Positions 1 through 34,433 of a stretch of DNA of 34,433 nucleotides are shown in pieces. Under the pieces are notes generated by a model. It was not told the origin of the DNA and ran no database searches. It was given only the letters and a program-made list of their open reading frames with translations. The first letter of the stretch is position 1, and every line of letters starts with the position of its first letter. Origin of the DNA: Candidatus Gemmiger stercoravium (GTDB taxonomy: Bacteria; Bacillota; Clostridia; Oscillospirales; Ruminococcaceae); the NCBI GenBank assembly GCA_019119835.1, contig DWWE01000002.1, forward strand, positions 1-34,433, written 5' to 3'. A program made the translations under genes and the position numbers.

Positions 1-144
<144 letters not shown>

Positions 145-290
145 ATTGGCACGCCTTCAGCGTGTCGAAAAATTCGACCCGCTCCACAAGGGAAAACGGC
201 CGGGCACGGCCGCCGCAGCGGTGTGCCGCAGGCAACCGGGCGCTTAGGCCGGAGATTGTCCGCCGACAGCGACGATTCTAGACAGTCTGA
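145..290. other. Intergenic spacer between pta and its terminator
   Basis: No ORF with a ribosome binding site or family resemblance is visible. The stretch contains small inverted repeats, for example GTCGAA-AAA-TTCGAC at 164-178, none followed by a T-run. I see no further function. The rest of the gap up to luxS (291-472) holds the two terminators listed separately. Confidence 0.5.
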
Positions 291-322
291 GGGCGCATCC
301 ACGGCGTGGATGCGCCCTTTTT
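291..322 (+). terminator. Intrinsic terminator downstream of pta
   Basis: A perfect 12-bp stem (GGGCGCATCCAC / GTGGATGCGCCC) with a 3-nt loop at 291-317 is followed directly by five T residues. The stem plus T-run fits a Rho-independent terminator for the pta transcript. Confidence 0.9.
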
Positions 323-383
323 GGCGCGTTCAGCACAAAAAGACCGAAGACGGGCGGCGGCCCGAAAGGCCGGGAACAAACGA

Positions 384-429
384 ACAACGGCAGGACCCGC
401 CCCGAAAAGGGGAAGCGTCCTGCCGTTGT
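384..429 (-). terminator. Terminator downstream of luxS
   Basis: On the minus strand a 13-bp stem (ACAACGGCAGGAC with its complement) encloses an inner CCCC/GGGG pairing and is followed by a T-rich but interrupted tail. It lies 44 bases past the luxS stop and fits the end of the pyk-luxS transcript. The T-run is imperfect, so efficiency is uncertain. Confidence 0.7.
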
Positions 430-472
430 CTGATTGTATGAAAGGGTACGCGCCCTGCGCGGGCGGCTGGGG

Positions 473-937
473 TCAGCGGCGGGCTTCGTACCGCAGCTGG
501 TCGGCGTCCAGGCTTTGCAGCACCGGCAGCATGGCGGCACAGGCCGCACGGGCGGCGGGCAGATCCATCAGGCGATAGTTGCCGCATTCCCGCTCCGATG
601 CGCCGGGGATCGGCCCGTCATAATCGGCCATCCAGGCGAACGCCTCGGTGGTCAGGGTCAGCGCCTGCTGATCGGTCAGCCCCTGGGTCAGCAGGTAAAA
701 GCCGGTCAGGCAGCTCATCGGCCCCACATAGATCACATGGTCGCCGAAGCGGCTGTTGCGGGCAAAGGTGGCGAACAGATGTTCGATGGTGTGGGCCGCG
801 GCGGGGGAAAGGTAGTCGCCCTGGTTGGGGCGCTTCATCCGCACGTCCCAGGTCTTCACCTCGCCATCCTGCCGGGACAGGTACATGCCCGGCAGCAGGG
901 TGGTGTGGTCCACACAAAAGCTGGCGATGCGTTCCAT
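473..937 (-). CDS. luxS: S-ribosylhomocysteine lyase (LuxS)
   Basis: The 154-residue product matches LuxS in length and motifs. It has the zinc-binding HxxEH segment HTIEHLF (His49, Glu52, His53), the active-site GPMSCLTGFYL stretch, and ECGNY carrying the third zinc ligand Cys118. LuxS cleaves S-ribosylhomocysteine to homocysteine and the autoinducer-2 precursor DPD, recycling the by-product of SAM-dependent methylation. I chose the ATG at 937 because the protein then begins MERIASF, as in the family, and a GGAG lies about 9 bases upstream. An in-frame GTG at 946 overlaps the pyk stop. The gene starts five bases after the pyk stop, so the two are co-transcribed and probably translationally coupled. 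The pairing with pyruvate kinase is unusual. Confidence 0.96.
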   Translation of the reverse strand: MERIASFCVDHTTLLPGMYLSRQDGEVKTWDVRMKRPNQGDYLSPAAAHTIEHLFATFARNSRFGDHVIYVGPMSCLTGFYLLTQGLTDQQALTLTTEAFAWMADYDGPIPGASERECGNYRLMDLPAARAACAAMLPVLQSLDADQLRYEARR

Positions 938-942
938 GGCAA

Positions 943-2688
943 TCACTCCATCATCTGCTGCACGACGCCGTGCTGGCAGTCGATCGAGATGTTCATGCCG
1001 TCCCGCAGGGTGCGGGTGGCGCCCAGCGCCCCCACGATCACCGCTTTGTTCAGGGTGAGCGCCACAATGGCCGCATGGCTGCTGGTGCCGGCTTCCTCAG
1101 TGATCACGCCGGCGGCCTGCCGGATATAGGGCAGCATCTCGTTGGTGGTGTGGGGCGCCACCAGGATCTGGCCGGGCTTGAACTTGACGGCCGCTTCCGC
1201 CGCGGAACGGCAGAGGCAGACGGTGCCCTTGGCGTTCTGGGCGCCGATGCCCACGCCGGTCAGCAGGCTGTCGCCCACCAGGTGGACCTTGATCATGTTG
1301 GTGGTGCCGGAAACGCCCACCGGCACGCCGGCGGTCACGACCGCCATGTTGCCGGCATGGACCAGCCCGGCTTTGCAGGCGCAATCCACCGACATGCTGA
1401 TGAGTTCATCGGTGGAGTGGGCATAGGGCATGACCAGCGGGGTGATGCCCCAGTGGATGTTCAGCTGGCGCTGGACCTTCTCGTCCAGCACGCAGGCGAC
1501 GATGGGGGTGTCCGGGCGGCAGCGGCTCAGCAGGCGGGCGGTCTCGCCGCTCTTAGAAACGGTGATGATGGCGCTGGCCTGAATGTCCGAAGCGGTGGTG
1601 CAGGCGGCGTGGGCCATGGCGGCGCTCACGCTCAGACGGCTCTCGCTGGCCTGTGCATGGTGGACCAGCCGGTTGTAGCTGGAGTCGGCCTCGGTGGTCT
1701 CGGCAATGGCGACCATGGCCTGCAGCGCCGCCACCGGGTACTTGCCGGCGGCGGTCTCGCCGCTGAGCATCACGGCAGAGGAACCGTCGTAGATGGCGTT
1801 GGCCACGTCGGTGATCTCGGCACGGGTCGGGCGCGGATTGGAGATCATGGAATCCAGCATCTGGGTGGCGGTGATGACCACCTTGCCGCTGGACATGGTG
1901 CGGTCGATCAGGTGCTTCTGGATCGAGGGGATCTCGGCAAAGTCGATCTCAACGCCCATGTCGCCGCGGGCCACCATGATGCCGTCGGCCACGCCCAGGA
2001 TCTCCTCAATGTTGTCCACGCCTTCCTGGTTCTCGATCTTGGCGATGATCTTGATGTTGGCGTGGTTCTCTTCCAGCAGGTGGCGGATCTCCAGAATGTC
2101 GGCGGCGCAGCGGGTGAAGCTGGCCGAGATGATGTCAAACCCCTGCTCGATGCCGAACAGGATGTCCTGCTTGTCCCGCTGGCTCATATAGGGCATCGAC
2201 AGATGGACGCCGGGCACGTTGACGCCCTTTTTGGTCTTGATGGTCCCGTCGTTTTCCACGGTGCAGACGATGTCGGTGTCGGTCACATGCTCAATGCGCA
2301 GCCCGATCAGGCCGTCGTCCAGCATGATCCGGCCGCCGGGCTGAACGTCGTGGGGCAGTTCTTTGTAGGTGATGGAGCAGATCTCATTGGTCCCTTCCAC
2401 CGGGCGGGAGGTCAGGGTGAACTTCTGGCCGGCCGCCAGGGTCTCTGCACCGTTTTTGAACACGCCGGTGCGGATCTCGGGGCCCTTGGTGTCCAGCATC
2501 GCAGCCACCGGCACGCCCAGCTCGGCGCGAAGGGCTTTCAGCGCCTCCAGACGGCCCAGGTGCTCCTTGTGGTCACCATGGGAAAAGTTGAAGCGGGCAA
2601 CGTTCATGCCGTTTTCAATCAGCTGACGCAGCACGCCTTCCTGGTCGGTAGATGGACCCAGGGTACACACGATTTTTGTCTTACGCAT
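943..2688 (-). CDS. pyk: Pyruvate kinase with C-terminal phosphohistidine-like domain
   Basis: The 581-residue protein starts MRKTKIVCTLGPS. It has the TIM-barrel active site, with IIAKIENQEGVDNIEEI (Lys217, Glu219), VARGDMGVEI (Asp243) and the effector-side NPRPTRAEITDVANAIYDG stretch. It converts phosphoenolpyruvate plus ADP to pyruvate plus ATP, the last step of glycolysis. After the regular C domain (about residues 355-470) there is an extra domain ending in TEEAGTSSHAAIVAL (His538), resembling the PEP-utilising mobile domain of Bacillus-type pyruvate kinases, which have the same overall length. The ATG at 2688 is preceded by AGGAGG at 6-bp spacing; an ORF extension upstream has no such site. 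It is followed by luxS in the same operon. Confidence 0.97.
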   Translation of the reverse strand: MRKTKIVCTLGPSTDQEGVLRQLIENGMNVARFNFSHGDHKEHLGRLEALKALRAELGVPVAAMLDTKGPEIRTGVFKNGAETLAAGQKFTLTSRPVEGTNEICSITYKELPHDVQPGGRIMLDDGLIGLRIEHVTDTDIVCTVENDGTIKTKKGVNVPGVHLSMPYMSQRDKQDILFGIEQGFDIISASFTRCAADILEIRHLLEENHANIKIIAKIENQEGVDNIEEILGVADGIMVARGDMGVEIDFAEIPSIQKHLIDRTMSSGKVVITATQMLDSMISNPRPTRAEITDVANAIYDGSSAVMLSGETAAGKYPVAALQAMVAIAETTEADSSYNRLVHHAQASESRLSVSAAMAHAACTTASDIQASAIITVSKSGETARLLSRCRPDTPIVACVLDEKVQRQLNIHWGITPLVMPYAHSTDELISMSVDCACKAGLVHAGNMAVVTAGVPVGVSGTTNMIKVHLVGDSLLTGVGIGAQNAKGTVCLCRSAAEAAVKFKPGQILVAPHTTNEMLPYIRQAAGVITEEAGTSSHAAIVALTLNKAVIVGALGATRTLRDGMNISIDCQHGVVQQMME

Positions 2689-2747
2689 GAGAACCTCCTG
2701 AATACAGATGCTATTCCTACAGCACTTTATATTGTCATACGCCAACT

Positions 2748-2776
2748 ATTATACTATATTTCCCAAAGTTTCACAA
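2748..2776 (-). promoter_or_regulatory. Promoter of pyk-luxS
   Basis: On the minus strand TTGTGA (2776-2771) and a perfect TATAAT (2753-2748) are separated by 17 bp. The site lies about 60 bases upstream of the pyk start codon, in the AT-rich divergent region shared with deoB. Confidence 0.75.
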
Positions 2777-2862
2777 GCAAAACACGGGGGATTTTACCTG
2801 GATTTCCGATTTTTTTGACAAGGCGAAGGCATTTGCACAAGGCGCTCCGGCAGGGCGGCGAT

Positions 2863-2891
2863 TTTACTTTTTTGCAGGATTCGGGTATAAT
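2863..2891 (+). promoter_or_regulatory. Promoter of deoB
   Basis: TTTACT (2863-2868) and a perfect TATAAT (2886-2891) are spaced 17 bp apart, about 70 bases before the deoB start. A TTGACA at 2815-2820 further upstream has no partner -10 at a workable distance. Confidence 0.7.
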
Positions 2892-2966
2892 AGACACAAT
2901 CTGCAGGTCCGGCGGGTGCCGCCGGAACCTGCGCCCAACCTGATACAGACATAAAGGAGAACGATC

Positions 2967-4142
2967 GTGGCAAAACGTGTATTCTTGATCGTATTGGACA
3001 GCTTCGGCATCGGCGCCGAGCCGGATGCGGCGCAGTTTGGCGATGCGGGCACCAACACCCTGAAAGCCATCGCCGGGCACCCGAACTTCCGGGGTGAAAA
3101 CCTGGCCCGGCTTGGTTTGTTCCGGATCGACGGCGTCAGCTGCGGCCCCCAAATGCCGGAACCGGTCGGCTGCTATGCCCGCCTGCGGGAAGCCAGCGCC
3201 GGCAAGGACACCACCATCGGCCACTGGGAGATCGCCGGTCTGCTCTCCCCCGAGCCGCTGCCGACCTTCCCGGAAGGGTTCCCCCGGGAACTGCTGGAGG
3301 AATTCACGGCCCAAACCGGTTACGAGGTGCTGTGCAACCGCCCGTATTCCGGCACCCAGGTCCTTCGTGACTATGGCGAGGAGCACCTGCGCACCGGGGC
3401 GCTGATCGTGTACACCTCGGCGGACAGCGTGTTCCAGATCGCGGCCCATGAGGACAAGGTCCCGGTGGAAAAACTGTACAAGATCTGTGAGACCGCCCGC
3501 GCCATGCTCAAGGGCAAATACGGGGTGGGCCGGGTGATCGCCCGCCCCTTTGTCGGCAGCTGCGCGGAGGATTTCCAGCGCACGCCCCGCCGCCATGACT
3601 TCTCCCTGCTGCCGCCGGCGCCCACCATGCTGGATATGCTGCAGGCGGCCGGCAAGGCGACCATCGGCGTCGGCAAGATCCATGACATCTTTGCGGGCCG
3701 CGGCGTGGGCGAGACCATCCGCACCTCCGGCAATACCGAGGGTCTGCGGGTGACGCTGGAACTGGCGGACCGGGATTTTGAAGGACTGGCCTTTGTGAAC
3801 CTTGTGGACTTCGATATGCTGTACGGCCACCGCCGGGATGTGGGCGGGTACGCCGCGGCCGCGGCAGAGTTTGACGCCTGGCTGCCGCAATTTATCGAAA
3901 AAATGCGCCCGGACGATGTGCTGATGGTCACGGCGGACCATGGCTGCGACCCCAGCTACACCAAAACCACCGACCATACCCGCGAATATGTGCCCTACCT
4001 GCTCTATGGCCAGCAACTGAAGCAGGGGATTAACCTTGGCACGCGCTACAGCTTCGGCACCATTGCGGACACCGTCTGCCAGGCGCTGGGAGTTTCGGTG
4101 GATGTGGCCGGCTGCGGGGTCTGGCATGAGATCGCCCGGTGA
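2967..4142 (+). CDS. deoB: Phosphopentomutase
   Basis: The 391-residue product matches DeoB over its whole length. It interconverts ribose-1-phosphate (or deoxyribose-1-phosphate) and the 5-phosphates, linking nucleoside salvage to the pentose phosphate pool. Visible motifs are the metal-binding VLDSFGIGAEPDA (Asp11), the segment GKDTTIGHWEIAG containing the phosphorylated threonine (Thr82 or Thr83), GKIHDIFAGRGVGET, NLVDFDMLYGHRRD, and TADHGCDPSYTKTTDHTRE with further manganese ligands. The start is GTG at 2967 with AAGGAGA seven bases upstream. No other nucleoside-catabolism gene is adjacent; a DUF218 membrane protein follows after 25 bases, probably on the same transcript. Confidence 0.97.
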   Translation: MAKRVFLIVLDSFGIGAEPDAAQFGDAGTNTLKAIAGHPNFRGENLARLGLFRIDGVSCGPQMPEPVGCYARLREASAGKDTTIGHWEIAGLLSPEPLPTFPEGFPRELLEEFTAQTGYEVLCNRPYSGTQVLRDYGEEHLRTGALIVYTSADSVFQIAAHEDKVPVEKLYKICETARAMLKGKYGVGRVIARPFVGSCAEDFQRTPRRHDFSLLPPAPTMLDMLQAAGKATIGVGKIHDIFAGRGVGETIRTSGNTEGLRVTLELADRDFEGLAFVNLVDFDMLYGHRRDVGGYAAAAAEFDAWLPQFIEKMRPDDVLMVTADHGCDPSYTKTTDHTREYVPYLLYGQQLKQGINLGTRYSFGTIADTVCQALGVSVDVAGCGVWHEIAR

Positions 4143-4167
4143 CCCCGCCCATCCGCGGAAAGGAACG

Positions 4168-4986
4168 ATGATACAGATTCTGCTTTATCTGTGGGCCCTG
4201 GTGCTGTCGGCCTACTCGGTGTCGCTGCTGCTCACCAGCAACTTCAATATGGGCAACCTGATGGTCTGGGTCATCACCGCGGCCAGCTGGGTCACGGCGA
4301 TCTGGCATCGGGGGCTGTATGCCTGGGTGCGGGATACCCTGGCAGGGCGCGCTGCCCTTCTTCTCTGTCTGGCGGCGGTGCTGGTGCTGGCCGGCGTGCT
4401 GACCTTCATTTCGGTCAAGGCGTACAGCAACCCGCCCACCGGACAGGAAAAGATCGTCGTGGTGCTGGGGGCGGGGCTGCGGAAGGACCGCCCCAGCAAG
4501 CTGCTGCGCTACCGCCTGGACAAGGCTTATGAATATGCGGTGGCCCACCCGGACACCATCCTGGTCACCGCCGGCGGGCAGGGTCGGGACGAATGGGTGC
4601 CGGAGGGGCAGGCGATGCGGGATTACCTGATCGAAAAGGGCTTGCCGCCCGACCGGGTCTTTGCCGAGACCCGCTCCACCTCCACCGAGGAAAACTTTGC
4701 CTTTGCCAAACAGGTGCTGGAACAAAGCGGCTTCGACCCGGACGGCCCCATCGTGTATGTGACCAATGCTTTCCACTGCTATCGCGCCGGGGAATATGCC
4801 CGGATGGCCGGGTTTGAGGAGGCGCACGCCCTGCCGGCCGGGATCTCGCTGCAGAGCGTACCGACCTGCTATCTGCGGGAGGCCATGGCTGTCTTGTACT
4901 ACTGGGTGTTCCGCTCCTCCCGCAGCGGATTCATGCAGAGCATGGTGGGGCTGTTGAGCCTGAACAAGCGGTTCTTTTATCGCTGA
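4168..4986 (+). CDS. DUF218 (YdcF/SanA/ElyC-like) membrane protein
   Basis: The 272-residue protein has three hydrophobic segments near residues 2-20, 28-46 and 58-80, then a soluble DUF218 domain. That domain starts IVVVLGAGLRKDRPSKLLRY and contains VTAGGQGRDEWVPEGQAM, ETRSTSTEENFAFA and YVTNAFHCYRAGEYARMAG. Members of this family (YdcF, SanA, ElyC) are linked to cell-envelope maintenance and may act on nucleotide or sugar-phosphate substrates; the reaction here is unknown. ATG at 4168 follows AAAGGA and removes a non-homologous extension running back into deoB. It lies 25 bases after deoB, so co-transcription is likely. A strong terminator follows. Confidence 0.85.
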   Translation: MIQILLYLWALVLSAYSVSLLLTSNFNMGNLMVWVITAASWVTAIWHRGLYAWVRDTLAGRAALLLCLAAVLVLAGVLTFISVKAYSNPPTGQEKIVVVLGAGLRKDRPSKLLRYRLDKAYEYAVAHPDTILVTAGGQGRDEWVPEGQAMRDYLIEKGLPPDRVFAETRSTSTEENFAFAKQVLEQSGFDPDGPIVYVTNAFHCYRAGEYARMAGFEEAHALPAGISLQSVPTCYLREAMAVLYYWVFRSSRSGFMQSMVGLLSLNKRFFYR

Positions 4987-5039
4987 TGTCCGGCGGCTCC
5001 CTGTCGGTTTCGGCAGGGGAGACACAGAACGATCCGAAT

Positions 5040-5086
5040 AAAAAAGGCGGTATGCCGTCCGTGACAGGACGGCATACCGCCTTTTT
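5040..5086. terminator. Strong bidirectional terminator
   Basis: A perfect 15-bp stem (GGCGGTATGCCGTCC and its complement) with a 6-nt loop lies at 5046-5081, with AAAAAA before and TTTTT after it. It would end the deoB-DUF218 transcript, and could also stop transcription arriving from the acetyltransferase on the other strand. Confidence 0.92.
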
Positions 5087-5225
5087 GCTGTGCAGAAAAA
5101 GGGGAGAGACGCCCTGCTTCGCGCAGGGGCTCACCCGGCAGGGGACAGGCTGCCTGGCCGGGCCGCCCTGTCCGCCTTTTTCGGAAAAGGCGGAAGAAAA
5201 TCAGCGGCCATGTGAGGCGGCTGCC

Positions 5226-5672
5226 TTACGGCAAAGTCCGCGACAGTTCGATCTCCTCTTCGTCTTCGGCGCCGGTCGGCACAAAGCCTCTGCTTTTGTA
5301 CAGGCGAAGCGCCCGCCTGTTCTCCCGGTTGCAGGTCAGGGTCACCCGGTCGGAAGCGCCGAAAGGCTTGGTCCGGATATAAGCAAGGACCTGATCCAGC
5401 GCGGCCCGGCCGTAACCCCGGCCCTGTTTCGACACATCGATCATCATGTGCCACAGGTCGTATTCCGGGATGTCGTAGTCGTAGATTACCATGACATAGC
5501 CGACCATGACCTCCTCGTCATAGATCCCGAAAGGCTGGCACTGCTCTCTGTAGACGTAAGCCTGCGCAAGGCTGCGGATCGGGTGGGAAACAAAGCGCTC
5601 CTGCCCGGCGGCCAGCTTCAGCCCGAAGGCGTCGATAAAGTTTTTCTCGGTGATTTTTTCAAGGTGAATCAT
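5226..5672 (-). CDS. GNAT-family N-acetyltransferase (BltD/PaiA-like)
   Basis: The 148-residue protein has a GNAT fold pattern: a strand pair around GIYDEEVMVGYVMVIYDYD, the acetyl-CoA pyrophosphate-binding loop QGRGYGRAAL, and a C-terminal NRRALRLYKSRGFVPTG element. The arrangement resembles polyamine acetyltransferases such as BltD, but the substrate cannot be read from sequence. I chose ATG at 5672 because GGAGG lies five bases upstream; a GTG four codons earlier lacks such a site. The upstream region holds a promoter, a 30-codon ORF and a terminator, so expression may depend on readthrough. Weak inverted repeats lie downstream (5112-5129, 5172-5193), without clear T-runs on this strand. 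Confidence 0.88.
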   Translation of the reverse strand: MIHLEKITEKNFIDAFGLKLAAGQERFVSHPIRSLAQAYVYREQCQPFGIYDEEVMVGYVMVIYDYDIPEYDLWHMMIDVSKQGRGYGRAALDQVLAYIRTKPFGASDRVTLTCNRENRRALRLYKSRGFVPTGAEDEEEIELSRTLP

Positions 5673-5748
5673 ATAGACCTCCACAAAATGTTCTGACTTC
5701 TTGGCGTGCGTGTCTTGGCGAACATCCTGTCGGGGGCAAAAGGCGCAG

Positions 5749-5776
5749 AAAAAAGCCGCGGCAGATCAGCCGCGGC
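5749..5776 (-). terminator. Terminator/attenuator overlapping the end of a small ORF
   Basis: On the minus strand GCCGCGGC-TGATCT-GCCGCGGC is followed by six T residues (5754-5749). The first arm (5776-5769) is the last codons of the 30-codon ORF, and the ORF's TGA stop sits in the loop. A ribosome finishing that ORF would cover the first arm. It lies 77 bases upstream of the acetyltransferase start, so it may be an attenuator rather than a plain terminator; that role is inference. Confidence 0.85.
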
Positions 5777-5858
5777 GCAAACGACTCGAAAGGTCAATTC
5801 TGCTGCCAGGGCCCTCATTATGATATTCAGCCATCCGGTTTATGCTGTCCTTTCTCAT
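5766..5858 (-). CDS. Small ORF, 30 codons, candidate leader peptide
   Basis: ATG at 5858 and TGA at 5768-5766 bound a 30-codon frame beginning MRKDSINRMAEYHNEG and ending SSRLRRG. A GGGGTG lies six bases upstream of the start as a possible ribosome binding site, and a strong promoter places the transcript start about 30 bases before the ATG. The peptide is charged and polar, with no hydrophobic segment. I do not recognise it. The terminator folds over its final codons and the acetyltransferase gene follows, the typical build of a leader peptide gene. It could instead be an independent small protein with its own terminator, or chance. Confidence 0.5.
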   Translation of the reverse strand: MRKDSINRMAEYHNEGPGSRIDLSSRLRRG

Positions 5859-5896
5859 AATGAACACCCCGCTTTCTGTGTTGGATTGCACTTGCT

Positions 5897-5925
5897 ATGA
5901 TACCATGGATCTGCGGCCCGGTCAA
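5897..5925 (-). promoter_or_regulatory. Promoter ahead of the small ORF and acetyltransferase
   Basis: On the minus strand TTGACC (5925-5920) and TATCAT (5902-5897) are separated by 17 bp, each with five of six consensus bases. No other good promoter is seen closer to the acetyltransferase, so this is the likely start for the whole leader plus gene. Confidence 0.75.
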
Positions 5926-5959
5926 CCCGGAAGAAGAGCCGGGAGCCAATCAATGAAGC

Positions 5960-5992
5960 AAAAATCCCCGCACCTGACGGAGCGGGGATTTT
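5960..5992 (-). terminator. Terminator of the tRNA-Ala transcript
   Basis: AAAATCCCCGC and GCGGGGATTTT form an 11-bp stem around a 10-nt loop, starting three bases past the encoded CCA of the tRNA. The A/T ends make it usable on either strand. Confidence 0.85.
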
Positions 5993-5994
5993 CT

Positions 5995-6070
5995 TGGTGG
6001 ACCTGGAGGGATTCGAACCCTTGACCTCTCGGATGCGAACCGAACGCTCTCCCAACTGAGCTACAGGCCC
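5995..6070 (-). tRNA. tRNA-Ala (anticodon CGC)
   Basis: The minus strand folds into a complete cloverleaf of 76 bases including an encoded CCA. The acceptor stem GGGCCTG/CAGGTCC contains the G3-U70 pair that marks alanine tRNAs. The anticodon loop is TTCGCAT, giving CGC, which reads GCG. The T-arm carries GGTTCGAATCC. It has its own promoter and terminator and is a single-gene unit. Confidence 0.95.
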
Positions 6071-6089
6071 AAATTTTGCTGACTTAGTT

Positions 6090-6117
6090 ATTATACCGCA
6101 ATCCTGGCAAAAGTCAA
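6090..6117 (-). promoter_or_regulatory. Promoter of tRNA-Ala
   Basis: TTGACT (6117-6112) and TATAAT (6095-6090) on the minus strand are 16 bp apart, about 20 bases before the mature tRNA 5' end. Confidence 0.85.
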
Positions 6118-6265
6118 GAGGTTCGGGAAAAAACTTCTACAGCGCCCGAAAAGGCGCAGACCATGCCAAAGGACGCGGCGCAGGAACCGACATAAAGATA
6201 TAGCGAACAAATATTGCTAATAAAAGAGATGATAAAAAGGGAAAAATATTTTTATGAAATAAATA
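6118..6265. other. AT-rich intergenic region without a gene
   Basis: Between the tRNA-Ala promoter and the next operon's promoter lies an A/T-rich stretch with runs such as AAATATTTTTATG and no coding frame with a start and ribosome binding site. I see nothing specific beyond the composition, which contrasts with the GC-rich surroundings. Confidence 0.5.
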
Positions 6266-6295
6266 TTGCACTCGGCGTATAAAATCGTATATAAT
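6266..6295 (+). promoter_or_regulatory. Promoter of the DUF6514-like/Spo0A-like/ATPase operon
   Basis: TTGCAC (6266-6271) and a perfect TATAAT (6290-6295) are 18 bp apart. It leaves an untranslated leader of about 165 bases (6303-6469) before the first gene; I recognise no riboswitch in that leader. Confidence 0.65.
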
Positions 6296-6469
6296 GGAAA
6301 TGCTCCCAGGCATTGATTTTTACAAACAAAATCATGTATATTGATTCCGGACAGAAAAGTAACCGGCCGTCCTTTATCAAATGTGCAGAATCCCGAAAAG
6401 CCGCATTCCCTGTCATCTGCGGCATCCCGGCGGCGGGCAACTTATCTTGAAATGGAGAGAGCAAGGAAG

Positions 6470-6769
6470 ATGGAAACAACGCAAATACAGCAGTTGGCTG
6501 TTTACACGCGGGACTATTCTCCGATCGAGGGCCTCCAGCGTGCGCACAGCCTTCATTATCTCCTGGAAAAGGACCGGGATCAACTGCAGGTCCGGGTGGT
6601 TTGCACCGGGGCGGAGGAGGACCGGGCTGCGGTCTGCCGCCTGCGGGGAATTTCGATCGAATATGCCGGCGGTTTGCTCAAGTTTCTATACGAGAATGCG
6701 GTGCCTGTGGAGCAGGCGGCCGAAGTCCTGCAGGATCTTTGCGGTGATTTGGCGGAGCAAGAATCATAA
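6470..6769 (+). CDS. Small protein, DUF6514-like
   Basis: The 99-residue product starts METTQIQQLAVYTRDYS if the ATG at 6470 is used, with GGAGAG about ten bases upstream; an in-frame ATG at 6452 is the alternative. The pattern of a YLLEKDRD strand, RLRGISIEYAGGLLKFLYENAV and a closing VLQDLCGDL helix resembles the small clostridial DUF6514 family, whose function is unknown. I judge this from pattern only. It is the first gene of an operon with a Spo0A-like regulator and a histidine-kinase-like ATPase, so a modulating role is possible but unproven. Confidence 0.65.
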   Translation: METTQIQQLAVYTRDYSPIEGLQRAHSLHYLLEKDRDQLQVRVVCTGAEEDRAAVCRLRGISIEYAGGLLKFLYENAVPVEQAAEVLQDLCGDLAEQES

Positions 6770-6782
6770 ATGATGGAAAAGG

Positions 6783-7571
6783 ATGTGGAATGGAATGTCA
6801 ATGTTTTCAACAGCGTCAACAGGTGAAAGCGTGACCATGTTGTTCGCGGATGAAAGCCTGAACCTGTGCAGGACCCTGCAGTCGTATACCTCCTGCCAGG
6901 GGGATGTGCATCTCATCGGCTTTGCCACCAGCGGGGAGGAACTGCTTGATCTGATCCGGCACGGTCTTCGGGCGGATGTGGTGGTCCTGGATTCACTGCT
7001 GCCGGGGCTTTCGCTGCCGGAATTCTTCCAGGTGATGGCCGCGGTGGATTATCACCCCGGCGTGATCCTGACCGGGATGCCCTACGCGCAGAAAATAGCG
7101 GACAAATTCTTGACATTGGGCGTCAACTATATTATGGTTAAACCGTACACCCTGTCGGACCTGATGGAAGCCGTCTATCGGCAGGCTACGGATCCGCGCC
7201 GGCTGGCGGCCTACGCAGTCAGCCGCTGCTGTGAGGATTTTCTTTCGGAGATGAGGTGCAACCGTCGGTTGGGCGGGTGGTTTTACCTGGAAAGGATCCT
7301 GCGGCACACCGTCCTCGATGACAAGGACTACATCGCCAAGGAGCTGTATCTGCTGGCGGCCGGGGACCAGCCGGTCAGCATCGGCAGCGTCACCGCTTCG
7401 GTGCAGCGCGCCAATGATTCGCTGCGCACCGCCAACTCGAAAGGGTACGACGAACTCTGCCGTGCGGCGGGCAAACCGGCAGGCGCCCGCCTGTCCAACC
7501 TGGAGCTGATCCGGGTCTTGACCGAAAAAATCCGCCGGTCCGGCGTTGTCAGGCCGACCTGCAGGGGATAA
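6783..7571 (+). CDS. Spo0A-like response regulator
   Basis: This protein of up to 262 residues has an N-terminal receiver domain with all core residues: acidic pair Asp23-Glu24, phosphoacceptor Asp70 in VVVLDSLLPG, Thr97 in ILTGMP, and Lys120 in MVKPY. Its C-terminal part (about residues 150-255) follows the pattern of the Spo0A DNA-binding domain, including WFYLERILRHTV, a recognition-helix region VTASVQRANDSLRTAN, and a closing LSNLELIRVLTEKI. The recognition helix departs clearly from classical Spo0A (SRVERAIRHAI), so it may not read standard 0A boxes. The start is uncertain: ATGs at 6783, 6795 and 6801 and a GTG at 6831 are all possible, and family alignment favours a late one. The next gene encodes a kinase-like ATPase. 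Confidence 0.8.
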   Translation: MWNGMSMFSTASTGESVTMLFADESLNLCRTLQSYTSCQGDVHLIGFATSGEELLDLIRHGLRADVVVLDSLLPGLSLPEFFQVMAAVDYHPGVILTGMPYAQKIADKFLTLGVNYIMVKPYTLSDLMEAVYRQATDPRRLAAYAVSRCCEDFLSEMRCNRRLGGWFYLERILRHTVLDDKDYIAKELYLLAAGDQPVSIGSVTASVQRANDSLRTANSKGYDELCRAAGKPAGARLSNLELIRVLTEKIRRSGVVRPTCRG

Positions 7572-7583
7572 GGAGTCTGTTTT

Positions 7584-8432
7584 ATGGCCGTAAAGGTAAC
7601 GGAGGCTGACTGGTTGTCAGAAGAAGATCATCTCGCGCTCCGCGGCGGCTTGAAGGGCCGCATGGCGAAGGAGTTCTGCGTCTTGCAGGGGCAGTCGGAA
7701 GCACTGTATCGGTACATGGATTGCCACGCCCCGGAACCCCTGCGGAGCGCGGGAATGAAAACACTGGCGGAGATGCGGCAAAGCATCACCGTGCTGGAGC
7801 GTCTGGCCAAAAGTGCGGCCGACCTTGCACTGGGGGCGGTGCTGGGCCCACCGCTGGAAGAACGGCCGCAGAAGACCCTTGAACTGGTTCAGTTCCTTCG
7901 GGATTTCAGCGAATGCGTCAATGAGGAACTGGCCACCATCCACAATCCGATGCGCGTGAAGGTGGAAGGCGGCGGATTTTTCTGCGTTCCTGCGCGGGAT
8001 GGCGTGCTGGAGATCCTGCTGGCCAACCTTTTCTCCAACGCGGCCAGGAACGGCGCCAGCTATGCGGTGGTGCGCTGTCTGCCGGGCCGGGTCCTGGAAT
8101 ATGAGGACGACAGCCGCGGCCTGAACGACGCCGCCGTTCGCCTGCTGCATGACGGGATGGCTGACCAGCAGATGATGGAGCGGGGCGGGATCGGGCTGCT
8201 GATGGTGCGGCACTGCTCCCTCGCGCTGGGCTGGGGACTGCATTGCTTCCATCAGGCCCAGGGGGTCCACATGACCCTGCAGGTGCCGCCTTTTGAGCCG
8301 GACAACCGGGTGATCCTGCTGGAAGATGATTCGCTGGACCGCGAGATACGCAAGGACCGGATGCGGTTGCTGCTGCAAAGGGAATTTGTCTCCCTCCTGC
8401 CGGAAGGGAAAGAGGCAGAAGGAACGATTTGA
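7584..8432 (+). CDS. Histidine-kinase-like GHKL ATPase lacking a phosphoacceptor histidine
   Basis: The 282-residue cytoplasmic protein has no membrane segment. Residues 58-83 form a helix in the place of the dimerisation/phosphotransfer helix but with MRQSITVLERL, lacking the H-x-(D/E) pair. The GHKL ATP-binding domain follows: N-box ILLANLFSNAARNG (Asn148, Asn152), a degenerate G1 box YEDDSRGL (Asp175/176), and G2 box ERGGIGLLMVRH. A tail of about 40 residues starts NRVILLEDDSLDREI, like the first strand and helix of a receiver domain, then stops. AAGGAG overlaps the previous gene's stop and sits eight bases before the ATG, so translation is coupled to the Spo0A-like gene. It may modulate that regulator by binding or ATP-dependent change rather than by phosphotransfer. 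Confidence 0.8.
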   Translation: MAVKVTEADWLSEEDHLALRGGLKGRMAKEFCVLQGQSEALYRYMDCHAPEPLRSAGMKTLAEMRQSITVLERLAKSAADLALGAVLGPPLEERPQKTLELVQFLRDFSECVNEELATIHNPMRVKVEGGGFFCVPARDGVLEILLANLFSNAARNGASYAVVRCLPGRVLEYEDDSRGLNDAAVRLLHDGMADQQMMERGGIGLLMVRHCSLALGWGLHCFHQAQGVHMTLQVPPFEPDNRVILLEDDSLDREIRKDRMRLLLQREFVSLLPEGKEAEGTI

Positions 8433-8437
8433 AAGTA

Positions 8438-8473
8438 CACACCGGGCTTTTCGGGGCCCGGTGTGAATTTTTT
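8438..8473 (+). terminator. Terminator of the Spo0A-like operon
   Basis: CACACCGGGC and GCCCGGTGTG form a 10-bp stem with an 8-nt loop, followed by AA and six T residues. It starts six bases after the stop codon and separates this operon from pyrH. Confidence 0.9.
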
Positions 8474-8494
8474 ATGCCTTTTTTGTCCGTCTTA

Positions 8495-8523
8495 TTTACT
8501 TTGCGGGCAAACTATTGTAAAAT
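8495..8523 (+). promoter_or_regulatory. Promoter of the pyrH-polC operon
   Basis: TTTACT (8495-8500) and TAAAAT (8518-8523) are 17 bp apart, about 40 bases before the pyrH start and just past the upstream terminator. It is the only clear promoter seen ahead of the long housekeeping operon. Confidence 0.65.
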
Positions 8524-8560
8524 ATCGATATATGAGATTTGTCAGGTGGTGCATAGAAAT

Positions 8561-9268
8561 ATGGAGCTGAAGTACAAACGTATTCTGCTGAAACTCAGCG
8601 GCGAAGCGCTGGCGGGTGAGAAAAAGTCCGGCTTTGACGAGGCGGTGATCGCTTCGATCTGCGGCGGGATCCGCAAAGCCCACGACCAGGGGGTGCAGAT
8701 CGGCATTGTGGTCGGCGGCGGCAACTTCTGGCGCGGCCGTTCCAGCGGCAAGATGGACCGCATGGATGCCGACAAGATCGGGATGCTGGCGACCGTGATG
8801 AACGCGCTGGCGGTAAAAGACGCGCTGCGCCAGCAGGGGGTGCCTGCGGTGGTGATGACCAGCGCGGTGATGCCCCAGGTGGCCGAAACCTTCACCAGCG
8901 ACAAGGCGATCGCCGCGCTGGAGGCGGGCACCATCGTGGTGTTTGGCGGCGGGACCGGCAACCCGATCTTTTCCACCGATACCGCGTCGGCGCTGCGCGC
9001 CTTGGAGATCAGCGCCGATGCGATGCTGAAAGCCACGATGGTGGACGGCGTGTACGACAAGGACCCCCACAAGTATCCCGACGCGGTCCGGTATGAGACC
9101 CTGACCTTCACCAAGGTGCTGGATGAGCGCCTGGCTGTGATGGATTCCACCGCGGCCAGCCTGTGCCGGGACAACGACCTGCCGATCCTGGTGTTCGATC
9201 TGGGCGACCCGGACAACATCGCCCGCGCCGCCTGCGGGGAAAAGGTGGGAACTCTGGTCAGGGAATAA
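8561..9268 (+). CDS. pyrH: UMP kinase
   Basis: The 235-residue protein has the amino-acid-kinase fold features of bacterial UMP kinase: the phosphate-binding KLSGEAL, VGGGNFWRGR, GGGTGNPIFSTDTASALRA, and the YDKDPHKYPDA segment. It phosphorylates UMP to UDP in pyrimidine nucleotide synthesis. I chose ATG at 8561 because the family starts close to the KRILLKLSG motif; AGGTGG lies upstream at a somewhat long spacing. The upstream rpsB-tsf pair usual in Firmicutes is absent here. frr follows after 63 bases. Confidence 0.96.
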   Translation: MELKYKRILLKLSGEALAGEKKSGFDEAVIASICGGIRKAHDQGVQIGIVVGGGNFWRGRSSGKMDRMDADKIGMLATVMNALAVKDALRQQGVPAVVMTSAVMPQVAETFTSDKAIAALEAGTIVVFGGGTGNPIFSTDTASALRALEISADAMLKATMVDGVYDKDPHKYPDAVRYETLTFTKVLDERLAVMDSTAASLCRDNDLPILVFDLGDPDNIARAACGEKVGTLVRE

Positions 9269-9331
9269 GCCCTGGCTTTCGATGAAACCTGTGGCCGATG
9301 CGGCCGCTTTATGAACGAAAAGGAGATAATT

Positions 9332-9886
9332 ATGAGCAGCACGACCAAAATTTACGAAGAAAAGATGACCAACTGCATCAACCACCTGACCCGCGAACTG
9401 GCGACCATCCGCGCCGGCCGTGCCAACCCGGCTATTCTGGACAAGGTGCTGGTGGAGTATTACGGCACGCCGACCCCGGTCAACCAGATTGCCGCCATCG
9501 CGGTGGCGGAAGCCCGCATCCTGACCATCACCCCCTGGGACGCCAAGATGGTCAAGGAGATCACCCGTGCGATCCAGACCAGCGACATCGGCATCAACCC
9601 CATCGACGACGGACATACGATCCGGCTGATCTTCCCGGCCCCCACTGAGGAGCGCCGCAAGCAGCTGACCAAGGATGTCCAGAAGCAGGGTGAGGAGACC
9701 AAGGTGGCGGTGCGCAACGTCCGCCGCGAGGCCATGGACAAGTTCAAGGCCATGAAGAAGGCCGGCGAGCTGACCGAAGACGACCAGAAGAACCTGGAGG
9801 AAGAGGTCCAGAAACTGACGGACAAATATGTCAAGGTAATTGATGAGACCTGCGCCGCCAAGAACCAGGAGATCATGGAGGTCTGA
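9332..9886 (+). CDS. frr: Ribosome recycling factor
   Basis: The 184-residue product matches ribosome recycling factor in length and sequence: a long helix with TRELATIRAGRANPAILD, the VEYYGTPTPVNQIAAI domain, and the C-terminal helices RKQLTKDVQKQGEE and VRNVRREAMDKFK. With EF-G it splits post-termination ribosomes. ATG at 9332 follows AAAAGGAGA; a slightly earlier in-frame ATG at 9311 precedes that site and is unlikely. Confidence 0.97.
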   Translation: MSSTTKIYEEKMTNCINHLTRELATIRAGRANPAILDKVLVEYYGTPTPVNQIAAIAVAEARILTITPWDAKMVKEITRAIQTSDIGINPIDDGHTIRLIFPAPTEERRKQLTKDVQKQGEETKVAVRNVRREAMDKFKAMKKAGELTEDDQKNLEEEVQKLTDKYVKVIDETCAAKNQEIMEV

Positions 9887-9907
9887 TCCGTCCCCGGATT
9901 CCCGTTG

Positions 9908-9935
9908 TGTGCCGCGCCGTTTGCTGCGCGGCACA
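9908..9935 (+). other. Hairpin in the frr-cdsA gap
   Basis: TGTGCCGCGC and GCGCGGCACA form a 10-bp stem with an 8-nt loop, not followed by a T-run. It sits in the 135-base space where uppS is usually found. It may be an RNA processing or stability element; no function is shown. Confidence 0.5.
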
Positions 9936-10021
9936 TGCCATATCCCGGCAAGTACGGTGCGCCGGCTGCATATACTGTACAACAAAGCCGCGCCCACTGC
10001 CCCGAAAGGAAAGACCATCCT

Positions 10022-10888
10022 ATGAAGACCCGCATTGTGACAGCCGCTGTCGGCCTGTGTATTCTGGCCATCGTGCTCGCTTTTTTTGATACCGTTCTGT
10101 TTGACCTGGCCCTGGCGCTGATCTGCCTGATCGGCATACACGAGGTGTACTCCGCCATGGGCTTCGGCCGGCGGCAGTGGTATCTGTTTGCGGCCGCGGT
10201 GCCCTACACGCTGCTGATCATGTTGTCCAGCAGCGCCGCCGTTCGGGCGCTGGTTCTGCCGGCCAGTTTCCTGGTCGTACTGTTTTATAATATCTGCCTG
10301 ATCGCCAACCACGGTACGCTGGACTTCGGCCGCCTGGCCGGGTTCGTGTATTTCGGCGGGGTGATCGTCTTCTGCTTCTATTCGCTTGTCCACCTCAAAC
10401 GTGTTCTGCCGCCCGAAAAGTTCGGCTGTGATGCGATCTATTTTATCCTGCTGGTGCTGTGCTTTGCCTGGGGCGGCGACACGTCGGCATACTTTGCCGG
10501 CCGCGCCTTCGGCCGGCACAAGCTGGCGCCGATCGTCAGCCCCCACAAAACGGTGGAAGGGGCCATCGGCGGCGTGGTCGGCAGCATGGCGGCGGGGGTG
10601 CTGGTCACCTTCGCTTACAGCCTGCTGGACGGCAGCTTCCCGCTGCTGACCGTGGAGGTCACGGCCCGGGGGTATCTTGCCATCCTGGCGCTGGGGGCTG
10701 TCGCCTCGGTGCTGGGCATCCTGGGCGATCTGTTCGCCTCCGCCGTCAAACGTCAGGTCGGCATCAAGGACTACGGCACCATCTTCCCCGGCCATGGCGG
10801 CATTCTTGACCGGTTCGACAGCGTCATGTTCATTGCGCCGTTCGTTTCCATCGCTGTGCGGCATTTCTTCTACCTGCTTGCACGCTGA
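10022..10888 (+). CDS. cdsA: Phosphatidate cytidylyltransferase
   Basis: The 288-residue integral membrane protein has many hydrophobic helices and ends with the CdsA signature: SAVKRQVGIKDYG then PGHGGILDRFDS near residues 240-270. It makes CDP-diacylglycerol from phosphatidic acid and CTP, the branch point of phospholipid synthesis. ATG at 10022 was chosen because the protein then begins MKTRIVTAAVGLC with AAAGGAAAG upstream; the longer frame covers the intergenic hairpin. dxr follows after 22 bases. Confidence 0.96.
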   Translation: MKTRIVTAAVGLCILAIVLAFFDTVLFDLALALICLIGIHEVYSAMGFGRRQWYLFAAAVPYTLLIMLSSSAAVRALVLPASFLVVLFYNICLIANHGTLDFGRLAGFVYFGGVIVFCFYSLVHLKRVLPPEKFGCDAIYFILLVLCFAWGGDTSAYFAGRAFGRHKLAPIVSPHKTVEGAIGGVVGSMAAGVLVTFAYSLLDGSFPLLTVEVTARGYLAILALGAVASVLGILGDLFASAVKRQVGIKDYGTIFPGHGGILDRFDSVMFIAPFVSIAVRHFFYLLAR

Positions 10889-10910
10889 GCCTTCCAAAAG
10901 GGGAGTCGTT

Positions 10911-12062
10911 ATGAGTAAAAAGATCACGCTGCTGGGTTCCACCGGTTCCATCGGGACCCAGAGCCTGGATGTGGCCCGTATGCACGGGTATGAGATCTTC
11001 GGCCTGGCGGCCAACAGCCGGGTGGATGTGCTGATGGACCAGATTGCGGAATTCCACCCCCGCTATGTGGCGGTGGCAAACCCGGAAGCCTTTGAGACGC
11101 TGTCCGCCCGGCTGGGCGGACAGGCCGACGCCCCCCGTCTGCTCAAAGGGGCGGAAGGGATCCGGGAACTGGCTGCGATGGACGGCCCGGATGTGGTGCT
11201 GAACGCGGTGGTCGGCATTGCCGGCCTGGCTGCTTCGCTGGCGGCCATCGAGAGCGGGCACGACCTGGCGCTGGCCAACAAGGAAAGTCTTGTCACCGGC
11301 GGCCACCTGGTGACCGATGCGGTCCGCCGCAAGGGCGTTCATCTGCTGCCGGTGGACAGCGAACATTCGGCCATCTTCCAGTGTCTGCAGGACCAGCACG
11401 CCGCAAAGCGGCTGACCAAGATCCTGCTGACCGCCTCCGGCGGGCCTTTCTTCGGCATGAAAACCGAGCAGCTGGCCGGCAAGACGAAGGCGGACGCCCT
11501 CAAGCATCCCAACTGGAACATGGGGGCAAAAATCACCATTGACTCGGCCACCCTGATGAACAAGGGGCTGGAGCTAATCGAGGCTGTCTGGCTGTTCGGT
11601 CTGCCGGAAGACCGCATCCAGATCGTGCTCCAGCGGGAGAGCATCATCCACTCGGCGGTACAGTTTGCCGACAATTCGGTGATCGCCCAGATGGGGGTGC
11701 CGGATATGCGCATTCCCATTCAGTACGCGCTGACCTGGCCCGACCGGCTGCCCAGCCCGGTGCCCGAACTGGATTTCACGACGCTGGGGCATCTGAGCTT
11801 TGCGGTGGCGGATGAGGAGACCTTCCGCTGCCTCGCCGCCTGCAAAAAGGCGATCCGCAAAGGCGGGCTGGCTCCCTGCGCGGCCAACGGCGCCAATGAG
11901 GAGGCCGTGCGGCTGTTCCTGCAGGACAAGATCGGCTTTTTGGACATCGGCCGCCTGGTGGAAGGCGTGGTGGACAGCGACGACTTCGGCGGCGACTACA
12001 CGCTGCAGGATGTGTGGGAGTGCGACGCCATGGCCAGGGCCTATGTGCGCAGCCATCTTTGA
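10911..12062 (+). CDS. dxr: 1-deoxy-D-xylulose 5-phosphate reductoisomerase
   Basis: The 383-residue protein starts MSKKITLLGSTGSIG, with the NADPH-binding GSTGSIG loop at residues 9-15. Further motifs are ANKESLVTGG, the metal/substrate site VDSEHSAIFQ, the flexible loop TASGGPFFGM, and HPNWNMGAKITIDSATLMNK. It performs the first committed step of the MEP isoprenoid pathway, making 2-C-methyl-D-erythritol 4-phosphate. Start ATG at 10911 follows AAGGGGAG. It sits directly before rseP, and ispG of the same pathway is two genes downstream. Confidence 0.97.
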   Translation: MSKKITLLGSTGSIGTQSLDVARMHGYEIFGLAANSRVDVLMDQIAEFHPRYVAVANPEAFETLSARLGGQADAPRLLKGAEGIRELAAMDGPDVVLNAVVGIAGLAASLAAIESGHDLALANKESLVTGGHLVTDAVRRKGVHLLPVDSEHSAIFQCLQDQHAAKRLTKILLTASGGPFFGMKTEQLAGKTKADALKHPNWNMGAKITIDSATLMNKGLELIEAVWLFGLPEDRIQIVLQRESIIHSAVQFADNSVIAQMGVPDMRIPIQYALTWPDRLPSPVPELDFTTLGHLSFAVADEETFRCLAACKKAIRKGGLAPCAANGANEEAVRLFLQDKIGFLDIGRLVEGVVDSDDFGGDYTLQDVWECDAMARAYVRSHL

Positions 12063-12113
12063 TCGGACACGCGGCGGCCGGCGTCCGCCGGCTGCCGCAC
12101 AAGCGAGGTGTTT

Positions 12114-13226
12114 ATGAACACGATTCTTCTCACGGGGATTGCGACAGTGCTGGTTTTCGGCACGGTGGTGCTGGTGCATGAACTGGGCCACTTCCTGGCG
12201 GCCCGCCGGTTCGGCATCTGGGTGCAGGAATTTTCCATCGGGTTCGGCCCGGCGCTCTGGTCAAGGGTGAAAAAAGGCACACGGTACAGCATCCGCCTGT
12301 TCCCGCTGGGGGGATACAATCTGCTGCCGGGGGAGGATCCGTACACCGACGAGCAGGACGAACAAAACCCGCCGCGCCCGGCCCACAGCCCCTATGACCC
12401 CCGTGCGCCGAAACTGCCGGCCGCCGTGCAGGGCCGCCTTTTTGATGAGGCCAGCCCCTGGCAGCGGTTTTTTGTGATCCTCAGCGGCGCACTGATGAAT
12501 TTCGTGCTGGGGTATCTGGTGCTGATCCTGCTGCTCAGCTGCCAGGGGTCGCTGGCCAGCTGCGTGGTGTACGATTTCCTCGGGGAAAATCCCAGCAGCC
12601 GGGCCAGCGGTCTGCAGGCGGGGGATGAGATCCTGGCTGTCAACGGCCAGACCTGCTTTGTGGCCGAGGACATCGTCTACGAACTGCAGCGGGCCCGGGA
12701 CTATACGGCTTCCATGACGGTATTGCGGGACGGGGAGATCGTCCGGCTGCCTGCGGTCCGCTTTGACAGTGCCACGGCAGAGGACGGCAGCCAGACGATG
12801 GTGCTTGACTTCCAGGTCTACGGCATTGCCAAAACGCCCCACACGGTGGTGTCCTGGGCCGGGCGGTATTTCGCCTATTACGCCCGCGCCATTCTGCGCG
12901 GTTTTGCCGACATGGCCACCGGCCGGGTGGGGATCAACCAGCTTTCCGGGCCGGTGGGGGTCGTCAGCACCATCAGCCAGGCGGTGCAGTATGGCTGGCT
13001 GGATGTGCTGAGCCTGGCGGCCCTCATCACCATCAACGTAGGGATCTTCAACCTGCTGCCGATCCCCGGCCTTGACGGCTTCAAACTCATATTCCTCGCC
13101 ATTGAAGGTCTGTCCGGGCGTGCGGTCCCCCCGCGGGTCCAGGCGGCGTTCAATGCGGCCGGGGTCATTGCGCTGCTGACGCTGATGGTGGCGGTGACCT
13201 TTTCGGATATTGCCAAATTCTTGTGA
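12114..13226 (+). CDS. rseP: Site-2 intramembrane zinc metalloprotease, RseP/RasP family
   Basis: The 370-residue membrane protein has the zinc motif HELGH (His22, Glu23, His26) in its first hydrophobic helix, a PDZ domain around SRASGLQAGDEILAVNG, and a C-terminal membrane helix with NLLPIPGLDG giving the third metal ligand. The usual NLLPIPALDG has Gly in place of Ala. The family cleaves membrane-embedded substrates such as anti-sigma factors and signal peptide remnants. The loop after the first helix is proline-rich and acidic (DEQDEQNPPRP). ATG at 12114 follows GAGG; a GTG two codons earlier overlaps that site. Confidence 0.94.
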   Translation: MNTILLTGIATVLVFGTVVLVHELGHFLAARRFGIWVQEFSIGFGPALWSRVKKGTRYSIRLFPLGGYNLLPGEDPYTDEQDEQNPPRPAHSPYDPRAPKLPAAVQGRLFDEASPWQRFFVILSGALMNFVLGYLVLILLLSCQGSLASCVVYDFLGENPSSRASGLQAGDEILAVNGQTCFVAEDIVYELQRARDYTASMTVLRDGEIVRLPAVRFDSATAEDGSQTMVLDFQVYGIAKTPHTVVSWAGRYFAYYARAILRGFADMATGRVGINQLSGPVGVVSTISQAVQYGWLDVLSLAALITINVGIFNLLPIPGLDGFKLIFLAIEGLSGRAVPPRVQAAFNAAGVIALLTLMVAVTFSDIAKFL

Positions 13227-13241
13227 CAAGGAGTGTCAACT

Positions 13242-14294
13242 ATGGTGCGTCAACCCAAACGGACGGTCAAAATCGGCAACGTGACGATTGGCGGCAACGA
13301 GCCGATCGCCGTGCAGACCATGCTGAATGTGCCCATCCAGGATGTGCAGGGCAATGTGGAACAGGCAAAGCGGGTGGCCAAAGCCGGCTGCCAGATCGTG
13401 CGCGTGACGGTGCCCACGCCGGCGGATGCGGCGGTGGTGGCGGCCATCAAGGAAGCTGTGGACATTCCGGTGGTGGCGGACATCCACTTTGACTACCGCG
13501 CCGCGCTGGCGGCGGTGGATGCCGGCGCCGACAAGATCCGCATCAACCCGGGCAACATCGGTTCGGACGACCGGGTCAAGGCGGTGGCGGATGCCTGCAA
13601 CGCAAAGAACATTCCCATCCGCATCGGGGTCAATGGCGGCAGCCTGGAAAAGCATATTCTGGCCAAGTACGGTGCGCCGGTCCCGGAAGCGATGGTGGAA
13701 AGCGCGCTGTACCATGTGCAGCTGCTGGAAAAGCATGATTTTGACAACATCGTCATTTCGATCAAGTCCTCCAATGTGCCCCGCATGATGGCGGCCTACC
13801 GGATGCTCAGCGCCAAGACCGACTACCCGCTGCATGTGGGGGTGACCGAGGCGGGCGGCAACCGGATGGGGCTGATCAAATCCGGTATGGGCATCGGCGG
13901 GCTGCTGATGGAAGGCATCGGCGACACCCTGCGGGTCAGCCTGACCGACGAACCGGAGAACGAGGTGCTGGCCGGGTACGACATCCTGCGGGCGGTCGGC
14001 TATGCGGTGGCCGGGCCCGAAATCATCAGCTGCCCCACCTGCGGGCGGACCCAGTACCCGATGATGGAGATTGCCCGGGAGGTGGAGGAGCGCCTGCGGG
14101 CGGACGGCTTCAAAAAGCCGCTGAAGATCGCCATTATGGGCTGCATCGTCAACGGCCCGGGCGAAGCCAGCGACGCGGACATCGGCATCGCCGGCGGCAA
14201 GGACGAAGCCCTGCTCTTCATCCGCGGGCAGCGCGTCCGTATGCTCAAGGACCACATTGTGGACCAGCTGATCGACGAGATCTACAAACTCTGA
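13242..14294 (+). CDS. ispG: 4-hydroxy-3-methylbut-2-enyl diphosphate synthase
   Basis: The 350-residue protein begins near RTVKIGNVTIGGNEPIAVQT and has the TIM-barrel region with DIHFDYRAALAA and NPGNIGS. The C-terminal iron-sulfur domain carries Cys264, Cys267 (CPTCGRTQ) and Cys301 (MGCIVNGPGEA, with the conserved Glu). It reduces methylerythritol cyclodiphosphate to HMBPP in the MEP pathway using a [4Fe-4S] cluster. ATG at 13242 is preceded by AAGGAG at good spacing; the earlier GTG lies inside that site. It belongs to the same operon as dxr. Confidence 0.97.
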   Translation: MVRQPKRTVKIGNVTIGGNEPIAVQTMLNVPIQDVQGNVEQAKRVAKAGCQIVRVTVPTPADAAVVAAIKEAVDIPVVADIHFDYRAALAAVDAGADKIRINPGNIGSDDRVKAVADACNAKNIPIRIGVNGGSLEKHILAKYGAPVPEAMVESALYHVQLLEKHDFDNIVISIKSSNVPRMMAAYRMLSAKTDYPLHVGVTEAGGNRMGLIKSGMGIGGLLMEGIGDTLRVSLTDEPENEVLAGYDILRAVGYAVAGPEIISCPTCGRTQYPMMEIAREVEERLRADGFKKPLKIAIMGCIVNGPGEASDADIGIAGGKDEALLFIRGQRVRMLKDHIVDQLIDEIYKL

Positions 14295-14316
14295 AAGACC
14301 AGGCAAAGGAGAACCC

Positions 14317-17300
14317 TTGAAACCTCTTGTGACACAAGTCTGGCCGCAGTTCACGGCCGACGCACAGTTCAATACAGCCTTTGGCGGGGTGGTGGTGGAA
14401 CGGGTGGAACTGTTCCGTACCTCCCGCAAGGTCATCATCAGCCTGCGCAGTGCCGACCCGCTGGACCCGGCGCTGTGCGGGCGCCTTTTGGCTTCGCTGA
14501 ACACGCTGTTTGCCGGGTATGAACTGCAGCTGAAAAACTACTTCAACTACAATGCCATCACCCCCGAAGCGGTGGGCCTGCTGGTTGAGGAACTCAAGCA
14601 GGAAGGAATGCCGGTCAACGGCTTTTTGGACAAGCAGCAGCCGGTGGTGTTCGAGCCGGACGGCCTGACCGTTCGGGTGAACGCGGGGCGCACGATCCTG
14701 GAAAGCGTCGAATTTCCCCGCCACCTGGCGGAGCGGATCCAGGAACGCACCGGTTCGCTGCCCATCGTGCGGATGAAGGACGTGGGGGTCCAGCTGGACG
14801 CCGAGGCCATGGAACGCCGGGTGGCGGAAAAGGCGCCGGCGGTGCAGTTCAAGGCCAAGGAGGAGGTCGCGCCCTTCACCATCGACGGGCTGGAACTTTC
14901 CGGCAAGCCGGCCAAGCTGTTCCACGGCAAATCCTTCAAGCCTGCGGACCTGCGCCCGCTCAACGATCTGGGCGACGGCGGCAAGATCACGGTCTGGGGC
15001 GACGTGTTCGCCACCGAGGTCAAGGGCAACCGCCGCAAGATCTATTTCACCTCCATCACCGACTACAACGGTTCCATCAACCTCAAGGTCCTGGGGGATG
15101 ACGGCGAGGACATGTCCAAATGGGAGGGCCTTAAACCCGGCACGACCCTGATTGTGCGGGGCAACTATACCTACGACAAGTACGAGCGGGACTATGTCCT
15201 GCTGCCCTACGATGTGCTGCAGGTGGAGCGGATGCCCCGCCAGGATACGGCGCCGGACGGGCAGAAGCGGGTGGAACTGCACCTGCACACCAAATCCAGC
15301 TCGATGGACGGTTTCTGCGACCCGGGCAAGGTCGTGCGGCTGGCCCACCGTATGGGTCACCGGGCCATTGCCATCACCGACCACGGCGTCTGCCAGGGGT
15401 ATCCCGAAGCCATGCTGGCGGCGGACGATATCCACAAATCAGACCCGGATTTCAAGCTGATCTACGGGTGCGAAGCCTATTTTGTGGACGACATGGTCCC
15501 GACCGTCTATGGCGGGGCCTGTATGCCGCTGACCGACAGCTTTGTGGTCTTTGATACCGAAACGACCGGCCTGGACTCCAACAATGACCGCCTGACCGAG
15601 ATCGGCGCGGTGTTTGTGGAGAACGGACGGATCCGGGAGGACAAGAAGTTTGCCACCTTTGTCAACCCCGGCCGGCCGATCCCGGCGAAGGTGGTGGAAC
15701 TGACCGGCATCAACGACGGAATGGTGGCCGATGCCCCCACGCCGGAACAGGCGATCCGGCAGTTCAAGGAATTCTGCGGCGACCATATCCTTGTGGCCCA
15801 CAACGCCAACAGCTTCGACATGCTGTTCATCCGCAAAGCGGGGGCCCGGGCAGGCGTCAGCTTTGACAACACCTATGTGGATACGCTGCCGATGGGCCAG
15901 GCGCTCTATCCGGGGCTGCGCAACTACAAACTGGATACCATCAACAAACACCTGGAGATCCCGCCCTTCAACCACCACCGCGCCGTGGACGACGCGATGG
16001 CGCTGGCCCGCATCTTTGAAAAAATGCTGGAGGATCTGCGGGAGAAGGGCATCCAGACGGTGGAGGAGATCAACACCGGCCTGGGCGGCAACAAAGAGGT
16101 GCTGAAAAAGAAATACTACCACCTGATCATTCTGGTCAAGAACCAGACCGGGCTGAAGAACCTCTACCGCATCGTCAGCGAAGCCCACACCAAGTATTTC
16201 TTCAAAAAACCGCGGGTGCCCCGCAGCGTGCTCAACCAGTACCGGGAAGGGCTGCTGCTCTCCTCGGCCTGTGAAGCAGGTGAGCTTTACAAGGCCATCA
16301 CCGAGGGGAAGAGCCATGACGAGCTGGTGCGCATCGCCAAATACTACGACATTCTTGAGATCCAGCCCCTTGGCAACAACGAATTCATGGTCCGCAACGG
16401 CCAGGTGGACTCCATCGAGGCGGTGAAAAACTTCAACCGGACGGTGGTGCAGCTGGGCGAAGAACTCCACAAACCGGTTATTGCCACCGGCGACGTACAC
16501 TTCCAGGAACCGGAGGATGCAGCCTACCGGGCCATCCTGCAGGCCGGCAGCGGTTTCAAGGACGCCGACAACCAGGCCCCGCTGTTCTACCGCACCACCC
16601 CCGATATGCTGGAAGACTTCAGCTACCTGGGCAAAGAGAAAGCCTACGAGGTGGTGGTCACCAACCCCAACAAGGTGGCGGCTACCATCGACGGCAACCT
16701 GCGCGCCATCCCGAAGGGAACCTACCCGCCCTCCATCCCCGGCGCGGAGGACCAGCTCCGCAGCGGTACCTGGGAACATGCCCGCAAGGGGTATGGCGAC
16801 CCGCTGCCGGATATCCTGCAAAAGCGGCTGAAAAAGGAGTTGGATTCCATCTGCGGCCACGGGTACGCCGTTTTGTACGTCATCGCGGTCAAGCTGGTGG
16901 CCTTCTCCAACGCGGGCGGCTACCAGGTGGGCAGCCGTGGTTCGGTCGGCTCCTCGGCCGTGGCGCACTTTGCCGGCATCTCGGAGGTCAACAGTATGCC
17001 GCCCCACTACCTGTGCCCCGAATGCCAGCACAGTGAGTGGATCGACGACGGCGTGACGATGGATGGCTTTGACCTGCCGGACAAAAAGTGCCCGGTCTGC
17101 GGTACCGCGATGATCATGGATGGCCATGACATCCCCTTCGAAACCTTCCTGGGCTTTTACGGCGACAAGGAACCGGATATCGACCTGAACTTTTCCGGCA
17201 TGTATCAGTCCAACGTCCACCGGTATACCGAGGAACTGTTCGGCAAGGAAAACGTCTTCAAGGCGGGCACGGTCTCCGGTCTTCAGGACAAGACCGCGTA

Positions 17301-18624
17301 CGGCTATGTCAAAAAGTATCTGGAAGAGCGCGGCCGCACCGTCAATCGCGCCGAGGAAAACCGCCTCTGCATGGGGTGTACCGGCGTCAAGCGCACCACG
17401 GGCCAGCACCCGGGCGGCATGGTTGTTGTGCCGGATACCTTTGACATCTATGATTTCTGTGCGATCCAGCACCCCGCCGATGATGTGAAGGGCGGCCTGC
17501 TGACCACCCACTTCGAATTCAAATACCTGCACGATACGCTGCTGAAACTGGACGAGCTGGGCCACGATGTGCCGACCTTCTACAAGTATTTTGAGGAGTA
17601 TTCCGGCATTCCCATTGATTCGGTCCCGATGAATGACCCCAAGGTGTACAGCCTGCTCACCTCCACCGAGGCGCTGGGGGTCACGCCGGAGCAGATCGGC
17701 AGTCAGACCGGCACCTTCGGCATCCCGGAAATGGGAACCAACTTTGTGCGCCAGATGCTGCTGGACGCGCAGCCCAAAAACTTCTCCGAACTGATCCAGA
17801 TTTCCGGGCTGTCCCACGGCACCGATGTCTGGACCAACAACGCCGACGAACTGATCCGTTCCAAAACCTGCACCATCGCCGAGGTGATCGGCTGCCGTGA
17901 CAGCATCATGCTGTATCTGCTGCGCAAGGGGCTGGAACCCAAGACGGCCTTCGACATCATGGAGGCGGTCCGTAAAGGCAAGGTGGCCAAGGGTGGCTTC
18001 CAGCCCGGCTGGGAAGAAACGATGCGGGAACATGATGTGCCGGACTGGTATATCGAGTCCTGCCGCAAGATCAAGTATATGTTCCCCAAAGCCCATGCGG
18101 TGGCCTACCTGATGGCGGCGATCCGCCTGATGTGGTTCAAGGTCTACCACCCGGCCATCTTCTATGCGGTGTACTTCACGGTGCGCGGCGCCGACATCGA
18201 CTACGAAGCTGCCGTCGGCGGCGTGCGGGTAGCCAAGCAGCATCTGCGGGATAATGAACACATCCCCAAGGAGGAGCGCACGGCCAAGGACGACGACGCG
18301 CTGGTCAGCCTGCAGCTGGAAAACGAAATGCTGCAGCGCGGCTGTCAGTTCCTGCCCATCGAACTGGGCAAGAGCTATGCCACCAAGTATGTGGTGGAGG
18401 ACGGCAAGGTCCGCCTGCCCTTTACCTCGCTGCGCGGCTTGGGCGAAAACGCCGCCATCGCGCTGGAACAGGCCACGATCCACGGCCAGGAGTATATCTC
18501 GGTGGAAGAACTGCAGCAGGCTTCCGGCGTGGCCCAGTCCATCTTCGACAAACTGCGGGAGGTGGGCGCGCTGGGCAAACTGCCGGACACCAGCCAGGTG
18601 GACTTCTTCAGCATGATGGGCTGA
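14317..18624 (+). CDS. polC: DNA polymerase III alpha subunit, Gram-positive PolC type
   Basis: This 1435-residue protein is the replicative polymerase of low-GC Gram-positives. In order it has an N-terminal domain, an OB-fold near residues 225-310, a PHP domain starting VELHLHTKSSSMDG (about 319), a DEDD proofreading exonuclease with FDTETTGLDSNNDRL (Asp413, Glu415) and HRAVDDAMAL, and the polymerase core. The core contains GSRGSVGSSAVAHFAG, a zinc site CPEC/CPVC (Cys900, 903, 925, 928), the catalytic PDIDLNFSG (Asp954, Asp956), and a C-terminal helix-hairpin-helix region. The start is TTG at 14317 with AAAGGAG seven bases upstream; no in-frame ATG fits. Length and exonuclease insertion distinguish it from DnaE. 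Confidence 0.98.
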   Translation: MKPLVTQVWPQFTADAQFNTAFGGVVVERVELFRTSRKVIISLRSADPLDPALCGRLLASLNTLFAGYELQLKNYFNYNAITPEAVGLLVEELKQEGMPVNGFLDKQQPVVFEPDGLTVRVNAGRTILESVEFPRHLAERIQERTGSLPIVRMKDVGVQLDAEAMERRVAEKAPAVQFKAKEEVAPFTIDGLELSGKPAKLFHGKSFKPADLRPLNDLGDGGKITVWGDVFATEVKGNRRKIYFTSITDYNGSINLKVLGDDGEDMSKWEGLKPGTTLIVRGNYTYDKYERDYVLLPYDVLQVERMPRQDTAPDGQKRVELHLHTKSSSMDGFCDPGKVVRLAHRMGHRAIAITDHGVCQGYPEAMLAADDIHKSDPDFKLIYGCEAYFVDDMVPTVYGGACMPLTDSFVVFDTETTGLDSNNDRLTEIGAVFVENGRIREDKKFATFVNPGRPIPAKVVELTGINDGMVADAPTPEQAIRQFKEFCGDHILVAHNANSFDMLFIRKAGARAGVSFDNTYVDTLPMGQALYPGLRNYKLDTINKHLEIPPFNHHRAVDDAMALARIFEKMLEDLREKGIQTVEEINTGLGGNKEVLKKKYYHLIILVKNQTGLKNLYRIVSEAHTKYFFKKPRVPRSVLNQYREGLLLSSACEAGELYKAITEGKSHDELVRIAKYYDILEIQPLGNNEFMVRNGQVDSIEAVKNFNRTVVQLGEELHKPVIATGDVHFQEPEDAAYRAILQAGSGFKDADNQAPLFYRTTPDMLEDFSYLGKEKAYEVVVTNPNKVAATIDGNLRAIPKGTYPPSIPGAEDQLRSGTWEHARKGYGDPLPDILQKRLKKELDSICGHGYAVLYVIAVKLVAFSNAGGYQVGSRGSVGSSAVAHFAGISEVNSMPPHYLCPECQHSEWIDDGVTMDGFDLPDKKCPVCGTAMIMDGHDIPFETFLGFYGDKEPDIDLNFSGMYQSNVHRYTEELFGKENVFKAGTVSGLQDKTAYGYVKKYLEERGRTVNRAEENRLCMGCTGVKRTTGQHPGGMVVVPDTFDIYDFCAIQHPADDVKGGLLTTHFEFKYLHDTLLKLDELGHDVPTFYKYFEEYSGIPIDSVPMNDPKVYSLLTSTEALGVTPEQIGSQTGTFGIPEMGTNFVRQMLLDAQPKNFSELIQISGLSHGTDVWTNNADELIRSKTCTIAEVIGCRDSIMLYLLRKGLEPKTAFDIMEAVRKGKVAKGGFQPGWEETMREHDVPDWYIESCRKIKYMFPKAHAVAYLMAAIRLMWFKVYHPAIFYAVYFTVRGADIDYEAAVGGVRVAKQHLRDNEHIPKEERTAKDDDALVSLQLENEMLQRGCQFLPIELGKSYATKYVVEDGKVRLPFTSLRGLGENAAIALEQATIHGQEYISVEELQQASGVAQSIFDKLREVGALGKLPDTSQVDFFSMMG

Positions 18625-18652
18625 TCCGCCGGATCTTCCAACCGTATTTTTG

Positions 18653-18681
18653 GCACCCGTTTCCGAACGGGTGCTTTTTTT
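18653..18681 (+). terminator. Terminator of the pyrH-polC operon
   Basis: GCACCCGTT and AACGGGTGC form a 9-bp stem with a 4-nt loop followed by seven T residues, 28 bases past the polC stop. Confidence 0.92.
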
Positions 18682-18689
18682 GAAGAAAA

Positions 18690-18778
18690 ATGGAAAGGAC
18701 GCTTGACATTTTGTGGGGCGGTGGTATACTGAAGACAAGGAAATGGAAAGCAAACTTTCCATAACAGGACATGGAAAG
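18690..18778 (+). promoter_or_regulatory. Repeated ATGGAAAG operator-like sites
   Basis: ATGGAAAG occurs at 18690-18697, 18743-18750 and 18771-18778, and its exact complement CTTTCCAT at 18755-18762. The middle pair forms a perfect palindrome with a 4-nt CAAA centre placed just after the transcription start; the first copy lies before the -35, and the last runs into the ribosome binding site of the XRE gene. This is the expected arrangement of an autorepressor's operators. Confidence 0.75.
18703..18730 (+). promoter_or_regulatory. Promoter of the XRE/membrane/zinc-ribbon operon
   Basis: A perfect TTGACA (18703-18708) and TATACT (18725-18730) are 16 bp apart, immediately after the polC terminator. 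Confidence 0.85.
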
Positions 18779-18787
18779 GAGGAGGCG

Positions 18788-18985
18788 TTGAAAAATCGTT
18801 TGGAGGAACTGCGCAAGGAGCGGGGCATCAACCAGGAACAGCTGGCCGAAGCGCTGGAGGTTTCCCGCCAGACCATCGGTTCGCTGGAAAACGGCCGCTA
18901 CAACCCTTCGATTCTGCTGGCTTTCAAAATCTCCCGCTATTTCGGCCTGCCGATCGAGGACATCTTTATCTATGAGGAGGAATGA
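18788..18985 (+). CDS. Small XRE-family transcriptional regulator (YozG-like)
   Basis: The 65-residue protein is almost only a helix-turn-helix: KNRLEELRKERGINQEQLAE, then the recognition region VSRQTIGSLENGRYNPS, and a closing YFGLPIEDIFIYEEE. I chose TTG at 18788 with GGAGG six bases upstream, because this family begins at (M)KNRLEELR; an in-frame ATG at 18743 lies inside the operator palindrome and lacks a good site. It probably binds the ATGGAAAG repeats around its own promoter. Only three bases separate it from the next gene, a membrane protein, a pairing common for this regulator type. Confidence 0.88.
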   Translation: MKNRLEELRKERGINQEQLAEALEVSRQTIGSLENGRYNPSILLAFKISRYFGLPIEDIFIYEEE

Positions 18986-18988
18986 AGG

Positions 18989-19402
18989 ATGAAGGCGAAA
19001 TATTGGATTTTTGTCATCGCAGGCCTGGCGGCCATCATCGCCGGCTTCTGTCTGGCGAAAGGGGGAGAGGCCGGTTCCCCGGTGCCGTATGTGATGCTGG
19101 GCCTGGGGGCCGGTGCCATGGGGCATGGCGCGGGTTTCCTGCTGCGCCAATACTCGGTCAGGGGCTGTGCGGAGGCTGAAAAGCGGCTGCGCATCGAGGA
19201 ACAGGACGAGCGCAACCAGGCGCTGAACAATCGGGCCAAGGCGCGCGCCTTCGACTTTGCAATGTACATTTATATGGCGCTCATGCTGGCGCTGGCCATC
19301 ATGCAGATCAGCCTGACCGTCACCTTTGTGCTGCTGGCGGGCTACCTGGCCATCAACGGCGTTTATCTGTACTATTTTTACCGTTACAACAAAGAAATGT
19401 GA
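18989..19402 (+). CDS. Small four-helix membrane protein, DUF2178-like
   Basis: The 137-residue protein has two N-terminal hydrophobic helices (about residues 5-23 and 33-53), a charged cytoplasmic stretch IEEQDERNQALNNRAKA, and two C-terminal helices (about 88-106 and 108-130). The (E)xDERN...NxAKAxAFD pattern is typical of small membrane proteins encoded beside YozG-like regulators and annotated as DUF2178 or related families. Function is unknown. AAGG precedes the ATG at 18989, and the gene is translationally linked to the regulator. Confidence 0.72.
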   Translation: MKAKYWIFVIAGLAAIIAGFCLAKGGEAGSPVPYVMLGLGAGAMGHGAGFLLRQYSVRGCAEAEKRLRIEEQDERNQALNNRAKARAFDFAMYIYMALMLALAIMQISLTVTFVLLAGYLAINGVYLYYFYRYNKEM

Positions 19403-19416
19403 AAGGAGCTCCCGTT

Positions 19417-19620
19417 ATGAGAACCTGTCTGCGCTGCGGCTGCGAAATGAAGGAAAACTGTGACATCCGGGTGGAGGGCGCCGGCTACGGCGTTGTCCTG
19501 TCCCGGGATGCCGACAAGCTGTTCGGCGGCCGGATCGGCAAACCCCGCGTGGCCATCTGTCCCCAATGTGGCGAGGTGTCCATCTATCTGCCTGACACAA
19601 GCGTGCTGAAAAAAGACTGA
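19417..19620 (+). CDS. Small zinc-ribbon protein
   Basis: The 67-residue protein has an N-terminal CLRCGCEM and a C-terminal CPQCGEVSIY, two CxxC knuckles about 45 residues apart that should bind one zinc. ATG at 19417 follows AAAGGAG, 14 bases after the membrane protein, so it is the third gene of the XRE operon. I do not recognise a named family, though such proteins are common beside small regulators. The hairpin after it (19621-19641, GCGGGGTG/CACCCCG) has no T-run, so the end of the operon is uncertain. Confidence 0.75.
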   Translation: MRTCLRCGCEMKENCDIRVEGAGYGVVLSRDADKLFGGRIGKPRVAICPQCGEVSIYLPDTSVLKKD

Positions 19621-19692
19621 GCGGGGTGCGGCGTCACCCCGAAAACGGCGGACTTCCTCCCGGAAAAGCGATGCGGTTTTCGCTGCGTTCAA

Positions 19693-19702
19693 GGGGGGGG
19701 GG
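19693..19702 (+). repeat. Homopolymer run of ten G
   Basis: Ten consecutive G residues, followed by A and GGG, occur in the gap of about 320 bases between the zinc-ribbon gene and parE. The rest of that gap up to 19812 shows no coding frame with a start signal, only GC-rich short repeats. Such runs are prone to slippage and to sequencing error. Confidence 0.85.
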
Positions 19703-19812
19703 AGGGACCGCCGTTCTTGGTCGGTGCGGCGTTCCGGGCTGCCTTTGAGCTGCCGCCGGGGTCGGACCGACCGGCAGACTGCCGGCAAAGGCGGTGAACC
19801 GCGGCATACCCC

Positions 19813-19842
19813 TTGACATACAACCTAAAGTTGTAGTACCAT
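19813..19842 (+). promoter_or_regulatory. MerR-type promoter with palindrome in a long spacer
   Basis: A perfect TTGACA (19813-19818) is followed by the inverted repeat TACAAC-CTAAA-GTTGTA (19819-19835) and a TACCAT (19837-19842), giving an 18-bp spacer filled by the palindrome. That geometry is typical of promoters controlled by MerR-family regulators. No MerR gene is in the window; the first gene downstream is parE, 102 bases on. Confidence 0.65.
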
Positions 19843-19853
19843 GGAAACTGGAA

Positions 19854-19883
19854 TTGACAAAGCCTTCCATTTTGTGGTTTAAT
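19854..19883 (+). promoter_or_regulatory. Main promoter of parE-parC
   Basis: TTGACA (19854-19859) and an extended TGGTTTAAT -10 (TTTAAT at 19878-19883) are 18 bp apart, about 60 bases before the parE start codon. It lies just downstream of the MerR-type promoter. Confidence 0.7.
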
Positions 19884-19944
19884 ATTTTTATATGCGCAAA
19901 ATACAGAGGATCTTATTTGACAGCACCCAGGAGGGAAATGCCGA

Positions 19945-21921
19945 ATGGCAAAAAAGCAGGCTTATGGCAACGAAAGTATCAAGGCACTGAAGGGGGCCGA
20001 CCGGGTGCGCAAGCGCCCGGCGGTTATTTTTGGCTCGGACGGGGTGGACGGGTGCGCCCATTCCATCTTTGAGATTGTCTCCAACTCCATCGACGAAGCC
20101 CGGGACGGTCACGGCGATCACATCAATGTGACCCTGTACCCGGACCACAGCGTGGAGGTCGAAGACTTCGGCCGCGGCATCCCGGTGGATTACAACAAGG
20201 CGGAACAGCGCTGGAACTGGGACCTGGTGTTCTGCGAGCTGTACGCCGGCGGCAAATACGGGGAAGGGGAAGGCAACTACGATTTTTCGCTGGGCCTGAA
20301 CGGCCTGGGCCTGTGCGCCACCCAGTATGCCAGCGCCTGGATGACCGCGGACATCTATCGGGACGGTTTCCACTATCACCTGGACTTCAAAAACGGCGAG
20401 AACGTGGGCGGTCTGCACAAAGAACCCTTCACCGGCCGTCGGACCGGCTCGGTGATCCGCTGGCTGCCGGATACCGAGGTGTTCACCGACATTGCGGTCC
20501 CGGCCGAGACGTTCTGCGATATGCTCAAGCGGCAGGCCATCGTCAATGCGGGGGTGTCGCTGGTCTTCAATGACCGCACGGGGGACCGGGCGGAAAAGCA
20601 TACCTATTTTTACGAAAACGGCATCGTGGACCATGTCAACGAGCTGGCGGGGGATACAGCCCTGACCGCCTCCTACAGCTGCAGCGGCAGCGCTGTCGGC
20701 CGGGACCGGGCGGACCAGCCCGACTATCAGGTCAAGATGAACGTGGCCTTCTGCTTCTCCAACCAGAACCAGACGCTGGAATACTACCACAACTCCAGCT
20801 GGCTGGAACACGGCGGCAGCCCGGACCGTGCGGTGCGGCTGGCCTTTGTCCAGCAGATCAACGCCTGGCTCAAGAGCAAGGGGCTGTACAAGAAAAACGA
20901 AAGCTCCATCACCTTTGCGGATGTGCAGGACTGCCTGATTTTGGTCTCCTCCAGCTTTTCCACCCGGACCAGCTACGAGAACCAGACCAAAAAATCCATC
21001 ACCAACAAGTTTGTGGCCCAGGCCATGACCGACTTCCTCAAGCATCAGCTGGAGGTCTATTTCATCGAGCATCCCGACGAGGCGGAAAAAGCCTGCAAGC
21101 AGGTGCTCATCAACAAGCAGAGCCGGGAACATGCGGAAAAGGCCCGCATCTCGATCAAGAAAAACATCACCCAGCAGATGGACCTGGCCAACCGGGTGCA
21201 GAAGTTTGTGGACTGCCGCACCAAGGATGCGTCCCGCCGCGAACTGTACATCGTGGAGGGTGACTCCGCCATGGGCGCCGTCAAGCAGAGCCGGGACTCG
21301 GAATTCCAGGCCATCATGCCGATCCGGGGCAAGATCCTCAACTGCCTGAAGGCGGACTATGCCCGCATCTTCAAGTCGGACATCATCACCGACCTGATCT
21401 GGGTCATGGGCTGCGGTGTGGAACTGGGCGGCAGCCACAACAAGGACCTGGCCACCTTCAACCTGGACAATCTGCGCTTCAACAAAATCGTCATCTGTAC
21501 CGACGCGGATGTGGACGGCTACCAGATCCGCACGCTGGTGCTGACCATGCTCTACCGCCTGACCCCGACGCTGATCCAGCAGGGCTATGTCTACATTGCG
21601 GAAAGCCCGCTGTATGAGATCAACACCCGTACAAAGACCTACTTTGCGTACACCGAGCCGGAAAAGGCGGACATCCTGCGCCGCATCGAAGGGCAGAAGT
21701 ACACGATCCAGCGCTCCAAAGGTCTTGGCGAAAACGACCCCGAGATGATGTGGCTGACCACCATGAGCCCGGAAAGCCGCCGGCTGATCAAGGTGCTGCC
21801 CACCGACGCCCAGCGCACCGCCGAAGTCTTCGACCTGCTGCTGGGGGACAACCTTCAGGGTCGGAAGGACCATATTGCTGAGCACGGCGCCGAATACCTC
21901 GACGATCTGGATGTTTCTTAA
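19945..21921 (+). CDS. parE: Type IIA topoisomerase subunit B, ParE-like, divergent
   Basis: The 658-residue protein has the full GyrB/ParE layout. A GHKL ATPase has EIVSNSIDEA (Glu43, Asn47), DFGRGIP and GLNGLGL. A transducer domain follows, then the TOPRIM domain with VEGDSAMG (Glu438), TDADVDGYQIRTL (Asp520/522/524) and RSKGLGE. Together with the next gene it should form a tetramer that passes DNA duplexes, here most likely a topoisomerase IV for decatenation. Several invariant positions differ from canonical enzymes: EIVDN becomes EIVSN, the usual GLHGVG becomes GLNGLG, and EGDSAGG becomes EGDSAMG. The catalytic residues themselves are kept. Start ATG at 19945 follows AGGAGG. This probably represents the second, non-gyrase pair of clostridia. 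Confidence 0.9.
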   Translation: MAKKQAYGNESIKALKGADRVRKRPAVIFGSDGVDGCAHSIFEIVSNSIDEARDGHGDHINVTLYPDHSVEVEDFGRGIPVDYNKAEQRWNWDLVFCELYAGGKYGEGEGNYDFSLGLNGLGLCATQYASAWMTADIYRDGFHYHLDFKNGENVGGLHKEPFTGRRTGSVIRWLPDTEVFTDIAVPAETFCDMLKRQAIVNAGVSLVFNDRTGDRAEKHTYFYENGIVDHVNELAGDTALTASYSCSGSAVGRDRADQPDYQVKMNVAFCFSNQNQTLEYYHNSSWLEHGGSPDRAVRLAFVQQINAWLKSKGLYKKNESSITFADVQDCLILVSSSFSTRTSYENQTKKSITNKFVAQAMTDFLKHQLEVYFIEHPDEAEKACKQVLINKQSREHAEKARISIKKNITQQMDLANRVQKFVDCRTKDASRRELYIVEGDSAMGAVKQSRDSEFQAIMPIRGKILNCLKADYARIFKSDIITDLIWVMGCGVELGGSHNKDLATFNLDNLRFNKIVICTDADVDGYQIRTLVLTMLYRLTPTLIQQGYVYIAESPLYEINTRTKTYFAYTEPEKADILRRIEGQKYTIQRSKGLGENDPEMMWLTTMSPESRRLIKVLPTDAQRTAEVFDLLLGDNLQGRKDHIAEHGAEYLDDLDVS

Positions 21922-21933
21922 CAGGAGGTTTTC

Positions 21934-24189
21934 ATGGCAAAAAAGCGAGAAAAAAGAACCACCCCCGCCCGTCCTCAGCTGGGGGATAACGTGGAGATCC
22001 TCTCGGCCGGCGAGGTGATCGAAAGCCCCATCACCGAAACACTGGAAACCAACTATATGCCCTACGCCATGAGCGTGATCGTCTCCCGGGCACTGCCGGA
22101 GATTGACGGTTTCAAACCGGCCCACCGCAAGCTGCTGTACACAATGTACGGCATGGGGCTGCTGAAGGACGGACGAACCAAAAGCGCCAACATCGTCGGC
22201 AGCACCATGCACCTGAACCCCCACGGCGATGCGGCCATCTATGACACGATGGTGCGTATGGGCCGCTCCAACGAAAGCCTGCTGGTGCCCTTTGTGGACT
22301 CCAAGGGCAACTTCGGCAAGGCGTACAGCCGGGATATGGCCTATGCGGCCGCCCGTTATACCGAGGCAAAGCTGGAACCGGTCTGCGAGGAACTGTTCCG
22401 CGACATTGACAAGGATACGGTGGACTTTGTCCCCAACTATGACGGCACCACCACCGAACCCACCCTGCTGCCGGTCACCTTTCCGACGATCCTGGCGAAC
22501 AATACGCTGGGGATCGCGGTGGGCATGGCCTCCAACATCTGCTCTTTCAACCTGGTGGAACTGTGCAACGCCACCATTGCCCTGATGAAGGACGAAAACG
22601 CAGACCTGATGCAGCTGCTTCCGGCGCCGGATTTTGTGGGCGGCGGCAGCATCCTGTACGACGCCGCCGAGATGCGCAGCGTGCTGGAAAAAGGCCGCGG
22701 CAGCATCCGGGTGCGGGCGGTCTGGCAGTACGACAAGGCGAACAACTGCATCGACATCACCCGCATTCCGCCCACCACCACGGTGGAAGCCATCATGGAC
22801 AAGATCACCGAGCTGGTCAAGGCCGGCAAGGTGCGGGAGATCAATGATATGCGCGACGAGACCGACCTGAACGGCCTCAAGCTGACCATTGACCTCAAGC
22901 GCGGGCAGGACCCGGACAAACTCATGGCGCGGCTGTTCCGGGCCACCCCGCTGGAAGATTCCTTCGCCTGCAACTTCAACCTGCTCATCGGCGGGCAGCC
23001 GCGGGTGCTGGGGGTGCGGGGCATCCTGCTGGAGTGGGCGGCCTTCCGGGCCGAGTGTGTGCGCCGTCGCACCTACCACGACCTCAAGGGCAAGCAGGAC
23101 CGGCTGCACCTGCTGCGCGGCCTGGCCACGATCCTGCTGGACATCGACAAAGCCATCCGCATCGTGCGGGAGACGGCGGAGGAATCCGAGGTGGTCCCGA
23201 ACCTGATGATCGGGTTCGGCATTGATGAGACCCAGGCCGAGTATGTGGCTGAGATCCGTCTGCGCCATCTCAACCGGGAATACATCCTCAAGCGGACCGA
23301 GGAGATCGAGGATCTGGAGAAGGCCATTGCCGATCTGGAGGACATTCTGAAACGGCCGGCCCGCATCAACAAGATCATCATGAACGAGCTGGCCGAGGTG
23401 GCCAAAAAGTACGGCAAGCCCCGCCGGTGCGAGATCCTGTACGATCTGCCGGACGAAGGGGAGACCGAAGAACAGCAGGAAGTGCCGGACTATCCGGTCC
23501 ACCTGTTCTTCACCCGGGAAGGCTACTTCAAAAAGATCACCCCCCAGAGTCTGCGCATGTCCGGGGAACAGAAACTCAAGGACGGCGACGAGGTGGCCTA
23601 TACCTGCGAATCCACCAACAGCGCCGAACTGCTGTTCTTCACCAACCACGCCCAGGTCTACAAGACCCGCGCCTCGGAATTTGCCGACACCAAGGCCAGT
23701 GTGCTGGGGGACTTCATCCCCACCGCCCTCGGTATGGAAGATGGGGAAGTGCCGCTGTTCATGGCGGTCACCACCGACTATACCGGCCATATGCTCTTCT
23801 TCTTCCAGAACGGCAAATGCGCCAAGGTGCCGCTGGCCAGCTACCAGACCAAGCAGAACCGCCGCAAACTGCTCAAAGCCTACAGCGACAAGGCGGAACT
23901 GGCCGGGATGCTCCATCTGACCCAGGAGCAGGAGCTGGCCATCTTCATCAACGCCGGCCCGGCCACCCTGCGGCTGCTGCTGGTCGGCAGCGCCCTGATC
24001 CCGGAAAAAACAACGCGGGATACGGCCGGCGTCAATGTGGTGAGCCTGAAAAAGAATGCCCGGATCCAGCGCGTGCGGCCGGCCGAAGGGCTGGAACTGG
24101 CCGACCCCCACCGCTACCGCGTGCGCACACTGCCGGCGGCCGGCGCAATTCTGAAGGAGACCGATACCCTCGAGCAGATGACACTGTAA
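21934..24189 (+). CDS. parC: Type IIA topoisomerase subunit A, ParC-like
   Basis: The 751-residue partner of the preceding subunit starts 12 bases after it, with AGGAGG before the ATG. Motifs are YAMSVIVSRALPEIDGFKP, the quinolone-region NPHGDAAIYDTMVRM, and the active site AAARYTEAKL with catalytic Tyr142. A long coiled-coil arm with EEIEDLEKAIADLEDIL (about residues 450-475) and a beta-pinwheel-like C-terminal region follow. No clear GyrA box (QRRGGKG) is seen, which argues for topoisomerase IV rather than gyrase. Position 100 is Ala where most GyrA/ParC proteins have the quinolone-contact Ser. Confidence 0.9.
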   Translation: MAKKREKRTTPARPQLGDNVEILSAGEVIESPITETLETNYMPYAMSVIVSRALPEIDGFKPAHRKLLYTMYGMGLLKDGRTKSANIVGSTMHLNPHGDAAIYDTMVRMGRSNESLLVPFVDSKGNFGKAYSRDMAYAAARYTEAKLEPVCEELFRDIDKDTVDFVPNYDGTTTEPTLLPVTFPTILANNTLGIAVGMASNICSFNLVELCNATIALMKDENADLMQLLPAPDFVGGGSILYDAAEMRSVLEKGRGSIRVRAVWQYDKANNCIDITRIPPTTTVEAIMDKITELVKAGKVREINDMRDETDLNGLKLTIDLKRGQDPDKLMARLFRATPLEDSFACNFNLLIGGQPRVLGVRGILLEWAAFRAECVRRRTYHDLKGKQDRLHLLRGLATILLDIDKAIRIVRETAEESEVVPNLMIGFGIDETQAEYVAEIRLRHLNREYILKRTEEIEDLEKAIADLEDILKRPARINKIIMNELAEVAKKYGKPRRCEILYDLPDEGETEEQQEVPDYPVHLFFTREGYFKKITPQSLRMSGEQKLKDGDEVAYTCESTNSAELLFFTNHAQVYKTRASEFADTKASVLGDFIPTALGMEDGEVPLFMAVTTDYTGHMLFFFQNGKCAKVPLASYQTKQNRRKLLKAYSDKAELAGMLHLTQEQELAIFINAGPATLRLLLVGSALIPEKTTRDTAGVNVVSLKKNARIQRVRPAEGLELADPHRYRVRTLPAAGAILKETDTLEQMTL

Positions 24190-24239
24190 AACACGGGGGA
24201 ACTGCCGGACGGATTTTTGCCATTCGGCGGTACAACCCC

Positions 24240-24268
24240 TTGCAATTTCCGGCGCAGTATGGTATAGT
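24240..24268 (+). promoter_or_regulatory. Promoter of secG
   Basis: TTGCAA (24240-24245) and TATAGT (24263-24268) are exactly 17 bp apart, about 35 bases before the secG start. Confidence 0.75.
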
Positions 24269-24302
24269 ATAAACTGCATGAGACTTTGAAGGAGTGCTAT
24301 CA

Positions 24303-24548
24303 ATGGGGATTTATGAAATCGTGATCGGCGTTGTGCTGATCGTTGCATGTCTGCTGATCGTCGTGTTCACCCTCGCGCAGGAACAAAAGGGCCAGGGGCT
24401 GTCCGCCGCCATCATGGGCGACAACAGCTTTATGGCCGCTGGCCGTGAGCGTGGTCTCGATGCCAAGCTGGCAAAGTTCACCAAGGTTCTGGGCGTGATT
24501 TTCGTGGTCGCTACGCTGCTGGTCAGCGTGCTGAGTGCGCGCCTGTAA
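24303..24548 (+). CDS. secG: Preprotein translocase subunit SecG
   Basis: The 81-residue protein has two membrane helices (about residues 3-23 and 57-77) joined by a loop with the SecG signature QEQKGQGLSAAIMG. It is the accessory subunit of the SecYEG channel. ATG at 24303 is preceded by AAGGAG at 8-bp spacing; the GTG at 24294 overlaps that site. A terminator follows at once, then rnr, the usual secG-rnr neighbourhood of Firmicutes. Confidence 0.94.
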   Translation: MGIYEIVIGVVLIVACLLIVVFTLAQEQKGQGLSAAIMGDNSFMAAGRERGLDAKLAKFTKVLGVIFVVATLLVSVLSARL

Positions 24549-24564
24549 ATTCCTTGCCACATGT

Positions 24565-24599
24565 AAAACGGCCCGCTCCCCAGCGCGGGCCGTTTTTTT
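24565..24599 (+). terminator. Terminator after secG
   Basis: AAAACGGCCCGC and GCGGGCCGTTTT form a 12-bp stem with an 8-nt loop and a run of seven T. No strong promoter is obvious between it and rnr, so partial readthrough may express rnr. Confidence 0.92.
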
Positions 24600-24702
24600 G
24601 GAAAGCTGGGTCCGGCAGCAAGGCTGCCCGGTGGGAAAGTGCGGGCACGGCCCGCCAGGAAGGGCTTCGCCAGACAGCGAAGCGACGTTCGGGAGGAGTA
24701 GT

Positions 24703-26823
24703 ATGACACCACTGCAAAAAAGAATTCTGGAAGCCGTCAAGCGACGGCCCCATACCCTGCGGGATCTGCAGAACAACCTGCAGGTGGACAACAGCCAGCT
24801 GCGCAACACGGTGACGGCCATGGTCGCCACCGGTCTGCTTTCGGCCCGGGACGGCCGCTATGTGCCGGGGCTGGCCACGCTGGAAAATACCGCCGCGCCG
24901 CAGGCGATCCCCTGCACGCTGGTCAAGCTGGCGGCCCGCTTCGGCTTTGCCAGCCGGGATGACGGCACCGGGGATATTTTTATCCCCGGCCGGGCGCTGC
25001 ACGGCGCCATGCCCCAGGATAAGATCCTCGTCAAACTGTTTGACCGCCCCCGTGTGGAAGGCAGTGCGGAAGGCGAGGTCACCGAGGTGGTCACCCCGCA
25101 CAACAGCTTTGCCGGCACCCTGACGGTGACCGAGGACGGCCGCCTGGCCGTGGAACCGGACGGCTGCCGCGATGTTCACATCATTCTGCAGAAGGACGGC
25201 GCCAACGGCGCCCAGCTGGGGGATAAGGTCGGCGCACTGCTGACCAGCCGCGGCAACCGCCATACCGACCACCGGGCCGCGGTGACCCAGCGCTTCGGCT
25301 CTGCGGAGTTTGCCTCTGAATGTGCCAAGGCCATCCTGTACGGCAGGGATGTACGGCAGGATTTCCCGCCCGAAGTGCTGCAGGAAGCTGCCGCCTACGA
25401 CAATGCAGCGATCGATCCGTCGGAGGCTGCCCACCGGATGGACCTGCGCGGCCTGCCGATCTTCACCATCGACAGCGCCGAGACCAAGGACATCGACGAC
25501 GCGATCAGCCTGATGAAGCTGCAGGAAGGCGGGTATGAACTGGGGGTCCACATCGCGGATGTGAGCCACTATGTGCGCCCCGGGTCCGCCATGGATGAGG
25601 AAGCCTTCGAGCGTGCGACCAGCATCTATTATGCCGACAAGGTGATCCCGATGCTGCCCACCCAGCTCTCCAACGGGATCTGCAGCCTCAATGAAGGCAC
25701 CGACCGGCTTGCTTTTTCCTGCCTGATGCGGCTGGACGAGGCGGGCAACATCCACAGTTATCAGTTTGTCAAAACGGTGATCCGCAGCCGGGTCAAGGGC
25801 GTTTACAAAGAGATCAACGCGCTGCTGGACGGTACGGCGGCGGAGGAGGTGCGCCGGAAGTATGCCGACGTGCTGCCCCAGCTGCCGGTCATGCAGGAAC
25901 TGTATGAAAAGCGGCTGGAACTGCGCCGGGCCCGCGGCGGTATGGAGATCGAATCGGACGAGGCCAAGCTGGTGATGGACGAGCAGGGCCGCTGCGTGGA
26001 TGTCATCAAGCGCACCCGCGGCGTCTCGGAATGCATGATCGAGGAGTTCATGCTGCTGGCCAACCAATGCGCGGCCAACGCCGGCCGGACCCATCATGTG
26101 CCTTTTGTCTACCGCGTCCATGAGGCGCCGGACGAAGAGCGGATGGAAAAACTGCGGGAGACCCTCAAGGCCTGCGGTCTGAATGTACACTTCCAGGGCA
26201 AGACCCCGACCCAGCTGGAACTCTCGGCGCTGCTGGATGAAACCCGAGACCAGCCGATCCGCATTCCGATCCATACCGGGATCCTGCGCAGTATGCAGAA
26301 AGCGCGCTACAGCCCGGAACCGCTGGGGCATTTCGGCCTGGTCCTCAAAGATTACGCGCATTTCACCAGCCCGATCCGCCGCTATCCCGACCTGGCGATC
26401 CACCGCATTCTCACCGATATGCTGGTGGGCCAGCCCCATGAGCGGCTGGTCACCAACTATACTGACTTTGCCACCCGCACCTGCGAACAGTCCAGCCGCC
26501 AGGAGGTGGCGGCCGTGCGCATCGAGCGGGATGTGGAGGACTGCTACAAAGCCGAGTATATGCACAGCCATCTGGGTGAGGTCTATACCGGCACGATCTC
26601 GGGCATTACGCCCCGCGGCGTCTTTGTGGCGCTGGAGAACACGGTGGAAGGTTTTATCCCCGCTGCGCAGCTGTGCAAGGGGGAACCCACCGTCACCGAG
26701 GGTGTCCGCCTGTACGACCCGCTGACGGGCCGCCACTGGATGCTGGGCGACCCCATCAAGATCAAGGTCACGGCAGCCGATGTGCCGCTGGGCCGGATCG
26801 ATTTTGACTTTATCCCGATGTAA
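24703..26823 (+). CDS. rnr: Ribonuclease R
   Basis: The 706-residue 3'-5' exoribonuclease has an N-terminal winged-helix-like region (about 1-55), cold-shock domains, and the RNB catalytic domain. In the RNB domain are DSAETKDIDDAISL (about 257-270, the metal-binding aspartates), HIADVSHYV and the core FTSPIRRYPDLAIHR. A C-terminal S1 domain follows (about 625-700, GEVYTGTISGITPRGVF). It degrades structured RNA. ATG at 24703 has GGGAGGAG four bases upstream. The longer upstream frame runs through the secG terminator and is not coding. The basic C-terminal tail common in RNase R is absent; the protein ends soon after the S1 domain. Confidence 0.95.
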   Translation: MTPLQKRILEAVKRRPHTLRDLQNNLQVDNSQLRNTVTAMVATGLLSARDGRYVPGLATLENTAAPQAIPCTLVKLAARFGFASRDDGTGDIFIPGRALHGAMPQDKILVKLFDRPRVEGSAEGEVTEVVTPHNSFAGTLTVTEDGRLAVEPDGCRDVHIILQKDGANGAQLGDKVGALLTSRGNRHTDHRAAVTQRFGSAEFASECAKAILYGRDVRQDFPPEVLQEAAAYDNAAIDPSEAAHRMDLRGLPIFTIDSAETKDIDDAISLMKLQEGGYELGVHIADVSHYVRPGSAMDEEAFERATSIYYADKVIPMLPTQLSNGICSLNEGTDRLAFSCLMRLDEAGNIHSYQFVKTVIRSRVKGVYKEINALLDGTAAEEVRRKYADVLPQLPVMQELYEKRLELRRARGGMEIESDEAKLVMDEQGRCVDVIKRTRGVSECMIEEFMLLANQCAANAGRTHHVPFVYRVHEAPDEERMEKLRETLKACGLNVHFQGKTPTQLELSALLDETRDQPIRIPIHTGILRSMQKARYSPEPLGHFGLVLKDYAHFTSPIRRYPDLAIHRILTDMLVGQPHERLVTNYTDFATRTCEQSSRQEVAAVRIERDVEDCYKAEYMHSHLGEVYTGTISGITPRGVFVALENTVEGFIPAAQLCKGEPTVTEGVRLYDPLTGRHWMLGDPIKIKVTAADVPLGRIDFDFIPM

Positions 26824-26834
26824 GGGAATGACCC

Positions 26835-26874
26835 GAACCCCCGCCGCTTTCCGCAAGGAAGGCGGCGGGGGTTC
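26835..26874 (+). terminator. Hairpin/terminator after rnr
   Basis: GAACCCCCGCCGC pairs with its exact complement (13 bp) with further inner pairing. The tail CGTTTG is only weakly T-rich, so full termination probably relies on the next hairpin at 26918-26947. Confidence 0.7.
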
Positions 26875-26917
26875 CGTTTGTCGCTGAGGCCGATCAGCCG
26901 ACAAGTGAAAAGAAAAC

Positions 26918-26947
26918 AAAAAGCAGGAACCGAAGTTCCTGCTTTTT
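26918..26947. terminator. Bidirectional terminator between rnr and tRNA-Ser
   Basis: AAAAAGCAGGAAC-CGAA-GTTCCTGCTTTTT is a perfect 13-bp stem with a 4-nt loop and A/T-rich ends. It serves the tRNA on the minus strand, starting one base past its CCA, and rnr on the plus strand. Confidence 0.92.
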
Positions 26948-26948
26948 C

Positions 26949-27040
26949 TGGCGGAAAGAGAGGGATTCGAACCCTCGAGGGCTTTCAGGGCCCTACACGA
27001 TTTCCAGTCGTGCGCCTTAGACCAGCTCAGCCATCTTTCC
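26949..27040 (-). tRNA. tRNA-Ser (anticodon GGA)
   Basis: The 92-base class II tRNA on the minus strand includes an encoded CCA. The acceptor stem is GGAAAGA/TCTTTCC with discriminator G, the anticodon stem CACGA/TCGTG encloses CTGGAAA (anticodon GGA, reading UCC/UCU), and a long variable arm of the serine type follows. The T-arm carries GGTTCGAATCC. Confidence 0.95.
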
Positions 27041-27074
27041 ATAGCAGTCCGGCCAAACCCGAACTGCAAGGGTA

Positions 27075-27103
27075 ATTATAACAAGACAGGCGAGAAATGT
27101 CAA
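27075..27103 (-). promoter_or_regulatory. Promoter of tRNA-Ser
   Basis: Perfect consensus TTGACA (27103-27098) and TATAAT (27080-27075) on the minus strand are separated by 17 bp, as expected for a strong stable-RNA promoter. Confidence 0.92.
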
Positions 27104-27150
27104 GCCTTTTTTTCAAAAAATCAGGCGCACCCAAACGCGGCCTTCCGGGC

Positions 27151-27951
27151 TCAGGCGTCGGCGTCGTGGCGCACAAAACCGCACAGCTCGTTTTCATCGG
27201 TCAGATTCAGTGAAAAGGCTTTGCTGCGCAAAACGGCGTACAGTTCGGCCATCGTGGCCTGGTAATAGGGCTCAAGAAAAAGTAACCCGATCCCCAGCGT
27301 GAGGACGGACAAGACGATCCAGCCGATGAAGGAAAGGACCAGCACAAAGGTGCGCAGCTTTTCGCCCTCCATCATCTGGCGGCTCAGCTCCATGGCCCGG
27401 CCGGTGGTCAGGTACGGGTTCTCGGCCAGCAGGTAGGGCACCATCCAGTAGCAATACTGCCAGTAGATCCCCGGAATGATCAGCAGAGAACCCAGCGCGA
27501 TCTTGAGAGAGACCAGGGCGCTGACCTTCACAACATTCATATAAGGCGGCCGGAAGATGGTCAGCACCGTTTTCATCGGGGCGGGCGCCTGCCGGCTTTC
27601 CATAAAGTAACGGTTGCGGCCGACAGTCAGCGGGTTGACAAGGAAGAAGGCCCAGCAAAGCCCGATGACAACGCCGATCAGCAGGAGGACCACCCCGAAC
27701 TGCAGCAGAAACAGAAGGTTGGAGTCATTCAGCTCCGCCCAAAGATCCTGGACGCTTGCATTGCCCTCCCACACGGGGCCGTACCGCAGGTTGTCCAATT
27801 CGTCGGAGGCCAGATCGTAGGTGACGCGGTATTGCGGGGAATAATCGCCGATCCCCAGCAGCGTCAGCAGAAAGCACAACAGAAAACTGCGCCAGTAACG
27901 CCCGCGCAGGGCATCCTTGGCATTTTGCTTCAGCAAGGAACGAGTCCACAT
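27151..27951 (-). CDS. DUF975 polytopic membrane protein
   Basis: The 266-residue protein begins MWTRSLLKQNAKDALRGRYW, the conserved start of DUF975 proteins, followed by several hydrophobic helices (near residues 22-34, 83-105, 145-170, 218-245) and the conserved VNPLTVGRNRYFMESR segment. Function of the family is unknown; it is common in clostridial chromosomes. ATG at 27951 has GGGAGG eight bases upstream; the longer frame reaches into the promoter. No strong terminator is seen after it, only a T-run on this strand at about 27115-27120. Confidence 0.88.
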   Translation of the reverse strand: MWTRSLLKQNAKDALRGRYWRSFLLCFLLTLLGIGDYSPQYRVTYDLASDELDNLRYGPVWEGNASVQDLWAELNDSNLLFLLQFGVVLLLIGVVIGLCWAFFLVNPLTVGRNRYFMESRQAPAPMKTVLTIFRPPYMNVVKVSALVSLKIALGSLLIIPGIYWQYCYWMVPYLLAENPYLTTGRAMELSRQMMEGEKLRTFVLVLSFIGWIVLSVLTLGIGLLFLEPYYQATMAELYAVLRSKAFSLNLTDENELCGFVRHDADA

Positions 27952-27987
27952 GGTCGAAACCTCCCTACCATGAAGTGGTTTGTAATT

Positions 27988-27993
27988 ATTATA
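27988..27993 (-). promoter_or_regulatory. -10 element of the DUF975 gene
   Basis: A perfect TATAAT on the minus strand lies about 40 bases before the start codon. The -35 position is poor (TTTCCT-like), so only the -10 is clear. Confidence 0.5.
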
Positions 27994-28064
27994 GCATGTC
28001 CTGTCGGGAAAGGAAAGAGAAAAGGAGCTTTTTGGAAAAAACCGGCACAGACCGGAAAAAAAGC

Positions 28065-28093
28065 TTGACAAACAGGGAACGAATGAGTATAAT
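28065..28093 (+). promoter_or_regulatory. Promoter of tRNA-Leu
   Basis: Perfect TTGACA (28065-28070) and TATAAT (28088-28093) are separated by 17 bp. A small leader hairpin (GTCGCCG/CGGCGAC, 28101-28119) lies between it and the tRNA. Confidence 0.92.
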
Positions 28094-28126
28094 AAATTAT
28101 GTCGCCGGTAAGCGGCGACCCAATAT

Positions 28127-28213
28127 GCGGATGTGGCGGAACTGGCAGACGCGCTAGATTCAGGTTCTAGTTCCCTTAAAAGAGTGTGGGTTCAAATCCC
28201 TTCATCCGCACCA
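28127..28213 (+). tRNA. tRNA-Leu (anticodon CAG)
   Basis: The 87-base class II tRNA on the plus strand has acceptor stem GCGGATG/CATCCGC, discriminator A and encoded CCA. The anticodon loop TTCAGGT inside stem CTAGA/TCTAG gives CAG, reading CUG, and a long variable arm and GGTTCAAATCC T-arm follow. Recombinase and other broken genes lie directly downstream. Confidence 0.95.
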
Positions 28214-28216
28214 TGG

Positions 28217-28267
28217 CGAGTGTTCTTATAGCATTTGAAAAGCTGTAAGAACACTCGTCTTTTTTTG
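28217..28267 (+). terminator. Terminator of tRNA-Leu
   Basis: CGAGTGTTCTTA and TAAGAACACTCG form a 12-bp stem with extra inner pairing (TAGC/GCTG), followed by TCTTTTTTT. Confidence 0.9.
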
Positions 28268-28282
28268 TTGCTTTTGTTGCTT

Positions 28283-28540
28283 TCATCCGGCGATGGTGGA
28301 TGGGGCGTAGTTGACGACTACGCCCTTTCTTGTGTTTACGGACACCTCCGGCGCGGGTAGCGGGATCAGCTCCGGGATCTCAACGACCCCTACGCAGTTA
28401 TAGTGAATACGGAGCCGCTGTTCCCACACACCGTCTATCTTCTCGGCGTTAAACACTTCGATCTTCTCGATGAGCTCGTTCAGCATCCGGGGAGTCAGCT
28501 TGCGGGCGCGGGTGTATTTGCGGACCAGGGAGATGAACAT
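28283..28540 (-). pseudogene. Remnant of a large serine recombinase (C-terminal DUF4368 region)
   Basis: About 85 codons remain, reading FISLVRKYTRARKLTPRML then NELIEKIEVFNAEKIDGVW and KVRIHYN-like RLRIHYNCVGVVE. This is the pattern of the C-terminal DUF4368 part of large serine recombinases carried by clostridial integrative elements. The catalytic resolvase domain and everything upstream are missing; at about 28541 the frame joins an ABC exporter gene out of frame. It lies 16 bases past the tRNA-Leu terminator. This is a relic of a mobile element, not a working enzyme. Confidence 0.8.
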
Positions 28541-29747
28541 AGCCAAAGTCCACATCGTCAAAGGTGATGTCTCCCTCCAGCTTTTTGTAGGTGACGGTGC
28601 CGTCGGCCTGGTGGGGATGCTTCCAGGCCCACACGTTGGTCCGCTCGTCGGTCTCGCACAGGCTGCCGTCGACGTTCTCCCGGACGTTGACCAGCTCCAC
28701 ATAGCCGTTGTCCTCCTCCGGCTTTTCGTCCATCAGGGCAAAGATTCGCTGTGCGCCCGCCATGGCCATGGCGATGCTGTTCATCTGCTGACTGATCTGG
28801 CTGACCGGCTGGGTGGAGTTCTTGTTCAGCGTCAGGAAAGAAACCAGGGTGCCCAGGCCCAGGGTCAGCCCCAGGTATCCGTTCAATGCGAACAGGGCGC
28901 CCGCCACTGCGCACAGCACATAGCTGATGTTGCCAAGGCTCATATTCACCGGCATGGTGATGTTGGAAAAGGTGTTGGCCTTGTCGGCGCTCTGCCGCAG
29001 CTCCTCGTTGAGCCGGCGGAACTGCTCGACGCTTTTTTCCTCGTGGCAGAACACCTTGACCACCTTCTGCCCATCCATCATTTCTTCGATATAGCCGTTG
29101 ACAGCGCCCAGGTCTTTCTGCTGCTTCGCAAAATAAACAGAGGACTTCGCCGCAATTTTCGAGGTAACAAAGGCCATGACGCCGATCATCGCCAGGGTGA
29201 GAAGGGTCAGGGGGAGATCCAGCACCAGCATACTGAGAAAGGAGGTCAGGATCGTAACGCCGGAGTTGATGAACTGAGGGATGCTCTGGCTGATCAACTG
29301 TCGCAGGGTGTCCACATCGTTGGTGTAGATGGACATGATGTCCCCATGGGCGTGGGTGTCAAAATACCGGATCGGCAGAGACTCCATGTGCCGGAACAGC
29401 TCCACACGCAGATTGCGCATGGTGCCCTGGCTGACATTGACCATGATGCGGTTGTAGCCGTAGGCGCACAGAATGCCGATGCCGTACACGATCGCTACGG
29501 ACAGCAGCGCTGCCGCCAGCCCGGAGAAGTCGGGGGTCTGGGCCCGGGTCAGCGGAATGATGTAGTCATCGATCAGGCTCTGCATGAAAAGCGTCCCCCG
29601 CAGGGTGGCCAGCACGGACCCAAAAACGCAGACCACGACCAGGCAAAAGGGAAGCTTATAGTCCCGGAGCATATAGCCGAGAACGCGCTTCATGGCGGCC
29701 GCCTGCTGGCGCAGGTTCATTTTTTCTGAAGTTTGAGCGGTCATCAT
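28541..29747 (-). pseudogene. ABC exporter subunit missing its ATPase domain
   Basis: About 400 codons give a complete six-helix ABC transmembrane domain (MKRVLGYMLRDYKLPFCLVV, FDTHAHGDIMSIYTNDVDTL, EEMMDGQKVVKVFCHEE, MAGAQRIFALMDEKPEE). The chain then reaches ITFDDVDFGY, where the nucleotide-binding domain should start. There the sequence switches to the recombinase remnant, and reading on in frame gives unrelated residues up to 28449. No Walker A, signature or Walker B motif remains, so it cannot work as an ABC ATPase. ATG at 29747 overlaps the stop of the upstream partner gene by one base. Intact relatives form heterodimeric multidrug-type exporters. Confidence 0.85.
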
Positions 29748-31092
29748 CAACCACCTTCCTTTCCGTTGGGGGCGGGCTGGTCAAAATCGCCGCCGCCCTG
29801 GGTCTGGGCCTCGTAGATCTCCCGATAGATTCTGTTGGTCCGCAGCAGGTTTTCATGGGTATCAAATCCGCTTACCGACCCGTTGTCCAAAACCAGGATG
29901 CGGTCTGCGTCCTGTACGCTGGAAATCCGCTGGGCCACGATCAGCTTTGTGGTGCCGGGGATCTTTTTGGCAAAGGCCTCCCGGATCCTGGCATCCGTGG
30001 CAGTATCCACCGCGCTGGTGGAGTCATCCAGGATCAGCACCTTCGGCTTTTTCAGCAGGGCGCGGGCGATGCACAGCCGCTGTTTCTGCCCGCCGGAGAC
30101 ATTGTTGTCGCCCTGTTCGATCCGGGTGCTGTACCCGTCGGGGAACCGCTCGATAAACTCGTCGGCACAGGCCAGCCGGCAAGCCTCGGCACACTCCTCC
30201 TGGGTGGCGTCCTCCTTGCCCCAGCGCAGATTGTCCAGGATGGTGCCGGAAAACAGCACGTTCTTTTGCAGCACCACGGCGACCTGATTGCGCAGCGCCT
30301 CCATATCATAGTCGCGGACATCCCGGCCGCCCACACAGACGCTGCCCGTATCCACATCGTACAGGCGGCTGACCAGGCTGACCAGGCTGGATTTGCCGCA
30401 GCCGGTACCGCCGATAATGCCGATCGTTTCACCTGAACGGATATGGAGGTCGATGTCGTGCAAGGTTTTCTCTCCGCTGCCATGCTTGTAGGAGAAGCTC
30501 ACATGGTTGAAGTCGATACGCCCGTCCTTCACCCGGGTCTTTGGCTGTTCGGGGGCGCTCATGTCCGGTGCCTCGTTCAGGACTTCCGCGATTCGCTCAC
30601 CGCTGGCGGCGCTCATCGTAATCATGACAAACACCATGGACAGCATCATCAGTGACATAAGCACGCTCATGACATAGCTGAACAAAGAAGTCAGGTTGCC
30701 GGTGGTCAGGCCGCCCGCCACAATCAGCCGGGCGCCGAACCAGGAAATCGCCAGAATGCAGCCGTAGACCACCAGCATCATCACGGGGCTGTTCAGCGCC
30801 AGGCCGCTTTCCGCCTTGACAAACAGCGAATAGAGCGTCTCAGCCGCTTTTCCGAATTTTGTGTTTTCGTAGTCTTTCCGGACAAAAGCCTTCACCACCC
30901 GAATGGCGGAGACGTTCTCCTGCACGCTGGCGTTCAGGTCGTCGTATTTGCGGAACACCTGCGAAAACACCTTTGTGGTCCTGACCATAATGAAGATCAG
31001 CGCCGCAGCCAGGACCAGGATCGCAATCAGGAAAATCGCGCTCAGTCTGGCGCTGATGAAAAAGCACATCGCCATGCTGCAGATCATCGAAT
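29747..31092 (-). pseudogene. Partner ABC exporter subunit, N-terminally truncated
   Basis: About 448 codons encode the second part of an ABC transmembrane domain (from MICSMAMCFFISARLS through VRKDYENTKFGKAAE) and a full nucleotide-binding domain. The latter has Walker A GGTGCGKSS, signature NVSGGQKQR, Walker B VLILDDSTSAVD and the switch VAQRISS. The catalytic glutamate after Walker B is Asp, as in the degenerate half of heterodimeric exporters. About the first 150 residues are missing: at about 31091 the homology stops and the sequence becomes the beginning of a divergent LysR gene. No start codon with a ribosome binding site is left. It is the upstream gene of the broken exporter pair. 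Confidence 0.82.
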
Positions 31093-31978
31093 ACATTCCA
31101 GCTTTCCTGCTTTCTGGCGGTGGCGGAGTATCTGAACTTTTCACAGGCGGCGCAATCGCTTCATGTGACCCACCCCGCCGTCAGCCAGCAGATCCAGTCG
31201 CTGGAAAAGGAGCTGAACGTGAAACTGTTTCGACGTACCACGCGCTCGGTGAAGCTGACGGAGGAAGGGAAGATCTTTCTGAACGATGCGCGGCAGATTG
31301 TGGCGGTGTCGGAGCGGGCCAAAAAGCGGTTTGACGGGGCGGCCCCCAGGCTTATCGAGACCGTGTCGCTGGGGTTTTACAACTCCCCCTGCATGTTTCT
31401 GATGTCGGGCACTTTGGAGCGGCTCCGGGCACAGCGGCCGGAACTGCACCCCCGGCTTCAGGTGATCCCGTTCCAGCATTGTTTACCGGATGCTGGAGGA
31501 GGGCGATCTGGACGCAGTGGTGGGGCTCAAGGAAGCGTCCGCCATCAAAATTTCCGCACAGTATAAAGAGATCACCAAGGTCCCGGTGGTGTGCGTCTGC
31601 TCCAGCCGACACCCGCTGGCCGGGCGCAAAGAGGTTTCGCTGGACAATCTAAGCAGGGAACGGCTGGCGCTCTTTACTCCGTCCAAGACCTCGCTCTCCT
31701 TTGCGCAGCTGCAGAGGCAGCTGATAGGCGACCGGCCGCCCACGGAGTTCTATTTCTGCGACTCGGCAGAAGCCATTGCCGTGCTGATCACGGCCGGGTA
31801 TGGCGTCTCGATCCTGCCGGACTTCCTCGTCCCGGATATGTCCCTGATTGCAAAAATTCCGCTGCCGGATCTTGAAGCCATGTCCTTCGGGGTCTACTAT
31901 AAATCGGTCCAGGGAAACCCGGCGCTGAAAGCGTTCCTCTCCTGCGCTAAGGCAAGCTTTGCGGATGCGCAGCCCTAA
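31093..31978 (+). pseudogene. LysR-family regulator, start lost and frameshifted
   Basis: The reading frame begins TFQLSCFLAVAEYLNFSQAA, the typical first helix of a LysR regulator, but the codon where ATG should be is AAT because the ABC remnant joins here. The HTH continues with HVTHPAVSQQIQSLEKEL and RRTTRSVKLTEEG. Around 31473-31480 the frame shifts by one: VIPFQ continues in another frame as SIVYRMLEEGDLDAVVG and then runs through the substrate-binding domain to a stop at 31978 (GYGVSILPDFLVPDM). One missing base (or two extra) explains it. A GTG at 31120 could start a shortened product, but the frameshift would still cut it off. Confidence 0.85.
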
Positions 31979-31981
31979 AAC

Positions 31982-32023
31982 AAAAAGCACGTTGCAGCAA
32001 ATTTCAGCTGCAACGTGCTTTTT
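31982..32023 (+). terminator. Terminator after the LysR pseudogene
   Basis: A perfect 17-bp stem (AAAAAGCACGTTGCAGC and complement) with an 8-nt loop ends in five T residues. The symmetric A/T ends allow use in both directions. Confidence 0.92.
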
Positions 32024-32150
32024 AACTGCGGCAGATCGGCGGCCGGGGCTATGGAACCGACCAGGCTTCCTGGCGGGAAAGCGTTCTGTTCCGTTTGTTG
32101 GGGAAAAGGGGAGGGGAGGCCGGCATTTCTGCGGGCAGGCTTCTTCAATG

Positions 32151-32203
32151 AAAAGCCCCGGGGCAGTTCTCCGTTCGGACGGCGGCGAACATACCCCGGG
32201 GCT
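32151..32203 (-). terminator. Terminator of the DUF6056-like gene
   Basis: On the minus strand AGCCCCGGGG and CCCCGGGGCT enclose a structured loop of about 30 bases and are followed by TTT. It starts eight bases past the stop codon. Confidence 0.75.
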
Positions 32204-32210
32204 GGTTTCG

Positions 32211-33647
32211 TTATTGGGTCTCCTGGGCTTCCAGCGCGGCGGCCTCCCCGGCGGCGTAGGCCTCGTTCATGTGGCCGGGGAAGGGATAGGTGTGGGTCTC
32301 GCTGGCCGTGATGGCGCTGACGCCGTACCACCGCGCCCGGCACAGACCGATGGAATCCTCGCTGTTTTCCCGGATATCCGGCAGGCCATAGGCGGCGCAC
32401 CACCGGGTGTAGGGTTCGATGGCGTAGGTACTCAGGCTTGCGCCGGCAGCCTCCTCACCCAGCGCGGCGACTTCCTGGCGCAGAAGAGCGTCCCGGGTGT
32501 TGTACATCACCCAATAGCTGGCGATGTCGTAGCCGGCTTCCAGGCTGTGGAACCCGGCAATCAGGCCAAGGCAGGCGGTCAGGCAGGCGAGTCCCTGGCG
32601 CAGAATGCGCCCGTCCAGTTGGATCAGACAGGCGGCGCAGGCGGCGATCAGGTAGGCGAAGGGGGCATGGGTGGAGCGCTCGTAATAATCAGGACTGAGG
32701 ATCATGGCAAAGTTTGCGCCAAGCCCGCCCAGCAGCAGGATCACCGGCCAGGCCAGCGCCTGGGCTCCGACGGAGGAGTGCCGGAACCATAGCAGCACAA
32801 ACCCGATGGCAAAGACGAACAGAAGCGGAAGCGCGTAGTCCTTCAGCATATTCAGACAGTTGAAGAAACGGACGGCATACCGGGTCAGGAAACTGCTGTA
32901 GTCGCCATAGACGGTTGCGCGGTTGTAGTTGCCCGGCGCGGCTATCAGGATCACAAAGCCGACGACGGCGCCCGCAGCGCCGCTCCACATCCAAACAGGA
33001 ACCCGCTGCCGGCGCAGCAGCAGCCACCAGATGCACAGCACCAGGCAGACGAGCAGGCCGGCGCTCCCGTTCTCACTGAGCCAGCCGGCGAACAGCCCGG
33101 CAACGCCCATGCCGAAAACCATACGGGCGCCGGCGGCAAAGGGGCGTTCCAGATAATAGCGCCAGGGCAGCAAAAAGGCCAGACAGCCCAGGCTGGCCCA
33201 CAGGTAATTGCAGGCGCCGCACATCCAAAGATTGGTTTGGCCAAAAGCCGGGCTGATCTCCCAAAGGGCGACCTGAATCAGCAGAAAGGCGAGCAGGTCA
33301 TACCGGCCGCGGCGCCGGCCGGCGGCCAGCCGGTAGATCACCAGCCCCAACCCCAGGTAGGCGGCGGCGTTGAACAGGTTGAAGATCAGCTTGGGAAACA
33401 TCGTGAATCCCTGGGCGAAAAACTTGACAACGACCCGTCCGCTCCATTCCCGGTAATGAAAGGCAAGGCTTTGGAGCAGCTGAGGCAGGCTCTGCAGCCG
33501 CAGCCCGGTATCAAAGGCATAGGCAAAAGGGAAATCGTCTGCAATATAGGGTGTCAGGCAGTTCAGCAGCAGCATCCACAGAAAGACCAGCGCGGCGGCC
33601 AGGCGGAACAGGCGCCGCTGCCAGGGGGGTGCTTGTCGGGTTTGCAT
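32211..33647 (-). CDS. Polytopic membrane protein, DUF6056-like
   Basis: The 478-residue protein has about ten or eleven hydrophobic helices, the first at residues 15-35. After it comes the external loop ADDFPFAYAF...FHYREWSGRVVVKFFAQ, and a later APGNYNRA segment. This layout (an acidic DD motif after the first helix, a W-x-GR motif before the second) resembles DUF6056 proteins, which look like GT-C type membrane glycosyltransferases that use lipid-linked sugars. The function here is inference. The C-terminal part (about 385-478) is soluble and rich in Glu/Ala. ATG at 33647 has GGAGGGG upstream. It is a single-gene unit. Confidence 0.75.
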   Translation of the reverse strand: MQTRQAPPWQRRLFRLAAALVFLWMLLLNCLTPYIADDFPFAYAFDTGLRLQSLPQLLQSLAFHYREWSGRVVVKFFAQGFTMFPKLIFNLFNAAAYLGLGLVIYRLAAGRRRGRYDLLAFLLIQVALWEISPAFGQTNLWMCGACNYLWASLGCLAFLLPWRYYLERPFAAGARMVFGMGVAGLFAGWLSENGSAGLLVCLVLCIWWLLLRRQRVPVWMWSGAAGAVVGFVILIAAPGNYNRATVYGDYSSFLTRYAVRFFNCLNMLKDYALPLLFVFAIGFVLLWFRHSSVGAQALAWPVILLLGGLGANFAMILSPDYYERSTHAPFAYLIAACAACLIQLDGRILRQGLACLTACLGLIAGFHSLEAGYDIASYWVMYNTRDALLRQEVAALGEEAAGASLSTYAIEPYTRWCAAYGLPDIRENSEDSIGLCRARWYGVSAITASETHTYPFPGHMNEAYAAGEAAALEAQETQ

Positions 33648-33737
33648 GAGCAGAAACCCCTCCTTTGTTCAACAACGATAAAAGGCGGACGGCACGCCCG
33701 GCGCGTACAGCCCGCCAATACCACGATCACTGGCTTT

Positions 33738-33766
33738 ATTATATCCCATGCCCCGGCGAAAAGCAA
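33738..33766 (-). promoter_or_regulatory. Promoter of the DUF6056-like gene
   Basis: TATAAT (33743-33738) on the minus strand with a weaker TTGCTT (33766-33761) 17 bp away, about 90 bases before the start codon. Confidence 0.6.
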
Positions 33767-33857
33767 GCGAGAGACCTCTGCAGCCGGTGGGCAAAAGATC
33801 CTACACTTCCCCTGCGCTGGCTGCCGTCAGCCCCCTCTTTTTGTGGACTTGCCGCCC

Positions 33858-33886
33858 GGGAACACCTTGCGCTGCAAGCTGTTCCC
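33858..33886. other. Hairpin at the edge of the AT-rich segment
   Basis: GGGAACA and TGTTCCC enclose CTTGC-GCT-GCAAG, with one C-C mismatch between the two stems. No T-run follows, so it is not a standard terminator. It lies about 20 bases before base composition drops. The remaining sequence of the gap (33767-33857) shows no gene. Confidence 0.5.
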
Positions 33887-33918
33887 GTCCAGCAAGTTCT
33901 TAATAGCATGAAATTAAA

Positions 33919-33985
33919 ATGTCAAATACTCTTGACATCTCTATCATGCTCTGTTATATTAAAAATGTCAAAAGAATTTGACATT
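33919..33985 (+). promoter_or_regulatory. Promoter flanked by twin operator inverted repeats
   Basis: ATGTCAA-ATACTC-TTGACAT (33919-33938) and AATGTCAA-AAGAAT-TTGACATT (33964-33985) are two inverted repeats with the same arms and the same 6-nt spacing, 46 bp centre to centre. The TTGACA of the first repeat is the -35 (33932-33937), with TATATT (33955-33960) as -10 at 17 bp. The second repeat covers the expected transcription start. A repressor dimer on either site would block the promoter; the downstream XRE protein is the obvious candidate. Confidence 0.85.
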
Positions 33986-34010
33986 CTTGATTGCAGAAAG
34001 GAGTATATTT

Positions 34011-34301
34011 ATGGAAAATGTAGCATTGGTTCTTTTCGGAATTTTCTTACTAACCTTAATTGTTTTAGACATTTCTATGATTATTTCATTACTTAGAACA
34101 GGGGATGAAAGAAGGCAGCTTATAGTCTGGAAAGCAAGTACATCTACACTTCTTGTAGTTGTGGGAGGATTAGTGATTGATATTGTGGAGTCCTTCGTCA
34201 GAGGTGAAGCTATGTTAATCAACCCGTTCATTAAACTTAGTGTTACCGCAATGGTTTACCTGTTAACACTCTTGTATTACAAGAAAAGGTATGGCGACTG
34301 A
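34011..34301 (+). CDS. Small membrane protein of an XRE-linked operon
   Basis: The 96-residue protein starts MENVALVLFGIFLLTLIVLD, with hydrophobic helices at about residues 4-26, 42-60 and 72-89, and a charged loop RTGDERRQLIVWKAS. The D-E-R-R-Q pattern resembles the cytoplasmic loop of small membrane proteins encoded beside YozG-like regulators. AAAGGAG lies seven bases before the ATG. Codon use and base composition are strongly AT-rich, unlike all genes before it, suggesting horizontal transfer. One base separates its stop from the next start. Function unknown. Confidence 0.75.
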   Translation: MENVALVLFGIFLLTLIVLDISMIISLLRTGDERRQLIVWKASTSTLLVVVGGLVIDIVESFVRGEAMLINPFIKLSVTAMVYLLTLLYYKKRYGD

Positions 34302-34302
34302 T

Positions 34303-34433
34303 ATGGAAAATATAATCAGAAATAGACGAAAGGAATTGGGATTGTCACAAGAAGAATTGGCAAAGAAATGCGGAGTGTCACGGCAGACAGTAAATGCGAT
34401 TGAAAACAATAAATACGACCCCACATTATCTCT
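34303..34433 (+). CDS. XRE-family regulator, partial at window end
   Basis: The first 43 codons give a helix-turn-helix: ENIIRNRRKELGLSQEELAK then CGVSRQTVNAIENNKYDP. The gene continues past the window. It is a YozG-like small regulator similar in build to the one at 18.8 kb and is co-transcribed with the preceding membrane protein (ATG one base after its TGA). It probably controls its own operon through the twin ATGTCAA/TTGACAT repeats upstream. Confidence 0.85.
   Translation, partial: MENIIRNRRKELGLSQEELAKKCGVSRQTVNAIENNKYDPTLS

Follow-up and report, generated by a model that had tools for sequence, protein, structure and literature searches.

Introduction

In the vmlR leader of Bacillus subtilis, as outlined in the excerpt of the report cited here, a ribosome stalled on an upstream open reading frame (uORF) breaks an anti-antiterminator, and an antiterminator then replaces the intrinsic terminator; another hairpin hides part of the ribosome-binding site of the target gene until it is disrupted by alternative pairing in read-through transcripts (PMC9226507). 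The authors of that report state that the antiterminator, being located upstream, can form first (PMC9226507). The cplR leader of Clostridioides difficile combines transcription and translation attenuation through a uORF and is reported to sense retapamulin and lincomycin (PMC10201436; also PMC12121999), and in these accounts both the vmlR and the cplR leaders precede antibiotic-resistance genes. At the toiL-topAI locus of Escherichia coli, tetracycline or retapamulin stalls ribosomes at the uORF start codon, which frees a downstream ribosome-binding site (PMC12121999), and the uORFC-6-1 motif, located ahead of hflX in Bacillales, is a covarying uORF leader (PMC8632094). All comparisons with these four systems apply to the excerpts of the cited reports.

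The window analysed here is a stretch of 34,433 nucleotides from Candidatus Gemmiger stercoravium (contig DWWE01000002.1), in which a leader with a short ORF and an intrinsic terminator precedes a GNAT acetyltransferase gene. By analogy, this leader is best read as a translation-sensing attenuator of the same design as those of vmlR and cplR. The roles recognized in vmlR (anti-antiterminator, antiterminator, terminator, and masked ribosome-binding site) would be the same in the present leader (PMC9226507); the match in design is one of roles. The vmlR target is an ABCF resistance factor and its uORF has 3 codons (MIN), whereas the present uORF has about 20 codons, and 30 in the window (PMC9226507). 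Because the present uORF overlaps the switching strand, completed translation would also switch the system off, unlike in vmlR. The cplR leader resembles the present one in being clostridial and in combining transcription and translation attenuation via a uORF, but differs, as far as it is described there, in its uORF (Met-Arg-Ile), in a terminator hairpin that itself masks the ribosome-binding site, and in its ABCF target (PMC10201436). The toiL leader shares the sensing of start-codon-stalled ribosomes by a uORF and the freeing of a downstream site, but its termination is Rho-dependent and occurs inside the gene, and stalling further along toiL also works (PMC12121999). The uORFC-6-1 motif offers a parallel in that the gene behind it encodes a factor that acts on stalled ribosomes, the counterpart here being RsgA in many relatives, but it is reported from other bacteria, with Arg-Leu-Arg conserved in the peptide and an RNA structure that lies entirely past the uORF start codon (PMC8632094). 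No description of the present leader family was found in searches of an open-licence library, a scope outside which most subscription papers lie.

Organization of the leader locus

The promoter, short ORF, intrinsic terminator, and GNAT gene are all located on the minus strand (Table 1). Their arrangement is that given in an earlier note on this DNA, which had described a promoter, a 30-codon ORF, a GC hairpin with six T, and an acetyltransferase gene 77 bases on. The ATG of GNAT lies 77 bases past the T6 tail.

Table 1. Features of the GNAT leader locus in the window
Feature	Position	Strand	Remarks
Sigma-70 type promoter, TTGACC-17-TATCAT	5897..5925	-	10/12 matches; TG ahead of the -10
Probable transcript start	near 5890	-	
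Leader ORF, 30 codons plus TGA: MRKDSINRMAEYHNEGPGSRIDLSSRLRRG	5766..5858	-	ATG at 5858, stop at 5768-5766
Segment A, Shine-Dalgarno and start region of the leader ORF: GCGGGGTGTTCATT	5859..5872	-	Pairs with B (anti-antiterminator)
Segment B, switching strand: GCTGAATATCATAATGAGGGCCCTGGC	5805..5831	-	Can pair with A, the terminator 5' arm, or D
Intrinsic terminator hairpin, 8 bp, all GC, loop of 6	5755..5776	-	ORF stop codon inside the loop
T6 tail of the terminator	5749..5754	-	
Segment D, post-terminator strand: CCTTTTGCCCCCGACAGGATGTTCGC	5718..5743	-	Pairs with B; may mask the Shine-Dalgarno of GNAT
Segment E, Shine-Dalgarno and start of GNAT: TTTGTGGAGGTCTATATG	5670..5687	-	
GNAT acetyltransferase, 148 aa	5226..5672	-	ATG at 5672; Pfam Acetyltransf_1, E = 2e-13

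The reading frame of the GNAT gene in the window is intact. The closest solved relatives of its product by sequence are spermine/spermidine acetyltransferases (PDB 2fl4, E = 5.4e-12; 9dsb, E = 5.7e-12), in agreement with the resemblance to polyamine acetyltransferases suggested earlier, and the only NCBIfam matches were to rimI, all of them sub-threshold. From its likeness to these solved members, the protein was classified as polyamine-type, with a polyamine as its putative substrate. A second GNAT gene, 43% identical to the first, is present in the same genome (G000:C116:503-961, L012), and a search of this genome with the leader model found no second copy of the leader.

Between positions 5000 and 6500, 4 promoter-like sites were counted against 0.9 (sd 1.0) in shuffled sequences, and 4 terminator-like sites against 2.3 (sd 1.8), so that the pattern alone places the promoter and terminator pieces just modestly over chance. 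With pattern counts near chance, it is the conservation in relatives described below that identifies the leader as a real feature. No promoter-like site was reported on the minus strand between the hairpin and the GNAT gene. A tRNA-Ala(CGC) gene (6070-5995) with its own terminator-like site (5982-5966) is located upstream of the leader. At the other end of the locus, a long hairpin at about 5046-5082 (GGCGGTATGCCGTCC...GGACGGCATACCGCC, then TTTTT) between the GNAT gene and a convergent gene (4036-4986) is likely a terminator. For positions 6200-6340 and 6783-7571 of the window, it was noted that AT-rich sequence lies ahead of two genes, the second of which resembles a Spo0A-type response regulator by eye.

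Conservation and distribution of the leader

GNAT relatives (408) were collected from named genomes, and the best 80 were retained for the leader search. Of these 80, 43 have a homologous leader (E < 1e-10) no further than 420 nt from the start of GNAT, which supports the central proposal of the earlier note, a translation-controlled attenuator ahead of the GNAT gene. The remaining 37 have no such leader, three of them with a short upstream sequence (L078, 40 nt; L121, 163 nt; L117, 188 nt). The carriers among the 80 include Oscillospiraceae, Lachnospiraceae, Peptoniphilaceae, and, in one row, Eubacteriaceae; Gemmiger formicilis, Negativibacillus massiliensis, and Butyrivibrio proteoclasticus are carriers available in culture. 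Within the genus of the window, the GNAT gene was found in 7 of 35 genomes (E <= 1e-20; own genome included); the leader occurs in 5 of the 35, and each of these five also has the GNAT gene. In the GNAT tree, where most forks have weak support, the leader is clustered without forming one clade (15 changes versus 27.2 in shuffles, 0 of 500 as low), and a group of 21 rows (support 89/85) is entirely without it. In genome G005, the GNAT gene has no such leader; a different short ORF, MMNYIRKTQHTQGNVIN, is located just upstream of GNAT (1501) at this locus (L011), where GGGGAA and TTCCC strands beside the GNAT start perhaps form an unrelated small translation attenuator.

A promoter with at least 9 of 12 matches is present ahead of 35 of 43 leaders, the window included, against 4.2 expected from shuffles; this count covers leaders with sufficient upstream sequence, L057 having been omitted as too short, and six rows gave nothing. 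The family promoter is often a perfect TTGACA-17-TATAAT, mostly at a constant distance. In the family consensus (alignment A3), the order is AGAAAGCGAGGTGCTCAATTATG, a short A-rich coding stretch, TCTGAATATCTTTTGAGGACCTCGGTTGCA, and the stop codon, followed by the terminator GCCGTGG...CCACGGC with its T-run; next come a strand centred around GTTCTTCATAGATGTTCATACAAGA and, where GNAT starts, TTTATGGAGGAATTTATG. The alignment used below contains 37 of 44 leaders (window included), from which L056, L068, L073, L088, and L099 (near copies), L064, and L090 were omitted. The nhmmer seed consisted of 41 of the 44 leader rows, among them the window, and the nhmmer scores of the 44 are therefore not independent.

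At the gathering score, Rfam matched three tRNAs only in the window and nothing in its leader, and L043, L044, L048, and L093 gave five matches, each below the gathering score, three of which touch the leader region. Plasmids and phages searched with the leader DNA of L048 gave no match, and the 28 matches of a GNAT pattern search of viral contigs included no relative of the window GNAT.

The leader ORF

In 36 of the 37 aligned rows, the leader ORF is 19-23 codons long, L048 being an example with the standard 20 codons; the window is the exception, with 30. Its sequence carries one additional base after GAATATC, which causes a +1 frame shift, as a result of which the ORF, homologous to about codon 12 (AEY) and shifted thereafter relative to the 19-23 codon homologues, continues into the terminator. 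The overlap of the ORF end with the hairpin and the position of the stop codon in its loop, both pointed out previously, are thus true of the window copy, and a stop inside the hairpin occurs in the window alone among the 37 aligned rows. In all measured rows (n = 36) but the window, the stop codon is located 11-28 nt ahead of the terminator arm (none was found for L055, and the figure for L103, measured to a look-alike before the true terminator, is too small). L090, outside the 37-row alignment, also has a 30-codon ORF, but its stop codon lies before its terminator. In L115, one base has been lost in the same stretch as the insertion of the window, and its C-terminal codons are frame-shifted.

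Every aligned row has the ATG of the leader ORF. Frame 0 contains no stop ahead of B in any of the 37 rows, and each of the other frames contains stops in 35 of 37. By the alignment, the conserved Glu-Tyr codons follow the ATG at a distance of 30 nt in 36 rows and of 27 nt, one codon less, in the other. The leader thus appears to possess a translatable short ORF near the transcript 5' end, as do vmlR/cplR-type attenuators. The codons themselves show no corresponding constraint: pN/pS was 0.68 at codons 2-9 (other frames 1.09 and 0.73) and 0.84 at codons 10-17 (other frames 0.80 and 0.59; 26 rows in each case), with no synonymous excess in either part, and a comparison of the 30-residue peptide with 40 relatives gave chance matches only (best other E = 0.40). 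The codon-level conservation and the shared peptide that the earlier note had asked for were accordingly not found. The synonymous and non-synonymous changes carry no sign of protein-level selection, whereas the pairings described below do show selection; the peptide has no convincing match in the 40 relatives, and the kinship of the leaders is visible at the DNA level. Judged from the aligned sequences, conservation of the leader is at the RNA level and not that of the peptide.

These data bear on the mechanism first suggested, in which the 30 residues form an arrest peptide sensing a small molecule, perhaps a polyamine, and a ribosome halted on the stop codon directly prevents the terminator hairpin, as in TnaC or SpeFL. 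The stop codon in the terminator loop of the window and the polyamine-type target speak for it, and a ribosome at the stop codon of the window would indeed sit on the hairpin, so that this route is possible for the window copy. In the homologues, however, the stop codon precedes the terminator arm; an arrest peptide would be expected to show a conserved C-terminus at or near the stop, and here both the window and L115 have shifted out of frame over their C-terminal codons, while the window retains its RNA pairings. There is, as noted, no synonymous excess, and a ribosome from codon 12 onward produces no antitermination via B in the models below. For the family, the arrest-peptide reading was rejected on the ORF ends and the codon test, and overall it is highly improbable. 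An attenuator ahead of the GNAT gene is thus supported, and its proposed operation by stop-codon arrest is not.

Competing pairings and covariation

Covariation was assessed by comparing the pairing energy of true partners with that of partners swapped between genomes (37 rows, 2000 shuffles) and with a thinned set (27 rows, <85% identity); as the aligned sequences are related, these shuffle comparisons are not independent trials. The energy of A:B was -16.97 for own and -14.49 kcal/mol for swapped partners (z = -8.1, 0/2000; thinned -6.5), and that of B:D -19.41 versus -17.53 (z = -5.4, 0/2000; thinned -5.2), the values in the window being -17.4 and -17.6, respectively. The terminator also covaries (z = -5.3; thinned -4.4; -20.1 in the window). 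Covariation of B:C is weak (z = -2.9, 8/2000 as low; thinned -2.4), and D:E, with an energy of about -10 kcal/mol (-9.7 in the window), shows none among the GNAT-type rows (z = -0.7; thinned 0.4). Among the pairs intended as controls, A:D, A:C, and B:E gave z-values of -1.0, 0.3, and 0.4, respectively, and C:E an unexpected -3.7 (thinned -2.4). Segment B (codons 10-17) therefore covaries both with the ribosome-binding site of the leader itself (A) and with the post-terminator strand (D).

In a fixed-structure count of A:B plus the terminator (alignment A4, 34 rows), 97.2% of the cells are paired, with 7 double-change pairs versus 3.9 in shuffles (1/500 as high) and a covariation score of 0.299 versus 0.210 (0/500); because this structure was itself derived as the RNAalifold consensus of the alignment, the slid controls are tilted in its favour. 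The A:B helix would place an anti-antiterminator pairing at the uORF start region, as in leaders of the vmlR/cplR type. In the RsgA-type rows described below (n = 14), the D pattern is present in 9, and GGTCTCCATA occurs together with ATGGAGA in 3.

Conservation mainly at the nucleotide level and covarying A:B and B:D helices are also what a ribosome-independent RNA element would display, i.e. a riboswitch, protein-binding site, or stability element in which the ORF is incidental. The invariant ATG, the single open frame, and the near-constant ATG-to-Glu-Tyr distance argue against such an element, and no compact conserved ligand-binding fold was seen in the Rfam search; we regard this explanation as very unlikely.

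Folding models with a ribosome on the leader

The ribosome was modelled as 31 nt kept unpaired and was stepped along the ORF. Antitermination was scored in modelled transcripts ending ahead of the terminator 3' arm, as the fraction of the 5' arm held by B. The mean of this fraction was 0.14 without a ribosome and 0.77, 0.77, 0.75, 0.62, and 0.42 with the P-site at codons 1-5, fell to about 0.15 at codons 6-8, showed a bump of 0.49 at codon 10, and was 0.00-0.03 from codon 12. B:C pairing was higher with an early ribosome (codon 3) than without one in all 37 modelled rows. In real leaders, the terminator arm was paired at 0.56 without and 0.81 with an early ribosome, against 0.64 and 0.61 in shuffled leaders, a control that counts pairing to anything upstream and is only partly comparable with the B-specific and real-leader figures.

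In full transcripts, passing from no ribosome to one at codon 1 raised the mean fraction of D held by B from 0.12 to 0.62 and lowered that of E held by D from 0.51 to 0.18, and the modelled opening of the GNAT ribosome-binding site was small (mean 0.29 to 0.42). Equilibrium folds of whole leaders were rejected as evidence for a switch, because they are dominated by the terminator (mean pairing 0.94 with an early ribosome and 0.99 without; 0.68 and 0.97 in the window) and the switch is not visible in them, which counts against the model. As the terminator wins at equilibrium, the modelled read-through would depend on the order of folding.

In the window, the 5' arm held by B was 0.44 without a ribosome and 0.85, 0.80, 0.66, and 0.34 at codons 1-4, and the opening of the GNAT site drops from 0.37 to about 0.24 at codons 1-4, with no increase until codon 5 (0.51); in these models, the window copy would be a poorer switch than the family mean. 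The window copy may therefore be decaying or misassembled, a 1-nt indel having lengthened its ORF and impaired its switch, which would be compatible with the family mechanism. The +1 insertion after GAATATC and the stop inside the terminator, found in the window only, point in this direction, as do the GNAT site that stays unopened at codons 1-4 and the division of the genome into 120 contigs. The A:B, B:D, and terminator pairings have nevertheless been retained at the energies given above, the GNAT frame is intact, and L115 shows that other leaders, too, have indels in this stretch; on balance we consider decay or misassembly rather doubtful.

The positions that are active in the models, codons 1-4 and partly 5, overlap those at which Asn and Arg are frequent (Asn at codon 3 in 18/26 rows and at codon 4 in 13/26, Arg at codon 5 in 19/26). 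The same RNA switch might thus respond to a shortage of charged tRNA in a trp-like manner, with hungry Asn or Arg codons holding the ribosome. Codons 3-5 of the window, however, specify Lys, Asp, and Ser, no gene for Asn or Arg biosynthesis is present among the identified targets, and the A-rich codons may simply keep the loop unstructured, so that this signal appears unlikely.

Proposed mechanism

By computation, the leader is conserved, A:B, B:D, and the terminator covary, the reading frame is open, and the active ribosome positions have been modelled. On these grounds, the GNAT leader is probably a ribosome-sensing attenuator with competing strands, triggered by an early-stalled ribosome. 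This assessment applies to the logic of the family; confidence is lower for the copy in the window because of its frame shift and its weaker modelled switch.

The leader promoter would produce the transcript constantly, and we infer termination and read-through, as well as the role of D:E, to proceed as follows. With no ribosome on the leader ORF, A would pair with B, the terminator would form, and D would mask E, leaving GNAT off. During normal translation, the ribosome would traverse B, so that neither the terminator arm nor D would be held by B, and GNAT would again be off. A ribosome held at the start codon or within the first four or so codons would cover A and leave B free; B would first compete for the terminator 5' arm, allowing read-through, and in the longer transcript would then pair with D, by which E would be exposed and GNAT turned on. 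As the on-state needs a ribosome at early codons, the signal would be slow or blocked early elongation, and the most likely inducers would be translation inhibitors that trap ribosomes at start codons, with target functions possibly related to such inhibition.

Other genes downstream of the leader

Covariance models also place the leader before genes for RsgA GTPases, GNAT-RsgA proteins, ABC exporters, and other genes. HflX and RsgA are both GTPases. At order level, the GNAT-leader model matched 10 of 394 genomes, and at class level 13 of 391 (E <= 1e-3; own genome in both); three of the former and five of the latter look by eye like bare terminators or chance. Model R1 was made exclusively from GNAT-type rows, and its recovery of RsgA-type leaders (best E = 4.5e-15) constitutes independent evidence. 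A second covariance model matched 32 of 397 genomes of one family (f52) and, in the phylum, 2 of 299, one being that of the window (E <= 1e-5). The covariance searches yielded 53 distinct places, of which 8 were dropped and 4 had no locus, leaving 41 loci, window included; L130-L132 and L140-L144 were dropped as bare terminators or chance by eye.

Homology searches placed RsgA behind the leader in 19 of these 41 loci (on its own in 11, after a GNAT domain in 7, and after RNHCP in 1). A polyamine-type GNAT follows in 9 loci and another GNAT in 1 (L128); ABC exporters account for 4 loci and an alpha/beta-hydrolase-like protein for 1, and the remaining 7 have no gene of these types. Pfam confirmed RsgA in 9/9 proteins tested where it was expected, the GNAT part in L138, RNHCP in L149, and ABC domains in L166 and L170; the GNAT part of the other GNAT-RsgA loci shares 63-75% identity with that of L138, the Pfam cut-off of 1e-8 being too strict for them. 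The GNAT domain is located directly ahead of RsgA, behind the same kind of leader, in L138, L151, L155, L157, L159, L162, and L165, and in five of these (L138, L151, L157, L162, and L165) both parts form a single open frame of 449-485 aa. Two RsgA genes are present in 9 of 10 leader-bearing genomes tested, one of the two being at the leader; the tenth (G1094) has a GNAT-type leader and a single RsgA. Leaders ahead of the ABC genes are weak profile matches (E = 0.0012 to 2.6e-6), with L139 hardly matching at all, and could be a separate group.

It is possible, and we propose it tentatively, that one family of attenuators, undescribed in the literature searched, runs a translation-stress response in gut Clostridia, comprising polyamine-type acetyltransferases, second-copy RsgA, GNAT-RsgA proteins, the RNHCP-RsgA pair, and ABC exporters. 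The conserved leader flags the polyamine-type acetyltransferases, the second RsgA, and GNAT-RsgA as candidate genes by which common gut bacteria could protect themselves inducibly from translation inhibitors. If this proposal is true, the leader targets would be unrecognised inducible factors guarding or mending inhibited ribosomes, or disarming the inhibitor.

Some loci carry the leader ahead of what look like broken genes. In L134, counted above among the polyamine-type loci, the GNAT gene is in two pieces, and in L147 (about 1700-1800) only a remnant of GNAT is present before another gene. In L148, the leader precedes a transposase-like ORF (by eye), with no GNAT or RsgA gene, which hints at a mobile region.
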